From Nonomuraea rubra (GTDB lineage: Bacteria; Actinomycetota; Actinomycetes; Streptosporangiales; Streptosporangiaceae): a stretch of DNA of 64,000 nt. Where the stretch lies: NCBI RefSeq assembly GCF_014207985.1, contig NZ_JACHMI010000001.1, positions 6,369,001 through 6,433,000 on the forward strand, given 5' to 3'. Each line of letters starts with the position of its first letter. Positions within the stretch are counted from its first letter, which is position 1. Shown piece after piece: positions 1 through 64,000 of this stretch. The notes beneath the pieces are model-generated. The model saw only the letters and a list, made by a program, of their open reading frames with translations. It did not search any database and had not been told where the DNA came from. A program made the translations under genes and the position numbers.

Positions 1-521
1 TGCCGGCACCAGTCACGCATCTCCCGCTCCAGCCGGCAACCGGCCAGGCAGGACAGGTACGGCCCGACCCGCTCGCCCGCGCGCAGGAACTCCTCCTCGT
101 CGAGGTCGCCGCGCAGCCGCCGCAGGGTCTGCTCGAAGAAGGCCAGCTTGGCGGCGGCCTCCCCGGCCCGCTCCCGTAGCTGGGCGATCAGCGGGGCCGG
201 GTCCAGCAGGTCCGCGGCGTGCACCTTGACGGCCAGGTCGTCGCGCAGGAGCAGGGGTTTCGCCGGGGTGGCGGCGAAGGCGGCCAGCTCGTCCAGCCCC
301 GCCTGGGTGACCTTGAACACGCGCTTGTTCGGTCGGCCGTGCTGGACGACCTCGCGCCCCGCCACCAGGCCGTCGGCCTCCAGCTTGGTCAGCTCGGCAT
401 AGAGCTGCTGGGGGGCGGCGTACCAGAAGTTCGAGACGCCGACGTCGAAGATCTTCGTGAGCTGGTAGCCGCTGTACTCGCCGTCGAGCAGCGCCGCCAG
501 CACCGCGTGCCGGAGAGCCAT
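1..521 (-). CDS. PadR family transcriptional regulator (3' end cut by window edge)
   Basis: The frame is open from an ATG at 521 to the left edge, about 173 residues. The N-terminus begins MALRHAVLAALLDGEYSGYQ and continues with a PadR-type winged helix (LTKIF...PQQLYAELTKLEADGLV, then a wing with a GRPNKRVFKVT stretch). The distal part is a helical PadR C-terminal dimerisation domain (FFEQTLRRLRGDL). Proteins of this family are ligand-responsive repressors that usually regulate themselves and a neighbouring exporter or enzyme; no such target is visible because the gene faces the window edge. The promoter region carries repeated CTAGTCAT/ATGACTAG half-sites, described separately. Family is clear; function is unknown. 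Confidence 0.85.
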   Translation of the reverse strand, partial: MALRHAVLAALLDGEYSGYQLTKIFDVGVSNFWYAAPQQLYAELTKLEADGLVAGREVVQHGRPNKRVFKVTQAGLDELAAFAATPAKPLLLRDDLAVKVHAADLLDPAPLIAQLRERAGEAAAKLAFFEQTLRRLRGDLDEEEFLRAGERVGPYLSCLAGCRLEREMRDWCR

Positions 522-526
522 CGCTG

Positions 527-564
527 CTAGTCATCTCCATTACTAGTCATGTCGATGACTATAG
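527..564. promoter_or_regulatory. Candidate PadR operator (repeated CTAGTCAT half-sites)
   Basis: Directly upstream of the PadR start are CTAGTCAT at 527-534, CTAGTCAT again at 543-550, and ATGACTATAG at 555-564. The last two form a perfect 7-bp inverted repeat (TAGTCAT, 4-bp spacer, ATGACTA). Three copies of one half-site just upstream of the regulator's own start codon suggest autoregulation. This is inferred from position and symmetry. Confidence 0.5.
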
Positions 565-701
565 GATGGCGCGCCGGCCGTCACAACCGCGCCGAGCGCC
601 TTTACAAAGTAGATCACGCAAGCGTCCCGCTCGAAGTGGTACGTCATCCGCACCCCGGGCCTCCGACGTAGAAGAGGAACAACCCACGCGAGGAGACCGC
701 C

Positions 702-797
702 ATGCGCGCCACCCGGACCACGATGCGACCGAAGCCGGCCCGCCCGCGCCCCGGCCTGGATCTGCGGACGCCGTCCGGGCGCCGGCTCCCCTACTGA
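702..797 (+). CDS. Possible 31-residue basic peptide
   Basis: An ATG at 702 follows a good ribosome site (GAGGAGACC, about 5 nt spacing) and opens a frame of 31 codons ending TGA at 795-797. The product begins MRATRTTMRPKPARPRPG, ends RLPY, and is rich in Arg and Pro. A strong hairpin begins 4 bp after its stop, so the unit ribosome site, ORF and terminator is complete. I do not recognise the peptide; it could be a small protein or a leader-type ORF. It is too short for composition to decide. Confidence 0.35.
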   Translation: MRATRTTMRPKPARPRPGLDLRTPSGRRLPY

Positions 798-800
798 GAA

Positions 801-829
801 CGCCCGCCTCCACACCGCGGAGGCGGGCG
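801..829. terminator. Bidirectional hairpin terminator
   Basis: An 11-bp perfect stem (CGCCCGCCTCC at 801-811 pairing with GGAGGCGGGCG at 819-829) with a 7-nt loop lies between two convergent genes, the 31-codon ORF and ohrR. There is no U tract, as is common in high-GC actinomycetes. Confidence 0.6.
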
Positions 830-863
830 TCAGGTCACTACCGCGGAGGCGGGCGTCAGGTCA
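815..863. repeat. 23-bp direct repeat at the 3' end of ohrR
   Basis: The 23-bp sequence beginning CCGCGGAGGCGGGCGTC occurs at 815-837 and again at 841-863, period 26. The second copy includes the stop codon of the MarR/OhrR gene; the first supplies one arm of the terminator hairpin. The hairpin therefore appears to have used a duplicated gene end. Confidence 0.7.
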
Positions 864-1313
864 GCCCGGGCGGCGGGCGGCCGCGATCACGCGCGTCAGG
901 GACTCGTGCAGGTCCTGCAGCTCGCCGAGGCTCATGCCGAGCCGGTCCACGATCGCGGGCGGGATCTTCTCCGCCTGCTCCCGCAGCGCGCGCCCCTCGG
1001 GGGTGAGGGTCACGGCCAGCGCGCGCTCGTCCTTGCTGCTGCGCTCGCGCCGGATGTAGCCGAGCGCCTCCAGCCGCTTGAGCAGGGGCGACATGGTGCC
1101 GGGGTCGAGCTGGAGCAGCTCCCCCAGTTCCTTGACCGACAGCGGCTCCCGTTCCCAGAGTGCCAGCATCGCCAGGTACTGGGGATGCGTCAGGCCCATG
1201 GGCTGCAGCAGCGGCCGGTAGAGCGCGATCACGCTGCGCGAGGCGATGCTGAGGGCGAAGCACACCTGGCGGTCCAGCGCGAGCAGATCTGTTGCCTCTG
1301 TCACAGGCTCCAT
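861..1313 (-). CDS. ohrR: MarR family regulator, OhrR-type organic hydroperoxide sensor
   Basis: This 150-residue protein matches the OhrR branch of MarR. The sensing-Cys neighbourhood reads LDRQVCFALSIASR (Cys18), followed by YRPLLQPMGLTHPQYLAMLAL and the winged helix with LKRLEALGYIRRERSSKDER. OhrR represses genes for organic peroxide detoxification until its reactive Cys is oxidised. The usual partner, the peroxiredoxin-like ohr gene, is not adjacent. Instead a 59-residue membrane protein is divergent, and the shared 90-bp gap holds an inverted repeat. The start is ATG at 1313. Family and cysteine are seen; the regulated process is inferred. Confidence 0.8.
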   Translation of the reverse strand: MEPVTEATDLLALDRQVCFALSIASRSVIALYRPLLQPMGLTHPQYLAMLALWEREPLSVKELGELLQLDPGTMSPLLKRLEALGYIRRERSSKDERALAVTLTPEGRALREQAEKIPPAIVDRLGMSLGELQDLHESLTRVIAAARRPG

Positions 1314-1336
1314 CGGTGTGCACCTCCGTCGATTGC

Positions 1337-1365
1337 TGATAGCTTACTTGGTGTACAAACTATTA
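1337..1365. promoter_or_regulatory. Candidate OhrR operator
   Basis: An imperfect inverted repeat, TGATAGCTT (1337-1345) and AAACTATTA (1357-1365), matches at 7 of 9 positions across an 11-bp spacer that contains TGTAC. It sits in the divergent promoter region between ohrR and the small membrane gene, so one bound dimer could control both. Confidence 0.4.
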
Positions 1366-1403
1366 GGCCACAAACCGTTTGGGCCCGGCTGGAGGACCTC
1401 CCC

Positions 1404-1583
1404 ATGTTTCACCGCAAGCCGCTGGAGGAGCGCATCGCCGAGCGTCAGGCCAAGCTGCCTCCTCTGAAGGAGGGCAAGCACTTCGAGCACGGGCCGGCGA
1501 AGTTCGTGTTCGTGTCGCTGCTGGTCGCCGTGGCGCTCATGCACTTCGTCGGGCTGGCCGTCGTCATGCACTTCTACTCCTGA
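1404..1583 (+). CDS. Small single-pass membrane protein, 59 residues
   Basis: The start is ATG 1404 behind GGAGGA (1391-1396). The product starts MFHRKPLEERIAERQAKL, a charged amphipathic segment, and ends in one hydrophobic helix (FVFVSLLVAVALMHFVGLAV) with a short tail, so it is probably a single-pass inner-membrane protein. I do not recognise a family. It is divergent from ohrR and shares its promoter region, which suggests control by peroxide stress. Two His residues (MHF, MHFYS) lie at or near the helix. The ribosome site, start and composition support a real gene. Confidence 0.6.
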   Translation: MFHRKPLEERIAERQAKLPPLKEGKHFEHGPAKFVFVSLLVAVALMHFVGLAVVMHFYS

Positions 1584-1585
1584 CG

Positions 1586-2377
1586 TCAGCGGCGGCGGCA
1601 GATCATCATCTCCGTGGTGGGGCTCTCCCTCAGCACGCGGACGAGCCGCCGCTCCAGCGGGAAGAGCAGCGATCCCGCCAGGCCGCCCGTCCACTCGCTC
1701 AGGGTGACCGCGCGCAGGAGACCGCCCCACAGCTTGCGCCAGACGGGGCCCGCGTCGACCTGGGCGTTCATGAGGACGAGCATCGGCATCCGGCGCATCA
1801 CGTCGAACCCGGCCTCGTCGAGCGCCCTGGTGATCCACGGCAGCGTGTGGTTGACCTGGTGGTCGCCGCGCTGCTCGGGCCGCTGCAGGAAGTTCTCCGA
1901 CAGGACGAAGATCCCGCCGGGGCGCAGCGCCGCGGCCACCGAGCCCAGCGCGGCCCGGTAACGGGCGTCGTCGGTGATGTGGAAGAGCATGTCCATGGCC
2001 GAGACCGCGTCGAACGCGCCCCGCTCCAGCGTGTCGCCGGGCTCGGCGATGTCCAGTTCGTGGAACTCCACGCCGGGGAAGCGCCCGCGCAGCCGCTCCA
2101 CCGCCGCCGCCGTGAGGTCGCAGCCGACGATCGACTTGACGCCCAGCCCCTGCCAGCGGCGTACGTAGAAGCCGGTGCCCGAGCCGATGTCGAGCACGCG
2201 GGCGTCGGGCAGGTGGAGGGGCAGGGTGGCGGCCTCGCGGTCGAAGACCTCCGCGCGCACGCGGTACATCCAGGTGTTGAACGCCCGGCCGAGCGCCGCG
2301 TAGCCGACCCCGCTCTCGGTCCAGTCGGACTGCAGGCGCCGCTCCCAGAACCCTTTCAGCTCACCATGCGTCTTCAT
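1586..2377 (-). CDS. Class I SAM-dependent methyltransferase
   Basis: A 263-residue protein with a Rossmann SAM-binding fold. Motif I is RVLDIGSGTGFYVRRW (about residues 60-75); the acidic loop after beta-2 reads GCDLTAAAVERL, and a motif-II-like segment is FDAVSAMDMLFHI. The N-terminal part (FWERRL...YAALGRAFNTWMY) and the C-terminal hydrophobic stretch (GGLAGSLLFPLERRL) resemble small-molecule methyltransferases found next to glycosyl or lipid biosynthetic genes. Substrate cannot be inferred. It is a single gene, with its 3' end two bases from the end of the convergent small membrane gene. Confidence 0.8.
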   Translation of the reverse strand: MKTHGELKGFWERRLQSDWTESGVGYAALGRAFNTWMYRVRAEVFDREAATLPLHLPDARVLDIGSGTGFYVRRWQGLGVKSIVGCDLTAAAVERLRGRFPGVEFHELDIAEPGDTLERGAFDAVSAMDMLFHITDDARYRAALGSVAAALRPGGIFVLSENFLQRPEQRGDHQVNHTLPWITRALDEAGFDVMRRMPMLVLMNAQVDAGPVWRKLWGGLLRAVTLSEWTGGLAGSLLFPLERRLVRVLRESPTTEMMICRRR

Positions 2378-2417
2378 CCAGCAAGGCTAACGGCAGGGAC
2401 GGCGGGCCGTCCGCAGG

Positions 2418-4241
2418 TCAGGCGATCTCGACGTGATCCAGCTCGGCCCAGCGGTTGTGGTGCTGGAAACGCAGCGTGTTCCAGCCGCGGGTCAGCGGCA
2501 GCGAGGCCGTCACCTGGCGCCAGACGTCCCAGCCGTGGTGGGGGTAGTCGAGGGTGAACCGGGTCGAACCGTTCACCGTCACCGTGTGCTGGGCGTCGCC
2601 GTACCCGGCGGCGTAGGTCACGAACGCCGTGTACCGTCCGGTTCTCGGCGCGTACACCCGCAGGTCGACCCGGCTGTCCTCGTGGTCGAGGCCCGCCACG
2701 ACCGTCCCCTGCGACGCTCCGGCGGCGCCGGGGCGGGCGCGCGCCCGGCTGATCTGCCCGGCCTCCGCCTCGTAGCGGACGCGCGGGGCGGTGCGGCCGT
2801 CCCGCTCGGGCGGGGCGTCGAGGGTGCGGGTCCCGCGGAAGGTCTCGCCCGCGACCCGGTAGCCGTGCGCGGCCTCGCCGCCGGTGTGGCCGGGGCCGAC
2901 GTCGAGGGTGTCGGTGGTGGTCCAGGCGCCGTCGATCTGCTGCTCGACGGCGTACGCGAACTCGTTGAAGTCCCACTCCGAGGAGACGAACGTGTTGACG
3001 ACGGCCAGCGTGCCCTGGCCCGCGGTCAGGGACGGCGGGAGGTCGACGTGCTGCTCCGCCCAGCCGCCGAGGCCGTCGGGGAGTGGCTCCCACCGCCCGG
3101 CCGGGGCGCCGTTCAGGGTGATGGTGGCGCGCTGGCGGGAGACGCGGGCGTCCAGGCGGCGGATCAGCCGGACGGGGCCGCCCGCCGGGTCGATCCGTAT
3201 CGTGAAGCGGCTCGACCCGCCGGGGCCGAACGCCCGCCCGTCGTCGGTCACCGTGTCCGGGCCCAGCCACACCACTGCCCCGGCGGCCACGGCCACGGTC
3301 ACGGCGGTGGCCAGCGCGGCGATCAGCGCCACCCCGCGTCGCCGCTCTCGCCCTGTGGCCGGCAGTAGCGCCCTGCGTCCCCGCCTCCGCCCTGCGGCGG
3401 GCACCGGCTCTCCCGCCGCCCGCCCGTCCGACGCAACCGCCGAGGCAGGAAGGGGCGCGGCCACGGGCACGTTCGGGGAGGGCGGAAGCGGCGCGGTAGC
3501 AGGCGCGCCCGGGGGCGGCGGAAGCGGCGCGGTAGCAGGCGCACCCGGGGAAGGCGAGGCCTGGGCGGCGGCGGGCGTGGCCGATCGCGGCGCCTCCGGC
3601 TCATCCGGCCGGTGCTGACCAGGCGAGTATTGACCGGGCGGCTGCTGGCCCGGCGGGTACCAACCGGGCGGAGCCTGGCCGGGTGGCTGCTCACCCGGCA
3701 GGTGCTGGCCGGGCAGGTGCTGGCCGGGCACGTGCTGGCCGGGCGGTGCTGAGGGCCGGTACTGGGCGGGGACGGTCGGCATGCGGGCGAGCCGTACCCG
3801 CTCCCAAGCCCGCTCCCACGCGGGCAGCCGGCGCTCGGGCACCTGGCAGGCCCGCAGGAACGCCAGCATCACCGCCTTGCGCGGAAAGCGCCGCCCCGCC
3901 AGCATGTCGGCGCAGGTGGCGCGGGGCAGCCGGGTGCCGCCCGCCCGGTCGGCCCGCGCCTGCAGCTCCCGCAGCGACACGTCGGCCCGCGCGAACTGCT
4001 CGGCCAGCAGCGCCACCAGCTCCTCATGGCTGTTCACCGACTCCGGCGCGGGCCCGCCGCCCTCCTCCGCCACAGCGGGGAGGCCCCCGCCGCCCGGATC
4101 CCCGCCCGGATCCCCGCCCGGATCCCCGCCCGGATCCCGGCCCGGATCCGCACCCAGACCCGCGGCCGGATCCCCGCCTGCCGACCCCTCGGGCCCCGGC
4201 CCGCTCCTGACCCCGCTCACATCGGAAAGTATACGAATCAT
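2418..4241 (-). CDS. Membrane-anchored HTH protein with extracellular carbohydrate-binding domain
   Basis: 607 residues in four parts. Residues about 1-60 are a Gly/Asp/Pro repeat tract (GDPG units). Residues about 70-155 are a helix-turn-helix-like domain (SLRELQARADRAGGTRLPRAT...FLRACQV), a form common at the start of actinomycete membrane proteins. A long Pro/Gly/Gln linker (PGQHLPGQ units) and Ala/Pro-rich region lead to one transmembrane helix near residue 305. The outer part ends in a CBM6/CBM35-like beta-sandwich (RYEAEAGQISRA... to WRQVTASLPLTRGWNTLRFQ). It may sense glycans outside and act through the inner domain. The ATG at 4241 was chosen; a GTG just before the HTH (near 4036, VNSHEELVALL) could also start it and would omit the repeats. 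Confidence 0.7.
   Translation of the reverse strand: MIRILSDVSGVRSGPGPEGSAGGDPAAGLGADPGRDPGGDPGGDPGGDPGGGGLPAVAEEGGGPAPESVNSHEELVALLAEQFARADVSLRELQARADRAGGTRLPRATCADMLAGRRFPRKAVMLAFLRACQVPERRLPAWERAWERVRLARMPTVPAQYRPSAPPGQHVPGQHLPGQHLPGEQPPGQAPPGWYPPGQQPPGQYSPGQHRPDEPEAPRSATPAAAQASPSPGAPATAPLPPPPGAPATAPLPPSPNVPVAAPLPASAVASDGRAAGEPVPAAGRRRGRRALLPATGRERRRGVALIAALATAVTVAVAAGAVVWLGPDTVTDDGRAFGPGGSSRFTIRIDPAGGPVRLIRRLDARVSRQRATITLNGAPAGRWEPLPDGLGGWAEQHVDLPPSLTAGQGTLAVVNTFVSSEWDFNEFAYAVEQQIDGAWTTTDTLDVGPGHTGGEAAHGYRVAGETFRGTRTLDAPPERDGRTAPRVRYEAEAGQISRARARPGAAGASQGTVVAGLDHEDSRVDLRVYAPRTGRYTAFVTYAAGYGDAQHTVTVNGSTRFTLDYPHHGWDVWRQVTASLPLTRGWNTLRFQHHNRWAELDHVEIA
3610..3748. repeat. Degenerate repeats encoding a PGQ-rich linker
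   Basis: Units built around CTGGCCGGGCAGGTG (minus-strand coding PGQHLPGQ) repeat through this stretch and encode the linker between the HTH and the transmembrane helix of the receptor-like protein. Length variation here would change linker length without breaking the frame. Confidence 0.6.
4096..4149. repeat. 12-bp tandem repeat (GGATCCCCGCCC), about 4.5 copies
   Basis: Four near-identical 12-bp units starting at 4096, 4108, 4120 and 4132, plus a half unit, encode Gly-Asp-Pro-Gly repeats at the N-terminus of the HTH-TM-CBM protein. The 12-bp period keeps the frame, so slippage would be tolerated. Confidence 0.8.
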
Positions 4242-4427
4242 TACTCACCGCGTCCGAGTCTGGCGGCAAAGTGTCCGGGACCGGCGCGCGGGCGGACAGG
4301 TCCGGACGAGTTCGTACGCGTCCGTCTGCCCCTCTGTTGGACACCCCGGCGACCCCGTTTAGCTGGCACAGCGCCGGCCGGGAGCCCCCGGACCACGGCC
4401 ATCCGACACGAGAAAGCAGCAACCATC

Positions 4428-4838
4428 ATGCGTAAGAACCTCCACCGGGCCACCCGCACGTTCAGCCTGCGCGGCACGCTCGTCTCCTGCGGCGTCACCG
4501 CTCTGGCGGTCGTGTCCTGCCTGTCCGCTCCGGCCGCCGCGGCGCCGCTGCATCCTTCGGCCACGGAGCTGCAGCGTGCCAGAGCGGCATGCCCGTCCGG
4601 GCACGTGTGCATCTACCCGGACGAGACCTCCTCCGGCGACCCGGACACCTACTACAGGTACGGCGCCCACAACCTGGAGAACGTCTTCGGCAACCGCCTG
4701 ATCATCAACAACCAGACCGGCGGGGCGGGCTTCCGCCTCTGCGCGGCCTACGGCGGGCAGAACTGCGGCAACCGCCTGGGACCCGGTGAGTACATAGCGA
4801 ACCTGTCGCCGGTCAACTCCATCCTGCTCGAGCCGTAA
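4428..4838 (+). CDS. Secreted small protein resembling peptidase inhibitor family I36
   Basis: 136 residues with a clear Sec signal: basic start MRKNLHRATR, a hydrophobic core and an Ala-rich cleavage region (SAPAAAAP) near residue 40. The mature part starts CPSGHVCIYPD and has four cysteines (ACPSGHVC and RLCAAYGGQNC), the layout of I36-like secreted proteins of actinomycetes. Start ATG 4428 is just upstream of the signal peptide; the frame is open further upstream but without signal-like sequence. A 12-bp-stem terminator follows the stop. The inhibitory role is a family label only. Confidence 0.7.
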   Translation: MRKNLHRATRTFSLRGTLVSCGVTALAVVSCLSAPAAAAPLHPSATELQRARAACPSGHVCIYPDETSSGDPDTYYRYGAHNLENVFGNRLIINNQTGGAGFRLCAAYGGQNCGNRLGPGEYIANLSPVNSILLEP

Positions 4839-4860
4839 CCGGCGCCGTCCACTAGCCGGT

Positions 4861-4892
4861 CAGGCCGGGCCTTCCCCCTGAGGCCCGGCCTG
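4861..4892 (+). terminator. Hairpin terminator after the I36-like gene
   Basis: A perfect 12-bp stem (CAGGCCGGGCCT at 4861-4872 with AGGCCCGGCCTG at 4881-4892) and an 8-nt loop begin 23 bp after the stop codon. Confidence 0.75.
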
Positions 4893-5036
4893 GCCCGTTC
4901 GCCGGGAACGTGGCGGGAATCCGTTGGAAGTTGTCCATTCACCCCGTGGGGCGCCGCTGGACGGCCGCTCTAAGCTGGCGGCGCCCTCGGCCGGGGTCCT
5001 TGTCCCTTCCTTCCACGTTTCGCAGAACGGACCGGA

Positions 5037-5474
5037 ATGTCCATCATCATGCCGATCGTGATCGGGCTGATCGCCGTCACCATCGTCTCTCTCATCCCCG
5101 AGCCGCACCGCCGCCCGCTCAACGCCATCCTGGTCGGCGGCGCGGGCGCGGCCTACCTGAGCGGGTTCGGGCTCGGGTACTGGGAGTTCGTGCTGCCCGT
5201 CGTCATGGCGTACGTCGCCTACCGGGGGCTCAAGAGCTGGACCTGGATCGGCGTCGGCTGGCTGCTGCACACCGTGTGGGACGTCTTCCACCACCTCAAG
5301 GGCAGCCCCATCCTGCCCTTCGCGCACGACTCCTCCTTCGGCTGCGCCATCTGCGACCCGGTGATCGCGCTGTGGTGCTTCGCGGGCGGCCCGTCCATCC
5401 CAGGCCTGATCCGCGCCCGATTCACCCGCGAACCGGCCACCCCGCTCGCCACCGGCCCAGGGCAGCCCGGATAA
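5037..5474 (+). CDS. Small multi-pass membrane protein, DUF6010-like
   Basis: 145 residues with about four hydrophobic helices (IIMPIVIGLIAVTIVSLI at the N-terminus; AILVGGAGAAYLSGFGLG; LPVVMAYVAY; WIGVGWLLHTVWDVFHHL). A conserved-looking C-terminal part reads HDSSFGCAICDPVIALWCF, with His, Asp and Cys residues that could bind metal. It resembles proteins labelled DUF6010; function is unknown. ATG at 5037 has no strong ribosome site. The gene ends 20 bp from the convergent small membrane gene. Confidence 0.65.
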   Translation: MSIIMPIVIGLIAVTIVSLIPEPHRRPLNAILVGGAGAAYLSGFGLGYWEFVLPVVMAYVAYRGLKSWTWIGVGWLLHTVWDVFHHLKGSPILPFAHDSSFGCAICDPVIALWCFAGGPSIPGLIRARFTREPATPLATGPGQPG

Positions 5475-5494
5475 CCCACCGTCCGGGGTCTCCA

Positions 5495-5755
5495 TCAGCG
5501 TCCCGTCCGGGAGCGGCGCGGCGCTTCCGGCTCCGGCCGGTTCGACAACCAGCGCAGCAGGCGGAAGGCACGCTCGCTGATCACCTCGGAGCCGAACAAC
5601 GCGGCGCCGACGACCACGACCGCGACCAGCGCCTCGAACACGACCAGCGTCACTCCGAGCGCGGCATGCACCGACCACGCCAACGCGGGCACGCCAAGGC
5701 CCACCGCTCCGACGCCTGCCGCCCGTACCCAGGCAGCGCGCGCCAAAGGCTCCAT
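5495..5755 (-). CDS. Small membrane protein, 86 residues, unknown
   Basis: The start is ATG 5755 after GGGAGG about 12 nt upstream; a GTG two codons earlier is an alternative. The product has two hydrophobic helices (VGAVGLGVPALAWSVHAALGV and LVVFEALVAVVVVGAALFG), then a basic tail (FRLLRWLSNRPEPEAP). Similar small hydrophobic proteins are common in actinomycetes without assigned function. The frame stays open upstream through the 5.9-kb palindromic repeat, but that extension is repeat-encoded and unlikely to be protein. Confidence 0.55.
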   Translation of the reverse strand: MEPLARAAWVRAAGVGAVGLGVPALAWSVHAALGVTLVVFEALVAVVVVGAALFGSEVISERAFRLLRWLSNRPEPEAPRRSRTGR

Positions 5756-5905
5756 CCCAGCCACCGCCTCCCTCTGGACCCAACCTCCCCTCGTGGTGAG
5801 TCCATGGGGCAATCTGGCGGCATGACGCCTCGGCAAGGACCATACCCGAGTTGTGGCGGGCGTGAAGAGGAAGAGAGCAATCGCTGACGTTCCGGACAGC
5901 GGCCC

Positions 5906-5994
5906 CGTTTCCCGGCCGCCCGCGAGGGAAACCGGAGAGCTGCCCGGCTTCCTGGCCCCCGCGGGGAAACCGGAGAGCTGCCCGGTTTCCCTCG
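5906..5994. repeat. Palindromic/direct repeat array in a gene-free 355-bp gap
   Basis: The gap 5756-6110 has no gene on the plus strand. It holds GGGAAACCGGAGAGCTGCCC-type units at 5925-5946 and 5963-5984 (22-bp identical, period 38). Inverted copies are GTTTCCC at 5906-5912 and CCGGTTTCCCTCGC at 5981-5994, the latter pairing over 14 bp with GCGAGGGAAACCGG from 5921. Alternative hairpins are possible. It could be a REP-like element, a terminator or a control structure ahead of the MFS gene. Confidence 0.6.
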
Positions 5995-6110
5995 CGGACG
6001 CCGGGAGCTCGGCGGACAACCGCTGGTTGTCCGTGCGTGCGCGCCCGTTGTTTGAGCGGGCGGCCCTCTCCCGTGTTGGATCGGCACCCGGTCCGGTCGG
6101 AGGGAGAGGG

Positions 6111-7343
6111 ATGGCGGGCGACGATGGTCTGGGGCGTGACTTCGGCCGGTTGTGGGGGGCCTACGCCACCAGTTCCCTGGGCACGTGGCTGGCGCTGGAC
6201 TCGCTGCCGCTGATCGCCGTCCTCGCGCTGGACGCGAGTGCCGCGCAGCTCTCCTGGATGGCGGCGGCCTCTGGGGCGGCCGGCGCGTTGCTGGCGGTGC
6301 CGCTCGGCCCGTGGGTCGAGTTCCAGCGCAAGCGGCCGCTGATGATCCGGGCCGATCTGGTGCGGTTCCTCGTGCTCATGAGCGTGCCGGCCGCCCACGT
6401 GCTGGGTCTGCTGAGCTACGTGCAACTCCTGGCGGTGGCCATGGTGGTCGCGGTGTCGGACATCGTCTTCGTCGGGGCGAGCGGCGCGCATCTGAAGTCC
6501 CTCGTCCCCGACGGGCACCTGACGCGGGCCAACAGCCGGTTCGAGACCGTCACCTGGGTGTCCACGGCCATCGGCCCGCCGGCGGGTGGCGCGCTCATCG
6601 GCGTGCTCGGGCCGGTCGTCACGGTCGTCCTGAACGCCGTCAGCTATGCGCTGTCCGCGCTGGGCATCCGCGCGATCGCCACGCCCGAGCCCGCTCCGCC
6701 CGCCCGACCCGCCCGGCCTGCCCGGCCTGCCCGGCCTGCCGGGGCAGCCGGCGGCTCCCGCCTGGCGGAGGTGGCCGCGGGCTGGCGCGCGATCGCCGCC
6801 GACCGGGACCTGCGGCTGCTGTTCGCCAACAGCGTGCTGGTGAACGCGCTCATCATGGCCACCGCTCCCCTGCTGCTCCACCTGATGCTGAACGACCTGG
6901 GTTTCACCCCGCTGGAGTACGGGCTCGGCTTCGGCGTCCCCTGCCTCGGGGGCATCGTGGGGGCGCGGCTGTCCCGGCCGCTGGTGCGGCGCTTCGGGGA
7001 GCGGCGGATCCTGCTCGGCTTCGGCGCCGCCCGTGCTGTCTGGCTGGTCGGGTTGGTCTTCGTCGGGCCTGGTACAGGTGGGCTGCTCGTCGTCATGGCG
7101 GTCGAGATGGCCATGATCACGTGTGTCGGGGTGTTCAACCCGGTGCTGGTGACGTACCGGCTGCGCAGGCCGCCGAAGGAGGCGCTGGCCCGCGTCCTCA
7201 CGGCCTGGACGATCTCCAGCCGCGCGGCCATCGCCGCCGCCACCGCCCTGTGGGGCGTGCTGGCCGGCGTCGTCGGCGGACGGGCGGCGATCGCCGTCGC
7301 GGGCGTCCTGCTCATCGGCACCACCGCCCTCCTGCCCCGCTGA
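6111..7343 (+). CDS. MFS transporter
   Basis: 410 residues with 10-12 transmembrane helices, beginning MAGDDGLGRDFGRLWGAYAT, a typical MFS exporter start (the RLW..FSSLG type). The loop between helices 2 and 3 carries basic residues (EFQRKRPLMI). The central cytoplasmic loop contains an ARPARPARPARP repeat from a 9-bp DNA repeat near 6700-6740, followed by LAEVAAGWRAIAADRDLRLLF. This is like the macrolide/drug exporter branch of MFS. Start ATG 6111 has GGAGGGAGAGGG directly upstream. Substrate is unknown. A P-loop protein follows 160 bp downstream. Confidence 0.8.
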   Translation: MAGDDGLGRDFGRLWGAYATSSLGTWLALDSLPLIAVLALDASAAQLSWMAAASGAAGALLAVPLGPWVEFQRKRPLMIRADLVRFLVLMSVPAAHVLGLLSYVQLLAVAMVVAVSDIVFVGASGAHLKSLVPDGHLTRANSRFETVTWVSTAIGPPAGGALIGVLGPVVTVVLNAVSYALSALGIRAIATPEPAPPARPARPARPARPAGAAGGSRLAEVAAGWRAIAADRDLRLLFANSVLVNALIMATAPLLLHLMLNDLGFTPLEYGLGFGVPCLGGIVGARLSRPLVRRFGERRILLGFGAARAVWLVGLVFVGPGTGGLLVVMAVEMAMITCVGVFNPVLVTYRLRRPPKEALARVLTAWTISSRAAIAAATALWGVLAGVVGGRAAIAVAGVLLIGTTALLPR

Positions 7344-7368
7344 CGGGCCAGGCGCCCGAGGGCAGGGC

Positions 7369-7407
7369 GTGCAGGGCGCGGAGCGTGCAGGGCGCGGAGC
7401 GTGCAGG
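7369..7407. repeat. 16-bp tandem repeat in the MFS/kinase intergenic gap
   Basis: GTGCAGGGCGCGGAGC is repeated at 7369-7384 and 7385-7400, with a partial third copy. The rest of 7344-7503 is degenerate GC-rich repeat (GGCGGAGGGC units). No gene is seen in it. Confidence 0.7.
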
Positions 7408-7503
7408 ATGCCGGGCCTGCTGGACGCCAGGCCTGCCGGACACCAGGCGGCGGAGGGCGGGCGGCGGAGGGCAGGGCGGGGCGGGGCGGCTAGCATCGGG
7501 CGG

Positions 7504-8013
7504 ATGGATGATCGTCCGTGTGGCCCTCTGTTCCTGCTCGCCGGCGCGCCAGGTTCGGGCAAGACCACCCTGCTCCCGCACCTCCTCCGCGCGGCGGACG
7601 GGCTGGTCGTGATGGACATGGACGAGTTGCTGGAGGACGGCACGCTGCTCGGGGTGCCGATCGCGGAGCCGGAGGCCGCGCCCGTGTGGCCCGCCTATGA
7701 CCGGTTGTGGGGGCGGGTCGTGTCCATGGTGCGCCGCGCGGGGCACCCGGTGCTGCTGATGTGCCCGATTCCCGACGCCGCCGAGCTCGCTCCGGGAGCG
7801 CGCTGGGAGCGGCAGGTGCGGTGGGCGCTGCTGGACTGCCCCGACGACGAGCGGGTGCGCAGGTTGCGCGAGCGCGGCGCGCCTCAGGAGTGGATCGACG
7901 ATGCGGTGGCGGACGCGGTGCTGGGACGTGCGCTCATCCCCACCGTGTTCCAGGCGACCGGTGGAGTTCACGACGGGCTGGCGGCGCGGGTGCTGTCGTG
8001 GGCGCGCCGCTGA
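7504..8013 (+). CDS. P-loop NTPase, AAA/kinase-like
   Basis: 169 residues. The Walker A motif GAPGSGKTTLLPH lies at residues 14-26, preceded by a hydrophobic strand (LFLLA). A switch-like segment VVMDMDELLEDGTLLG follows, as in shikimate or gluconate kinase-like small-molecule kinases, and a distal ALLDCPDDERVRRLRERG matches the base-binding/lid part of such kinases. The product is close to uncharacterised actinomycete AAA/nucleoside-kinase-like proteins; substrate is unknown. ATG at 7504 was chosen since it is just before the beta-1 strand. Confidence 0.7.
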   Translation: MDDRPCGPLFLLAGAPGSGKTTLLPHLLRAADGLVVMDMDELLEDGTLLGVPIAEPEAAPVWPAYDRLWGRVVSMVRRAGHPVLLMCPIPDAAELAPGARWERQVRWALLDCPDDERVRRLRERGAPQEWIDDAVADAVLGRALIPTVFQATGGVHDGLAARVLSWARR

Positions 8014-8074
8014 GGGCGCGCACCGGCCGTTCGCCTGGTGAGCGCGCCGGGCCCGCCGGAACACCCACCGGTCC

Positions 8075-8485
8075 TCAGCCGGCAGGCCCGTCCGTGCCCT
8101 GGGTGACGGCGTACTGGGCGATACCCTCCCCGAACGACCAGTCGATCGACTCGTTCTCGGTCAGGTAGACGAGCACGTTGCGCGGGTCGGTGCCCGCGTA
8201 GGAGCGGGCGAGCTCGGCGATCCGCCGGTACAGGGCCTGCTTCTGCGCGGGGGTACGGCCGGAGCGCAGGGTGATCGAGACGTACACGAGGTCGTCGTCG
8301 CGGCGGATGCCGGGGAAGTCGCCGTACCGCAGCGTGCCGCGCGCGCCGTCGTGCGCGGTGAGGACCTGGAACAGGTCGCCGGGCGGGATGCCGATCGTCT
8401 CGACCAGGGCATCGTGTACGGCGCGGCCGAGCGCGTCGAGCCGGGCGGCGTCGGCCCGGAGCGCGTCGATGCGGACGAAGGGCAT
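8075..8485 (-). CDS. Tautomerase superfamily protein
   Basis: 136 residues. After Met removal the protein starts with Pro (MPFVRIDALRADAARLDALG), the catalytic general base of the superfamily. The length and segments such as IGIPPGDLFQVLTAHD, VYVSITLRSGRTPAQKQALY and DVVYLTENES-like VLVYLTENESIDWSFG fit the fused-domain Tautomerase_2 group (malonate semialdehyde decarboxylase-like). The start codon lies one base after the stop of the tetR gene, so the two form an operon and the tautomerase is the probable target of that repressor. The natural substrate is unknown. Confidence 0.8.
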   Translation of the reverse strand: MPFVRIDALRADAARLDALGRAVHDALVETIGIPPGDLFQVLTAHDGARGTLRYGDFPGIRRDDDLVYVSITLRSGRTPAQKQALYRRIAELARSYAGTDPRNVLVYLTENESIDWSFGEGIAQYAVTQGTDGPAG

Positions 8486-8486
8486 G

Positions 8487-9059
8487 TCAGTGGTTCTCCT
8501 TCGGCTGGAGCAGGACGAGGGCGAGTGCGCCCTCGACGGCCTGGGCGTACACGTCCGGGGAGCCGGCGGCGCGGGCCAGCACGTAGCCGCCCTGGACGGC
8601 CGCGACGAGCGCGGCGGCCGTGGCGGCGGGGTCGAGGGCGGGGTGCAGCTCGCCGTCCGCGCGGCCCTGCGCGATCAGGCCGGCCAGGGTGCCGGTGAGC
8701 CAGGCGAACGTCTCCTCGATGGGCCTGCGCAGCTCGGGATCGGCCATGACGTCCGGGTCCTGGGTGAGCCGGCCGACCGGGCAGCCCTTGAGCGCGTCGC
8801 GTTCGCGCCGCAGGTAGGCGGCGACGCGTTCGGCCACGGTGCCGGGGCCTTCGAACGCGGTGCGGGCCCGCTCCCGCAGCTCGCCGGCGCTGCGGGTGAT
8901 CGCGGCGAGGGCGAGGTCGGGTTTGCCGTGGAAGTGGTGGTACATGCTGCCCTGGCCGGCGCCGGAGCGCTGCTGGATCGCCTTGGGGCTGGTGCCCACG
9001 TAGCCGCGCTCCCACAGCAGCTCGCGGGTGCTCTCGATGAGTCGTTCCCTCGTGTCCAC
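8487..9059 (-). CDS. TetR family repressor
   Basis: 190 residues with a TetR N-terminal HTH (TRERLIESTRELLWERGYVGTSPKAIQQ, then GQGSMYHHFHGKPDLALAA) and an all-helical ligand domain. The start is GTG 9059. There is no ribosome site; a near-perfect palindrome lies only 7-20 bp upstream, so the message may be leaderless. The gene precedes and is cotranscribed with the tautomerase gene. The recognition helix and the C-terminal domain look like those of repressors of electrophile or xenobiotic response genes, but the ligand is unknown. Confidence 0.85.
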   Translation of the reverse strand: MDTRERLIESTRELLWERGYVGTSPKAIQQRSGAGQGSMYHHFHGKPDLALAAITRSAGELRERARTAFEGPGTVAERVAAYLRRERDALKGCPVGRLTQDPDVMADPELRRPIEETFAWLTGTLAGLIAQGRADGELHPALDPAATAAALVAAVQGGYVLARAAGSPDVYAQAVEGALALVLLQPKENH

Positions 9060-9065
9060 GAACAG

Positions 9066-9079
9066 ACATACTAGTAGGT
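9066..9079. promoter_or_regulatory. Candidate TetR operator
   Basis: ACATACTAGTAGGT is a 14-bp palindrome with 12 matching positions, and its TACTAGTA core (9069-9076) is perfect. It sits immediately upstream of the GTG start of tetR, where binding would block transcription of the tetR-tautomerase operon. Confidence 0.5.
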
Positions 9080-9092
9080 ACAGAACTGCTGC

Positions 9093-9398
9093 TCACAGCT
9101 CGCCCCTGCGCCAGGCCTCCGCCTCGGCGCGGAGCGCGTCCTCGTCCGGCGCCCGGGGCCGGACGCGGTCGAGCCACTGGCGCAGGAGCCGGGCCAGGAG
9201 CGCCGCGTGTTCGGGGCGGGCCGTCCCGTGGACGGCGAAGTACGTGGCGAGCGGGTCGCCGGCGTCGCAGCGGGCGCACAGCAGCACCTCGCCGTGCCCG
9301 CGCACCGGGCGGCCCGAGGCGTTCGTCCAGGTGTGCGGCAGGCGCAGGACGGCCAGCACCTCACCGGTGCAGCGAGGGCACGCGGGATCGCCACTCAT
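9093..9398 (-). CDS. DUF6300-like zinc-ribbon protein
   Basis: 101 residues, starting MSGDPACPRCTGEVLAVLRL. Two Cys pairs (CPRC near residue 7 and CARC near 47) are spaced for a zinc ribbon. The C-terminal helix ends LRAEAEAWRRGEL. The pattern (CPRC, LPHTW.N..G, VRG, LCARCD) resembles DUF6300 proteins of actinomycetes, which have no assigned role. Its ATG overlaps (ATGA) the stop of a 22-codon minicistron, which in turn overlaps the stop of dnaE, so its translation is probably coupled to dnaE. Confidence 0.7.
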   Translation of the reverse strand: MSGDPACPRCTGEVLAVLRLPHTWTNASGRPVRGHGEVLLCARCDAGDPLATYFAVHGTARPEHAALLARLLRQWLDRVRPRAPDEDALRAEAEAWRRGEL

Positions 9399-9459
9399 GC
9401 GCCGCCGATCCCCGAGCCACCGGAACCGCCGCCGCGCTCCGAGCCGTCGGGATCGCCGC

Positions 9460-9475
<16 letters not shown>
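9383..9475. repeat. 65-bp-period duplication of the dnaE/DUF6300 junction
   Basis: A 28-bp sequence (CGGGATCGCC, A/G, CTCATGCGCCGCCGATC) occurs at 9383-9410 and 9448-9475 with one mismatch. Each copy contains a gene end coding IGGA-stop and an overlapping ATG coding MSGDP. The segment between the two junctions is a Gly/Ser-rich minicistron. This looks like a tandem duplication of the stop/start overlap. Confidence 0.85.
9395..9463 (-). CDS. 22-codon minicistron between dnaE and the DUF6300 gene
   Basis: It reads MSGDPDGSERGGGSGGSGIG and ends GA-stop. Its ATG overlaps the dnaE TGA (ATGA at 9463-9460) and its TGA overlaps the ATG of the DUF6300 gene (ATGA at 9398-9395). The first five residues equal those of the downstream protein and the last four equal those of DnaE, as expected from duplication of the junction. 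It may only pass ribosomes to the next gene. Confidence 0.5.
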
Positions 9476-13002
<3,527 letters not shown>

Positions 13003-13071
13003 CGGCTGATCACTCCTGCTGGTTGTAGGCTCTGGAACGGCCCGCGCAATTCGACCCGAGAGCAGGTGGGG

Positions 13072-13115
13072 TTGTCCAACAATCGACACGCCGATCCGGC
13101 ACAACCACCGGTTGT
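13072..13115. promoter_or_regulatory. Candidate LysR binding region
   Basis: Two dyads share an ACAA/TTGT core: TTGT-CCA-ACAA at 13072-13082 and ACAACC-ACC-GGTTGT at 13101-13115. They lie in the dnaE/lysR intergenic region. The second touches the GTG at 13114, so if it is an operator the upstream GTG (13066) is less likely to be the true start, or transcription begins very near the start codon. Confidence 0.35.
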
Positions 13116-14055
13116 GGAGGAAGGTGAGGCGGATCTGGATCTCGGCACGGTCCGCGCGTTCGTCGCCGTCACCGAGGAGCGGTACTTCAGCGAGGCCGCG
13201 ACCCGGCTGCGGATCAGCCAGCAGGCCGTCTCGAAGCGGATCGCGAAGCTGGAGTCGGACCTGGGCCTGAGGCTGTTCTCCCGGACCCGCAACGGGGCCG
13301 AGCTGACCGAGGACGGGCGGGCGTTCCTGCCCCATGCCCGCGCCCTGATCGGGATCGCCGACCAGACGCGGGAGGTGCTGCGCGGGCGGCGGCGCGCGCT
13401 GCGGGTGGACGTTCTGGACACGCGGCTGCCCGCCACCGACCTCCTGCGGACCTTCCACCGCACGGGCGGCGAGGCGGGGGTGGAGATCGTCACCTCCAAC
13501 GGGCTCAGATCCGCCCGCGTCGCGCTCGAACGCGGTTCCGTGGACGCCGCCTTCTGCCGCGCGACCGGGCCGCTGGAGGACCTCGGCAGCGTGCCCGCCG
13601 TACTGGAGCCGATCCACCTGCTGGTCAGCCGCGGCCATCCGCTCGCCGGGCGGACCTCGGTGCGGACGGCGGAGCTGGCGGGCTCGGTGGTGTGGATGCC
13701 CGGCAACGTGCCCGGCAGCGAGTGGGAGGAGTTCTACCGGCTGCTCGGCGCGGCGTTCGGTTTCGGGATCGACGCCTCGGGGCCCGACTTCGGGTGGGAG
13801 CACTTCGTGGCGGACGTCGGCGCCGGCCGGGGTGTGAGCCTGGTCGGCGGGCTGATCCGCCTGCCCTGGCATCCGGACACCGTGCAGGTCCCGCTCGTGG
13901 AGCCCGCGCCGGTCTATCCGGCCTCGCTGCTGTTCCACCGGCGCAACCACCATCCGGTGCTGGAGTCGCTCGTACGCTTCGTGACGGGCAACCGGCCGGC
14001 GTTCGATCCCGCGCGCCAGTGGCTGCCCGAGCCCGACCGGGCCGCGTTCAGCTGA
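13114..14055 (+). CDS. LysR family transcriptional regulator
   Basis: About 313 residues. The N-terminal HTH is canonical (LGTVRAFVAVTEERYFSEAATRLRISQQAVSKRIAKLESDLG split over residues 10-50), followed by LFSRTRNGAELTEDGRAFLPHA. The effector domain is a periplasmic-binding-protein fold (LRVDVLDTRLPATDLLRTF, then HLLVSRGHPLAGR). The start is uncertain: GTG 13114 places the HTH about 10 residues in, typical for the family; GTG 13066 would add 16 unremarkable residues. LysR proteins usually control a divergent gene, but here that is dnaE, so its real target is unclear. Confidence 0.8.
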   Translation: MEEGEADLDLGTVRAFVAVTEERYFSEAATRLRISQQAVSKRIAKLESDLGLRLFSRTRNGAELTEDGRAFLPHARALIGIADQTREVLRGRRRALRVDVLDTRLPATDLLRTFHRTGGEAGVEIVTSNGLRSARVALERGSVDAAFCRATGPLEDLGSVPAVLEPIHLLVSRGHPLAGRTSVRTAELAGSVVWMPGNVPGSEWEEFYRLLGAAFGFGIDASGPDFGWEHFVADVGAGRGVSLVGGLIRLPWHPDTVQVPLVEPAPVYPASLLFHRRNHHPVLESLVRFVTGNRPAFDPARQWLPEPDRAAFS

Positions 14056-14105
14056 ACTTGGGGTTTCTCGCAGATCCGGAAGATCACGGAACGCCGGATT
14101 TACCC

Positions 14106-14111
14106 GTATGA
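14106..14111 (+). promoter_or_regulatory. -10 box for the DUF574 gene
   Basis: TATGAT at 14106-14111 matches the sigma-70 type -10 consensus. It would place the transcript start near 14118, downstream of the ATG at 14108. This supports the GTG at 14141, which has its own ribosome site, as the real start of the next gene. Confidence 0.4.
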
Positions 14112-14140
14112 TCCCGTCCAGGCGAGGAAGGCAGGCGGTC

Positions 14141-14956
14141 GTGGACGAGAACGTTCCCCAGGGCATCGACCCGACGGTGCCCAGCGTCGCGCGGATGTAC
14201 GACTACTACCTGGGCGGCAAGGACAACTTCGCGGCCGACCGGGCGGCGGCCGAGCAGATCATCCAGCTCGCCCGCGCATCCGGCACCGACGTGCGCGAGG
14301 TCGCCCTGGCCAACCGCGGATTCCTCATCCGCGCCGTACGGCACCTGGCCGAGGCGGGGGTACGGCAGTTCCTCGACATCGGCGCCGGGCTGCCCACGCA
14401 GGACAACGTGCACCAGGTGGTGCAGCGGATCACGCCGGGCTCGAGGGTCGTCTACGTCGACAACGATCCGATCGTGCTGACCCACGCCCAGGCCCTGCTC
14501 GCCGACAACCCCGACACCTTCGCCGTCCAGGGGGACCTGCACCGGCCCGCGGACATCCTCAAGTCCGCCGCCGCCCACCTCGACTTCGGGCGGCCCGTGG
14601 CGATCGTCGTGGCCGCCGTCCTGCACTTCTTCCACGACGACGGCGAGGTCGCCGCGATCGCCGCCACCCTGCGGGACGCGCTGGTGCCGGGCGGGTACCT
14701 GGTGCTGTCGCACGGCTACGTCGAGCCGGGCGAGGGCGACCCGGCCAGGCTGGACGAGGCGCGCGGCGTGTACCGTCGCTCGGCCTCGGGCGCGGTGGCC
14801 TGGCGCGACCGCGAGACCGTACGCGGCTACTTCGACGGGCTGGAGCTGCTGGAGCCGGGGATCGTGCCGGCCCAGGAGTGGCGCAACGACGATCCGTACG
14901 TGCCGCCGGGCCTGGCCAAGGGCGGCGTCCTGGCCGGCGTCGGCCGCCGCGCCTGA
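14141..14956 (+). CDS. SAM-dependent methyltransferase, DUF574 family
   Basis: 271 residues from GTG 14141, preceded by GAGGAAGGCAGG. The signature IDPTVPSVARMYDYYLGGKD at the N-terminus, FAADRAAAEQI next and QFLDIGAGLPTQDNVHQV (motif I) identify the DUF574/Methyltransf_19 family, which is greatly expanded in actinomycetes. VVYVDNDPIVLTHAQALLA is the motif-II region. These enzymes are often paired with HTH regulators; substrates are unknown. The frame also has an ATG at 14108 but a -10 box overlaps it. Confidence 0.9.
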   Translation: MDENVPQGIDPTVPSVARMYDYYLGGKDNFAADRAAAEQIIQLARASGTDVREVALANRGFLIRAVRHLAEAGVRQFLDIGAGLPTQDNVHQVVQRITPGSRVVYVDNDPIVLTHAQALLADNPDTFAVQGDLHRPADILKSAAAHLDFGRPVAIVVAAVLHFFHDDGEVAAIAATLRDALVPGGYLVLSHGYVEPGEGDPARLDEARGVYRRSASGAVAWRDRETVRGYFDGLELLEPGIVPAQEWRNDDPYVPPGLAKGGVLAGVGRRA

Positions 14957-14994
14957 CCCTCCGGGCCGACACCGACCGGAGGATTCCGTCTTGT

Positions 14995-15495
14995 TCAGCA
15001 AAGGTGTTTCGCCTGCGCTTTGAATTCTTCCTCTGTCAGCAGCACATCCTTGGCCCCACCCGTATGATTTTGGATCAATATCTGTCCAGGTGACATCTTT
15101 TTCGTGGAATCGGTGGTGAATTCGGCTCCGAGGAATTTCACATGGGTCTCGGAGGAATAGGCGTGTACCTTGTACACCTGCCCGTGGTCAAAACTCAGGC
15201 TTCCTTCCTGGAGGGACCATTCGGAGGGTTTCTCCTCCAGGTTCATGGACGCGATGCCGCCGGTCAGTGACGGCGCCCTGATATCGGCCTGCACCACCAG
15301 TTCGCCGGCGGCGCGACGGTAGACCACCACCCCGTCGGGCGCGCGCCCGCACCAGGCCGCCACCATGGTGACCTGTCCATCGGCATTCACCGCAAGCCCG
15401 GTCAGACCGCCTGGCACCGGATTGCCGTAACCGCAGGACACCGCCGTCAGAGCGAGCGCCAGCACGGCGATGCGGTTCAAGATCACATGCTTCAC
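14995..15495 (-). CDS. Putative secreted lipoprotein, unknown function
   Basis: 166 residues from GTG 15495 with GAGGA about 8 nt upstream. The signal peptide VKHVILNRIAVLALALTAVS ends in a lipobox with Cys (LTAVSC) near residue 22. The mature part has beta-rich character (GQVTMVAAWCGRAPDGVVVY, HVKFLGAEFTTDST) and no family I recognise. The DNA is visibly less GC-rich than its neighbours (GAATTC, TTTTGG, AATATC stretches), with more A/T at third positions. This may be a recent acquisition. It is divergent from the O-methyltransferase. Confidence 0.6.
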   Translation of the reverse strand: MKHVILNRIAVLALALTAVSCGYGNPVPGGLTGLAVNADGQVTMVAAWCGRAPDGVVVYRRAAGELVVQADIRAPSLTGGIASMNLEEKPSEWSLQEGSLSFDHGQVYKVHAYSSETHVKFLGAEFTTDSTKKMSPGQILIQNHTGGAKDVLLTEEEFKAQAKHLC

Positions 15496-15664
15496 GTGGA
15501 GATCCTCGTGACGACGTCGCAGGATGTCAACATGTGTAACCGCCGTCGTCCAGGCCCTGGGCTTTCTGGGAGTTATGCAGAGGACCGTAAGGTGCCGGCG
15601 GTTGTCTCCCCTGTAGATCGCGTTTACCGTGTCACCTGGACCCCAGCCGATCGGAGGCTTCGCC

Positions 15665-16699
15665 ATGCCGACAGAGATCAGCGGTGAGCTGCCCGCGGAC
15701 GGGCGGGAAGCGACGCGGTACCTCATCGACGAGGCGCTCGGGTACGTCTACCCGGGCGCGTTGCGCGCCGCGGCCTCGCTCGGCGTGGCGGATCTGCTGG
15801 CCGGCGGGCCGCTCACCGTCGCGGAGCTGGCCGGGAGGGCCGGCGTGCACGAGGCGGGGCTGCGCCGGGTCCTGCGGGTACTGGCCACGCGCGGCGTCTT
15901 CGAGGAGCTGGCCGACGGGCGCTTCGCCCTCACGCCGGTCGGGCAGGCGCTGCGCTCCGACGCGCCCGTCTCGGCGCGGCCGGCCGTCCTCATGCTCACC
16001 GACACCACCCTGTGGCGGCCCGCCGGCGAGGTGGAGCTGTCGCTGAGGCGGGGCGGCTCGGTGTTCGAGGACCTCTTCGGCATGTCGTTCTTCGACTACG
16101 TCGCCGGGAACCCGCAGACCGCCGCCACCTTCCACACCGGCATGGCGGCCTTCTCCGACCAGGAGAACGAGCTCGTCGCCGCCGCGTACGACTTCCCCGC
16201 GTCCGGCGTCGTGGCCGACGTCGGCGGCGGGCACGGCGGGTTCCTGCTGGAGGTGCTGCGCCGGCGTCCCGGCCTGGACGGCGTGCTGATGGACGAGGAG
16301 CACGTGGTCGCCGGGCACCGGCTCGGCGCCGAGGACGTCAAGGGCCGCTGGCGGGCGGTGCCCGGCGACTTCTTCCGCGAGGTGCCCGCCGGGGCGGACG
16401 TCTACGTGATCAAGCGGGTGCTGCACGACTGGGACGACGAGAGCTGCGTGACCATCCTGCGCAACTGCCGGCGCGCGATGGTGCCCGGCGGGCGCGTCCT
16501 GGTCATCGACGCGGTCGTCCCGCCCGGCAACGAGCCCCACCAGGCCAAGGCCGTGGACATGATACTGATGACCGCGGTCCCCGGGCGGGAGCGTACGGAG
16601 GCGGAGTTCGCCGGGCTGCTCGCCGCGGCGGGGCTGCGGATGTCGCGGGTCGTGCCCACCGGGACGGTGGTCTCCATCGTGGAGGCGGTCGAGCCGTAG
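15665..16699 (+). CDS. O-methyltransferase, plant-COMT/hydroxyneurosporene type
   Basis: 344 residues. The N-terminal winged-helix dimerisation domain (AASLGVADLLAGGPLTVAEL, then AGVHEAGLRRVLRVLATRGVF) precedes the SAM fold: motif I VVADVGGGHGGFLLEVLRR, a motif-II region GVLMDEEHVV, VYVIKRVLHDWDDESC (the catalytic-His region of this family) and GGRVLVIDAVVPPGNEP. Such enzymes methylate phenolic or enolic hydroxyls in secondary metabolism. ATG 15665 has GGAGG about 8 nt upstream. It stands alone about 6 kb before the NRPS operon; a tailoring role there is possible but not shown. Confidence 0.85.
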   Translation: MPTEISGELPADGREATRYLIDEALGYVYPGALRAAASLGVADLLAGGPLTVAELAGRAGVHEAGLRRVLRVLATRGVFEELADGRFALTPVGQALRSDAPVSARPAVLMLTDTTLWRPAGEVELSLRRGGSVFEDLFGMSFFDYVAGNPQTAATFHTGMAAFSDQENELVAAAYDFPASGVVADVGGGHGGFLLEVLRRRPGLDGVLMDEEHVVAGHRLGAEDVKGRWRAVPGDFFREVPAGADVYVIKRVLHDWDDESCVTILRNCRRAMVPGGRVLVIDAVVPPGNEPHQAKAVDMILMTAVPGRERTEAEFAGLLAAAGLRMSRVVPTGTVVSIVEAVEP

Positions 16700-16700
16700 C

Positions 16701-17849
16701 TCAGACGCAGGACAGCCGGACGGGGCCTGCCACCATCGACTGGTCGCCTGTCATGTTGCCCTTGCCGGTGTCCCTGATCTCGACCATGACCAGGCCGCCG
16801 GTGACCGTGACGAGCGAGGGCGCCGCGACCCAGGTGCCCTGGCGCATGTGCTGGTCGAGGGTGAACTCGGCGACCGTGCGGGCGTCCTTGTCGAAGCCGT
16901 CGCTGACCGTGTACCAGACGCGCTGGCCGGCCAGGCCCGATCTGGGGATGTACACGCCGACCGCGCACTGGTGCTTGCCGCGCAGGCCGGTGGTGAATCG
17001 CCACTGGAACGTGTTGACGGGCTGGCCGGTGGTGGCGGGGTCGTACGTCAGGTCCGAGAACAGGAAGCCCTCCCCGCAGCCCGCGCCCGTCCAGCCGCCT
17101 GCCCTGGCGTCCTTCCAGCCGTTGCGGCCGGGGGCGCCGATGATGTTCACGCTGCGGCCGGTGTCGCGGGGGCAGCTCGGGCCGGCGACCGCCGAGAACG
17201 CGAGGCTGCTTCCGGCCTTGCGCTCCTGCTGCCTGGGCTTGGTGTCCTGGTCCGCGGACTGGCCGGGCTGGCCGGGCTGGCCGGGCTGGCCGGTGGTGGT
17301 GTTGGCCGGGGTGGGGCCGGTGGTTCCGGCCGGTGCTGCCAGTGCGGTGGTTGGGTCCGCGTCCTGGTTGAGCAGGGTGACGGCGAACAAACCGGCCTGG
17401 GCGAGCACGCCGGCGATCACCCACAGCTTGATGGAGCGACGCGACCGCCGCGCCCGCGCCGCGGAAGCGACCTGCGCTGGGGGCGCGGGAGGCGCGGGCG
17501 CCGCCGCCACGCGGGCCGGGCGGACCGGCGATGCCGCCGGCCCTGCCGGGCGAGCCGGAGACGCCGCCCGTTCCACCGGGCGAGCCGGCGGCGGGGTGGC
17601 CGGGCGGACCTGCCGGAACTGCACCGTCGCCACCGCCGCCTCGTTGGGCCGATCACGCCCGCCTGCCCGCTCCCCCCGCTCGGGCCGGACATCCCGCTCG
17701 GCCCGCTCGGCCCGGTCCCGGTCAGGCCGGTCCGCCCAGTCCCGGTCGGGCCGGTCGCCCCGGGTGGGGCGGTGGCGCGGGTCCGGCGGTGGCGCGGGCA
17801 CCGGCCGTCCCTGCCTGTGCCGCCCACCCGCCGCTCTCTTGCTCGTCAT
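16701..17849 (-). CDS. Single-pass membrane protein with Arg/Pro-rich inner part and secreted C-terminal domain
   Basis: 382 residues from ATG 17849, with AGGGGG 6 nt upstream. Residues about 1-140 are low complexity (PDRDWADRPDRD, ARPAGPAAS). One transmembrane helix lies near residues 143-162 (LWVIAGVLAQAGLFAVTLL). A GQPGQPGQPGQ linker follows, from a 9-bp DNA repeat at 17258-17292. The outer domain (about residues 225-382) has four or five Cys (SCPRD, GAGCGEGF, HQCAVGVY, RLSCV) and is beta-rich, ending MVAGPVRLSCV. No family was recognised. Architecture parallels the 2.4-4.2 kb HTH-TM-CBM protein, but no HTH is seen. Confidence 0.6.
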   Translation of the reverse strand: MTSKRAAGGRHRQGRPVPAPPPDPRHRPTRGDRPDRDWADRPDRDRAERAERDVRPERGERAGGRDRPNEAAVATVQFRQVRPATPPPARPVERAASPARPAGPAASPVRPARVAAAPAPPAPPAQVASAARARRSRRSIKLWVIAGVLAQAGLFAVTLLNQDADPTTALAAPAGTTGPTPANTTTGQPGQPGQPGQSADQDTKPRQQERKAGSSLAFSAVAGPSCPRDTGRSVNIIGAPGRNGWKDARAGGWTGAGCGEGFLFSDLTYDPATTGQPVNTFQWRFTTGLRGKHQCAVGVYIPRSGLAGQRVWYTVSDGFDKDARTVAEFTLDQHMRQGTWVAAPSLVTVTGGLVMVEIRDTGKGNMTGDQSMVAGPVRLSCV

Positions 17850-18082
17850 CGTGGCCCCCTGGATACCGGCTGCTGCCACCCTCCCTCGGGGCGGCTCTCC
17901 GCTCCTGAATACGACCGGGCACGATGATTGGCCTGCTCACCATGATGACCAGCGTTGACCAGCCCACCGTGGACAAGCCCGGCCGGTACCTGAGAAGGAC
18001 GGGGCATTCCTCCTCCAGCCGGATGGCCCACCCCGACCGCGCCGGTCGAGGATCGAGGTACTCACATCGCTGAGGAGGAGAC

Positions 18083-19315
18083 TTGAAACGAGCCATGATC
18101 GCGTGCCTCGCCGCGTTATCGGTGGGAGCCACGACGCTGTCCGGAACCGCCGCCACGGCCCAGGACTCCGAGCTGGACCGGCAGAGGCTGCGCCAGACCT
18201 TGAACGCCGTTCACAAGGCCGGCATGTACGGCACCTACTCCCACGTGGCCGACGGCCGCGAGAGCTGGAAGGGCGCCGCCGGGTTCGCCGACGTGGACAC
18301 GCGCCGCCCCGTACGCCCCGACATGGTGCACCGGGTCGGCAGCATCACCAAGACGTTCACCGCCGTGGCCGTGCTGCAGCAGGTCGGCCGGGGCACGATC
18401 GAGCTCGACGCGCCCGTCGCGCGCTACCTGCCCGGCCTGATCCCGGGCGAGCGCGGGCAGCGGATCACCGTACGCATGCTGCTCAACCACACCAGCCACA
18501 TCTCCGACTACGACCACCTGATCTTCCAGACGGTCGAGGACCTGGACGCCAACCGCTTCCGCACCTGGCAGCCGCAGGAGCTGATCGACCTGGCCCTGGC
18601 GGCCTCCGCGACCGGGCAGCCCGGAGTGGCGCCCGGCGAGTACTCCAACACGAACTACGTCATCGCCGGCCTGCTGCTGGAGAAGGTGACGGGCGTCAAG
18701 GCGGAGCGGTACATCACCGACCACGTCATCAGGAAGGCCGGGCTGCGCCATACGTCGTTCCCGCGCAGCCCGCACATCCCGGGGCCGCACTCCAGGGCGT
18801 ACGAGGGCCTGTCCGGGCTCATCGACCCGCCCAGGGACTACAGCGTCTACGACATGTCGCTCGCCTGGACGGCCGGCGCCGTCGTCGCCACCATGGAGGA
18901 CCTGAGCCGCTTCTACCGGCAGCTGCTGCGAGGCGACCTGCTCGACGCCGGCCTGCTCGCCGAGATGCTGGAGACGGTGCCGCTCAGGGAGGGCGCGACC
19001 GTGTCGGAGTACGGGCTGGGCATCTACCCGCTGGACCTGCCGTGCGGCCGGTTCTGGGGGCACCAGGGCGGGGTCATCGGCATGACCACGATGTCGTTCT
19101 CCAGCCCGGACGGCGACCGCCGCGTCTCCATGGGCTTCAACCTCACGGGCTACGTGCGCTTCGACGAGAACGGCAACCCCGTGCCGCATCCCATCGACGC
19201 GGCGGTCTGGGACCACGTCCTGGCCGCGACCTGCGGCCCGGGCGCCGCGGCCGCGACGGACACGGCGCCGCCCGCCACGCCGTTCCCGCTGGACCGGATC
19301 CCGATCGAGCGGTGA
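18083..19315 (+). CDS. Secreted serine hydrolase, class C beta-lactamase/DD-peptidase family
   Basis: 410 residues from TTG 18083, which has AGGAGGAG 5 nt upstream. A signal peptide (KRAMIACLAALSVGATTLSG, cleavage after ATA) leads to a PF00144-type domain. The three active-site motifs are SxxK in GSITKTFTAV (about residue 93), YxN in YSNTNYVIAG and HxG in FWGHQGGVIG. HTSHISDYD follows the usual LLNHTSG motif. Such enzymes act on D-Ala-D-Ala peptides, beta-lactams or esters. It is related in layout to the hydrolase at 40.3 kb, so the NRPS operon lies between two paralogues. Confidence 0.85.
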   Translation: MKRAMIACLAALSVGATTLSGTAATAQDSELDRQRLRQTLNAVHKAGMYGTYSHVADGRESWKGAAGFADVDTRRPVRPDMVHRVGSITKTFTAVAVLQQVGRGTIELDAPVARYLPGLIPGERGQRITVRMLLNHTSHISDYDHLIFQTVEDLDANRFRTWQPQELIDLALAASATGQPGVAPGEYSNTNYVIAGLLLEKVTGVKAERYITDHVIRKAGLRHTSFPRSPHIPGPHSRAYEGLSGLIDPPRDYSVYDMSLAWTAGAVVATMEDLSRFYRQLLRGDLLDAGLLAEMLETVPLREGATVSEYGLGIYPLDLPCGRFWGHQGGVIGMTTMSFSSPDGDRRVSMGFNLTGYVRFDENGNPVPHPIDAAVWDHVLAATCGPGAAAATDTAPPATPFPLDRIPIER

Positions 19316-19424
19316 CCCGAATCGGCCACGCCCGGTCCAGGCAGATCTTGGGCAGCGGGAACCAGCGCAGCCTCCGAGGTCGCGCCTGAGCATGGTGCCG
19401 CGTGGCGGCGGACTCTGGGGCGGT

Positions 19425-20600
19425 TCAGGGCCGGGTGTCCTCCAGGGTGAAGACCGTCCACGTCCGGCCCGGGGCCAGCCCGGCCAGCTCGCGGCCGCAC
19501 TCCGCGAGCACCTGCGGCCCCGACGTGATGTGCGCGGCTCCCGCGCAGACGTCCCTGAAGAGCCGCTGCACGAGCCCGTCGCGCAGCGCCGACGTGCCGC
19601 CCGACGCGTAGACGAACCTGCCCGTCTCCGCCACCGTCGAGGTGATGTGGTTGAGCGCGAGCCGTACCATCGTCTCCTGCCGCACGCTGAGGGTCCCGCC
19701 CGACTCCAGGGTGCTCTCCACGTCGTCCCACGTCTGGTGGATCAGCGCGGCGGCGGCGCGGAACGCCGCCTCCGCGCGGGCGAAGTCCGTGTGGAAGGCG
19801 TCGCTGCCGGCGATCTGCCCCGGGCGGCCGGCTCGGGACGAGGCGTGCCGGGCCAGCTCGTCGAGGAGCCGGCGGCCGATGCCGAGCGCCCAGCCGGAGT
19901 GGCAGATGAGTGCCTGGTCGAGAAGGCCGAGGCGGTAGATCGCGCCGCCGCGCAGCGGCCTGTCGGTGGTGAAGTCGTGGGTCTGCGACTCCGGCACGAA
20001 GAGATCGTCGATGGCGTAGTCGACGCTGCCGGTGGCGCGCAGGCCGAGTACGTCCCAGTTGCCGAGGATCCGGACGTCCTCGATCGGGTTGACGAAGATC
20101 CGGATCTCGCCGGTGCCCTCGATGGCGGCGGCGCTGTGGGCGTACTGGGAGTGCAGCATCCCCGAGGCGAAGCTCCACCGGCCGCTGAGCCGGAAGCCGC
20201 CGTCCTCGCGCACGGCCACGCCGGGACGCGTGCCCTGGCCCGCGATCAGCGGCATCCTGGGCCCCTTGAAGATCCGCTCGACGGCCTCGTCGCCCAGGTA
20301 GGCGCCGCCCGTGCCGTTCGCGAGCGTGGTGGCCATGACGGCCCAGCCCGTCGAGGGGTCGGCGTAGGTGAGCTCCTCGAACACGCCGAGCAGTTCCTTG
20401 GGCGACAGCTCGGCCCCGCCGAGCGGTTCGGGGACCCACATGCCGAAGACGCCCGCCTCGTGCAGCGCGTCCACGACGGGGCCGGTCAGCCTGCCCTGCG
20501 CCTCGGCCGCGGCCGACTCGCGATCGATCATGGTGCGCAGGTCGCGGGCGCGCTCCAGCAGGGTGGCGCCACCATGGTGCAGTCGCGGCGTATCGCTCAT
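19425..20600 (-). CDS. Acyl-CoA dehydrogenase-fold flavoprotein, HsaA/DszC-like monooxygenase
   Basis: 391 residues. N-terminal helices (LTGPVVDALHEAGVFGMWVP, EPLGGAELSPKEL) and the middle beta domain (GFRLSGRWSFASGMLHSQYA, LGNWDVLGLRATGSVDYAID) match the group of acyl-CoA-dehydrogenase-like FMN monooxygenases (HsaA, DszC, PigM-type), with the typical WSFASG and GLRATGS motifs. These need a separate flavin reductase, not seen here. It starts at ATG 20600, divergent from the DUF4097 lipoprotein. It could oxygenate or N-hydroxylate an aromatic or amine substrate. A link to the NRPS 1.3 kb away is only positional. Confidence 0.8.
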   Translation of the reverse strand: MSDTPRLHHGGATLLERARDLRTMIDRESAAAEAQGRLTGPVVDALHEAGVFGMWVPEPLGGAELSPKELLGVFEELTYADPSTGWAVMATTLANGTGGAYLGDEAVERIFKGPRMPLIAGQGTRPGVAVREDGGFRLSGRWSFASGMLHSQYAHSAAAIEGTGEIRIFVNPIEDVRILGNWDVLGLRATGSVDYAIDDLFVPESQTHDFTTDRPLRGGAIYRLGLLDQALICHSGWALGIGRRLLDELARHASSRAGRPGQIAGSDAFHTDFARAEAAFRAAAALIHQTWDDVESTLESGGTLSVRQETMVRLALNHITSTVAETGRFVYASGGTSALRDGLVQRLFRDVCAGAAHITSGPQVLAECGRELAGLAPGRTWTVFTLEDTRP

Positions 20601-20772
20601 ACCAGGTGCTCCTGTTCGTGATTGATCGCGGCGCTCTCTCCCTCCGTCAGATCACGTGAGCGGCGGCTTGTCCAGACCCGCGCGCGGGAGCCGCCGCCAC
20701 CGGGTGTCTCAGGGGTGTTCTCAGGGATCTCACCGACGTCCCCTCCGCCCGGATGGGCGAGAATCTTGCGTC

Positions 20773-21477
20773 ATGAGGATGAAGCGTGCGGCCGTGATCG
20801 CCGGTCTGCTGGGGGTCTCGGCGGCGCTGACCGGCTGCGGCGCGGGGTTCACCGAGGAGACGGACACCGTGTCGTACGAGGTCGGCGACGACGTACGGGC
20901 CCTGCGGGTCGAGGCCGACTCGGGCACCATCGAGGTGGTGGAGTCGCAGCGGCGGGGCGTGCGGGTGACGGAGCAGCTCGTCTGGCGCAAGAACAAGCCG
21001 GAGACCGGCCACCAGGTGCAGGGCGGCACGCTGGTCCTGAGCTACGAGTGCCCGGCCGCGTTCGGGTTCGGCGCCGTCGCCACGTCCTGCGACGTGAACT
21101 ACCGGGTCGAGGTGCCCAGGGGACTGAGCGTCAAGGTCAGCTCCGACTCCGGGACGTTGACGCTGAAGGGCCTGTCCGGCGCGCTGGACGCCCTGTCGGA
21201 CTCGGGCGCGATCGAGGCCGAGGGGTTGGCGGTGAAGCAGGCGGTGGCCAAGACCGACTCGGGCGACGTCGAGCTCGTCTTCACCGGTGCGCCCGACCGG
21301 GTCACCGTCTCCTCCGACTCGGGCAGGGTGACGGTCGGGGTGCCGCAGGGGGCGTACAACGTGGTCGCCACCACCGACTCGGGGGCCAAGGACGTCAAGG
21401 TGGACACCGACCCCTCCGCCCCGCGCCGGATCGAGCTGACCAGCGACTCGGGCGACCTCGAAGTCCGCACCCCTTGA
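20773..21477 (+). CDS. DUF4097-type beta-repeat lipoprotein
   Basis: 234 residues from ATG 20773 (MRMKRAAVIAGLLGVSAALT), lipobox LTGC near residue 22. The mature protein is a right-handed beta repeat whose strands recur as ADSGTIEV, SSDSGTLTL, LSDSGAIEA, KTDSGDVEL, SSDSGRVTV, TTDSGAKDV and TSDSGDLEV, seven DSG turns in all. This is the DUF4097/adhesin-like fold. It is probably anchored to the outer face of the membrane. Role is unknown. The frame is open upstream, but the signal peptide fixes the start. Confidence 0.85.
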   Translation: MRMKRAAVIAGLLGVSAALTGCGAGFTEETDTVSYEVGDDVRALRVEADSGTIEVVESQRRGVRVTEQLVWRKNKPETGHQVQGGTLVLSYECPAAFGFGAVATSCDVNYRVEVPRGLSVKVSSDSGTLTLKGLSGALDALSDSGAIEAEGLAVKQAVAKTDSGDVELVFTGAPDRVTVSSDSGRVTVGVPQGAYNVVATTDSGAKDVKVDTDPSAPRRIELTSDSGDLEVRTP

Positions 21478-21674
21478 CCTGCCCCCCCGTGCGGCCGGAT
21501 CGCCCCCCTCGGCGGGGTGAGCGCCTGATTGCGGGATCGCCCGGGTGAAGAGGATCATGGTGAGCCGGCGCCCCGGAGCAGTGGCGAGGAGGGCTCATGT
21601 CTTGCCCCGGTCCGGAGCCGAGAACTCTCCCGTCGCCGCTCCAGGAGGTTTGCGCGTGTTGGACGATGCTGCGC

Positions 21675-21690
21675 GCAGGGACGTCCCTGC
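21675..21690. promoter_or_regulatory. Perfect 16-bp palindrome upstream of the NRPS operon
   Basis: GCAGGGACGTCCCTGC is a perfect palindrome 214 bp before the first NRPS start. The gap 21478-21903 (426 bp) has no gene I can support; a 97-codon frame from 21597 has a ribosome site but no recognisable protein. The palindrome is a candidate operator for a cluster regulator, which is not itself in the operon. Confidence 0.4.
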
Positions 21691-21903
21691 CCGCCTCCCG
21701 GGCCGTCCCGAACCGATCGGCCGATGACGCGCAAGCACGATCACGGCAGGTTACAAGCCGGCGGCAAGCCGGGTCACCGATCCTGCTGTGCGGACCATCA
21801 CGATCTCCGGCGGAGGGGGCCGACAACCGGGCCGCACCTGCCTGCTCCGGCGCGCATGACCGCCCACCCGGGCACGTTCGATCTTGCTAGAGAGAAGGAC
21901 CAC

Positions 21904-24900
21904 ATGAACACGGATGTGAAGGGCGCGAACCGCCTTCTCACAGACTCGCCCGCCCGCCTCCACGAGGCTCTGGAGGCGCAGTGCCGGCGGACGCCCGATC
22001 GCGTCGCCGTCGTCGCGGGCACGGTTCGGCTGACCTACGCCGAGCTCGACCGCAGGGCCAACGGAATCGCGCACGCCCTGGCCGCCCGGGGCGTCGGGCG
22101 CGGCAAGCTCGCGGGCATCTGCCTGGACCGCGACGAGTGGCTGGTGCCCGCGCTGATGGGGGTGCTCAAGGCGGGAGCGGCGTACGTCCCGCTGGATCCG
22201 GCCTACCCGGCGGAACGCTTACGCTTCATGGCCGAGGATTCCACCGTGAGCGCGGTCGTCACGTCGGCGGCGCGGCGCGAGACCGCGCTGCTGACCGGCG
22301 CCGAGCCGGTGCTCGTGGACGACGTGGCGCCCGCGGAGCGCGGCCCCGAGGCGCCGGGCGAGCCGGGCGACGCCGCGTACGTCATCTACACCTCGGGTTC
22401 CACCGGCCGCCCCAAGGGCGTGGTCGTGGAGCACCGCAACACGCTGAACCTGGTGCGCTGGGAGGCGTCCGCCTACACCGCCGAGGAGCTGAGCGGCATG
22501 CTGGCCGGCTCCTCCATCTGCTTCGACGCCTCCATCACGCAGATCTTCACGCCGCTGTACGCCGGCGGCACCGTGATCGTGGCGGACACCGTGCTGGCGC
22601 TGCCGGCGCTGCCCGCCCGCGACGAGGTGCGCACGGTCTTCGGGGTCCCGTCGGCGCTGTCCGTGCTGCTGCGCGAGCCGCTGCCGGACGGCGTGCGCAT
22701 GGTGCTGTCCGGCGGCGAGCGGCTGACCGAGGCCCTGGTCGGCCGGATGTTCGCCAACCCGGGCGTGCGCCGCGTGCTCAACATGTACGGCCCCACCGAG
22801 TGCACGACCGGCTCCACGATGTTCGAGGTGACCCGCGACCACCGGGGCGAGCCGCCGCTGGGCGGGCCGATGGCGGGCGCGGTGCTCAGCGTGCGCGACG
22901 CCTCCGGCAGGCCGGTGCCGGACGGCGAGGTGGGCGAGTTGTGGATCGGGGGGCCCGGCGTGACGCGCGGGTACCTGGGCCACGAGTCGCCGGCGTTCCG
23001 CACCGAGCCGGACGGCAGCCGCGTCTACCGCAGCGGCGACCTGGTGCGGTGGGCGGACGGCGAGCTGCGCTACGTGGGCCGCGCCGACGACCAGGTCAAA
23101 ATCCGCGGCTACCGGGTCGAGCTGGGCGAGGTCGAGTCCACACTGGACCGCCACCCGGCGGTGCGCCGCGCCGTCGTGCTCGCCCACACCGACGACGACG
23201 GCATCGCCTACCTCGCCGCGCACGTGGCGGCCTCCGGCGTGACCGAGCCCGAGCTGCGCGACTGGCTGCGCGCCCGCCTGCCCGACCACCTGGTGCCCGC
23301 CAGGATCGGCGTGACGGGCGACCTGCCGATCGGCCCCACCGGCAAGGTGGACCGCGCGGCCCTGCCCAGGCTGGGCGCCGCCCGCACGGGCGGCGCGGCG
23401 CCGATCGCGCCCCGCACGGCTGACGAGCGCCTGGTGGCCGGGGTGATCGCGGACGTGCTCGGCCTGCCGGAGGTGGGCGTGCACGACCGGTTCGCCGACC
23501 TGGGCGGTCACTCGCTGGCCGCGGCCCGGGTGGTGACCGAGCTGTCGCAGCGGGTCGGGCACACCGTGCCGCTGGCGACGTTCCTGACCGAGCCGACGGC
23601 GGCCGGGCTGGCGGCGCGCCTGCGCGAGCCCGGCTCCGCGCCGGTGCGCCGGTACGGCCTGACGAGACATCCGCTCACCGCCACCCAACGCGAGTTCTGG
23701 ACGTTGCGGCAGCTCCATCCGCACAGCCCTGTCACCACGGTGTCGGTCCGGCTGCGCGTCAGCGGCCCGAGCGCCGGCGGCGCGGCGCTGCGCCCGGCCC
23801 TGGACGCGGTCCTGCGCCGGCACGAGGCCCTGCGCAGCACGGTCTCCGTCGGCGAGGACGGCGTCCCGTACGCGGTCGTACACCCGCCGGTTCCCGTCCC
23901 GCTGGTCGAGCACCCGGCGGGCGCGGACCCGGCGAAGGCGGCCAGGGCCGCGGCGGAGCACGTGTTCGACGTGACGAGCGAGGTGCCGCTGCTCCGGGCC
24001 AGTCTGTGCCCGGCCGGCGACGGCGTGGCCGAGCTGGTGCTCGTGACGGACCACCTGGCCTTCGACGGCGGCTCGGTCGGCGTGCTGATGGAGGAGCTGG
24101 CCGCCGGGCTGGCGGGCGAGCCCGTTCCGGAGCCGGCGGTGCAGCTCGGCGACGTGGCGGCACGCGAGCAGGAGGAGCAGCCGGACCTCGCGCGGCTGCG
24201 GGAGTTCTGGCGCGGCGAGCTGGACGGGGCGCCGGTCGCCGGGCCGCCGCCCGGCGACCTGACGACGCGCCGGGTGATCCGCCCGCTGACCGGGGAGTTC
24301 ACGGCCGGCGTGGCCGCGCTGGCCCGCGCGTGCGGCGCGACGCCGTTCGCGGTGTACCTGGCCGCGCTCGCCTTGGCCTCCGGGGAGCCGGACACGCTGG
24401 TCGGCATGGTCGCGGCGCGGCGCGCCAGGCCGGAGCTGGCGCGGGTCGTCGGGCCGCTGGTCGACACCGTGCCGGTGCGGCTGCGGCCGGACGCGGCGCC
24501 GACCTTCCGCGACCTGGTCAGGCAGGCCGCGGACGCCGCCACGCGGGCGCTGGTCCATCAGGAGGTCCCGCCTGCCGGCCTGCCACGGGCCCCGGTCCTG
24601 CTGGCCATGCAGCACGCCGGGGTGCCGGTGCGCGCCGGGTGCCTGGAGCTGCTGACGGAGGTGGGCTCGGGCGCGGCGGTGCACGAGCTGAGCGTGCTCG
24701 TCAACCGCACCGCCGCCGGTTCCGAGCTGCACCTGGAGTACGCGGTCGCGCTGCTGGGCCGGGAGGAGGCCGAGGCGTACCTGGACCGGCTGCTGTGGCT
24801 GCTGCGGCGCGCGGTGGCCGAGCCGGACCTGGAGGTGGCGGCGTTCGAGCCGGTCACCCCGGAGGAACGTGCCGCGCTGCTGGCCCGCGCGGCCGGCCCC

Positions 24901-26637
24901 CGGCTGCCGGACGATCTGGTACCGGTGCCGCTGATGCTGGCGGCGCACACGACGGGCACCGCGGTGGCCGGGCCGGACGGCGCCTCCCTGAGCTACGCCG
25001 AGCTGAACGACCGCGCCGACCGGATCGCGGCCGGGCTGCTGGAGCGCGGGCTGTCGCGGGGCGACGTGGTCGGCGTGCACCTGCCGCGCGACCGCATGTT
25101 GCCGGCGGTGCTGCTGGGCGTGTGGCGGGCGGGGGCGGCGTACCTGCCGCTGGACCCGGAGTACCCGGCTGAGCGACTGCGCCTGCTGGCCGCCGACGCG
25201 GGGGCGCGCGTGGTGCTCACGCGCGGCGAAGCGGGCCTTGTGATGTCCCCTGGCGGAACGGCGGTTCTCGACGCGGACCGGCTCGCGGCCGGGCCGCGCG
25301 CGGACCTGCCCGAGGTCGGCCCCGACGATCTGGCGTACGTCGCCTACACCTCCGGCTCCACCGGCGCCCCCAAGGGCGTGGAGGTCACCCACGGCAGCCT
25401 GGCCGCCCTGGTGGCAGGGACGGTCTCGACGCTCCGCCTCGGCCCGGCCGACGTGCAGCCCGCCGTCGCGCCGCTGAGCTTCGACACCTCCGCCTCCGAG
25501 CTGTGGAGCGTCCTGGCCGCCGGCGGCACGTCGGTGGTGGTGGACCGGGGCACGGCCACCGACGGGCACGCGCTGGCGGAGCTGATCGCCACGAGCGCGG
25601 CCACGGTGATCGACCTGGTGCCGACCTCGTACCGGATGCTGATCGCGGCCGGCTGGGCGGGCGGCCCCGCGCTGCGCGCGGTCGCCGGCGGCGAGGCGCT
25701 GGACCCGGGGCTGGCCGAGCAGATCCTGGCCAGGGCCGGCGAGCTGTGGAACGCCTACGGGCCGGCCGAGGCCACCGTCACCTCGACGCTGCACCGGGTG
25801 CGCGGGCACGGGGCGGACCGGGTGCCGATCGGGTCGCCGATGCCGGGCGAGCGGGCGTACGTGGTCGACTCGCGGCTGCGGCTGGTGCCGCCGGGCGCGG
25901 TCGGCGAGCTGCTGCTGGGCGGCGCCGGGGTGGCCCGCGGGTACCGGGGCCGCCCCGAGCTGACCGCGGCCGCGTTCGTGGCCGACCCGTTCGCGCCTGA
26001 CGGCCGCTGCTACCGCACGGGGGACCTGGCGCGGTGGCGGCCGGACGGGACGCTGGAGTTCCACGGCCGCCGCGACCACCAGGTGAAGGTCCGCGGCTAC
26101 CGGATCGAGCTGGGCGAGATCGAGGCCGTGCTGCGCGAGGTCACCGCCGCCGCGGTGACCGTGGCCGGTTCGGGCGCGAACGCCCACCTGGTCGGCTACG
26201 TCGCGCCGGAGACGGCGGACCTGGCCGCGATCGAGCGGCACGCCCGTTCCCGGCTGCCCGGCCACATGGTGCCGCGCCGCTGGGTCACGCTGCCGGCCCT
26301 GCCCACGCTGACCAGCGGCAAGGTCGACCGCGACGCGCTGCCGGCCCCGGACGACGGGCCGGGCGCCCCGAAGGTGGCACCGGCCACCGACGCCGAGCGG
26401 CTCGTGGCCGCCGTCTGGTCCGAGGTGCTCGAACGGCCCGAGGTCTGGGCCGGCGACGACTTCTTCGCCCTCGGCGGGGCCTCGTTCGCGGCGACCAGGG
26501 TGGCCGCCCGACTGCGCGAGATGTTGCAGGTCGCGGTGCCCGTGCGGCTGCTGTTCGACCGGCCGGTGCTGGCCGACTTCGCCAGCGCGCTGGAGGAGCT
26601 GCTGGCCGCCGATCTGATGGGGGGGAACGAGGGATGA
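21904..26637 (+). CDS. Non-ribosomal peptide synthetase, A-T-C-A-T (loading module plus module 2)
   Basis: 1577 residues from ATG 21904 (AAGGA 6 nt upstream). A1 occupies about 15-495 (YVIYTSGSTGRPKGV, MYGPTECT, YRSGDLVRW, GPTGKVDRAALP). T1 has LGGHS with Ser537. C2 runs about 585-1000 with DHLAFDG, the catalytic second His (717) present and the first replaced by Asp. A2 lies about 1030-1495 (YVAYTSGSTGAPKGV, AYGPAEATV, TSGKVDRDALP). T2 has LGGAS with Ser1527. No initial C domain means A1 loads the starter. Pocket residues read by eye: A1 D-A-T-G-V-S-M-T-G-K; A2 D-T-S-D-A-A-A-V-T-K; I know no match for either. No epimerase domain. The stop overlaps the next start (ATGA). Confidence 0.9.
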   Translation: MNTDVKGANRLLTDSPARLHEALEAQCRRTPDRVAVVAGTVRLTYAELDRRANGIAHALAARGVGRGKLAGICLDRDEWLVPALMGVLKAGAAYVPLDPAYPAERLRFMAEDSTVSAVVTSAARRETALLTGAEPVLVDDVAPAERGPEAPGEPGDAAYVIYTSGSTGRPKGVVVEHRNTLNLVRWEASAYTAEELSGMLAGSSICFDASITQIFTPLYAGGTVIVADTVLALPALPARDEVRTVFGVPSALSVLLREPLPDGVRMVLSGGERLTEALVGRMFANPGVRRVLNMYGPTECTTGSTMFEVTRDHRGEPPLGGPMAGAVLSVRDASGRPVPDGEVGELWIGGPGVTRGYLGHESPAFRTEPDGSRVYRSGDLVRWADGELRYVGRADDQVKIRGYRVELGEVESTLDRHPAVRRAVVLAHTDDDGIAYLAAHVAASGVTEPELRDWLRARLPDHLVPARIGVTGDLPIGPTGKVDRAALPRLGAARTGGAAPIAPRTADERLVAGVIADVLGLPEVGVHDRFADLGGHSLAAARVVTELSQRVGHTVPLATFLTEPTAAGLAARLREPGSAPVRRYGLTRHPLTATQREFWTLRQLHPHSPVTTVSVRLRVSGPSAGGAALRPALDAVLRRHEALRSTVSVGEDGVPYAVVHPPVPVPLVEHPAGADPAKAARAAAEHVFDVTSEVPLLRASLCPAGDGVAELVLVTDHLAFDGGSVGVLMEELAAGLAGEPVPEPAVQLGDVAAREQEEQPDLARLREFWRGELDGAPVAGPPPGDLTTRRVIRPLTGEFTAGVAALARACGATPFAVYLAALALASGEPDTLVGMVAARRARPELARVVGPLVDTVPVRLRPDAAPTFRDLVRQAADAATRALVHQEVPPAGLPRAPVLLAMQHAGVPVRAGCLELLTEVGSGAAVHELSVLVNRTAAGSELHLEYAVALLGREEAEAYLDRLLWLLRRAVAEPDLEVAAFEPVTPEERAALLARAAGPRLPDDLVPVPLMLAAHTTGTAVAGPDGASLSYAELNDRADRIAAGLLERGLSRGDVVGVHLPRDRMLPAVLLGVWRAGAAYLPLDPEYPAERLRLLAADAGARVVLTRGEAGLVMSPGGTAVLDADRLAAGPRADLPEVGPDDLAYVAYTSGSTGAPKGVEVTHGSLAALVAGTVSTLRLGPADVQPAVAPLSFDTSASELWSVLAAGGTSVVVDRGTATDGHALAELIATSAATVIDLVPTSYRMLIAAGWAGGPALRAVAGGEALDPGLAEQILARAGELWNAYGPAEATVTSTLHRVRGHGADRVPIGSPMPGERAYVVDSRLRLVPPGAVGELLLGGAGVARGYRGRPELTAAAFVADPFAPDGRCYRTGDLARWRPDGTLEFHGRRDHQVKVRGYRIELGEIEAVLREVTAAAVTVAGSGANAHLVGYVAPETADLAAIERHARSRLPGHMVPRRWVTLPALPTLTSGKVDRDALPAPDDGPGAPKVAPATDAERLVAAVWSEVLERPEVWAGDDFFALGGASFAATRVAARLREMLQVAVPVRLLFDRPVLADFASALEELLAADLMGGNEG

Positions 26638-29600
26638 CCGAGGTACACGAGGACCGGATCGCCGAACTGGTCCGGTCCAGGCTGGCCGCCGCCCTGAAGC
26701 GGACCGAGACGGCCCCGGCCCCGGGCATCCCGGCGACGTCGGCCACGGACATGCCGCTGTCGCCCGCCCAGGAGCGGCTGTGGTTCCTGGCCCAGCTCGA
26801 ACCGGACAGCAGCGCCTACAACGTGCCGCTGACGCTGCGGCTGAACGGCCCGGTGGACGTCGCCGCCCTCACCGGCGCGGTGGCGGACCTGGCGGAGCGG
26901 CACTGGATCCTGCGCGGCGTCGTCGAGGACGGCCGCGTGCGGCCCGTCGCCGCCGTACAGGTGCCCGTGGTGGACGTGGCGGATCCGGCGGAGCTGGAGC
27001 GGGAGCTGGCCGGGCACGCCTGGCGGCCGTTCCGCCTGGACGCCGAGCCGCCCCTGCGGGCCACGGTGTTCCGGCTCGGCGACGACGCGTGCGTGCTCGC
27101 GCTCACCCTGCACCACATCGCCACCGACGCCTGGTCGGAACGCGTGCTGCTGGACGACCTGTCCCGCCTGTACGCCGCCCGCCTCGGCCTGGAGCCGCCC
27201 CCCGCTCCCCCGGCCCTGCAGTACGCGGACGTGGCCGCGTGGGAGGCCGGGCGGCCGGACACCGGCCTCGACTGGTGGGCGGAGCGGCTGGCGGGCCTGC
27301 CGCCGGTGCTCGACCTGCCGCTGGCCCGGCCGCGCCCGCCCGTGCCCACCTGGGAGGGGGCCGCGATCGCGGTGGAGGTGCCGCCGGCGCTGTCGGCGAA
27401 GGTGCGCGCGGTGGCGGGGACGTCGCCGTTCATGGTGTTCCTGGCCGGGCTGCAGGCGCTGCTGAGCCGCCTGTCCGGCGTCGACGACGTCGCGGTCGGG
27501 GTGCCGCACGCGGGCCGGCACCACCCCGACGCCGAGCGGGTCGTCGGCTGCTTCATCAACACGCTGGTGGTGCGCGGCGACACCTCGGGCGACCCGACGG
27601 GTGCGGAGCTGCTGGCCCGGGCGCGCGCGGCGGCGCTGGACGCGTTCGCGCACGCCGGCACGCCGTTCGAGCGGGTCGTGGAGCGCCTGCAGCCGGAGCG
27701 GAACCTCGCGGTCACGCCGCTGTTCCAGGTGATGCTCAACGTGTACGACACCGGCGCCCCGGTGACGCTGCCCGGGCTGGAGGTCGTGGCCGGGTCGCCG
27801 CCCGCCCCGACCGCCAAGTTCGACCTGAACCTGGAGCTCGGCGACGACGGCACCCGCTTCTCGGGCGAGTTGCGTTACCGCAAGGACCTGTTCGACGAGG
27901 CCACCGTGCGGCGGCTGGCCGGCTGGTACCTGGAGCTGCTGGACGGCCTGCTCACCGACCCGGACGCGCCCGTGCGGCTGCCGGCCGGCGCCGACCTGCG
28001 CGGCGAGGGCCCGGCCGTGCCCGTGGACGTGCCGCTGCACACGCTGGTCGAGCGGGTGGCCGACACCTGCCCCGACGCGGTCGCGGTCGGTTCGCTCACC
28101 TACGCGGAGCTGGACCGCCGCGCCAACCAGGTGGCCCACTGGCTGCTGGCGAGCGGGGTACGCCCGGAGGAGCCCGTCGGCGTGCTGCTGGAGCGGCGGC
28201 CCGAGCTGGTGGTCGCCATGCTCGGCGTGCTCAAGGCGGGCGCGGCCTACCTGCCGCTCGACCCGGTCTACCCGGAGCGGCGCAACAGCGCGGTGGTGGC
28301 CGACGCCGGGGCGCGGATCGTGCTCACGGACGCCGAGCTCGCCGCCGCGGCGGGGTCGCCGGACGAACGTCCCGGCGTGGCCGTGCGGCCGGAGCACCTG
28401 GCGTACGTGATCTACACGTCCGGTTCGACCGGGCGGCCGAAGGGCGTCGCGGTCGAGCACCGGCACATCACGCACTATCTCGGCGCGGTGGCCGGGGTCA
28501 TTCCCGCGGGCATGACCTCGTACGCGCTGGTCTCCACCGCCGCCGCCGACCTGGGCATGACGAACGTGTGGGGCGCGCTGACCACGGGCGCCACCCTCCA
28601 CCTGATCGACCACGAGACGGCCACCGACCCGGCCGCGTTCGCCGCCCGCCTGGCGGCGCACCCCGTGGACGCGATCAAGATGGTGCCCAGCCAGCTCGAA
28701 CTCCTCGGCACCGCGGCGTTACCCGGCAAGCTGCTGATCCTGGCCGGTGAGGCGGTGCCCGCGGACCTGGTGGCGCAGGTCGGGCAGGCACGGCCGGACC
28801 TGGAGGTGCAGATCCACTACGGCCCCACCGAGACCACGGTGTCGGTGCTGGCCTGCGACGCGGGCCAGGCGCTGGCCGGGCTGGGCCCGGGCCGGACACC
28901 GCTGGGCCGGCCGCTGGCCGGCGTGGTGTGCCGGGTGGCCGACCCGTCCGGGCGGGCGCTGCCGCCCGGCGTGCCCGGGGAGCTGTGGATCGGCGGGCCC
29001 AGCGTGGCCCGCGGCTACCTGGGCCGTCCCGACCTCACCGCGGAACGTTTCACCGGCGGCTGGTACCGCACCGGCGACCGGGCCCGGGTGACCGGGGACG
29101 GGCTGATCGAGTTCCTGGGGCGGATCGACGACCAGGTGAAGGTGCGCGGCTTCCGCGTCGAGCCGGGCGAGGTGGCCGCGGCGTTGCGGGCTCTGCCGCA
29201 GGTCGGGGAGGCGTACGTGCAGCCGGTCGGCGACGGCCTCGACCGGCGCCTGGCCGCCTGGGTGACGCCGGAGACGGCGGACGTGGCAGAGCTGCGGGCG
29301 GCGCTGCGCGAGCGGCTGCCCGACTACATGGTGCCGGCCGCGATCGGTGTGCTGGAGGCGTTGCCGCTCACCCCGAACGGCAAGGTGGACCGGGCGGCGC
29401 TGCCCGTGCCCGAGGCGGGGCCCGCGGTGCGGGTGCCGCTGGGAACTCCCGGTGAGCACCTGGTGGGCGAGGTCTGGGCCGACGTGCTCGGGCTCGCGGA
29501 GGTGTGGGCGGACGACGACTTCTTCGCCCTCGGCGGGCACTCGTTCGCGGCGACCCGGGTGGCCGGGCGGCTGCGGGAGCGGCTGGGCGTGGCGGTGCCG

Positions 29601-32280
29601 GTGCGGCTGCTGTTCGAGCACCCGGTGCTGGCCGACCTGGCCGCCGCCCTCCCCCGCCCGGCCGCCGCCGCGCGCGTGCGGCGCGAGCTCGCGGACGGGC
29701 CGGTGCCGCTGTCCGGGGTGCAGGCCAGGCTGTGGTTCCTGGCCCAGCTCGAACCGGACAGCAGCGCCTACAACGTGCCACTCGCGCTGCGGCTGACCGG
29801 ACCGCTCCAGCAGGAGGCGCTGCTGGGGGCGGTGCGCGACCTGGCCGAGCGGCACCACGTGCTGCGCGGCGTGATCGACGACTCCGGCCCCGAGCCGGTC
29901 ATGGTGGTGCGCGACGCCGGCGCGGTGCCGGTGTCCACCGCGCGCGTGGACCGGTCGGAGGTCGAGGACGTGCTGGCCGCGCACCTGGCGACGCCGTTCG
30001 CGCTGGACCGCGAGCCGCCGATGCGGGCGGTGCTGCTCGCCGTGGACGACGGCGAGCACGTGCTCTCGCTCACCTTCCACCACATCGCCACCGACGCGTG
30101 GACGCGGGGGCTGCTGCTGTCGGAGCTGTCCGGCCTGTACGCCGCCCGCCTCGGCCTGCACCCGCCGCTCGATCCGCCGCCAGCGCAGTACGCGCAGGTG
30201 TCGCCGGAGCCCGACCCGGCCGACCTGGACTGGTGGGCCGGGCACCTGGACGGCCTGCCGCCGGTGCTCGACCTGCCCACCGACCGGCCGCGCCCCGCCG
30301 TGCCGGACCCGGCCGGCGCCGCGATCGAGCTGGAGCTGCCGGCCGGGCTGAGCGAGCGGGTCAGGGCGGTGGCCGCCGCCTACCGGTCCACGCCGTTCAT
30401 CGTGCTGCTGGCCGGGCTGCAGGCGCTGCTGGCCCGGCTGTCGGCGAGCGCGGACATCGCGGTCGGCGTGCCGGTCTCGGGCCGCGACCACCCGGACACC
30501 GAAGGCGTGGTGGGCTGCTTCCTCAACACCGTGGTCGTACGGACGGACGTGGGCGGCGACCCGACCGGGCGCGACCTGCTGGCCCGCGCGCGGGAGTCCG
30601 CGCTGGGCGCGCTCGCGCACGCGGGCACGCCGTTCGACCGGGTGGTGGACCGGCTGCGGCCGGAGCGGAACCTGGCGGCCACGCCGCTGTTCCAGGTGAT
30701 GCTCAACTACGTCCCGGGCGTGGCGGCACCGGAGCTGCCCGGCCTGGAGGCGTCGGAGATCCACCTGCCGGAGCTGACCACCAAGTTCGACCTGAGCTGG
30801 CACGTCGTGGACGAGGGGCCGGGCGCGCCGCTGCGCGGCGGGCTCGCCTATCGGACCGACCTGTTCGAGCCGGGCACCGCGGCCAAGCTGACCCGCTGGT
30901 ACGCGGCCCTGCTCGACGGGCTGCTCGCCGACCTGGACACGCCGGTGGGCGCGGTGCCGCTGGAGCCGGTGACCGGCCCCGCCGTGGCCGGCGGGCCGCC
31001 GCCCGAGCCGCCCGCCGGGGCGGTGCACCACCTGATCGAGCGCTGGGTGGACGAGACTCCCGGCGCGCCGGCCGTGGTGGGCGCCGACCGCGCCCTGACC
31101 TACGCGGAGCTGGAGGCGGCCGCGAACCGGATCGCGCACTGGCTGCTGGAGGCCGGGGTGGCCGCCGACGAGCCGGTCGGCGTGCTGCTGGAGCCGGGCG
31201 CGGACCTGGCGTGCGCGCTGTTCGGCATCCAGAAGTCGGGCGGCGGCTACCTGCCGATGGACCCGGCGTACCCGGCCGCGCGGATCGCCGCCATGCTGGA
31301 GGCCGCCGGGGTGCGGGCCGTGGTGACGGTGAGCGAGTTCGCGGGCCTGATCGGGGACGGGCGGCGGGTGCTCGCGCTCGACCGGGCACCGTCCCTGCCG
31401 GAGACCCGCCCCGACGTCGAGGTACGGCCGGAGCACCTGCACCACGTGATCTTCACGTCGGGCTCCACCGGCACGCCGAAGGCGGTGGCCGCCGAGCACG
31501 GCGGCGTGCTGAACTACCTGGGCGGGATGCTGCCGCGCATCGGCGTGCCCGGCGGGTCGTTCGCGGTGGTCTCGACCCCCGCCGCCGACTTCGGCCTGAC
31601 CTGCGTGTTCGGCGCGCTGACCACCGGCGGGACGGTGCACCTGGTGCCCCGCGAGACCGCGATGGACCCGGCGGCGTTCGCCGGCTACCTGGCCGAGCAC
31701 CGGGTGGACGTCGTCAAGTGCGTGCCGAGCCACCTGGAGCTGCTGGCCTCCGGCGGCGACCTGGCCGCCGTGCTGCCGGGCGAGCTGCTCATCCTGGCCG
31801 GCGAGGCGTGCCCGTGGGATCTGGTGGAGCGGGCCCGGGCGGCACGGCCAGGGCTCAGGATCCAGAGCCACTACGGCCACACCGAGTCCACCATGATCTG
31901 CCTGGTGTGCGACACCGAGGAGATCCCCGCCGCGCGGCGGACCGGCATCGTGCCGCTGGGCCGCCCGCTGCCCGGCGTGTACGGGCACCTGGTGGACGCC
32001 GCCCTGCGCCCGGTGCCGCCCGGCGTGCCGGGAGAGCTGGTGGTGGGCGGCCCGGGGGTCACCCGGGGCTACATCGGCCGGCCCGAGCTGACCGCCGAGC
32101 GGTTCGTCCCCGACCCGCTGACCGGGCAGGGGCGCTGCTACCGCAGCGGCGACCTGCTGCGGGTCACCGCCGACGGGCAGATCGAGTTCCGCGGCCGGGT
32201 GGACGACCAGGTCAAGGTACGCGGCTACCGGGTGGAGCTGGGCGAGGTCACCACCGCGCTGCGGGCGCTGCCGCAGGCAG
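26634..32280 (+). CDS. Non-ribosomal peptide synthetase, C-A-T-C-A part (5' portion, frameshifted at 3' end)
   Basis: From ATG 26634, in-frame for about 1882 residues. C3 (about 40-460) has HHIATDA with His160-His161; A3 (about 470-930) has YVIYTSGSTGRPKGV and YRTGDRARV; T3 has LGGHS with Ser970. C4 has HHIATDA with His1149-His1150. A4 (from about 1460) has VIFTSGSTGTPKAV and CYRSGDLLRV. Both HHxxxDG motifs have Ala for Gly. Pocket readings: A3 D-L-T-K-I-A-H-V-S-K, A4 D-F-T-K-I-A-H-M-I-K; both resemble the Asp/Asn code D-L-T-K. The reading frame is lost near 32277, before the A10 motif. The rest (T-TE-MFS) continues in another frame, so this and the next entry were one gene. Confidence 0.88.
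29730..29779 (+). repeat. 50-bp exact repeat shared by C3 and C4 (other copy 26778-26827)
   Basis: The starts of the two condensation domains of NRPS-2 share 50 identical bases (coding LWFLAQLEPDSSAYNV), including third codon positions, while flanking DNA differs. This suggests recent module duplication or gene conversion. Confidence 0.85.
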
Positions 32281-32283
32281 CTC
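32271..32283 (+). other. Frameshift point in the last adenylation domain
   Basis: Module 3 has 48 nt between CTGCCGCAG and CTGGCCGCCTGG. In module 4 the matching CTGCCGCAG and CTCGCCGCCTGG are only 4 nt (GCAG) apart. The missing 44 nt code about 15 residues between motifs A9 and A10 and shift the frame. The gap lies between GCAG repeats, as a slippage deletion or an assembly error in GC-rich repeated sequence would. Confidence 0.8.
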
Positions 32284-34767
32284 GCCGCCTGGGTGACGCC
32301 CGCCACGGTGGAGGCCGCGGCCACGCGCGCGGCGCTGCGCGAGCGGTTACCCGACTACATGGTGCCCGCGCACGTCGTGGCCCTCGACCGGCTCCCGCTC
32401 AACCCGAACGGGAAGATCGACCGGGCCGCCCTGCCCGAGCCGGTGGCCGAGCAGGCCGCGTACGCGGCGCCCGCGACGCCGGAGGAGGAGCTCGTCGCCC
32501 GGGCCTTCGCCGGGGTGCTGGGCGTGGCGCGGGTGGGGTCGGGCGACGACTTCTTCGCCCTCGGCGGCGACTCGTTCGCCGCGGTGCGGGCGGTCAAGGA
32601 GATCGGCCGCGGGCTGCGGGTGATCGACCTGTTCACCCGGCCCACCGTGGCCGAGCTCGCCGCGTTCCTGGGCCGCGAGGACGGCGGCGGGCTGCTGCAC
32701 CGCCTGGGCGGCGGCCGGGCCAGCGAGTTCACGCTGGTGACCGTGCCGTACGGCGGCGGGTCGGCCGCCGTGTACCAGCCGCTGGCCAGGGCGCTGGGCG
32801 ACCGCGTCGAGGTGCTGTCCGTGGAGCTGCCGGGCCACGACCCGGCCCGGCCGGACGAGCCGCCGCTGCCGCTGGACGAGCTGGTGGGCGTTCTGGCCGC
32901 CGAGGTGGCCGCGACCGCGTCCGGCCCTGTCGCGATCTACGGCCACTGCGTGGGCACCGCGCCCGCGGTCGCGCTGGCGCGCCGGCTGGAGGCGGACGGC
33001 GTGCCGGTGCTGGGCGTGATCGCCGCCGCGAGCTTCCCCGCGGCCCGGCTGCCCGGGCTCGTCAGGCGGCTGTTCGGCGGCGACCGCTGGGTGTCCGACC
33101 GGATGTTCCGCGACGCGCTGCGGGCCTCGGGCGGGCTGCTCGACGACATGGACGAGGCCGCCAAGCGGACCGCCGTACGGGCCATGCGGCACGACGCGGA
33201 CCAGGCGCAGGAGTGGTTCGGCCGCGAGCTGGCCGGGGACGGGGAGCCGCTGCGTGCCCCGATCCTGAGCCTGGTCGGCGAGCGCGACCGCGCCACCCAG
33301 CTCCACGAGGAGCGTTACGCCGAGTGGGCGGCGTTCGGCCCGCGGGTGGAGCGGGCCGTGCTGCCCCGGGCCGGTCACTACTTCCTGCGCCACCAGGCCG
33401 AGCCGCTGGCCACGCTGCTGCTGGAGCACCTGACCCGCTGGTCGGCCGGACGGCTGCCCGGCCCGGTGGGCCCGCCCGAACGGACCGGGCTGCGGCCCTT
33501 CTACACGGTCGCGGGCGGGCAGATCGTCTCGGCGCTGGGCACGGCGCTCAGCTCGTTCGCACTCGGCGTGTGGGCCTACCAGCGCAGCGGCGAGATCCTG
33601 GACCTGGCGCTGGTCACGATGCTGGCGCAGATCCCGGCCGTGCTGCTCACCCCGCTGGGCGGCGCGCTGGCCGACCGGGTGGACCGGCGCAAGATCATGC
33701 TGGCCTGCGACGCGCTGTCCGGCCTGGCCATGGTGGCACTGGTGCTGCTGCTGGTCACCGACCGGCTGGCGTTCTGGAACGTCTGCGCCATCGTGGGCGT
33801 GACCTCGGTCGTGTCGGCGTTCCAGCAGCCCGCGTGGCTGGCGGCGATCGCGCAGCTCGTGCCGAAACCGTACCTGCCGCAGGCCAACGCCCTGGCGAAC
33901 GTGGGCTTCGGCGCGGGCAACGTGATCGCGCCGCTCGCGGGCGGCGCGCTGATCGGCCTGTTCGGGTTGTCGGCGGTGGTGGCCGTGGACGTGGCCACGT
34001 TCGCGATCGGCGTGCTGACGCTGCTGCTGGTGCGCTTCCCCGACCGGCTGTTCCACCGGCGCGAGGAGACGTTCGCGGCGGCGCTCAGCGGCGGCTGGCG
34101 CTTCCTCCGCAGGCGGCGGCCGCTGCTGGTGATGGCGCTGTACTTCGCGGTGGTCAACTTCTGCACCGCGCTGATGTGGGTGCTCGTCACCCCGGTCGTG
34201 CTGGCCATCGGCACCTCGGCGGACCTGGGCGCGGTGACCGCGATCGGCGGTGTCGGCGCGGCCCTGGGCACCGCCGTGGTGCTGGTGTGGGGCGGCACGC
34301 GGCGGCGGGCCACCGGGATGGTCGGCTTCGTGATCGGGTCCGGGCTCGGCGTGGTGCTCATGGGCGTGTGGCCGGTCGTGTGGCTGGTCGCGGCGGGGTT
34401 GTTCGTCCGGCTGGCGTGCATGAGCATCGGCAACGCGCACTGGTTGTCGATCATCCAGGTCAAGGTGGGGCCGGAGCTGCAGGGGCGGGTGCTGGCGGTG
34501 AACATCATGATCGCCACGGCCATGCAGCCGCTCGGCTTCCTCTCCGCGGACCCGCTGGCGGAATGGGCCGGGCGGTTCGCCGGCGGGCCGGGCGGGGGCG
34601 CCGCGGCGGTGCTGCTCGCCAGCGGCGTGTTCCTGGTGGCGTGGGGGCTGCTGGGGCTGTGGTACCGGCCGCTGCACCACCTGGAGGACCTCGTCCCCGA
34701 CGCCGCGCCGCCGTCGGAGGCCGCGGCCGACCTCGACGCCGTCCAGGAGAGGGTGCTGAGCGCATGA
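32281..34767 (+). CDS. NRPS 3' portion: A10-T-thioesterase fused to MFS transporter
   Basis: The open frame restarts at LAAWVTP, the expected continuation of A4 (LPDYMVPAHVVALDRLPLNP, GKIDRAALP). T4 is FFALGGDSFAAVRAV. A thioesterase follows (LVTVPYGGGSAAVYQPLARA) with YGHCVGTAPA at 32938-32967: the nucleophile position is Cys, not Ser. The probable acid and base lie in LVGERDRATQ and RAGHYFLRHQ. A complete MFS domain then begins GLRPFYTVAGGQIVSALGTA, with about 12 helices and a loop-2/3 motif GGALADRVDRRKIM. NRPS-MFS fusions are known as annotated architectures; coupling release to export is inference. The stop overlaps the PLP gene (ATGA). Confidence 0.85.
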   Translation, partial: LAAWVTPATVEAAATRAALRERLPDYMVPAHVVALDRLPLNPNGKIDRAALPEPVAEQAAYAAPATPEEELVARAFAGVLGVARVGSGDDFFALGGDSFAAVRAVKEIGRGLRVIDLFTRPTVAELAAFLGREDGGGLLHRLGGGRASEFTLVTVPYGGGSAAVYQPLARALGDRVEVLSVELPGHDPARPDEPPLPLDELVGVLAAEVAATASGPVAIYGHCVGTAPAVALARRLEADGVPVLGVIAAASFPAARLPGLVRRLFGGDRWVSDRMFRDALRASGGLLDDMDEAAKRTAVRAMRHDADQAQEWFGRELAGDGEPLRAPILSLVGERDRATQLHEERYAEWAAFGPRVERAVLPRAGHYFLRHQAEPLATLLLEHLTRWSAGRLPGPVGPPERTGLRPFYTVAGGQIVSALGTALSSFALGVWAYQRSGEILDLALVTMLAQIPAVLLTPLGGALADRVDRRKIMLACDALSGLAMVALVLLLVTDRLAFWNVCAIVGVTSVVSAFQQPAWLAAIAQLVPKPYLPQANALANVGFGAGNVIAPLAGGALIGLFGLSAVVAVDVATFAIGVLTLLLVRFPDRLFHRREETFAAALSGGWRFLRRRRPLLVMALYFAVVNFCTALMWVLVTPVVLAIGTSADLGAVTAIGGVGAALGTAVVLVWGGTRRRATGMVGFVIGSGLGVVLMGVWPVVWLVAAGLFVRLACMSIGNAHWLSIIQVKVGPELQGRVLAVNIMIATAMQPLGFLSADPLAEWAGRFAGGPGGGAAAVLLASGVFLVAWGLLGLWYRPLHHLEDLVPDAAPPSEAAADLDAVQERVLSA

Positions 34768-34838
34768 GTGCCGAGCCCATGAGTGCTGAGCCCATGAGTG
34801 CCGAGCCCATGAGTGCCGGGCGCGTGAGTGCCGACGCC
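34764..34838 (+). repeat. 15-bp tandem repeat carrying start codons, 5 units
   Basis: Units ATGAGTGCCGAGCCC at 34764, 34779 (one change), 34794 and 34809 (three changes), then a GTG version at 34824. Each codes MSAEP or a variant, giving five in-frame possible starts for the PLP enzyme, the first overlapping the NRPS stop. Confidence 0.9.
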
Positions 34839-35810
34839 GTCCAGGACACGGATGCCGAGCGCGTGACGCTCGTGACCGCGGACGACGTGCGGGCGGCCGG
34901 TGCCCGCATCGCGCCGTACGTGCGGCGCACGCCGCTGGTGCGGCTGCCCGGCGAGCGGCTCTGGGTCAAGCCGGAGAACCGGCAGCCCACCCGCTCGTTC
35001 AAGGTGCGCGGCGCGGTGCACGCCGTGGGCCGGCTGGCCGGGCGCGGGGTACGGCACGTGATCGCCCAGTCGTCGGGCAACCACGCGCAGGCCATCGCCT
35101 ACGCCGCCGCCGAGCTGGGGTTGCGGGCGACGGTCGTGCTGCCGGACACGGCGCCGGAGCTGAAGGTTCGCGCCGCGCGCCGGCTCGGCGCCGAGGTGGT
35201 GATCGTGCCGCCCGCGCTGCGGGAGGAGGCTTGCCTGGCGCTGGCCGACAGGTTCGGGGCGACGGTGGTCGGCTCGGATGCCTTCGACGTCATCGCCGGG
35301 CACGGCAGCGCCGGGTCCGAGATCTGCCTGGACCTGCCGGACGCGGGTGCCGTACTGGTGCCCGTCTGCAACGGCGGCCTGCTGGCCGGGATCGCGGTCG
35401 CCGTCAAGGCGGCCGACCCGGCGATCCGGGTGATCGGCGTCGAGCCCGAGCTGGCCGCCGACGGGGCGGCCAGCTTCCGGTCGGGCACGCGCACGGCGTG
35501 GCCGGTGTGGCTGACCTACCGCACGCGGGCCGACGGCCTCCGGGCGCCGGTGCTCGGCGCGCTGGCGTGGGAGCACATCCACCGGTACGTGGACGACATG
35601 CTGACCGTGACCGAGGAGGCCATCGGCGCGGCGGCCGGCCTGCTGGGGCGGGAGCTCGGGGAACGCGCCGAGCCCAGCGGCGCGGTGGCCACGGCCGCCT
35701 ACCTCACGCACCGCGCGGAGCTGCCGCCGGGGCCCGTGGTCGCGATCATCTCCGGCGGCAACGTCGCGACCGGCACGCAGACCAGGGAGGAGCTGGTGCG
35801 CAGCACGTAA
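34764..35810 (+). CDS. PLP-dependent enzyme, threonine dehydratase/serine racemase family
   Basis: 348 residues from the first ATG. The fold-type-II core starts near residue 35 (VRAAGARIAPYVRRTPLVRL). PLP Lys lies in TRSFKVRGAVHA; the phosphate-side motif is SSGNHAQAIAYAA. The usual Gly loop (VPVGGGGL) reads VPVCNGGLLAG, which is unusual. C-terminal EPSGAVATAAYL and ISGGNVATG fit the serine racemase/hydroxyaspartate dehydratase group; no ACT domain, so not a biosynthetic IlvA. As last gene of the NRPS operon it may make or racemise a precursor such as Ser, Thr, Asp derivative or diaminopropionate. That role is inference. Confidence 0.85.
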   Translation: MSAEPMSAEPMSAEPMSAGRVSADAVQDTDAERVTLVTADDVRAAGARIAPYVRRTPLVRLPGERLWVKPENRQPTRSFKVRGAVHAVGRLAGRGVRHVIAQSSGNHAQAIAYAAAELGLRATVVLPDTAPELKVRAARRLGAEVVIVPPALREEACLALADRFGATVVGSDAFDVIAGHGSAGSEICLDLPDAGAVLVPVCNGGLLAGIAVAVKAADPAIRVIGVEPELAADGAASFRSGTRTAWPVWLTYRTRADGLRAPVLGALAWEHIHRYVDDMLTVTEEAIGAAAGLLGRELGERAEPSGAVATAAYLTHRAELPPGPVVAIISGGNVATGTQTREELVRST

Positions 35811-35834
35811 CCCCGCCGGCCATGGCCTCCGGTT

Positions 35835-35868
35835 GCAGTTCATATTTCCATAGGGAAATATGAACTGC
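35835..35868. promoter_or_regulatory. ArsR operator 1 (34-bp palindrome)
   Basis: Perfect 15-bp arms (GCAGTTCATATTTCC and its complement) around a 4-bp centre. It contains TCATAT-N12-ATATGA, the same motif and spacing as the site upstream of arsR at 36415. It lies 29 bp before the SRPBCC start, in its promoter region. Confidence 0.7.
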
Positions 35869-35896
35869 GTTCTGGTCGACAGCTGGAGGAGAACCC

Positions 35897-36409
35897 ATGA
35901 CCGACGCGACCCTGGAAACGATCGATGGCCGCCCGGCACTGCGCTTCGAACGCACGCTTCCCCACCCGGTCGAGCGCGTGTGGCGGGCGGTCAGCGTACC
36001 GGCGGAGCTGGAGCGCTGGATGCCCGCGACGGTCGGCTGGACGCCGGCCAAGGGCGAGACCTTCGAGTCCTACGGCGCGACCCTCGAGGTGACGGAGGCC
36101 GCCGCACCTCACCGCCTGGCCTGGACCTACGCCGGCCAGCCCCACGGCTTCGAACTGACCGCCCAGGAAGGCGGCTGCCGGCTGGTCTTCACCCACGTCC
36201 TCGACGACCGTGCGAGCTCGGCGCAGACGGCCACCGGGTGGCACGCCTACCTCTCGCGGCTCGACCGCCACCTCGCCGGCGGATACCTCTCCGAGGAGGA
36301 GGCGCACCAGGGCTGGGCGGAGACGCACGAGCGTTACGCCGAGCGTTTCGGCGTGGACCCGGCGCCGGGCCGGCGCTTCGCCGAGAGCCTGCGCGCCGGC
36401 CGGCAGTGA
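35897..36409 (+). CDS. SRPBCC/AHSA1-family protein
   Basis: 170 residues from ATG 35897 (GGAGG upstream). The START-like fold begins LRFERTLPHPVERVWRAVSV, with ELERWMPATVGWTP and a distal CRLVFTHVLDDRASSAQTATGWHAYLSRL split over residues 95-125, typical of the AHSA1 group that is encoded with an ArsR regulator. These proteins bind hydrophobic ligands in a cavity; substrate is unknown. The partner arsR gene is 35 bp downstream, and both genes have the same palindromic operator, so they form one regulatory unit. Confidence 0.85.
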   Translation: MTDATLETIDGRPALRFERTLPHPVERVWRAVSVPAELERWMPATVGWTPAKGETFESYGATLEVTEAAAPHRLAWTYAGQPHGFELTAQEGGCRLVFTHVLDDRASSAQTATGWHAYLSRLDRHLAGGYLSEEEAHQGWAETHERYAERFGVDPAPGRRFAESLRAGRQ

Positions 36410-36414
36410 GGCCA

Positions 36415-36442
36415 GATCATATCGCCGCCTGGTAATATGATC
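36415..36442. promoter_or_regulatory. ArsR operator 2
   Basis: GATCATAT (36415-36422) and ATATGATC (36435-36442) form a perfect dyad. Its TCATAT-N12-ATATGA core equals operator 1. It ends two bases before the arsR ATG. Confidence 0.7.
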
Positions 36443-36444
36443 GG

Positions 36445-36747
36445 ATGAGCATCTTCGCCGCCCTGGCCGAGCCGCACCGCAGGCAGATTCTCGACCTGCT
36501 GCGCGATGGCGAGCGGCCCGCCGGAGAGCTGGTGGAGCGGCTCGACCTCAGCCAGCCCGGCGTGTCCAAGCACCTCAAGGTGCTGCGCGAGGCCGGGCTC
36601 GTCACGGTGCGGGAGGACGGCAAGCGGCGGCTGTACGCGCTGCGGCCGGGCCCCCTCGCGGACGTCGACCAGTGGCTGGAGCCCTACCGCGTGTTCTGGT
36701 CGAGGACCCTCGACACCCTCGAACGGCACCTGGAAGAGAACCCCTGA
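36445..36747 (+). CDS. ArsR family regulator
   Basis: 100 residues, MSIFAALAEPHRRQILDLLR followed by the recognition part LDLSQPGVSKHLKVLREAGL and a wing (VREDGKRRLYAL). This is the short ArsR type that accompanies AHSA1-domain genes; it lacks metal-binding cysteines. The start codon is only two bases after an operator dyad and has no ribosome site, so its message may be leaderless or it may depend on readthrough from the SRPBCC gene. It probably represses both genes through the two matching sites. Confidence 0.85.
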   Translation: MSIFAALAEPHRRQILDLLRDGERPAGELVERLDLSQPGVSKHLKVLREAGLVTVREDGKRRLYALRPGPLADVDQWLEPYRVFWSRTLDTLERHLEENP

Positions 36748-36762
36748 CCACCGGGCAGTCGC

Positions 36763-37482
36763 TCAAGCCGCCCGGCGGCTCATGATGAGATCCGCGGGGA
36801 GCCGTACCGGCAGGCACAAGGTCTGACCGTGCTGCTCGAACAGGTCGTCACGGGAGTCGAAATAGCCCAGATCGGCCCGGACCTGCCCTGACAGGTCACA
36901 CGACGAGCAGGTGGCACCGTCCCAGTCCACGGCGGTGCGCGCGATCGCGTCGAAGAGCGTCTCCCTGCCCGTGTTGGTGAACCGGCCACCCGCTCGCAGC
37001 GCGTTCAGCTCGCCGTAGAGCTCGGACACGGCCACCCATCGACCATCGAGGAGGAATTCCGGCCACGCCAGCACCACCTGCCGGGGGATCAGCACCCGCA
37101 GCCGCGGGAAGCGCGGACGCCAGAAACGCCCGTCGAGGAGCAGCCCTCTGACCCGCGTGCTGATCCCGCGGCCGCGTGCCACGGCCTCCAGCAGCGCCAG
37201 TCGCTGGCTGCACGAACCGCGGCCCAGCCGCAGGGTGGTGGAGACCGGCTGCTGGTCGTTCATCGCGTACACGGGGCGCACCCGGGCCGCGATGAGCCGG
37301 TGGGCAGCGATCAGGAACGCTCGCTCCGTGCCTGGAGCGAGGTTCCGGAGCTCGGTCAGCAACGCCTGCACCCGAGGATGCCGCCAGTCGAGGATCGGCG
37401 TGGCCGCCGAACCTCCCGCGCCCGCTGTCCGCCGGGGCGCGGGCTCGCCCGCGGACCTTGATGGCATGCGCGCCGGATTCAC
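36763..37482 (-). CDS. Transglutaminase-like domain protein, possibly catalytically altered
   Basis: 239 residues from GTG 37482. The middle (LRLGRGSCSQRLALLEAVAR, then GISTRVRGLLLDG) matches the Cys helix of transglutaminase/peptidase-like folds, and VLAWPEFLLDGRWVAVSELY matches the next strand, but the usual catalytic His of HAWVE is Leu here (VLAWPE). The C-terminus has another pair of Cys (CSSCDLSG). It may be an altered or non-catalytic member. A -10 box TATGAT ends 6 nt before the start, which suggests a leaderless transcript. An in-frame ATG at 37467 is an alternative start. Confidence 0.55.
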   Translation of the reverse strand: MNPARMPSRSAGEPAPRRTAGAGGSAATPILDWRHPRVQALLTELRNLAPGTERAFLIAAHRLIAARVRPVYAMNDQQPVSTTLRLGRGSCSQRLALLEAVARGRGISTRVRGLLLDGRFWRPRFPRLRVLIPRQVVLAWPEFLLDGRWVAVSELYGELNALRAGGRFTNTGRETLFDAIARTAVDWDGATCSSCDLSGQVRADLGYFDSRDDLFEQHGQTLCLPVRLPADLIMSRRAA

Positions 37483-37488
37483 GCGATG

Positions 37489-37494
37489 ATCATA
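37489..37494 (-). promoter_or_regulatory. -10 box giving a leaderless start for the transglutaminase-like gene
   Basis: On the minus strand TATGAT (37494-37489) is followed by CATCGC and then the GTG start at 37482, so transcription would start on or next to the start codon. No ribosome site exists upstream. Confidence 0.5.
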
Positions 37495-37603
37495 CTTGAG
37501 GCTCTTGCCGGCTTCTTGAAGAGTCGTCCATGGTCAGGCCGGCTCGCTGGCCTCGACCGAATGTTCTCGGGAAACAGGAAATGGGTCGTGGCGTAATCCA
37601 TGA

Positions 37604-38142
37604 GCGTGGGAGCCGCAGGGCGGCAACGTCTCCCACATTCACCGGGGCGACCCGGCCACGCGGCCGCCGGCCACTTACGAGAAGTTCGGGCGCAGCGGCG
37701 ACTGGGTGCCGCTCGACGGCTACGGCAACGCCGACGGCATGCTCAGGCGGCGCGTCACCAAGGAGCAGATCGGCGACGTGAACTGCACCAACATGAAGCC
37801 GCTGCTGTCGCCGCCCGGCAAGCAGCACCACGTGAAGTGGAACGTCCCGTCGGAGGCCCACTGCCTGGAGGCATGGGGAAGATCCTCATTCCCGGCGGCA
37901 CCGACGTGGGATTTCCATCACAAACAGGTGCGGTGCCCGCCGTCCGCGCCCAACTGCGCCAACACCTGTTTCCAAGGCCGGACCTGCGTCAAGCAGTTCG
38001 AGATCTGGAAGGACGACAACCGGGGCAACGGTGACGTCGGCGGGGCCTGGCCCTGGAGCTGCGGCATCAGCGCGACAACATCTTCGCCAAGGGGCTGGGG
38101 CCAGCGTTCATCATTCACAACTACTTTCCGAACGACGAATAA
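37604..38142 (+). pseudogene. Frameshifted remnant of an unrecognised Cys-containing protein
   Basis: One frame is open from just after a TGA at 37601 with no start codon at its head. It codes NVSHIHRGDPATRPPATYEKF, then VPLDGYGNADGMLRRRVTKE and CANTCFQGRTCVKQFEIWKD. Near 38030-38052 the sensible frame changes: LELRHQRDNIFAKGLGPAFI and HNYFPNDE-stop lie in another phase, ending at 38142. The N-terminus is missing and at least one frameshift is present. Five or more Cys suggest an exported protein. I do not recognise the family. Confidence 0.55.
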
Positions 38143-38223
38143 CAGGCCGGGCTGAAGTCGAGCTGGACCTACTGATGGCCCGGCGCGCGGCCGGTCAGCT
38201 GGGGCTGAGGGGTCACCTGGTGA

Positions 38224-39036
38224 TCACTTGCCGGTCTTGAGCAGCCGCCACGCGACGAGCGCGCTCAGCACGATCGCCGCCCCGGCGACCACCAGCAGAT
38301 CCGGCACCCGTACGGCCGCCGCCGCCTGCTGCAGGCCGCTCTCCCACGCCTCGGGGATCGGCAGGGACAGGGCGCGGGTGCCGTCGAAGGCTAGGAACAG
38401 CACGCCGAGGCCGATGAAGGTGAGCCCGGAGGCCAGGGTGGTGGTGTGCAGGCGCAACCGGCCGATCCGGAGGCCATGGCCGCGCAGCCACCGCCGGCGG
38501 CCGAGGTCGAAGCGCTGCCACACCAGGGCCAGGGCCAGCAGGGGCGCGGCCATGCCCGCCGCGTACAGGGCCAGCAGCACGGCGCCGCGCAGCGTGCTGC
38601 CGGACGCGGCGGCGATGGTGAGCACCGCGCCGAGCACCGGCCCGGCGCAGAACCCGGCCAGGCCCGAGACGGCGCCCAGCGCCAGCACGGAGCCGGGCGA
38701 GTCGCCGCGGACGTGGCCGCGCAGCCGTTCCAGCGGGCCGATCGCCCAGCCCTGCCCGGTGAGCTGCAGCAGGCCGAGCAGGATCAGCATCACTCCCGCC
38801 GCGGTGATCAGCAGGTCCTGGTGGCCGTAGAAGAAGCCGGTGGCCAGCGCGGAGCCCATCCCCAGCGGGACCAGCACCGCGCACAGGCCCAGGTAGAACA
38901 GGGCCGTGCGGCCGATCAGGGCGGCGTGCCCGGGGAAGGCGTAGGCGAAGAAGGCGGGCAGCAGCAGCGCGCTGCACGGGCTGAGGAGGGCGAACAGGCC
39001 GCCCAGGAAGGCGGCGGCGTATCCCACCTCACCCAT
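38224..39036 (-). CDS. ccdA: CcdA/DsbD-like thiol-disulfide transmembrane protein
   Basis: 270 residues with six or seven helices. The two redox cysteines sit as in CcdA: LLSPCSALLLPAFFAY in helix 1 and GLAGFCAGPVLGAVLT in helix 4. Such proteins move electrons from cytoplasmic thioredoxin to extracytoplasmic partners. Its start overlaps by 8 bp the end of an upstream gene for a DsbA-like secreted thiol protein, so the two work as a pair. The order is that of redox modules that fold or mature exported proteins, cytochrome c included. Confidence 0.85.
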   Translation of the reverse strand: MGEVGYAAAFLGGLFALLSPCSALLLPAFFAYAFPGHAALIGRTALFYLGLCAVLVPLGMGSALATGFFYGHQDLLITAAGVMLILLGLLQLTGQGWAIGPLERLRGHVRGDSPGSVLALGAVSGLAGFCAGPVLGAVLTIAAASGSTLRGAVLLALYAAGMAAPLLALALVWQRFDLGRRRWLRGHGLRIGRLRLHTTTLASGLTFIGLGVLFLAFDGTRALSLPIPEAWESGLQQAAAAVRVPDLLVVAGAAIVLSALVAWRLLKTGK

Positions 39037-39877
39037 GGCGGGCCTGCTCGATCTGCTTGACGAACGCGGACAGCGGCTGGGCGCCGAAGAAGTACGAGCC
39101 GTTGATCAGGAACGCCGGGGTGCCGGCCATGCCGAGCTGCGCGCCGAAGGCGAAGTCCCGCTCCACGGCCTCGCGCAGCGCCGGGTCGCGGCGGTCGGCG
39201 TCGAAGGCGGCCAGGTCGAGGCCCAGCCGGGCGGCCAGCGAGCGCAGCCTCTGCTCGCCGAGGCCGCCGGACTGGTCGGCGTACACCGCGTCGTGGAAGG
39301 CCCAGAACCTGCCCTGCCTGGCCGCGGCGCGGCCGGCGATCGCGGCCCGCATGGAGTCCCGGCCCTGGGCGGGGAAGTCGCGCCAGAACAGCCGGACCAC
39401 GCCGGTGTCGATGTAGCGGCGGCGCAGCTCGGGCTCGATCTCGCGGGCGAACCGTCCGCAGTTCACGCACTTGAAGTCGCCGAACTCGACGATCGTGACG
39501 GGCGCCGAGCTCGCCCCGCGGGACAGGGCGGTGTCGATCGGCGGGACCGTCGGGCCTTCCCAGGTCGGAATCGGCCGCGCGGTCTCCCCCGAGGTCTCCT
39601 GCACGGTCTCCTCCGGCGGCTCGGCCGCCTGTGTGGCGCCCGCCGGCTCGGTGATGTCCGGCTGTGTCGCTTCCGCCGGCTCGGTGACGTCCGGCTGTGT
39701 CGCGCCCGCCGGCTCGGTGACCGCTACCGGGCCGGCGCCGGAACCGGAGCCCGGCCGGTCCAGCGCGGCAACCGCCAGTACTCCCAGCGCCACCGCCGCC
39801 GCTGCCGCAGCCGCGAGCACGCGGGCGCGCGAGCGGAGGCGGGTGTGCTTGTCAGGCTCGTTCCCCACGAGCCCCAT
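39029..39877 (-). CDS. DsbA family thioredoxin-fold protein, membrane-anchored
   Basis: 282 residues. A basic start (GNEPDKHTRLRSRARVLAAA) leads to one signal-anchor helix, then a Thr/Glu/Pro linker from three 33-bp DNA repeats at about 39620-39722 (TEPAGATQPDV units). The thioredoxin fold starts VTIVEFGDFKCVNCGRFARE: active site CVNC. The cis-Pro motif is GTPAFLING near the end. This is the DSBA/Thioredoxin_4 group of actinobacterial extracytoplasmic disulfide proteins. It is translated with ccdA (8-bp overlap), which likely keeps it reduced or oxidised. Confidence 0.88.
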   Translation of the reverse strand: MGLVGNEPDKHTRLRSRARVLAAAAAAAVALGVLAVAALDRPGSGSGAGPVAVTEPAGATQPDVTEPAEATQPDITEPAGATQAAEPPEETVQETSGETARPIPTWEGPTVPPIDTALSRGASSAPVTIVEFGDFKCVNCGRFAREIEPELRRRYIDTGVVRLFWRDFPAQGRDSMRAAIAGRAAARQGRFWAFHDAVYADQSGGLGEQRLRSLAARLGLDLAAFDADRRDPALREAVERDFAFGAQLGMAGTPAFLINGSYFFGAQPLSAFVKQIEQARHG

Positions 39878-40009
39878 CTTTCCTCATGTTCCAGCAGGTT
39901 CCCCCCAGCCCGTCGAGCTCCAGCAGCGGCTTGAAGCGGTCATTGCCGCCGCCCAGGTCGGCGCTGAGCGTGGTGACACCCGTGCCGCAGCACACCTCGT
40001 TGGTGCCGA

Positions 40010-40135
40010 CCTTTCGCGGGCCGCAGCCAGCAGGACGCCGCCGCCCACCTGCGGCTGCCGCTCGGCACCGTGAAGTCCCGGCTGTTCCGCGCCTACCGGC
40101 GCCTCGCGGACGTCCTGGACCACCCGGGCACGCGC
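40010..40135 (+). pseudogene. Fragment of ECF sigma factor region 4
   Basis: In the 374-bp gap between the DsbA-like and hydrolase genes, one frame reads GRSQQDAAAHLRLPLGTVKS then RLFRAYRRLADVLD, the sigma-70 region 4 helix-turn-helix with its LGTVKSR motif. No region 2, no start and no further homology is seen. It is a truncated remnant. The rest of 39878-40251 holds no gene I can support. Confidence 0.55.
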
Positions 40136-40251
40136 CGGGGTGGAGCCGTGGTCTGCCGAAACGCCGGGGAAACGCCGGGGAAACACCGCGCTCGGTTCGA
40201 TGGAGGCACGGCATCCACCGAGGGGAACCCCATGGGAACTCAGGAGCGATC

Positions 40252-41364
40252 ATGAATCGAGCGGTGAAAGTGAGCCTGGCCGGCCTGGGCTGCGCGATGC
40301 TCACGTTGAGCGTCATGCCCGCCGCCACCGCGAGCCGCCCCGAGCTCGGAGACGTGCAGCAGGCGCTCGCCGAGCTGGCGAGCAGCTCCGAGGTGGTCGG
40401 CGCGATCGGCGCGGTCTACGTCCACGGCAGAAGGGCCGACAGGGGTTCGGCGGGCACGAGGCTGCTGGACGGGGGCGGCAGGATCCCGCCCGGCGCCCGC
40501 TTCAGGATCGGCTCGCAGACCAAGTCCATGACCCAGGTCGTCATCATGAAGCTGGTCACCGAGGGCCGCCTCAGCCTGGACGACAGGCTCGGCGACCTGC
40601 TGCCCGAGGTGGCGGAGCAGGGTCTGGTGCGGCTCGCCGACCAGATCACCGTCGGGCAGCTCATCCACCACACCTCCGGAATCCCCAACTGGTACACCCC
40701 GGACCTGGTCGACTACTTCGACTTCGACACCTACCACCCGCCGATCGAGCTGATCGCCAGGACCAGGGACCTCCCGCGCCCGTTCCCGCCCGGCGAGGGC
40801 TACTCCTACTCCAACACCAACTACTTCCTGCTCGGGCTGATCATCGAGAAGCTCTCCCCGCACCACTCCGTGTCCGCCGAGTTCAAGGAGCGCATCTTCG
40901 ACCGGCTGCGCATGAAAGACACCTACCTTCCGGCCGAGTTCCCCGACTCGATCAAGGGGCCGCACGGTCACGGCTACTTCCCTGACGAGAACGGCGAGCT
41001 GCGCGACGTCGACCGCCTCAACATGAGCTACGGCTACGCCGCCGGAGGCGTCATCTCCACCACCGACGATCTGAGCGCCTTCCACCGGGCGCTGGCCACC
41101 GACCTGCTGACGAAGGAGGAGCAGGACGCGCTGAACGCCGGCCGCCCCGACACCGGGCCGCCCCCGGGGACCGATCCTCGCGCGTGCGGCGAGTACGCGC
41201 CGATGAAGGGCGGCTCGCCGGGCTTCACCGCCCTGTCCTACAAGAACCGGGACGGCAGCCTGCAGTTCATCGTCTCCGTCACGCTGGGCACGAGAAACCA
41301 GGACCCCGCCGTCGATCCGCTGGTGAAGAAGGCGGCCGAGGCGGTTCTCTGCCCCGGGGGCTGA
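40252..41364 (+). CDS. Secreted serine hydrolase, class C beta-lactamase/DD-peptidase family (second copy)
   Basis: 370 residues from ATG 40252 (AGGAG upstream). Signal peptide MNRAVKVSLAGLGCAMLTLS, cleavage near ATA-S. The PF00144-like domain has SQTKSMTQVV (SxxK), YSYSNTNYFLLG (YxN) and, in place of the HxG triad, MKGGSPGF. LIHHTSGIPNWY is the family LLxHTSG motif. Acts outside the cell on peptides, esters or beta-lactams. It resembles the 18.1-kb hydrolase in motif layout. The His-to-Lys change at the third motif is a difference between the copies. Confidence 0.85.
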   Translation: MNRAVKVSLAGLGCAMLTLSVMPAATASRPELGDVQQALAELASSSEVVGAIGAVYVHGRRADRGSAGTRLLDGGGRIPPGARFRIGSQTKSMTQVVIMKLVTEGRLSLDDRLGDLLPEVAEQGLVRLADQITVGQLIHHTSGIPNWYTPDLVDYFDFDTYHPPIELIARTRDLPRPFPPGEGYSYSNTNYFLLGLIIEKLSPHHSVSAEFKERIFDRLRMKDTYLPAEFPDSIKGPHGHGYFPDENGELRDVDRLNMSYGYAAGGVISTTDDLSAFHRALATDLLTKEEQDALNAGRPDTGPPPGTDPRACGEYAPMKGGSPGFTALSYKNRDGSLQFIVSVTLGTRNQDPAVDPLVKKAAEAVLCPGG

Positions 41365-41498
41365 CCGCCGGCTTCGCCGGCACGCCGAAATTCGCGGGAA
41401 AATGCCGTGAAGGGATGTCGAGAACCCGCGAGCGGCTCCGTCCCCGTCGTGAACGCGCCCACCACCGGGCGTGCCACACGGAGGAGAACACGGTCGTC

Positions 41499-42065
41499 AT
41501 GCGAAACCTCATCGTCCAGCAGTGGGTCACCGTCGACAACATCGCCGCCGAGGAGGACGGCGGGCTCGGCTTCGTGTCGGGGGAGCCCTTCTCCGAGACC
41601 ACCAACCAGGCGTTCCAGGCCAGGGTGATGGGACTCATCGACGCGGTCGACACGCTGATCCTCGGCGCGAACACCTACGCCCAGTCCAAGGACTACTGGC
41701 CGTACGCCGACGAGCAGGGCGAGTACGGCGAGAAGCTCAACAACCTCACCAAGTTCGTCGCCTCGTCGAAGCTGGACGACGCCCCCTGGGGCGGCTTCCC
41801 CGCCGCGACCGTGACGCGCGACCCGGTCGCCACCATCCGGGAGCTCAAGGAGCAGGGCGGCAAGGACATCTGGCTGTGGGGGAGCTTGACGCTCATGCGC
41901 TCCCTGCTGGACGCCGGTGTCGTGGACGTGGTGCAGCTGCTGGTCTGCCCGGTGTCACGCGGCAGGGGAACGCGGGTCTTCGAGGATCGGCGGGACCTGA
42001 GGCTGGTCGAGGCCGCCGGGTTCGAGAACGGCGTGGTGCTCCTGCGCTACGCGATCAATAAATAG
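41499..42065 (+). CDS. Dihydrofolate reductase family protein (RibD C-terminal type)
   Basis: 188 residues from ATG 41499 with GGAGGAG about 11 nt upstream. The fold is seen in MRNLIVQQWVTVDNIAAEE, ILGANTYAQSKDYWPYADEQ, and DIWLWGSLTLMRSLLDAGVV followed by LLVCPVSRGRG, all typical of the YyaP/RibD-C group of NADPH-binding reductases. Substrate is unknown; despite the name these are rarely true DHFRs. It is a single gene between a hydrolase and a methyltransferase, same strand. Confidence 0.85.
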   Translation: MRNLIVQQWVTVDNIAAEEDGGLGFVSGEPFSETTNQAFQARVMGLIDAVDTLILGANTYAQSKDYWPYADEQGEYGEKLNNLTKFVASSKLDDAPWGGFPAATVTRDPVATIRELKEQGGKDIWLWGSLTLMRSLLDAGVVDVVQLLVCPVSRGRGTRVFEDRRDLRLVEAAGFENGVVLLRYAINK

Positions 42066-42107
42066 GTAACGCGTCCGCCCCTGCTGGACGATCGTTAGGA
42101 TGCGACG

Positions 42108-42875
42108 ATGGATCACACGCCCGAGCGTCCCGCCGCCGGACAGCGCCCCACCTGGATCTCGACCGCAACCGAGCCTCTCGATCCGGCGGTCCGGGTGAAC
42201 GACTACGACAGCTTCGCCGAAGGGTACGTGGCGGAGACCGAGAACAGCCTCCTCAACGCCTACATCGAGCGGCCTGCCATGATCGCCCTGTCCGGAGACG
42301 TGACCGGCCACCGGATCCTGGACGCCGGCTGCGGCGCGGGCGCCCTGATGGCCGCGTTACGCGAGCGTGGCGCCGTCGTCACCGGCATCGACTCCAGCGC
42401 CGGGATGCTGGCGGCGGCCAGGCGGCGGCTCGGTGACGACGCGGACCTCCAGGTGGCCGACGTGCGTGATCCGCTGCCGTTCGCCGACGGCACGTTCGAC
42501 GACGTGGTCGCGTCGCTGGTCCTGCACTACCTGGAGGACTGGGGGCCGACGCTGGCCGAGATGCGGCGGGTGCTCAGGCCCGGCGGGCGGCTGATCGCGT
42601 CGGTGAACCACCCGTTCGTCGACTGGCTGACCGAGGAGCCCCGGCCCGTCTACCGCGATACCACCAGCTACACCGACCTGTGGACGTTCAACGGGCAGTC
42701 CTACCCGCTGACCTTCTGGCGCCGGCCGTTGCACGCGATGACCGACGCCTTCACCGCCGCGGGCTTCCGCCTGGCCGTCATCAGCGAGCCGAAGACCGCC
42801 CCGGAGGCCCCCGAGCCGTTCTCCGGCATCAGCTTCATGTGCTTCGTCGTCGAGGTGCCGGCCTCTGGTCGCTGA
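42108..42875 (+). CDS. Class I SAM-dependent methyltransferase (UbiE/Methyltransf_11 type)
   Basis: 255 residues. SAM motifs: HRILDAGCGAGALMAALRER (motif I), VVTGIDSSAGMLAAARRRLG and MRRVLRPGGRLIASVNHPFV. The C-terminal half has WTFNGQSYPLTFWRRPLHAM, typical of uncharacterised small-molecule methyltransferases. The last 41 bp overlap the 3' end of the convergent polysaccharide deacetylase, so the two transcripts are complementary there. Substrate is unknown. Confidence 0.85.
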   Translation: MDHTPERPAAGQRPTWISTATEPLDPAVRVNDYDSFAEGYVAETENSLLNAYIERPAMIALSGDVTGHRILDAGCGAGALMAALRERGAVVTGIDSSAGMLAAARRRLGDDADLQVADVRDPLPFADGTFDDVVASLVLHYLEDWGPTLAEMRRVLRPGGRLIASVNHPFVDWLTEEPRPVYRDTTSYTDLWTFNGQSYPLTFWRRPLHAMTDAFTAAGFRLAVISEPKTAPEAPEPFSGISFMCFVVEVPASGR

Positions 42876-43749
42876 GGACGTACTCGGCGACCTGGGCGTG
42901 CGTGGCGTACCAGACGCCGTCGTGCGCGTCGATGTGCTCGACGAGTTCGCGCAGCGCGGCCATGCGGGAGCGGTGGCCGATGACGTGGGGGTGCATGGTG
43001 AGCTGGAACAGCCCGCCCTCCTCCACGGCCGCGTCGAACTCGTCGCGCCAGATCGCGGCCACCTGCCGGGGCGGCGTGTACGGCCGCAGCACGTGCCCCA
43101 GGTCGAACGCCAGGTAGGGCACGTCGTCCCTGATCCACTCGACCGGGATCTCCACGACGCCGGTCGGCTCGCCGTCGGCCAGCAGCTCGTACGGATCGTC
43201 GTCGGCCATGAGCGAGGAGTCGTAGCGCAGCCCCAGCTCGCGTGTGATGGCCAGGGTGTGGTCGGAGAAGTCCCAGGCCGGGGTGCGGATGCCGACCGGG
43301 CGGGTGCCCGAGAGCTTCTCCAGGGTGTCGGCGGCGCGCAGGGCCAGCTCGCGCTCCTCGGCCGGGCCGAGCAGCGTGTTGCTCTCGTGGATCCAGCCGT
43401 GCATGGCGACCTCGTGGCCGGCGGCGGCGTAGTCGCGTACCTCCTCGGGGTGCAGCAGGGCCGAGACCGCCGGCATGAAGAACGAGGCCGGGATGCCGAA
43501 GCGGTCCAGCAGGCGCAGCACCCGGGGCGCGCCGGCGCGGGAACCGTACTCGCCCTGGGCGAGCGCGCCCGGGCGGGTCTCGCCGCCGCGCAGCGGGATC
43601 GTCTCGTGGTCGGAGTCGAAGGACAGCGCGACCGCGACGCGGGCGCCGCCCGGCCAGGAGGCGGGGCGCAGGGAGCGGCCGGCGCGTACCCGGTTCACGT
43701 GGCCGCGCCACGTCTGCTCGTCCCAGTGCCAGGGCTGTTGTCCGGTCAT
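42835..43749 (-). CDS. Polysaccharide deacetylase (NodB domain), peptidoglycan deacetylase/PuuE-like
   Basis: 304 residues. NodB motifs: SFDSDHET (metal-binding Asp pair), HEVAMHGWIHESNTLLG (HxxxH), RPVGIRTPAWDFSD. The last third, LFQLTMHPHVIGHRSRMAAL, is the motif of the cytoplasmic deacetylase subgroup of HpPgdA and allantoinase-PuuE type. No signal peptide is seen. It lies 57 bp after the LuxR-family gene and in the same direction, so the two may form an operon. Substrate could be an acylated amino sugar or ureide. Confidence 0.85.
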   Translation of the reverse strand: MTGQQPWHWDEQTWRGHVNRVRAGRSLRPASWPGGARVAVALSFDSDHETIPLRGGETRPGALAQGEYGSRAGAPRVLRLLDRFGIPASFFMPAVSALLHPEEVRDYAAAGHEVAMHGWIHESNTLLGPAEERELALRAADTLEKLSGTRPVGIRTPAWDFSDHTLAITRELGLRYDSSLMADDDPYELLADGEPTGVVEIPVEWIRDDVPYLAFDLGHVLRPYTPPRQVAAIWRDEFDAAVEEGGLFQLTMHPHVIGHRSRMAALRELVEHIDAHDGVWYATHAQVAEYVLSDQRPAPRRRST

Positions 43750-43806
43750 GCGAGAGGCTCCCTTCGCGGGGGGACATGGGGCGGTGTGCGAGTGAGGGTC
43801 CTGGGC

Positions 43807-46566
43807 TCACGCACCGTCGTGGCCTTCGTCTGGCAGCGCCTGCGAGAGCTGGTGGCGGGAGGTGAGGGCGAGCTTGGTGAACACCTTGCCCAGGTGGTAC
43901 TCGACGGTTCGCGGGCTGAGGAACAGCCGGGCGGCGATCTCCGGGTTCGACAGGCCCGTCCGCGCCAGGCGGGCGATCTGGAGCTCCCGCGGGGTCAGCC
44001 GGTCGGGCGTGCTGCCGGTGCTCGGGTGAACGGTCTCGCCGAGGGCCAGGAGTTCGCGGCGGGCACGTTCGGCGAAGGCCTCGGCGCCGAAGCGCCGCAG
44101 CATGTCGTAGGCGGTGCGCAGCTGCTCGCCCGCGTCGGCGCGGCGGTTCTCGCGGCGCAGCCACTCGCCGTACACCAGGTGGGTGCGGGCGAGATAGGCG
44201 GCGGCCCGGCTGCGCTGGAGGTGCTGGATGGCCTCGCGGTACAGCGGTCCGGCGGCCTGTCCGCCGGACAGCAGCGCCCTGGACCGGGCCAGCATGCCGA
44301 GGGCCCAGTCGGTGCCGCTGGCGGTGGCCCGTTCCTCGATCTGCGGCAGCGCGGCCGCGGCCGCCTCGGGGGCGTCGCCGCAGGCGGCCGCCTCGACCAG
44401 TTCGAGGAGGGAGAACCCGGCGAATCCCAGATCGTCGTACTCGCACGCCCGTTCCGCCTCGGTCAGGGCCTCTCGATACCGGCCAGAACCGTTGTACACC
44501 ACCGCGCTCGCGTAGTGGCGCCCACCGATCGATCGCCCCTCGTTCCAGGTGCTCGCCCACTCGGCACGGGCGCCGAGCAGCGCCGGCACCTCGGCCTGGC
44601 CACGCCAGCTGAGGAGCAGCCCCGAGGCGTAACCGAGGTAGGAGTTGCCGGTCACCTTCAAGATCGCGTCGGACTCCTCGATCAACGCGGCCGCCGCGTC
44701 GAACTCGCCGGCGAAGATGTGCACGGCGGCGCGGTAGGTGAGGGCCAGGGGGAGGAAGTTGAGCGCACCGGTCTCGCGGGCCGTGCGGACCGCGTGCGTG
44801 GTCAGCTCATGCAACGTCCGGTCGTCCCACAGGTCCGCGGCGACCAGGTACGTCAGCCACAGCCAGCGCATGTTGTCGTCCTCGTCGCGTTCCGCCTCCC
44901 GCCGGAACGCCCGCAACGCACGCTGCAACTGCGGCGCGCCCTCGACGTACCCCTCGGCGAACCGCGTCGCCAGGCCGTCGAGCAGGCCGTCGACCGGCCG
45001 CGGCGGCCGTGGTCCCGCGGGCGCGGTGCGGGCGGCCTCCGCGACCTTCCGCAGGACGCCGGGCTCGCCCAGCCTGCCGGCGAAGACCGCTGATCCGATG
45101 GCCTCGATGTACGCTTCACGCGCCTGTCCCGCGTCGAAGGATGCCAGCCGGCCGGCCGCGTCGAGCAGCAGCGGCAGGGCCTCACCGCCGCGCCTTCGCG
45201 CGAAGACGATCTGGGCGCGAAGCCTGGACAGCTGTGCGCTCTGGAGTTCGGTCAACGGGCCCATCTCCGCCGAGACGAGCAGCTCCAGCGCCGCTTCCGG
45301 GGCCCCGGCCTCGAAGGCGGCCCGTCCCGCGGCCAGCGCCCTGGCTGCGCGCGGGGCCGGATCTGGCGTCAGCTCGGCCGCGCGCCTCAGGAACGCCGCC
45401 GCCGCCGCGATGCCGCCGCGGGCCTGGGCCCGGCCGGCCACCTGCTCCAGCTCGCCGGCCACGGCCTCGTCGGGCTCCAGCGCCGCGTGCGCACGGTGCC
45501 AGGCCCGGCGATCGGGGTCGGATGCGGGATCGGTCGCCCCGGCCAGCGCCTCGTGCGCCGCCCGCCGCTCCGGCAGCGAGGCCGCCGAGTACACCGCCGA
45601 CCGCACCAGCGGATGCCGGAACCGCGCCCGTACCCCGAGCTCCAGCAGTCCCTCGGCCCGCGCGGGCTCCGCCGCGGACGAGGGAACTCCCAGCCGCCCG
45701 GCCGCCCGCAGGACCAGCAGGGGGTCGCCGGTCGGCTCGGCCGCCGCGACCAGCATCAGCGTCCGGGTCTCCGCCGGGAGCGCTCCCAGCCGGCGCCGGA
45801 AGCCGTCCTCGATCCGCGTCGGCACCGCCTGCGCCTCCACCAGCCCGAACTCGCCCGCCAGCTGAGCGGGGCTCAGCCCGCGTGGCAACTCCAGCAGGGC
45901 GAGGGGGTTGCCGTTCGTCTCGGCCAGGATCCGGTCTCGGACGCGCTGGTCGAGCCGGAACGGCACCACCGAGCGCAACAGCGCCAGGGACTCCGGCTTC
46001 GGCAGGCCACGCACCTCCAGATCCGCCAGCCCGTGGAACTGCTTGCCCGGCTCGCGCGCCGCGAAGATCAGCCCCACCGGCTCGGCCAGCAGCCGCCGCG
46101 CCACGAACGCCAGCACCTGCGCCGACGACTGGTCCAGCCACTGCACGTCATCGACGACGCACAGGAGCGCGCGTTCCTCCGCCGCCTCGGCCAGCAGGGT
46201 CAGCACCGCCAGCCCGACCAGGAACCGGTCCGGCGCGGGCCCCTGCCGCAGCCCGAACGCGACCGCCAGCGCGTCGCGCTGCGGACCCGGCAAGCCCTCG
46301 ATCCGGTCCAGCAGCGGTGCCACCAGCAGGTGCAGGCCGGCGAACGCCAGCTCCATCTCCGACTCGATACCCGCCGCGCGCGCCACCCGCATGTCGGCCG
46401 CCGCCTCGACCGCGTGCCGCAGCAGGGCCGACTTGCCCACGCCCGCCTCGCCCCGCAGCATCAGGGCGCGCCCGCGTCCGGATCGCACATCGCCCAGCAG
46501 GCCGTCCAGCTCGTCACGCTCTCGCTGCCGGTCCAACAGCGGCGTGAGGTCAGGTGGCGTCCCCAT
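43807..46566 (-). CDS. Large ATP-binding LuxR family regulator (LAL type)
   Basis: 919 residues. The AAA/NTPase part has Walker A RGEAGVGKSALLRH at residues 38-51 and Walker B ALLCVVDDVQWLDQSSAQV; a long helical TPR-like region follows. The C-terminal LuxR helix-turn-helix is LTPRELQIARLARTGLSNPE then IAARLFLSPRTVEYHLGKVF. LAL regulators activate secondary-metabolism and sugar genes. It is 8 kb from the NRPS operon and next to the deacetylase gene that may be its target. Start ATG 46566 has no strong ribosome site. Confidence 0.88.
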   Translation of the reverse strand: MGTPPDLTPLLDRQRERDELDGLLGDVRSGRGRALMLRGEAGVGKSALLRHAVEAAADMRVARAAGIESEMELAFAGLHLLVAPLLDRIEGLPGPQRDALAVAFGLRQGPAPDRFLVGLAVLTLLAEAAEERALLCVVDDVQWLDQSSAQVLAFVARRLLAEPVGLIFAAREPGKQFHGLADLEVRGLPKPESLALLRSVVPFRLDQRVRDRILAETNGNPLALLELPRGLSPAQLAGEFGLVEAQAVPTRIEDGFRRRLGALPAETRTLMLVAAAEPTGDPLLVLRAAGRLGVPSSAAEPARAEGLLELGVRARFRHPLVRSAVYSAASLPERRAAHEALAGATDPASDPDRRAWHRAHAALEPDEAVAGELEQVAGRAQARGGIAAAAAFLRRAAELTPDPAPRAARALAAGRAAFEAGAPEAALELLVSAEMGPLTELQSAQLSRLRAQIVFARRRGGEALPLLLDAAGRLASFDAGQAREAYIEAIGSAVFAGRLGEPGVLRKVAEAARTAPAGPRPPRPVDGLLDGLATRFAEGYVEGAPQLQRALRAFRREAERDEDDNMRWLWLTYLVAADLWDDRTLHELTTHAVRTARETGALNFLPLALTYRAAVHIFAGEFDAAAALIEESDAILKVTGNSYLGYASGLLLSWRGQAEVPALLGARAEWASTWNEGRSIGGRHYASAVVYNGSGRYREALTEAERACEYDDLGFAGFSLLELVEAAACGDAPEAAAAALPQIEERATASGTDWALGMLARSRALLSGGQAAGPLYREAIQHLQRSRAAAYLARTHLVYGEWLRRENRRADAGEQLRTAYDMLRRFGAEAFAERARRELLALGETVHPSTGSTPDRLTPRELQIARLARTGLSNPEIAARLFLSPRTVEYHLGKVFTKLALTSRHQLSQALPDEGHDGA

Positions 46567-46718
46567 GCCCGTTCACGCCCCCGTTCAGTGCTCACCCGCC
46601 GGCGCGGCCACGTCAGCAACCATCGGGCGCGCTCGTCAGAATGCCACTTCCGCCTGGCTTCGATCAAGAGCCGGCGGAGGCGCGATCCGCACCCTTCCAC
46701 ATGGCTCTTTCGACGACT

Positions 46719-46745
46719 TTGACGTGCCGAACATAACAAATTCGG
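46719..46745. promoter_or_regulatory. Promoter/operator region of the CmtR-like gene
   Basis: TTGACG (46719-46724) is a -35-like box. CCGAA (46727-46731) and TTCGG (46741-46745) form an inverted repeat with a 9-bp AT-rich spacer, a likely site for the ArsR/CmtR protein encoded 15 bp downstream. A matching -10 is not clear. Confidence 0.35.
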
Positions 46746-46759
46746 GCTATCATCCCCAT

Positions 46760-47143
46760 ATGGCGATTAATTCTGATGGCGGCAGCTGTGTCAGCGCGGA
46801 CATCGCGGCCGGTTTCTCCCCGGCGGCCGCGCTGTTCCACTCCCTGGCCGACGAGACCAGGCTGCGCATCGTGCAGCGGCTCGCCCGCGGCGAGGCCCGG
46901 GTGGTGGACCTGACCACCCAGCTCGGCCTGGCCCAGTCCACGGTCTCCAAGCACCTGGCCTGCCTGCGCGACTGCGGGCTGATCGACTACCGGGCCGAGG
47001 GCAGGCAGTCGTTCTACTCCCTGACCCGGCCCGAGCTGATGGACCTGCTGGCCTCGGCCGAGCAGCTCCTGGCCGCCACCGGCCACGCCGTGACGCTGTG
47101 CCCGGCGCACGTCGGCGACCTCGCCGGGGAGGCAGCGTCGTGA
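46760..47143 (+). CDS. cmtR: ArsR family metal sensor, CmtR-like
   Basis: 127 residues from ATG 46760. The ArsR winged helix is FHSLADETRLRIVQRLARGE then QSTVSKHLACLRDCGLIDYR. The two Cys in HLACLRDCGL match the Cd/Pb-binding pair of the mycobacterial CmtR recognition helix; a third Cys (VTLCPAH) lies at the C-terminal position used by CmtR. Metal binding relieves repression. The stop overlaps (GTGA) the start of a CDF transporter, so it controls metal efflux in the same operon. Subfamily assignment is by motif alone. Confidence 0.8.
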   Translation: MAINSDGGSCVSADIAAGFSPAAALFHSLADETRLRIVQRLARGEARVVDLTTQLGLAQSTVSKHLACLRDCGLIDYRAEGRQSFYSLTRPELMDLLASAEQLLAATGHAVTLCPAHVGDLAGEAAS

Positions 47144-47820
47144 TCACGCTGAACCCGGACAGGCGGGCATCCTTGCAGCGCCGGATCCGGCTGCTGGTCG
47201 CGGCGACCATCACCTACAACGTGATCGAGGCCGCCGTGGCCCTCACCGCCGGCGCCATGGCCTCCTCGGCCGCGCTGATCGGGTTCGGGCTCGACTCCCT
47301 GGTGGAGGTCGCCTCCGCCGCCGCGGTGGCCTGGCAGTTCTCCGCCGCCGATCACGAGCGGCGGGAGAGGGCAGCGCTGCGCGTCATCGCGATCTCGTTC
47401 TTCGCGCTCGCCGCCTACGTCACCTTCGACGCCGTACGGGCCCTGCTCGGCACCGGCGAGGCCGAGCACTCCACCCCCGGCCTCATCCTGGCCGCGCTGT
47501 CGCTGGTCGTCATGCCGTTCCTGTCCCGCGCCCAGCGCCGCGCCGGCCGCGAGCTGGGCTCGGCCAGCGCGGTGGCCGACTCCAAGCAGACCCTGCTGTG
47601 CACCTACCTGTCCGGCGTGCTGCTGGTGGGGCTGGCGCTCAACAGCGCCTTCGGCTGGTCCTGGGCCGACCCGATCGCCGCGCTGGTGATCGCGGCCGTC
47701 GCCGTGAAGGAAGGCCGCGAGGCGTGGCGGGGTGACGCCTGCTGCGCCACCCCGCCGGCCGCCCAGGAGTGCGCCACCTGCGCTCCCGGCTGCTCCTGCT
47801 GCGCGCCTTCCGGGGACTGA
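47140..47820 (+). CDS. Cation diffusion facilitator (CDF) transporter with Cys-rich tail
   Basis: 226 residues from GTG 47140 (GGGGAGG upstream). Six helices of the CDF/COG0053 short type: ALIGFGLDSLVEVASAAAVA with the acidic metal site in helix 2, and SAVADSKQTLLCTYLSGVLL in helix 5. The C-terminus is a Cys-rich tail with seven Cys (DACCATPP, QECATC, CSCCAPSGD) instead of the usual large cytoplasmic domain. Probable export of Cd, Pb or Zn, matched to the CmtR-like sensor in the same operon. Confidence 0.85.
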   Translation: MITLNPDRRASLQRRIRLLVAATITYNVIEAAVALTAGAMASSAALIGFGLDSLVEVASAAAVAWQFSAADHERRERAALRVIAISFFALAAYVTFDAVRALLGTGEAEHSTPGLILAALSLVVMPFLSRAQRRAGRELGSASAVADSKQTLLCTYLSGVLLVGLALNSAFGWSWADPIAALVIAAVAVKEGREAWRGDACCATPPAAQECATCAPGCSCCAPSGD

Positions 47821-47964
47821 GGTGGCACGCGCCGAAACAATCCGGCGCGGCTGTCGTATCGGGGGCTCGGTGGATCGTCTGTGAGGTGAGGGCCCGGGCA
47901 GGGAGCTCGCGTGACCCGCGGGCGGCCCGGGAAGCCTCAGCGACAGAATCCGAAGGAGCACGGC

Positions 47965-48363
47965 ATGAATCCCATCCTGAACACCATCGACATCGTGGTG
48001 TCCGACCTGGACGCCTCGATCGCCTTCTACGCCCGCCTGGGACTTGCGTTCAAGCTCGACGAGCACTCCCCGGAGCACGCCGGCTGCGACCTGCCGAACG
48101 GGCTGCACGTCATGCTGGACACCGAGGGCTTCCGCACACCGTTCCTGCCCGGCTGGAGCGCGCCGGTCGGCGGGCCGCGCACGCTGCTGTGCTTCGAGTT
48201 CGAGTCCCCGGCCGGGGTGGACGCCAAGTACGCCGAGCTGGCGGAGGCCGGGTACCGGGGGCTCGCCGAGCCGTTCGACGCGTTCTGGGGTATGCGGTAC
48301 GCGACGGTGGCCGACCCGGACGGGAACGGCATCGACCTGTACGCCACGCTCCCGGCACGCTGA
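47965..48363 (+). CDS. VOC family protein (glyoxalase/bleomycin-resistance fold)
   Basis: 132 residues from ATG 47965 (GAAGGAG upstream). The fold is seen in LNTIDIVVSDLDASIAFYAR LGL and the second repeat ending MRYATVADPDGNGIDLYAT. Metal-dependent isomerase, dioxygenase or binding protein; substrate unknown. It is the first gene of a row (VOC, DGPF, ECF42), 20 bp ahead of the DGPF gene, so possibly controlled by that sigma factor. Confidence 0.85.
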   Translation: MNPILNTIDIVVSDLDASIAFYARLGLAFKLDEHSPEHAGCDLPNGLHVMLDTEGFRTPFLPGWSAPVGGPRTLLCFEFESPAGVDAKYAELAEAGYRGLAEPFDAFWGMRYATVADPDGNGIDLYATLPAR

Positions 48364-48383
48364 CCGCAAGAAGGGATTCCGGC

Positions 48384-48722
48384 ATGAAGTACGTGCTGAT
48401 GTTCGTCGAGACCGAGGAGTTCGCCGCGCAGTTGGAGGCGATGGGCGAGCTGGAGCAGCAGGCCGCCTACGCCGCGGTCGGGCAGTGGTTCGCCGACCAC
48501 GCCGGGCAGATCACCCATCACACGCATCTGGCGCCGGTGCACACCGCGACCACGGTGCGCCTGGATCAGGGCGAGCCGGTCGTCACCGACGGGCCGTTCG
48601 TCGAGGGCAAGGAGGTGGTGAGCGGGTTCGCCGAGGTCGAGGTGGCCGACCTGGACGAGGCGCTGAGGATCGCCCGCTCCTGGCCGGCCTGCCCCGTCGT
48701 GGAGATCCGTCCCGTCGCATGA
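48384..48722 (+). CDS. DGPF/YCII-related domain protein
   Basis: 112 residues. It begins MKYVLMFVETEEFAAQLEAM and has the diagnostic VVTDGPFVEGKEVVSGFAEVE (DGPF motif plus GxW/F segment). DGPF proteins are the conserved partners of ECF42 sigma factors; here the gene overlaps (ATGA) the start of the sigma factor. The exact role of the partner is not settled. Confidence 0.9.
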   Translation: MKYVLMFVETEEFAAQLEAMGELEQQAAYAAVGQWFADHAGQITHHTHLAPVHTATTVRLDQGEPVVTDGPFVEGKEVVSGFAEVEVADLDEALRIARSWPACPVVEIRPVA

Positions 48723-49921
48723 CCGGGGGCGTGAGTCAGGAGGTGCTGGCCCGCGTGGTGCGCGAGCACGCGGGCCGGCTGGCCGCGTCGCTGGTGTCGT
48801 TGCTGGGCGATTTCTCCGCCGCCGAGGACCTGGTGCAGGACGCGGTGGAGACCGCGTTGCGCCGCTGGCCGGCGGAGGGGGTGCCGGAGCGGCCGGACGC
48901 GTGGCTGTTCACCGTGGCCCGGCGGCGCGGGCTGGACGTGCTGCGCCGGGAGTCGAACTACCGGGCCAAGCTCGCCCGGCTCACCTGGCCGGCGCCCGCC
49001 GCGCCCGACGACCGGCTGCGGCTGATCTTCACCTGCTGTCACCCGGCGCTGTCGCGGGCCGCGCAGATCGCGCTCACGCTGCGCGTGGTGTGCGGGCTGT
49101 CCACCGCGCAGATCGCCGCCGCGTTCCTCGTGCCCGAGTCCACGGTGGCGCAGCGCATCACGCGCGCCAAGCGGAAGATCGGCGAGGCCGGGATCCCGTA
49201 CCGGATCCCCGCCGGGGAGGAGCTGCCGCGGCGCGTCGGCGAGGTGCTGGCGGTCATCTACCTGCTGTTCAACGAGGGTTACCTGTCGAGCACGGCGGAG
49301 CGGGCCCAGGCGCGGGATCTGGTGGACGACGCCGAGTGGCTGGCCGCGCTGCTGGCGAACCTGGTGCCGAGGGAGCCGGAGGTGGCCGGGCTGCTGGCAC
49401 TGATCCGGCTGCACCGGGCCAGGGGCGCGGCCCGCTTCGATGCGCAGGGACATCTGGTGCTGCTGGCCGACCAGGATCGCGGGCTGTGGGACCGGCAGGC
49501 CATCGAACAGGCCACGGCGCTGCTCACGCGGGCCGCCCGCGGCCACCGCCGGCCGGGGCCGTACCAGCTGCAGGCGGCGATCGTGGCCTGCCACGCCGAG
49601 GCGGCGACCTTCGCGGAGACCGACTGGGCGCAGATCCTGGTGCTGTACGACATGCTGCTGCACCTGGCGCCCTCGCCCGTCACCCGGTTGCACAGGGCGG
49701 TCGCCCTGCGGCACGTCAAGGGCCCGGAGGCGGCCCTGGCCGAGCTGGCTGATCTGGGCGAGGTGCTGGAGCGGTACCCGCTCTTCCATGCCACCCGGGC
49801 CGAGTTGCTGCGCGAGCTGGGCCGGCGCGAACAGGCGCGGCGGGCCGACGAGCGGGCGCTGGAACTGACCGCCAATCCGGCCCAGCAGGCGCTGCTGGAG
49901 CAGCGGCTCGGCTGGGACTGA
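48719..49921 (+). CDS. ECF RNA polymerase sigma factor, ECF42 type with C-terminal extension
   Basis: 400 residues. Region 2 (FSAAEDLVQDAVETALRRWP, then PDAWLFTVARRRGLDVLRRE), region 4 (LSTAQIAAAFLVPESTVAQR, ITRAKRKIGEAG) and about 220 residues of helical TPR-like extension ending LELTANPAQQALLEQRLGWD. The extension and the DGPF gene overlap are diagnostic for ECF42, which has no anti-sigma factor. It probably drives the DGPF/VOC genes just upstream. Confidence 0.9.
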   Translation: MTGGVSQEVLARVVREHAGRLAASLVSLLGDFSAAEDLVQDAVETALRRWPAEGVPERPDAWLFTVARRRGLDVLRRESNYRAKLARLTWPAPAAPDDRLRLIFTCCHPALSRAAQIALTLRVVCGLSTAQIAAAFLVPESTVAQRITRAKRKIGEAGIPYRIPAGEELPRRVGEVLAVIYLLFNEGYLSSTAERAQARDLVDDAEWLAALLANLVPREPEVAGLLALIRLHRARGAARFDAQGHLVLLADQDRGLWDRQAIEQATALLTRAARGHRRPGPYQLQAAIVACHAEAATFAETDWAQILVLYDMLLHLAPSPVTRLHRAVALRHVKGPEAALAELADLGEVLERYPLFHATRAELLRELGRREQARRADERALELTANPAQQALLEQRLGWD

Positions 49922-49975
49922 CGACCTGACCCGCGGTTCACCGCCGCGCTCGCACCAGACCGCCATCCTGCGCGA

Positions 49976-50851
49976 TCAGGCCCGGCGGTGCTCGCCGGCC
50001 ACGTGCAGGCCGGCGTAGACGTTCGCGGCGTTGCCGGCGAGAACGGCGGCGGCCACCTCGTCCGGCAGCAGCCCGGCGACGGCGCGCGCGTTGGCGGCGA
50101 TGCCGGGCACGCCGGGCCAGTCGGTGCCGAAGATCCACTTACGGGCGAGGCGGGTGAGGTCGTGGCGGGCGTAGTACTCGGGCAGCCGCTTGGGCGGCAG
50201 GCCGGACAGTTCCAGCCAGACGGTCTCGTTCGACAGGGCCAGGAAGGCGGCGGCGTCGTACCACCAGCCGCGCCCGCCGTGGGCGAGCACGACGTCGAGC
50301 CCGGGGAAGTCCCTGATGACCGGGATGAGGAAGGCCGGGTCGGCGTTCTCGTTGGACGAGCCGGGGAAGGAGCTGGTGCCGCAGTGGACGACGAGCGGCA
50401 CGCCGCGTTCCTCCAGCACGTGGTAGGCGGGGTAGAGGGCCGCGGAGTCGCAGCGGAAGCCGCCGTGCACGGGGTGCAGCTTGAGCGCGGCGGCGCCCAG
50501 GTCGAGCTGCCGCCGCACCTCGGTGGCGATCGGGAAGTGCAGGTGGGGGTTGACGTTGGCGACGGGGCGGAAGCGGGAGGCGTTCTGCTCGACGATCGGC
50601 AGCAGGTCCTCGAACGCCTGCGTGCCGGTGGCCTTGGGGCTGTACTCGCAGAACAGCAGCGCGACGTCCACGCCCTGGGCGGCGAAGAGCTCGTCCAGGC
50701 GGGCCGGGCGGGGCCTGCCGCCGGAGTCCCAGATGTCCTCCAGGAGACCGTCAGGGCCGAAGTCGCGGGCCCATCGGAGCCAGGCGGGCTTGAGGGTGCC
50801 GAGCACGGGCACGTGGACGTGCGCGTCGACGAGCGGGAGGCCGTCGATCAT
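49976..50851 (-). CDS. Amidohydrolase_2 family protein
   Basis: 291 residues. Metal ligands of the TIM-barrel amidohydrolase: DAHVHV near residue 9, LKLHPVHGG, VPLVVHCGTSS, DVVLAHGGRGW and FGTDWPG near the end. It is like ACMSD/resorcylate-type decarboxylases and hydrolases acting on ring-cleavage products. It is the last gene of the box operon, separated from the benzoate-CoA ligase gene by a 19-codon minicistron, so it may process an aromatic or ring-opened intermediate. The exact reaction is unknown. Confidence 0.8.
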   Translation of the reverse strand: MIDGLPLVDAHVHVPVLGTLKPAWLRWARDFGPDGLLEDIWDSGGRPRPARLDELFAAQGVDVALLFCEYSPKATGTQAFEDLLPIVEQNASRFRPVANVNPHLHFPIATEVRRQLDLGAAALKLHPVHGGFRCDSAALYPAYHVLEERGVPLVVHCGTSSFPGSSNENADPAFLIPVIRDFPGLDVVLAHGGRGWWYDAAAFLALSNETVWLELSGLPPKRLPEYYARHDLTRLARKWIFGTDWPGVPGIAANARAVAGLLPDEVAAAVLAGNAANVYAGLHVAGEHRRA

Positions 50852-50907
50852 GGCCCGTCCTCGATCGGCGCGGTGCCGGGGCGGGCGGGCTCGCCGGGGT
50901 CACTCAT
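50848..50907 (-). CDS. 19-residue minicistron between ligase and amidohydrolase genes
   Basis: ATG 50907 lies within the stop of the ligase gene and has a full AAGGAGG 6 nt upstream. It codes MSDPGEPARPGTAPIEDGP, and its TGA overlaps the ATG of the amidohydrolase. The strong ribosome site points at this ORF rather than the amidohydrolase, whose own site (GAGG) is weaker. Probable translational coupling. Confidence 0.5.
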   Translation of the reverse strand: MSDPGEPARPGTAPIEDGP

Positions 50908-52465
50908 CGGCCGCCTCCTTCGCGAGCAGCTCGCGGATCTTGAAGCGCTGGATCTTGCCGGTCGCGGTCTTGGGCAGCCCGTCCAGGAAGATCACCCGCC
51001 GGGGTCGCTTGAATGCCGCCAGTCCGTCACGGCACCACTGGATCAGCTCCTCGGCGGTGACCCCGCCCTTGGCGACGACGCAGGCGACGGGTTTGTCGAG
51101 CCCGTGCTCGTCCGCCAGCCCGACCACCGCGGCCTCCTCGACCTGCGGGTGCTCCAGCAGGCGGCTCTCGACCTCGACGGGCGAGACCCAGATGCCGCCC
51201 GCCTTGAGCAGGTCGTTGCTCCGGCCGAGGCAGGTGTAGTAGCCGTCGGGCGAGCGCACGTAGGTGTCGCCGGTGCTGAGCCATCCGCCGGCGAACACGG
51301 CCCCGCTGGCTTCGGCCCGCTGCCAGTAGCCCAGGGCGAGGGACGCGCCGCGCACGTGCAGGGAGCCGGGCCGCCCGTCGGGCACGAGGGCGCCCGACGC
51401 GTCGCGCAGCTCGATGTCGTAGCCGGGGACGGGCCTGCCGGTGGTGCCGGGACGCACGTCGCCGGGCTGGTTGGACAGGAAGATGTGCAGGGCCTCGGTG
51501 GAGCCGAGGCCGTCGATGATCTCCACGCCGAAGCGCCGGGTGAACCGGTCCTGCAGCGGCGCGGGCAGCGCCTCTCCCGCCGAGGTGGCGAGCCGTACGG
51601 AGGTGAAGGTGTCCTCGGGCAGGCCGGCGGCGAGCAGCGCGGCGTAGAAGGTGGGGACGCCGAAGAACAGCGTCGGCCGGTCGGCGGCCAGGCGCTCGGC
51701 GGCCACGGCGGGGCTGGAGCGGCGCGGTTCCAGCAGCGTCGCCGCGCCGGCCGAGAGGGGGAAGAACATCGAGTTGCCGATGCCGTAGGCGAAGAAGAGC
51801 TTGGCGACGGAGAAGCAGACGTCGCCGGGCCGGATGCCGAGCACCCGGTCGCCGTACGTCTCGCAGACGTGCCGGAGGTTGGCGTGGCGGTGCATGGCGC
51901 CCTTGGGGGCGCCGGTCGTGCCGGAGGTGTAGAGCCACAGCGCCCAGGAGTCGTCCACCGTGCCGGCGGGCTCGCGCAGCGCGGCCGGCGCCTTCTCCCC
52001 TGCCGCGAGGAGGTCCTGCCAGGTCAGCGAGGTGACGCCGGGAGGCGCGGGAAGCGGTTGCGGGCCGTCGCACACCAGGTGGCGGACGCCGGGCGCCAGG
52101 GCGAGCGCCTCCCGGAGCCGCAGGTCGTACTCGGCGCCGGCCACCACCGCGACGGCGCCGGAGTCGGCGATGATCGCGCCGAGCTCCCGGGCACCCAGCA
52201 TCGTGGACACCGGCACGGCGACGAACCCGGCGCAGAAGGCCGCCAGGATGCCGGTGAACATGGGCACGTCGTCGTTGGTGACGAAGAGCACCCGGTCGTC
52301 GCGCCGCAGGCCCAGCCCGCGCAGCCCCGCGGTGGCCACGGCGACCTGGTCCGACAGCCCGGCGTAGGTGAGGGTGGTCGTCCCGGCGCGGACGGCGACG
52401 CGGTCGCCGCGGCCTTCGGCCACGTGGCGGTGCACGAGCCAGCTACCGGCGTTGAACCCGTCCAT
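50900..52465 (-). CDS. Benzoate-CoA ligase
   Basis: 521 residues from ATG 52465. The adenylate-forming core: LWLYTSGTTGAPKGAMHRHA, then FSVAKLFFAYGIGNSMFFPL, typical of benzoate-CoA ligases, then IIDGLGSTEALHIFLSNQPG and the C-terminal LPKTATGKIQRFKIRELLAK with the catalytic Lys. It converts benzoate, ATP and CoA to benzoyl-CoA, the substrate of BoxAB. It overlaps the boxC stop by two bases' distance, in the same operon. Confidence 0.92.
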   Translation of the reverse strand: MDGFNAGSWLVHRHVAEGRGDRVAVRAGTTTLTYAGLSDQVAVATAGLRGLGLRRDDRVLFVTNDDVPMFTGILAAFCAGFVAVPVSTMLGARELGAIIADSGAVAVVAGAEYDLRLREALALAPGVRHLVCDGPQPLPAPPGVTSLTWQDLLAAGEKAPAALREPAGTVDDSWALWLYTSGTTGAPKGAMHRHANLRHVCETYGDRVLGIRPGDVCFSVAKLFFAYGIGNSMFFPLSAGAATLLEPRRSSPAVAAERLAADRPTLFFGVPTFYAALLAAGLPEDTFTSVRLATSAGEALPAPLQDRFTRRFGVEIIDGLGSTEALHIFLSNQPGDVRPGTTGRPVPGYDIELRDASGALVPDGRPGSLHVRGASLALGYWQRAEASGAVFAGGWLSTGDTYVRSPDGYYTCLGRSNDLLKAGGIWVSPVEVESRLLEHPQVEEAAVVGLADEHGLDKPVACVVAKGGVTAEELIQWCRDGLAAFKRPRRVIFLDGLPKTATGKIQRFKIRELLAKEAADE

Positions 52466-52467
52466 GA

Positions 52468-54138
52468 TCACACCCGCCCGAGGTCGAAGTCGCCCTTGCG
52501 GCCGGTGCCGTAGCGGCGCAGCGCGCCGTCGGGGCCGGACGCGTTCGGCCGGACGAAGATCCAGTTCTGCCAGGCGGTGAGCCTGCCGAAGATCTTCGTC
52601 TCCAGGGTCTCGGGGCCGGCGAAGCGGTGGTTGGCCTCCATGCCGGTCAGCGCGTCGGGCGAGAGCGAGGCCCGTTCCTCGAACGCGATGCGCAGCTCCT
52701 CCTCGAAGTCGAGGTCGTCCAGGGCCACGGTGACCAGGCCGAGCTCCTGCGCGGCGGCGGCGTCCAGCGGCTCGCCCAGCCGGCCCCGCACGGCTGCCAG
52801 GCCGGCGTCGTCGCCCCAGAAGCGCGACCGCAGCCGGGACAGGCCGTTGCCCATGGGGTGGTCGCCGTCGTTGGCGGCCGTCAGCACGAGGACGGCCGGG
52901 GTGGCGTCGTCGTCGCGGTCCTCGTAGACGCCCTCCAGCATGTACTGCCGGTCGGCGGCCAGCGCCAGCTCGGCCAGCAGCCCGGCGAAGGCGGTGCCCG
53001 GCTCGATGACGGCGATGAGGCTGCGGCTGGTGACGTCGAGCCGCTTGAGCGTGCGCTTGTAGTAGTGGCGCACCTCGTTGACGAACCAGTCGTGCGTGGT
53101 GTGGAGCTGGGCGTCGTAGGCCAGCACCCGTCCGGGGTCGCCGGCGGTGCGCAGCACCCAGATGCCGAGGTCCGGTTCGTTGGTCCGCAGGTGGAGGACG
53201 AGGTCGTCCAGCGCCCGGGTCATCGCCAGCGGCCAGTAGCTCGCGCCCTGGGCGACGGGGTCGCCTGGCGGGGCGTCGTGCGGGCCGGACACCGTGATCT
53301 CGGCCCTGCGCTTCGCCCGGTCGAGCAGGGCGGACACGTAGGGGTAGGTGATGCTGTCGCCCTCGTCCTTGCGGTCGAGCGGCGTCAGCGCCACGCCTTC
53401 CGCGGCCGGGGGGCGCCGGGACGTACGCACCGCCTCGCCGGCCCGCCTGGCGATCTCCGCGCCGAAGGCGTTGCGCGCGACGGTGGCGTCGACCAGGCCC
53501 CACGCGAGCGCGGTCTTCCCGCGGAAGCCCTCGGGCCTGGTGGCGAACAGGTCCGCGCGGTCCTTGCGCACGTGCCGCTTGTCCACGACGCGGGTCAGCC
53601 CGCCGGTGCCGGGCAGCACGCCGAGCAGCGGCACCTCGGGCAGCGACACGGCCGAGGAGCCGTCGTCGATGAGCACGATCTGGTCGCAGGCCAGCGCCAG
53701 CTCGTAGCCGCCGCCGGCGGCGGTGCCGTTGAGCGCGGCGATCCAGGTCTGGCCGGAGTGCTCGGTGGCGTCCTCGATGCCGTTGCGGGTCTCGTTGGTG
53801 AACTTGCAGAAGTTCACCTTCCAGGCGTGCGAGGACTGGGCGAGCATGCGGATGTTGGCCCCGGCGCAGAACATCCGGTCCAGGCCGCCGGTGAGCACGA
53901 CCGCCTTGACCCCGGGATGCTCGAAGCGCAGCCGCTGCACGAGGTCGTACAGCTCGATGTCCACGCCGAGGTCGTAGGAGTTCAGCTTCAGCTCGTATCC
54001 GGGGAGGAGGCCGCCCTGCTCGTCGACCCGCAGCGTGACGGTGGCCACCGGCCCGTCCACCTCGAGCGTCCAGTGACGGTAGCGGTCGGGTGAGGTGGCG
54101 AAGCGGACCATCGGCGGGGTTCCGGCGGTGACAGTCAA
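52468..54138 (-). CDS. boxC: Benzoyl-CoA-dihydrodiol lyase
   Basis: 556 residues from TTG 54138 (GGAG 6 nt upstream), a length normal for BoxC; the frame is open to a TTG at 54195 as an alternative. Two fused crotonase-like halves. The first has FCAGANIRMLAQSSHAWKVN and the oxyanion-hole loop ALNGTAAGGGYELALACDQI. The C-terminal DALTGMEANHRFAGPETLET and LTAWQNWIFVRPNASG are specific to BoxC. It cleaves 2,3-epoxybenzoyl-CoA to 3,4-dehydroadipyl-CoA semialdehyde and formate. Confidence 0.95.
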   Translation of the reverse strand: MTVTAGTPPMVRFATSPDRYRHWTLEVDGPVATVTLRVDEQGGLLPGYELKLNSYDLGVDIELYDLVQRLRFEHPGVKAVVLTGGLDRMFCAGANIRMLAQSSHAWKVNFCKFTNETRNGIEDATEHSGQTWIAALNGTAAGGGYELALACDQIVLIDDGSSAVSLPEVPLLGVLPGTGGLTRVVDKRHVRKDRADLFATRPEGFRGKTALAWGLVDATVARNAFGAEIARRAGEAVRTSRRPPAAEGVALTPLDRKDEGDSITYPYVSALLDRAKRRAEITVSGPHDAPPGDPVAQGASYWPLAMTRALDDLVLHLRTNEPDLGIWVLRTAGDPGRVLAYDAQLHTTHDWFVNEVRHYYKRTLKRLDVTSRSLIAVIEPGTAFAGLLAELALAADRQYMLEGVYEDRDDDATPAVLVLTAANDGDHPMGNGLSRLRSRFWGDDAGLAAVRGRLGEPLDAAAAQELGLVTVALDDLDFEEELRIAFEERASLSPDALTGMEANHRFAGPETLETKIFGRLTAWQNWIFVRPNASGPDGALRRYGTGRKGDFDLGRV

Positions 54139-54210
54139 TGCGGGCTCCGGGGGTTCGGGACCTTCATGTTCGACTCGCTGGACAAGTAGCGTCAAGGGTT
54201 TGTAGAACGG

Positions 54211-55689
54211 CTAGAGGAGCCCCTCGTCGGCCAGGTGCACGTAGTCGAACTCGACCGGCTGGTCGTTGATGCCGGTCTTCGGCGGGGCGATCCAGCCGGC
54301 GAACTTGCCGTACTCGTACTCGGGGATCATCAGGGAGGCGACCTTCTCGCGGTCCTCGTCCGTGGGGAGCCATTCGTCGGCGCGGGCCCGCCAGGCGGCC
54401 TCGTCGAGGACTTCGCCGTACGGGGTGACGTGGTGGCCGGCGTAGACGCCGACCTTGCGGTTGAAGCCCTCGTGCGGCAGGTGGAGCCGCTCGTCCAGGC
54501 CGGCGTCCTCCAGAGCCTGGTTCCAGCGGCGCACGCCGTGGGCGCAGTCGGCGGCGTACTCGTCGCGCAGGTCGAGGTTGAGCGCGCTGAGCATGGGCAC
54601 GGTCCTCGTCGCGATCCGGCCGTCCTCGACGTGGCGCAGCTCGCGGGTGGCCTCCAGCAGGACGTGGTCGTCCTTGCGGCGGGTCTCCATCCAGCGGCCC
54701 TTCAGGCCGGAGGTGTAGTAGTTGCCGGCGTTGGTGGACTGCTCGGAGCCGAACAGGTCCAGGGAGACGGAGTACTGGAAGTTCAGGTACTTCTGGATGA
54801 TGTCCAGCGGGATGCCGCCGTACGGGAGGATGTCGGCGGTGCCGTGCTCCCTCATGAGCGCGGCGGTGCGCTCCAGGGTGCGCTGCACGCCGGTGGTGCC
54901 CACGAACATGTGGTGGGCCTCCTCCTTGAGCATGAACTGGCAGGTGCGCGCGAGGGGGTCGAACGCCGACTCCTTCAGGGTGCCGAGCTGGTACTTGCCG
55001 TCGCGGTCGGTGAAGTAGGTGAACATGAAGAACTGCAGCCAGTCGGTGGTCTGCTCGTTGAACGCGCCGAGGATGCGCGGCGCGTCGAGGTCGCCGGAGT
55101 TGCGCTTGAGCAGCTGCTCGGCCTCCTCCCGCCCCTCCCTGCCGAAGTAGGCGTGCAGCAGGTAGACCATGGCCCACAGGTGGCGGCCCTCTTCGACGTT
55201 GACCTGGAAGAGGTTGCGCAGGTCGTAGATGCTGGGCGCGGTGTTGCCGAGGACGCGCTGCTGCTCGACGCTGGCGGGCTCGGTGTCGCCCTGGACGACG
55301 ATCAGCCGCATCAGGTCGGCGCGGTGCTCGCCGGGCACCTCCTGCCAGGCGGGCTCGCCCTTGTGCTTGCCGAAGTTCACCTTCCGGTCGGGGTCGCGCT
55401 CGGCCAGGAAGATGCCCCAGCGGTACTCCTCCATCGGGACGTGCTCGAAGTGCGCCCAGCCGTCGCGGCCGACGGCGACGGCGGTGCGCAGGTAGACGTC
55501 CTTGGTGGGCAGGGCAGGGCCGAGCGTCTTCCACCAGTCCAGGAACTTCGGCTGCCAGCTCTCCAGCGCGCGCTGCAGGCGGCGGTCACCGGCGAGGTCG
55601 ACGTTGTTGGGGATGCGCTCGCTGTAGTCGACGCGGCTGAGCGGGCCGGTGGGCGCGGGTGCCGCGCACGTACGGGGATCGGTGGCCAT
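54211..55689 (-). CDS. boxB: Benzoyl-CoA 2,3-epoxidase subunit B
   Basis: 492 residues from ATG 55689, with AAGGAG 5 nt upstream. Diiron-oxygenase helices carry Glu/His ligands: NVEEGRHLWAMVYLLHAYFG, LGAFNEQTTDWLQFFMFTYF and LKEEAHHMFVGTTGVQRTLE. BoxB with reductase BoxA epoxidises benzoyl-CoA using O2. No boxA reductase gene is in the window, so electrons must come from a gene elsewhere. First gene of the operon. Confidence 0.95.
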   Translation of the reverse strand: MATDPRTCAAPAPTGPLSRVDYSERIPNNVDLAGDRRLQRALESWQPKFLDWWKTLGPALPTKDVYLRTAVAVGRDGWAHFEHVPMEEYRWGIFLAERDPDRKVNFGKHKGEPAWQEVPGEHRADLMRLIVVQGDTEPASVEQQRVLGNTAPSIYDLRNLFQVNVEEGRHLWAMVYLLHAYFGREGREEAEQLLKRNSGDLDAPRILGAFNEQTTDWLQFFMFTYFTDRDGKYQLGTLKESAFDPLARTCQFMLKEEAHHMFVGTTGVQRTLERTAALMREHGTADILPYGGIPLDIIQKYLNFQYSVSLDLFGSEQSTNAGNYYTSGLKGRWMETRRKDDHVLLEATRELRHVEDGRIATRTVPMLSALNLDLRDEYAADCAHGVRRWNQALEDAGLDERLHLPHEGFNRKVGVYAGHHVTPYGEVLDEAAWRARADEWLPTDEDREKVASLMIPEYEYGKFAGWIAPPKTGINDQPVEFDYVHLADEGLL

Positions 55690-55787
55690 GGCTACTCCTT
55701 GCCGATGAGAGTGTCCGCCTCCCTCAAAATGCCACATTTTCCTAACGACGTAGAAGCTGCTTGTAGCAAATAATCGGAACCGGCAGG

Positions 55788-56609
55788 TCAGAGGGCCCTT
55801 CCGGCCTGCCGGGCGAGCGGGACGGGCGCGCCGGCCGGGGGCAGGCCCAGCGCTGCGGAGAGCTCACGCGCCTCCCCCGCCACGACGGCGCCCATCTCGT
55901 GCAGGCGTTCCTGCGAGGTCCGCCGGGTGATGGACACGCTGATCGCGGCCGCGATCAGCCCCCGGTGGTCGCGTACGGGCGCCGAGACCCCGGCCTGGCT
56001 GTCCTCCAGCTCGACGTCCGAGATCGCGTACCCGGCGGAGCGGACGTGGGCGAGGTCGGCCAGCCACGAGTCCTCGCTGCCGACCGCGCTGTCCAGGCCG
56101 GAGGGCAGGCTCGCCCGCAGCAGCTCGCGGACCCGGCCCTCCTCCCATTCGGCCAGCAGCGACCTGCCGGCGGCGGCCATGATCACCGGGATGGAGACGC
56201 CCTCCCAGACGCGGTGGTAGGCCCGCGACGAGGGGACGGACAGCAGGGTCAGCACCATGGAGCCGCGCAGCACGCACAGGTAGGCGTCCTCGTCGAAGGC
56301 GGCGGCCAGGTGCCGTACGTAGGGTGTGGCCACCCGGACCAGCCGCGCGTGCTGGGTGCGCGCGGCCAGCGCGAACAGCCGCCAGCCCAGGCGGTAGCGG
56401 CGGGTGAGCGGATCCCGCTCGACCATGCCTTCGAGCTCCAGCGCGCGCAGTGCCCGCGAGACCTGGCTCTTCTCCCTGCCGAGCCGCTCGGCGATCCAGC
56501 TCACACCGAACCCGTCGGCGTCGCGTTCATCGCCGTGACCTGCGAGTACTTCAAGGATTTCCATGTCCCGGCGTAGACCTGCCGAGGACACCGACGCCTT
56601 CTCGCTCAT
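55788..56609 (-). CDS. IclR family transcriptional regulator
   Basis: 273 residues from ATG 56609. N-terminal winged helix (RRDMEILEVLAGHGDERDAD, WIAERLGREKSQVSRALRAL) and the IclR effector domain (YLCVLRGSMVLTLLSVPSSR, GRSLLAEWEEGRVRELLRAS, SVSITRRTSQERLHEMG). IclR proteins often control aromatic catabolism. It lies between the box operon (downstream, same strand, 98 bp) and a divergent ABC importer, with repeated TTGCG sites between them. Probably controls both sets. Confidence 0.88.
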   Translation of the reverse strand: MSEKASVSSAGLRRDMEILEVLAGHGDERDADGFGVSWIAERLGREKSQVSRALRALELEGMVERDPLTRRYRLGWRLFALAARTQHARLVRVATPYVRHLAAAFDEDAYLCVLRGSMVLTLLSVPSSRAYHRVWEGVSIPVIMAAAGRSLLAEWEEGRVRELLRASLPSGLDSAVGSEDSWLADLAHVRSAGYAISDVELEDSQAGVSAPVRDHRGLIAAAISVSITRRTSQERLHEMGAVVAGEARELSAALGLPPAGAPVPLARQAGRAL

Positions 56610-56644
56610 CCCTGTCCGTTCGTAACGAAAGCATTGCACTCGTG

Positions 56645-56710
56645 TTGCGCTAGCTGCATCTGATTTTGCGCTCATCGCAACAGATCGCATACGTTTGCGA
56701 ATCCATGCAA
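56645..56710. promoter_or_regulatory. Candidate IclR operators
   Basis: TTGCG-CTCAT-CGCAA at 56666-56680 is a perfect dyad. Further half-sites: TTGCG at 56645-56649 and TTGCG-N6-TGCAA at 56695-56710. All lie in the 126-bp gap between iclR and the divergent transporter operon. Confidence 0.5.
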
Positions 56711-56735
56711 GCGTAGGCGAAGGCGGGGTAGCTCC

Positions 56736-57389
56736 ATGAGTTTCGGCGAGTACGTGGTCTCACGCTGGGACACCCTCTCGCTGGCCGCCGCCGAGCACGC
56801 CCTGGTCGTGGCCGTCGCGCTGGCCATCGCCACCGCGGTCGGCGTGGCCGTCGGGCTGCTGTCCCACGACTCGCCGAGAGCGCGGGGCAGCTCCGTCGCG
56901 GTGTCCGCCGCGGTGCTGACCATCCCCTCGCTGGCGCTGCTCACCCTGCTCATCCCGATCACCGGGCTGGGCTGGGGCTCGACGCTGGTCTCCCTCACCG
57001 TGTACGCGTTCCTGCCGATCATCCGCAACACCGTGACCGGGCTCAACGGCCTCGACGCCGCCACCGTGGAGGCGGGGCGCGGCATGGGCCTGAGCCGCGC
57101 CCGGGTGCTGCTGCAGGTGCAGCTCCCCCTCGCCTGGCCGCTGATCCTCACCGGAGTGCGGATCTCGGCCCAGATGCTGATCGGGATCGCCGCCACGGCC
57201 GCGTTCGTCGACGGCCCCGGCCTCGGCAACCAGATCTTCGAGGGCCTGTCCCGGCTCGGCTCGGTCAACTCGCTCAACGCCACGCTCGCCGGGACGCTCG
57301 GCATCGTCGTCATCGCCATCCTGTTCGACCTGTTCTTCTACGCCGTCCGCCAACTGACCACCCCGAGGGGGCTTCGTGTTCGACCGTGA
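56736..57389 (+). CDS. ABC transporter permease, QAT family (OpuC/ProW-like)
   Basis: 217 residues, about five or six helices, MSFGEYVVSRWDTLSLAAAE then EHALVVAVALAIATAVGVAV. The EAA loop is VEAGRGMGLSRARVLLQVQL, and SVLTIPSLALLTLLIPITGLG-like spans match OpuCB/OsmW permeases for quaternary-ammonium and related solutes. It overlaps the ATPase gene by 14 bp. First gene of a four-gene importer operon divergent from iclR. Confidence 0.9.
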   Translation: MSFGEYVVSRWDTLSLAAAEHALVVAVALAIATAVGVAVGLLSHDSPRARGSSVAVSAAVLTIPSLALLTLLIPITGLGWGSTLVSLTVYAFLPIIRNTVTGLNGLDAATVEAGRGMGLSRARVLLQVQLPLAWPLILTGVRISAQMLIGIAATAAFVDGPGLGNQIFEGLSRLGSVNSLNATLAGTLGIVVIAILFDLFFYAVRQLTTPRGLRVRP

Positions 57390-58362
57390 CACCGAAGGCG
57401 TGCGCATCGAGCTGCGCTCGCTGACCAAGCACTACCCGGGGCAGCCCGCCCCAGCGGTCGACAACGTCACCCTCGACATCCCGGCCGGCGAGCTCGTCGT
57501 CTTCGTAGGCCCGTCCGGCTGCGGCAAGACCACCACCATGAAGATGATCAACCGGCTGGTCGAGCCCACCTCCGGCGAGATCCGCATCGGCGGCCGGGAC
57601 GTGCTCGGCCTCGATCCGGACGAGCTGCGCCGCCACGTCGGCTACGCCATCCAGCAGGTCGGCCTGTTCCCCCACCAGACGGTCGCCCAGAACATCGGCC
57701 TGGTCCCGAAGCTGCTCGGCTGGCCGGCCGCGAAGATCGCCGAACGGGTGGAGGAGCTGCTGGCCCTGGTCAGCCTGGAGCCGTCGCTCTTCCGCGACCG
57801 CTACCCCCGCCAGCTCTCCGGCGGCCAGCAGCAGCGCGTGGGCGTCGCCCGGGCGCTGGCCGCCGACCCGCCGGTCATGCTCATGGACGAGCCGTTCGGC
57901 GCCACCGACCCCATCACCCGCGAGCACCTGCAGAACGAGTTCGCCCGCCTGCAGAAGCAGCTGCGCAAGACCATCATCTTCGTGACCCACGACTTCGAGG
58001 AGGCCATCAAGCTGGGCGACCGCATCGCGATCCTGCGCGAACGCTCCCACATCGCCCAGTACGACACCCCCTCCGCCATCCTCGCCGCCCCCGCCGACGA
58101 CTACGTCGCGAGCTTCATCGGCCAGGACGCCACGCTCAAGCGGCTCGCGCTGCTGCAGGTGGCCGACCTGCCGGTCGCCTACCCGGCGCCCGACCCCCGG
58201 CTGCCACAGGTGGCCGCCGACGCCAGCCTCCGCGAGGCGCTGGACCTCATGCTCGCCCACGGCACCGACCGGTGCAGCTCGCCCTCCGGCGTGCTCACCT
58301 ACGCCGCCCTGTGCGCGGCCGTGGGTTCCCCGGCCGAGACGGTGAGCGCCGGTGAGCGCTGA
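57376..58362 (+). CDS. ABC transporter ATPase, QAT family
   Basis: 328 residues from GTG 57376 (GAGGGGG upstream). Walker A GPSGCGKT at residues 45-52, signature LSGGQQQR at 147-154, Walker B VMLMDE at 167-172, H-loop His205. The C-terminal extension (ASLREALDLMLAHGTD) is only part of a CBS domain, unlike the paired CBS of the osmo-sensing OpuCA. Energises import by the two flanking permeases. Overlaps the second permease by 11 bp. Confidence 0.92.
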   Translation: MFDRDTEGVRIELRSLTKHYPGQPAPAVDNVTLDIPAGELVVFVGPSGCGKTTTMKMINRLVEPTSGEIRIGGRDVLGLDPDELRRHVGYAIQQVGLFPHQTVAQNIGLVPKLLGWPAAKIAERVEELLALVSLEPSLFRDRYPRQLSGGQQQRVGVARALAADPPVMLMDEPFGATDPITREHLQNEFARLQKQLRKTIIFVTHDFEEAIKLGDRIAILRERSHIAQYDTPSAILAAPADDYVASFIGQDATLKRLALLQVADLPVAYPAPDPRLPQVAADASLREALDLMLAHGTDRCSSPSGVLTYAALCAAVGSPAETVSAGER

Positions 58363-59122
58363 GACCCTGTACGCCGGGCAGGCCCGCACGCCCGGGCGCC
58401 GGCTCCCGATCCTGCGCCACCTGTTCACCCCGGCCGCCGTCGCCGTCGTGCTGATCGCCCTGTACGCCTGGGTCGGCACCCTGGAGCTCGACTCCATCGA
58501 GCAGCGCAGCCTGAACCGGGCCGTCATCGTCGCCAAGGCCGTCGAGCACCTCCAGATGACGATCGCCGCCACGATCCTCGTCGTGGCCATCGCCATCCCG
58601 CTGGGCGTCGTCGCCTCGCGCGCCCGCAACCGGCTCATCGCCCCGGTCATCCTCACCATCGGCAACCTCGGCCAGGCCGTGCCCTGCATCGGCCTGCTGG
58701 TGCTGGCCACGTTCCTGATGGGCGTCGGCTTCCAGACCGCGCTCGTCGGCCTGGTCGCCTACGCCGTGCTGCCCGTGCTGCGCAACACCATGGTCGGGGT
58801 GCAGCAGGTCGATCCTGCGCTCATCGAGGCCGCCCGCGGCATGGGCATGACCAGGGGCCAGATCCTGCGCCGGGTCGAGCTCAAGCTGGCCGTGCCCGCC
58901 ATCCTGGCCGGGCTGCGCACGGCGCTCGTGCTCACCGTGGGCGTCGCCACGCTCGGCGCCTTCGTCGCCGCCGGCGGCTTCGGCGAGCTGATCATCAACG
59001 GGCTCAAGCTGAACCGCATGCCCGTCACCATCGTCGGCGGCGTGCTGACCGCGGCCATCGCCTTCCTCATCGACTGGCTGGGCGGCCTGGCCGAGCACCT
59101 GCTCAAGCCGCGCGGCATGTGA
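58352..59122 (+). CDS. ABC transporter permease, QAT family (second)
   Basis: 256 residues from GTG 58352. Helices (PAAVAVVLIALYAWVGTL; TIAATILVVAIAIPLGVVAS), EAA loop IEAARGMGMTRGQILRRVEL, and PVTIVGGVLTAAIAFLIDWL. The extra N-terminal segment is the kind seen in the longer OpuC permease of two-permease systems. Partner to the permease at 56.7 kb. Confidence 0.9.
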   Translation: MSAETLYAGQARTPGRRLPILRHLFTPAAVAVVLIALYAWVGTLELDSIEQRSLNRAVIVAKAVEHLQMTIAATILVVAIAIPLGVVASRARNRLIAPVILTIGNLGQAVPCIGLLVLATFLMGVGFQTALVGLVAYAVLPVLRNTMVGVQQVDPALIEAARGMGMTRGQILRRVELKLAVPAILAGLRTALVLTVGVATLGAFVAAGGFGELIINGLKLNRMPVTIVGGVLTAAIAFLIDWLGGLAEHLLKPRGM

Positions 59123-59163
59123 CCTCCTCCCCTGTAGTCCCCTACCGAGAGGCGTCTCTCCTC

Positions 59164-60132
59164 ATGCGTTACCGTCCCCACCGGACGACCCTCACCCTGC
59201 TCGCCGCGGCGCTGGCCCTGACGACCGTCAGCGCCTGCGGCACCGCCGACGCCGTCGAATCCGGCAGCGCCGGAAACGAGCTGGCCGGAGCCAAGTTCAT
59301 CGTCGGCTCCAAGGACTTCACCGAGAACATCATGCTCGGCAAGATCGCCGTACAGGTGCTCAAGGCGCACGGCGCGGACGTCGTCGACAAGACCAACCTC
59401 GGCGGCACCGTCCCCAACCGCAAGGCCCTGGAATCCCGCGAGATCGACCTGTACTGGGACTACTCCGGCACCGGCTGGATCGAGTTCCTCAAGAACACCA
59501 AGCCGATCCAGGACTCGGCCGAGCAGTTCAAGGCCACCGCGGAGGCCGACCTGGCCAAGAACAAGATCCACTGGATCGGCCCGACCCCGCTGAACAACAC
59601 CTACGCCCTGGCCATCCGCTCCGAGAAGGCCGCGGAACTGGGCGTCAAGACCGTCTCCGACGTGGCGGAGCTTCTCAAGACCAAGCCCCAGGAGGTCACG
59701 CTCTGCATCGAGACCGAGTTCTCCACCCGCGACGACGGGCTGCCCGGGCTGTCCAAGGCCTACGACCTGGCCATCCCCAAGAACCAGGTGAACCTGCTCG
59801 ACACCGGGGTCGTCTACACCGAGACCGACAAGGGCCAGACCTGCAACTTCGGCGAGGTCTTCACCACGGACGGCCGCATCGCCGCCCTCGGCCTGACCGT
59901 GCTGGAGGACGACAGGAAGTTCTTCCCCATCTACAACGCGGCCGTGACCGTGCGGCAGGAGACGTACGAGAAGTATCCCGCGCTGGAGAAGGTGCTCCAG
60001 CCGGTGATCGCCAAGCTGGACGACGCCACCATGCAGCAGCTCAACGCCCGCGTGGACGTCGAGGGCGAGGAACCGGGCAAGGTCAGCGCCGACTGGCTGG
60101 GCGAGCGGGGCTTCCTCGGCGGCGACGCCTGA
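59164..60132 (+). CDS. Substrate-binding lipoprotein of the QAT-family importer
   Basis: 322 residues from ATG 59164. Signal peptide MRYRPHRTTLTLLAAALALT ends with lipobox TVSAC. OpuAC-type domain: KFIVGSKDFTENIMLGKIAV, LGGTVPNRKALESREIDLYW, and SGTGWIEFL. Such proteins bind glycine betaine, choline or related solutes. The frame is open a little upstream but the signal peptide and spacing favour 59164. The link to the box genes is by regulation, not by shown substrate. Confidence 0.9.
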   Translation: MRYRPHRTTLTLLAAALALTTVSACGTADAVESGSAGNELAGAKFIVGSKDFTENIMLGKIAVQVLKAHGADVVDKTNLGGTVPNRKALESREIDLYWDYSGTGWIEFLKNTKPIQDSAEQFKATAEADLAKNKIHWIGPTPLNNTYALAIRSEKAAELGVKTVSDVAELLKTKPQEVTLCIETEFSTRDDGLPGLSKAYDLAIPKNQVNLLDTGVVYTETDKGQTCNFGEVFTTDGRIAALGLTVLEDDRKFFPIYNAAVTVRQETYEKYPALEKVLQPVIAKLDDATMQQLNARVDVEGEEPGKVSADWLGERGFLGGDA

Positions 60133-60196
60133 CGGCCCGCGGCGGGCGGCCGGCGCCGTCCCCTGCCCGGCGCCCGGACCGTGTACAACTGGTCGG

Positions 60197-60697
60197 GTGA
60201 AAGAGCGCTCCCCGGACCAGGTGGACACCGAGGATCTCCAGGCCGTCATCTCGGCCGTCCTCACGGGCTCGCGGCTGCTCGTCGCCATCGCCGCCCGCTC
60301 CCTGGCCGCCGTACAGGACCGGGTGACGCTCCCCCAGTTCCGCATGCTGGTCGTGCTGTCGGCGCACGGCCAGACCAAGCTCGTCACCATGGCCGACGCG
60401 CTGGCGGTCAACAGCTCCACGGCCTCGCGGATGGCCGACCGGCTCGCCACCGCGGGACTGATCGTCCGCGAGGTCAACCCGCACAACCGCCGCGAGACGC
60501 TCATGCGGCTCACCCCGGAGGGCCGGCGGCTGGTGGACGACGTCACCAGCCGCCGCGGCGAGGAGATCGCCGCGATCGTCTCGCGCCTGACGCCCGAGGA
60601 GGCGCGGAACCTGATCGCGGCGATGACCGCGTTCAACAGGGCGGGCGGCGAGCCGCCCGCGACCATGCGGTACCCCCTCGGCTGGCCGGATCGGTAA
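60197..60697 (+). CDS. MarR family regulator
   Basis: 166 residues from GTG 60197. Helices VISAVLTGSRLLVAIAARSL, LPQFRMLVVLSAHGQTKLVT, recognition region LAVNSSTASRMADRLATAGL and the wing VREVNPHNRRETLMRLTPEG. No redox Cys is present, unlike the OhrR-type copy at 0.9 kb. No ribosome site is seen; a TGTACAACT sequence lies just upstream. Target is unknown. Confidence 0.85.
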   Translation: MKERSPDQVDTEDLQAVISAVLTGSRLLVAIAARSLAAVQDRVTLPQFRMLVVLSAHGQTKLVTMADALAVNSSTASRMADRLATAGLIVREVNPHNRRETLMRLTPEGRRLVDDVTSRRGEEIAAIVSRLTPEEARNLIAAMTAFNRAGGEPPATMRYPLGWPDR

Positions 60698-60798
60698 CCT
60701 CGGGCGGCTCTCCGGCCGCGCGCCCTCTGACCGTGGGCAGAGGGCGGGTATCCCCGGGGGCGGATGCGCGGGGCACCGGCCGTTCCTACGATGTGGTG

Positions 60799-61911
60799 AT
60801 GACTCCCCGCTGGCTGTTCCCCGCCGGCCTCGGACTGCTCCTGCTGCTGGTCGGGCTGACGTGGGCGCAGACGAGCACGCGCGGCTGCGACTGCGCGTGG
60901 CCGGCCGCCACGGCCTGGTCGCTCGCCGGTGGGGCCGCCTTCGTCGCCGCCTGCCTCGTCATCGTCCGCACGGCACCGCGCCGCCCCGCCGAGGTCGCCG
61001 GGCTCCTGGCTCCGGCGGCCGTCGCCGCGCTCACGGCGCTCGCGATCAACAGCATCGGCTGGTTCCTTCTGGTCCTCTACACGGGGCTCGTCGCGCTGAC
61101 GCTGCGGCTGTGGCCGGGCATCGCCATGTGGCTCGCCTCGCTCGCCGTGGTCGGCGCGGCGGCGTTCACCTCGCCGGACCCCGGCTGGCCGAACTGGCTG
61201 GCCGCCGTGACGCTGGTCTTCTGGGGGTGCTGGGCCGTGCGGTACCGCATCGCGGTGGGCGAGCGGCTGCACCGGGCGGAGAGCGCCGCCACCGCTGCCG
61301 CCGCGCTGGCCGAGCGGCAGCGGCTCGCCGCCGACCTGCACGACATCGTCGCGCACACCCTCGCCGTGACGGTGCTGCACCTGGGCGGCGTACGGCTGGC
61401 GCTCGAACACGACCCCAGGGAGGCGGCGGCGGGCATCGCCGAGGCCGAACGCCTGGCCAGGCAGAGCATGGCGGAGCTGCGCAAGGTGGTCCGCGTGCTC
61501 GCCGAGGAGGGCTCCGATCCCGCCGTGGCCGCCCCGCAGCCGACCGCGCCCCGGCTGCCCGAGCTCTTCGAGGAGTACCGGACGGCGGGGCTGGAGCTGG
61601 ACTCGGACGTCGAGGGCGAGCTGCCCGCGGTGGGCCCGGCGGCCGGGATGGTGCTCTACCGGCTCGTGCAGGAGGCCCTGGCCAACGCCACCCGCCACGC
61701 GCCACGGTGCCCCGTCGAGGTGCGGCTGCGCGTCTCGGAGGAGGGCGCCGTGCTGGCCACGGTCTCCAACGCCCTGCCCGGACGCCCGTCCCGGCACAAT
61801 GGCGGCATGGGACTTCGCGCGATGTCCGACCGGGTGCGCCTGGTCGGCGGCCACGTCACCGCCGGCCCCGAGGACGACCGGTGGGTCGTGCGGGCGGAGC
61901 TGCCGGCATGA
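60799..61911 (+). CDS. Sensor histidine kinase, NarL-type two-component system
   Basis: 370 residues. Four or five N-terminal helices (LFPAGLGLLLLLVGLTWAQT...), then a HisKA_3 domain with LAADLHDIVAHTLAVTVLHL, phospho-His181. The ATPase part has VLYRLVQEALANATRHAP (N box) and NGGMGLRAMSDRVRLVGGHV (G box). The stop overlaps the response regulator start (ATGA). Signal is unknown. Confidence 0.92.
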   Translation: MTPRWLFPAGLGLLLLLVGLTWAQTSTRGCDCAWPAATAWSLAGGAAFVAACLVIVRTAPRRPAEVAGLLAPAAVAALTALAINSIGWFLLVLYTGLVALTLRLWPGIAMWLASLAVVGAAAFTSPDPGWPNWLAAVTLVFWGCWAVRYRIAVGERLHRAESAATAAAALAERQRLAADLHDIVAHTLAVTVLHLGGVRLALEHDPREAAAGIAEAERLARQSMAELRKVVRVLAEEGSDPAVAAPQPTAPRLPELFEEYRTAGLELDSDVEGELPAVGPAAGMVLYRLVQEALANATRHAPRCPVEVRLRVSEEGAVLATVSNALPGRPSRHNGGMGLRAMSDRVRLVGGHVTAGPEDDRWVVRAELPA

Positions 61912-62585
61912 TCTCGGTGGTGCTGGTCGACGACCAGGAGCTGGCCAGGGCGGGGCTGCGCACGATCCTGCGGCAGCCGTACGGGTTCGACGTGGTCGGC
62001 GAGGCGGCCGACGGCCGGGAGGCGCTGGCGGAGGTCGCGCGTGCCAGGCCCGACGCCGTGGTCATGGACATCCGGATGCCGCACATGGACGGCGTCGAGG
62101 CCACGCGGGCCCTGCTGGCCGCGGATCCGGCAGCCCGCGTCCTGGTGCTGACCACGTTCGGCGAGGACGGCGTGCTCGCGGCGGCCCTGCGGGCCGGCGC
62201 GTCGGGGTTCTGCCTCAAGGACGCCCCGGCCGAGGACATCCAGCGGGCCGTGCGCGCCGTGGCGGCGGGCGACGGCTGGCTGGATCCCGCCGTCTGCGGG
62301 CGGGTCCTGCGGCGTTACCGTACGGATCCGGTGACCGACCCCGATGCCGTCCGCCGGCTCGGCGAGCTCACCTCCCGCGAGCTCGACGTGCTCAAGCTCA
62401 TCGGCCGGGGGCTCACCAACGCCGAGATCGCCCGCCGGCTCGTCGTCGGCGAGGGCACGATCAAGACCCACGTCGGCCGGATCTTCACCAAGCTGGCGGT
62501 CCGCGACCGGGCCGCGGCGGTCGTCTTCGCCTTCGACCACGGCGTGGTCCGCCCAGGGGAGCCGCCGCCTATGCCCGGGGTCTGA
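61908..62585 (+). CDS. Response regulator, NarL/FixJ family
   Basis: 225 residues. Receiver domain ISVVLVDDQELARAGLRTIL, phospho-acceptor Asp54 in VVMDIRMPHMDG, Lys in FCLKDAPAEDIQRAV. LuxR-type output: LTSRELDVLKLIGRGLTNAE, VGEGTIKTHVGRIFTKLAV. It partners the histidine kinase just upstream. Target genes are unknown; the glycosyltransferase gene follows 59 bp later on the same strand. Confidence 0.92.
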   Translation: MISVVLVDDQELARAGLRTILRQPYGFDVVGEAADGREALAEVARARPDAVVMDIRMPHMDGVEATRALLAADPAARVLVLTTFGEDGVLAAALRAGASGFCLKDAPAEDIQRAVRAVAAGDGWLDPAVCGRVLRRYRTDPVTDPDAVRRLGELTSRELDVLKLIGRGLTNAEIARRLVVGEGTIKTHVGRIFTKLAVRDRAAAVVFAFDHGVVRPGEPPPMPGV

Positions 62586-62644
62586 CTCCGGGTTCCGCCC
62601 CCGGCCAGACGACGGGCGGGCGGGTGGTCGGCGACCGTGAAGCC

Positions 62645-64000
62645 ATGCTTGCCCAGACGCCCGGCCTCCGGCGCACCACCGCTCCCCCGCTCCCGCCGAT
62701 CGCCTGGCGGGCCACCGGCCCCGTCGCGGCCGCCGTCGTGACCGTCCTGCTCCTGCTGAGCCCGTGGTACGGCTACCACCGCGACGAGCTCTACTTCCGG
62801 CTGCTCGGCCAGACCCCCGCCTGGGGGTACTTCGACCAGCCGCCGCTGACCCCGCTGCTGGCCCGGCTGTCCACGGCGCTGTTCGGGGACACCGTCGTCG
62901 GGCTGCGGGTGGTGCCCGCCCTGTGCGCGGGGGCGCTGATCCTGCTCGGCGTCGCCATCACGCGGGAGCTGGGCGGCGGGCGCGGCGCGCAGACTCTCGC
63001 CGCCGCCGGGCTCGGCACCGGGATGTTCCCCCTGCTCGCCGGGCACACCCTGCTGACGCAGTCGGCCGACTTCGTGTTCTGGACGGCCTGCGTCCTGTGC
63101 GTGCTGCGTGCCCTGCTGCGCGGCGACGGGCGGTGGTGGCCGGCGGCGGGGGCCGTGGCGGGGGCCGCCACGTTCAACAAGCACCTCATCCTGCTGCTGC
63201 TCGCCGGGCTGGCCATCGGCCTGCTCGTCCCGGCCGGGCCGGCGGCGAAGGGGCCGCGGGCCTGGTTCGCCGGCAGGTGGTTCTGGTCCGGGGCGGCGCT
63301 CGCGGCGCTGCTCGCGTCGCCGAACGTGATCTACCAGGCCGTCCACGGCTGGCCCCAGCTCACCATGGCCGCCACGCTCAGCGAGCCCATCAACCGGATC
63401 ATGTTCGTGCCCATGCTGGTGGCGCTGCTCAGCATGGGGGCGTTCGTGATCGCCGTCGCCGGGTGGTGGTGGCTGTGCCGGCGGCGGGAGACCCGGCCAC
63501 TGGCGATCGCGGTCCTGGTGACGATCCTGCTCGGCTGGGTGTCGGGAGGGCGGGCCGACTACGTCGCGGGCAGCCTGATCCTCGCCTTCGCGGCCGGCTG
63601 CGTGCCCGCCGCCACGTGGATGCGGGCCCGCCGCGCCCGGTCGCGGGCGGTGTGGTGGGGGCTGCTCGGCGGCTCGGTCATCGGGATCGCCATCGCGCTG
63701 CCGCTGCTCCCACTGGCGGCGCTCGGCTCCTCGCCCAACGAGGTGCCCAGGGAGTCGGTGGGCTGGCCGCAGTTCGCCGCCCAGGTGGCCGGGGTGTACC
63801 GGGCGCACCCGCCGGGAACGGTCGTGATCACCTCGAACTACGGCGAGGCCGGTGCACTGAACCGGTTCGCGCCGGGCATTCCCGTCTACAGCGGGCACAA
63901 CGAGCTGTGGCACCAGGGGCCGCCGCCCGAAACGGCGCGGACGGTGGTCGCGGTGGGGCTGCCGCCCGAGCGGCTCCGGCCGCGCTTCACCACCTGTGAG
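62645..64000 (+). CDS. ArnT/PMT-like membrane glycosyltransferase (3' end cut by window edge)
   Basis: 452 codons to the right edge. Helices alternate with the first-loop acidic motif YGYHRDELYFRLLGQTPAWG then YFDQPPLTPLLARLSTALFG, as in ArnT/PMT GT-C glycosyltransferases (ligand Asp/Glu in the DE motif). A second loop has HTLLTQSADFVFWTACVLCV. The distal extracytoplasmic part begins VVITSNYGEAGALNRFAPGI. It transfers sugars from a lipid carrier to protein, lipid or wall polymer. Start ATG 62645 has a weak ribosome site. Confidence 0.85.
   Translation, partial: MLAQTPGLRRTTAPPLPPIAWRATGPVAAAVVTVLLLLSPWYGYHRDELYFRLLGQTPAWGYFDQPPLTPLLARLSTALFGDTVVGLRVVPALCAGALILLGVAITRELGGGRGAQTLAAAGLGTGMFPLLAGHTLLTQSADFVFWTACVLCVLRALLRGDGRWWPAAGAVAGAATFNKHLILLLLAGLAIGLLVPAGPAAKGPRAWFAGRWFWSGAALAALLASPNVIYQAVHGWPQLTMAATLSEPINRIMFVPMLVALLSMGAFVIAVAGWWWLCRRRETRPLAIAVLVTILLGWVSGGRADYVAGSLILAFAAGCVPAATWMRARRARSRAVWWGLLGGSVIGIAIALPLLPLAALGSSPNEVPRESVGWPQFAAQVAGVYRAHPPGTVVITSNYGEAGALNRFAPGIPVYSGHNELWHQGPPPETARTVVAVGLPPERLRPRFTTCE

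Follow-up and report, generated by a model that had tools for sequence, protein, structure and literature searches.

The locus analyzed here raises the question of whether a nonribosomal peptide synthetase (NRPS) is joined, in a single chain, to the transporter that would export its product, and whether such a coupling is peculiar to one gene or is a lasting feature of a family. The window, i.e., the whole stretch of 64,000 nucleotides that was analyzed (contig C1, 6369001-6433000), belongs to a host genome of 12.88 Mb (G000), and its nearest named relatives are Nonomuraea. A first synthetase gene, NRPS1 (21907..26637, +), shows the order A-T-C-A-T, with two AMP-binding, one Condensation and two PP-binding stretches in Pfam; its start is approximate (~21907), within an open frame that begins at 21529. 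The NRPS2 gene region (26634..34767, +) has its ATG at 26634, overlapping the stop of NRPS1, and presents the order C-A-T-C-A-T-TE-MFS with a frame break near 32276. Between 26634 and 32309, Pfam detected two condensation, two AMP-binding and one carrier domain, among which are the first condensation domain (26745..27977, +; PF00668, residues 38-448 of the frame from 26634), the first carrier (T) domain (29463..29651, +; PF00550, residues 944-1006) and the N-terminal part of the second adenylation domain (31038..32072, +; PF00501, residues 1469-1813). Between 32293 and 34767, it detected a carrier, a thioesterase and MFS_1/MFS_3. The downstream open frame (32293..34767, +; 824 aa from GTG 32293) comprises the end of the A domain, the second carrier domain (32491..32670, +; PF00550, residues 67-126 of this frame), an ObiF-like thioesterase domain (32731..33399, +; PF00975), whose nucleophile Cys codon at 32947 (+) lies in a GHCVG motif coded from 32941, and a putative DHA3-type MFS exporter domain (33511..34533, +) assigned from PF07690 (residues 407-747), PF05977, NCBIfam and the predicted model. 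By homology, NRPS2 is thus a modular NRPS with C, A and T in order and a terminal TE, the second A domain being interrupted in the window copy.

The ATG of the next gene, PALP (34764..35810, +; PF00291), which encodes a PLP enzyme of the threonine dehydratase / 3-hydroxyaspartate ammonia-lyase kind, overlaps the stop of NRPS2. Its 5' end (34764-34823) is a tandem 15-bp repeat of four units, each opening with ATG, so several starts are possible. When 21 protein queries from the window (NRPS2 being entered as two) were compared with seven orthologous regions (28.6-30 kb) found in other Nonomuraea genomes, only the NRPS1, NRPS2 and PALP proteins recurred in all seven at more than 45% identity. 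NRPS1 lies directly 5' of NRPS2 in each of these regions, and PALP is kept in all of them (7/7). These three genes are the conserved cluster and, as none of the other proteins compared recurs at this level, the window has no second exporter that is kept together with it.

In the window copy, codon-position G+C indicated that the coding potential changes frame near 32276, and this switch, together with the alignment of orthologues, places a deletion junction with a change of frame at 32273..32280 (+). Relative to orthologue L009, the window is without 44 bp, a stretch that sits in L009 between two CAGG repeats and falls in the C-terminal part of the second A domain. The missing A-domain stretch is present in all five orthologues readable in the alignment (out of seven, L010 and L012 being in the wrong orientation and thus uninformative), and the matching region forms one open frame of 2894-3271 aa in 7/7 Nonomuraea orthologues. 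The T-TE-MFS frame is open from 32122, the nearest 5' stop ending at 32121. Frame 0 is also stop-free past 32276, for more than 3.5 kb through the shifted TE/MFS sequence and into the in-frame PALP, to 35810, giving a chimeric open frame of 3058 codons from 26634; that it stays open through the shifted sequence is due to chance.

The preliminary description had claimed the order C-A-T-C-A-T-TE followed by a complete 12-helix MFS, all in one chain, with the T, TE and MFS frames contiguous from 32281. The domains were borne out by Pfam and by the predicted structure, and the contiguity of the three frames was confirmed, TE and MFS following the last carrier without a change of frame. The single chain stands for this T-TE-MFS part but not for the whole protein, in which the 44-bp deletion shifts the frame; a whole synthetase and MFS in one uninterrupted frame is found in the seven orthologues and not in the window copy. 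The deletion may be real or may be an assembly error, and the frame-broken copy of NRPS2 may be inactive in its own strain. Because the gene is broken by this deletion, the complete machine is probably not made in the window strain, unless the deletion is an assembly error. The dN/dS values of the window against its orthologues, and among six orthologues, were 0.30 and 0.23 for the MFS, 0.16 and 0.17 for the TE, and 0.51 and 0.55 for the T region (74 codons). They give no clear sign of relaxed selection on the downstream part of the window copy, which suggests that the deletion, if real, is recent.

The fusion of TE and MFS was then followed beyond the window. The 824-aa downstream protein, searched against 98 related genomes (own genome included; E 1e-60, at most 10 candidates scored per genome), matched 47 of them. 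The rows were grouped into 92 loci, the own locus being left out, and all were inspected: TE and MFS are in one frame at 90 of the 92 (78/79 + 12/13). Fourteen of the 92 loci had been found through the TE alone, and the MFS was also present in 13 of these. One exception, L097, has a related TE (motif GQCAG) without MFS, its frame closing shortly after the TE. At the other, L254 (1069-6581, +), the TE of the NRPS gene is a different one that matches weakly (43 bits, GWCMG), and the MFS (342 bits) is encoded by a gene of its own immediately after it. The MFS of L254 is of a more distant kind, and such unfused neighbours may represent the state from which the fusion arose.

A second search was less biased, as its query was the MFS domain alone; it was run against named GTDB species, where 486 stretches encode a relative, and the best 80 of these 486 were inspected. 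TE and MFS are in one frame at 79 of these 80 named loci, and the remaining one, L172, starts inside the MFS at a contig end. Within these best 80 of 486, the hosts of the fusion include Nonomuraea, Microtetraspora, Planomonospora, Microbispora, Streptosporangium, Actinomadura and Amycolatopsis, further Pseudonocardia, Micromonosporaceae, Kitasatospora, Streptomyces and Embleya and, more distantly, Solirubrobacter, Paenibacillus anaericanus, two Chloroflexota MAGs and Vibrio sp. S9_S30. A third search, with the MFS against 394 class-level genomes (E 1e-60, best 4 candidates per genome scored, rows counted by hand), gave 60 rows in 26 genomes. Fifty-one of the 60 rows scored above 520 bits: one is the broken window copy (886 aa), and the frames of the other 50 measure 1014-4022 aa. 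The remaining nine scored below 410 bits, in frames of 304-539 aa. This split in score and frame length indicates that close relatives of the MFS are fused and more distant ones separate. In a search for split copies within the family of G242 (35 genomes), the three matches were all in frames of at least 1014 aa. No common partner gene was detected with Pfam among 20 neighbour proteins of other fusion families.

A conserved covalent coupling of the TE and the putative exporter is strongly supported. The preliminary description had asked whether the partner domains always co-occur or whether homologues always carry them as separate genes: the two are fused at 79/80 named and 90/92 related loci, and constant separation did not occur, one distant relative (L254) having adjacent separate genes. 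It had also stated that NRPS-MFS fusions exist as annotated proteins, which is the case for P0026 of Nocardia callitridis, a protein of the same architecture named "non-ribosomal peptide synthetase/MFS transporter". What was already known is thus the NRPS/MFS fusion as an annotation name, i.e., a label only.

The MFS tree comprised 177 MFS domains, 94 of them fused, and all 94 fused domains fall in one clade (support 0.997). This clade also holds four MFS proteins listed as separate (P0127, P0145, P0149, P0171), which, judged from their first residues, look like late starts, splits or fragments, P0171 being short. For the Nonomuraea-centred loci, the TE and MFS trees had 25 and 28 supported splits, 21 of which were shared and none in conflict. 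For 93 wider loci, they had 43 and 54 splits at support 0.9 (36 shared, 4 in conflict) and 35 and 41 at support 0.95 (30 shared, none in conflict), and label shuffles of the trees (8 printed) gave 0 shared splits with 42-43 of 43 in conflict. The two trees are largely congruent, which points to inheritance of the pair largely as a unit; TE and MFS would have moved in this way even into distant phyla. The linker between them has a median of 20 aa and a range of 14-114 aa (93 loci).

Carrier-MFS fusions without TE (P0100, P0101, P0110, P0111) group in their own MFS clade, with one unfused protein, P0109. As this clade is separate, the joining of NRPS and MFS probably arose at least twice, and the carrier-MFS type is probably a second, independent NRPS-exporter fusion. 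We also noted P0152 of Actinomadura litoris, a protein of 547 aa in which a C domain and a fragment of an A domain precede an incomplete, closely related MFS (84% identity, covering 37% of the query), as would be expected if a fusion gene had lost an internal portion.

Concerning the MFS domain, an AlphaFold2 model of T-TE-MFS computed from 20 sequences (mean pLDDT 84.5, pTM 0.79) predicted a 12-helix MFS part (helices counted by hand), the last helix ending at ~34660. MFS proteins with 12 helices have a cytoplasmic N-terminus, a topology that is compatible with a TE located in the cytoplasm. With 12 helices and a motif A, seen in the GGALADRVDRR stretch with invariant D and R positions, the domain is DHA3-like, and several motif-A residues are invariant across 20 aligned members. 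The best NCBIfam match was TIGR00900 (H+ antiporter 2A0121), at 175 and 177.5 bits and thus under its cut-off of 319.6; the closest NCBIfam transporter models all remained below their own cut-offs, the best-scoring ones being mostly efflux pumps. A PDB sequence search with the MFS alone gave no match at E 0.1.

Some side observations concern relatives of this domain. A separate MFS with 33% identity to the fused one, in a frame of 468 aa, is encoded in the same genome as the window (G000, C1 8010207-8011493; L002), near several NRPS-type matches at 8.01-8.03 Mb. At L094 (959-4645, +), the frame of NRPS-TE-MFS continues into an APH phosphotransferase domain (PF01636, 116 bits). Long tails are also present in L092, L093 and L095, the Pfam scan having covered L094, and P0055 of Nonomuraea lactucae has PF01636 with the fusion too. 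It is possible that such an APH-tailed fusion combines synthesis, export and self-protection in one chain.

The thioesterase resembles that of ObiF1. The best solved matches of the predicted model in fold were ObiF1 and then the carrier-TE of SulM, and the T-TE sequence matched these structures at E 6.8e-41 and E 5.5e-18, respectively. Over the fused loci, the Cys nucleophile was found in 93/93, and the Asp after strand 7 and the His each in 92/93 (one gap each). In ten loci compared at this position, strand 6 does not end directly in an Asp, although L128 has one a few residues on. Read from sequence, the TE thus shows the ObiF/SulM-type arrangement, in which the nucleophile is Cys and the catalytic Asp follows strand 7 (position II) and not strand 6. 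To our knowledge, ObiF1, the obafluorin NRPS with a beta-lactone-forming TE, is without MFS. It is described with the same Cys, Asp after strand 7 and His (PMC6668435, PMC11298585), and it differs by an MbtH-like domain (PMC6668435). SulM, the sulfazecin NRPS with a beta-lactam-forming TE, has the same carrier-TE fold and triad arrangement; it is the weaker match and has a Gln-Cys-Asn motif (PMC11298585) where the window TE has GHCVG. The same source gives the Asp after strand 7, among structurally characterised NRPS thioesterases, only for ObiF1 and SulM, both with Cys and both making four-membered rings, and reports the same Asp position in some type II thioesterases (RifR, RedJ) (PMC11298585).

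The Cys nucleophile was considered as a mark of the fusion and rejected, since it is also present in 49/52 non-fused TE proteins (best 120 of 489). Within the same best 120 of 489, 54 of the 62 TE + MFS proteins had the Cys, the other 8 being unread by the pattern (6 of these are short TE pieces), and 6 more proteins had an MFS without TE. The Cys nucleophile belongs to a wider TE branch. The pockets of the terminal A domains, read by hand at what we take to be the relevant positions, look Asp-like, Ser-like, Cys-like or Orn-like, and those of L175 and L176 look Gly-like. As Gly cannot form a strained ring, the latter two weaken the case for such chemistry throughout the family. By analogy with the two solved enzymes, ring closure by the fused TE is a serious possibility, and we hold it at that because those 49 non-fused relatives have the Cys as well and at least one fusion family looks Gly-terminated. 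It is conceivable, if rather improbable, that some members of the family use the Cys/Asp-II TE to form a strained, reactive ring at the terminal residue and that the tethered MFS then removes the product immediately, thus protecting the producer from its own compound. If this were true, a reactive peptide would be made, activated and exported by a single membrane-bound chain, one branch bearing a kinase-like APH domain.

The occurrence of PALP follows the type of terminal A domain. In the best 80 of 486 loci, PALP was found in 23/25 with the terminal A-domain motif of the window, YGHTES, and in 0/33 with YGPTET (Fisher p 3e-14, relatedness of the loci being uncorrected). The two YGHTES loci without PALP, L116 and L177, yielded none under permissive search settings either; 22 of the 80 had no readable motif, and one of these, L129, has PALP. 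Some of the named loci have short flanks, on which a more distant PALP would be missed. As PALP goes with YGHTES, its enzyme probably provides or modifies the residue that this A domain selects. The best of the 25 NCBIfam models shown for PALP was threo-3-hydroxyaspartate ammonia-lyase, at 212.3 bits and thus under the cut-off of 452. The A-domain pocket looks Asp-like, according to the code that we presume to apply.

We propose that NRPS1 and NRPS2 would build a short peptide, probably of four residues, and that the terminal carrier would pass it to the ObiF-like TE with its Cys, Asp after strand 7 and His. The TE would release the peptide, possibly closing a ring, and the DHA3-type MFS, separated from the TE by a linker of ~20 residues, would hold the synthetase at the cytoplasmic side of the membrane and export the product. 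On the comparisons made here, we consider it likely that the MFS serves as a tethered exporter, probably dedicated to the peptide that the adjoining TE releases. It would work beside the TE and export the peptide released next to it; proximity could speed export or limit self-exposure, and a direct hand-off from TE to transporter may take place. Against this exporter reading stand the broken window copy, the NCBIfam transporter models that remained under their cut-offs, the proteins P0127, P0145, P0149 and P0171, listed as separate, and the loci L097 and L254.

Alternatively, the MFS could serve chiefly to anchor the synthetase in the membrane or to set stoichiometry, and the peptide would be freed to the cytoplasm and taken later by this pump or another, without hand-off. 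The variable linker length (14-114 aa) would suit an anchor, as would the NRPS and MFS of L254, which are neighbouring separate genes, and the existence of TE-less carrier-MFS fusions implies that the fusion needs no TE. However, the purifying selection on the MFS is near that on the TE (dN/dS 0.23 and 0.17), and motif-A residues are invariant in the 20 aligned members, so a transport function seems to be kept. We thus regard a mere anchor as unlikely, though worth keeping in sight.

There is a slim chance that the fusions make siderophores and export them through an EntS-like MFS. In the enterobactin system, EntF ends in a TE and the exporter EntS is separate, the two being encoded by two genes. 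The likeness lies in an NRPS ending in a TE and in an MFS exporter of the same broad kind. The EntS model of NCBIfam does match the window MFS at 67-69 bits (66.7 and 69), but this is far under its cut-off of 324 bits. Around 32 fusion loci in 14 genomes, an ornithine N-oxygenase lies within 50 kb at 3 loci, for ~0.33 expected, whereas a FecCD permease lies within 50 kb at 3 loci for ~1.7 expected, these expected numbers being rough, as they come from the coverage of +/- about 50 kb. Besides the NRPS, no siderophore gene was found with Pfam among 20 ORFs of the window (9460-46566). Siderophore export as a general role is therefore unsupported by the FecCD distances, ornithine oxygenase being above chance at 3/32 loci, and a few paralogues may be siderophore systems. 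The fusion loci at ~24-37 kb from an ornithine N-oxygenase are G010 C1 10142988, G051 C1 1815065 and G018 C7 328764.

It is very doubtful that the MFS imports a precursor or gives self-resistance to a compound other than the peptide: at least one paralogue has an APH phosphotransferase domain behind the MFS, as in self-protection, but the best-scoring NCBIfam transporter models are mostly efflux pumps and the terminal position after the TE fits export. We find it hardly credible that the break is functional, with two polypeptides or programmed frameshifting in the window strain, since, despite a GTG at 32293 in a downstream frame without stops, no good ribosome site is seen by eye 5' of 32293, the deletion takes a part of the A domain kept by the five readable orthologues and lies between short repeats in L009, TE and MFS share one frame at 90/92 related loci, and the whole gene is open in the seven orthologues.

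The tethered exporter can also be set beside another MFS fusion. In the acyl-[ACP]-phospholipid O-acyltransferase fusion (PRK08633), whose model matched at 35 bits, the MFS is fused to acyl-activating enzymes; it is N-terminal, serves lipid remodelling and goes with no NRPS. No description of an NRPS-TE-MFS class was found by title or abstract start among the papers listed from the full-text literature, the coverage of which mostly excludes subscription papers. We know of no product, substrate or localisation for any member of the fusion family. A covalent pair of synthetase and putative exporter that has been kept over such a large phylogenetic distance is a concrete test case for the channelling of assembly-line products to pumps. 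Also, the ObiF-like TE marks clusters worth searching for small strained-ring peptides, and the fused exporter offers a ready bioinformatic handle for finding them.
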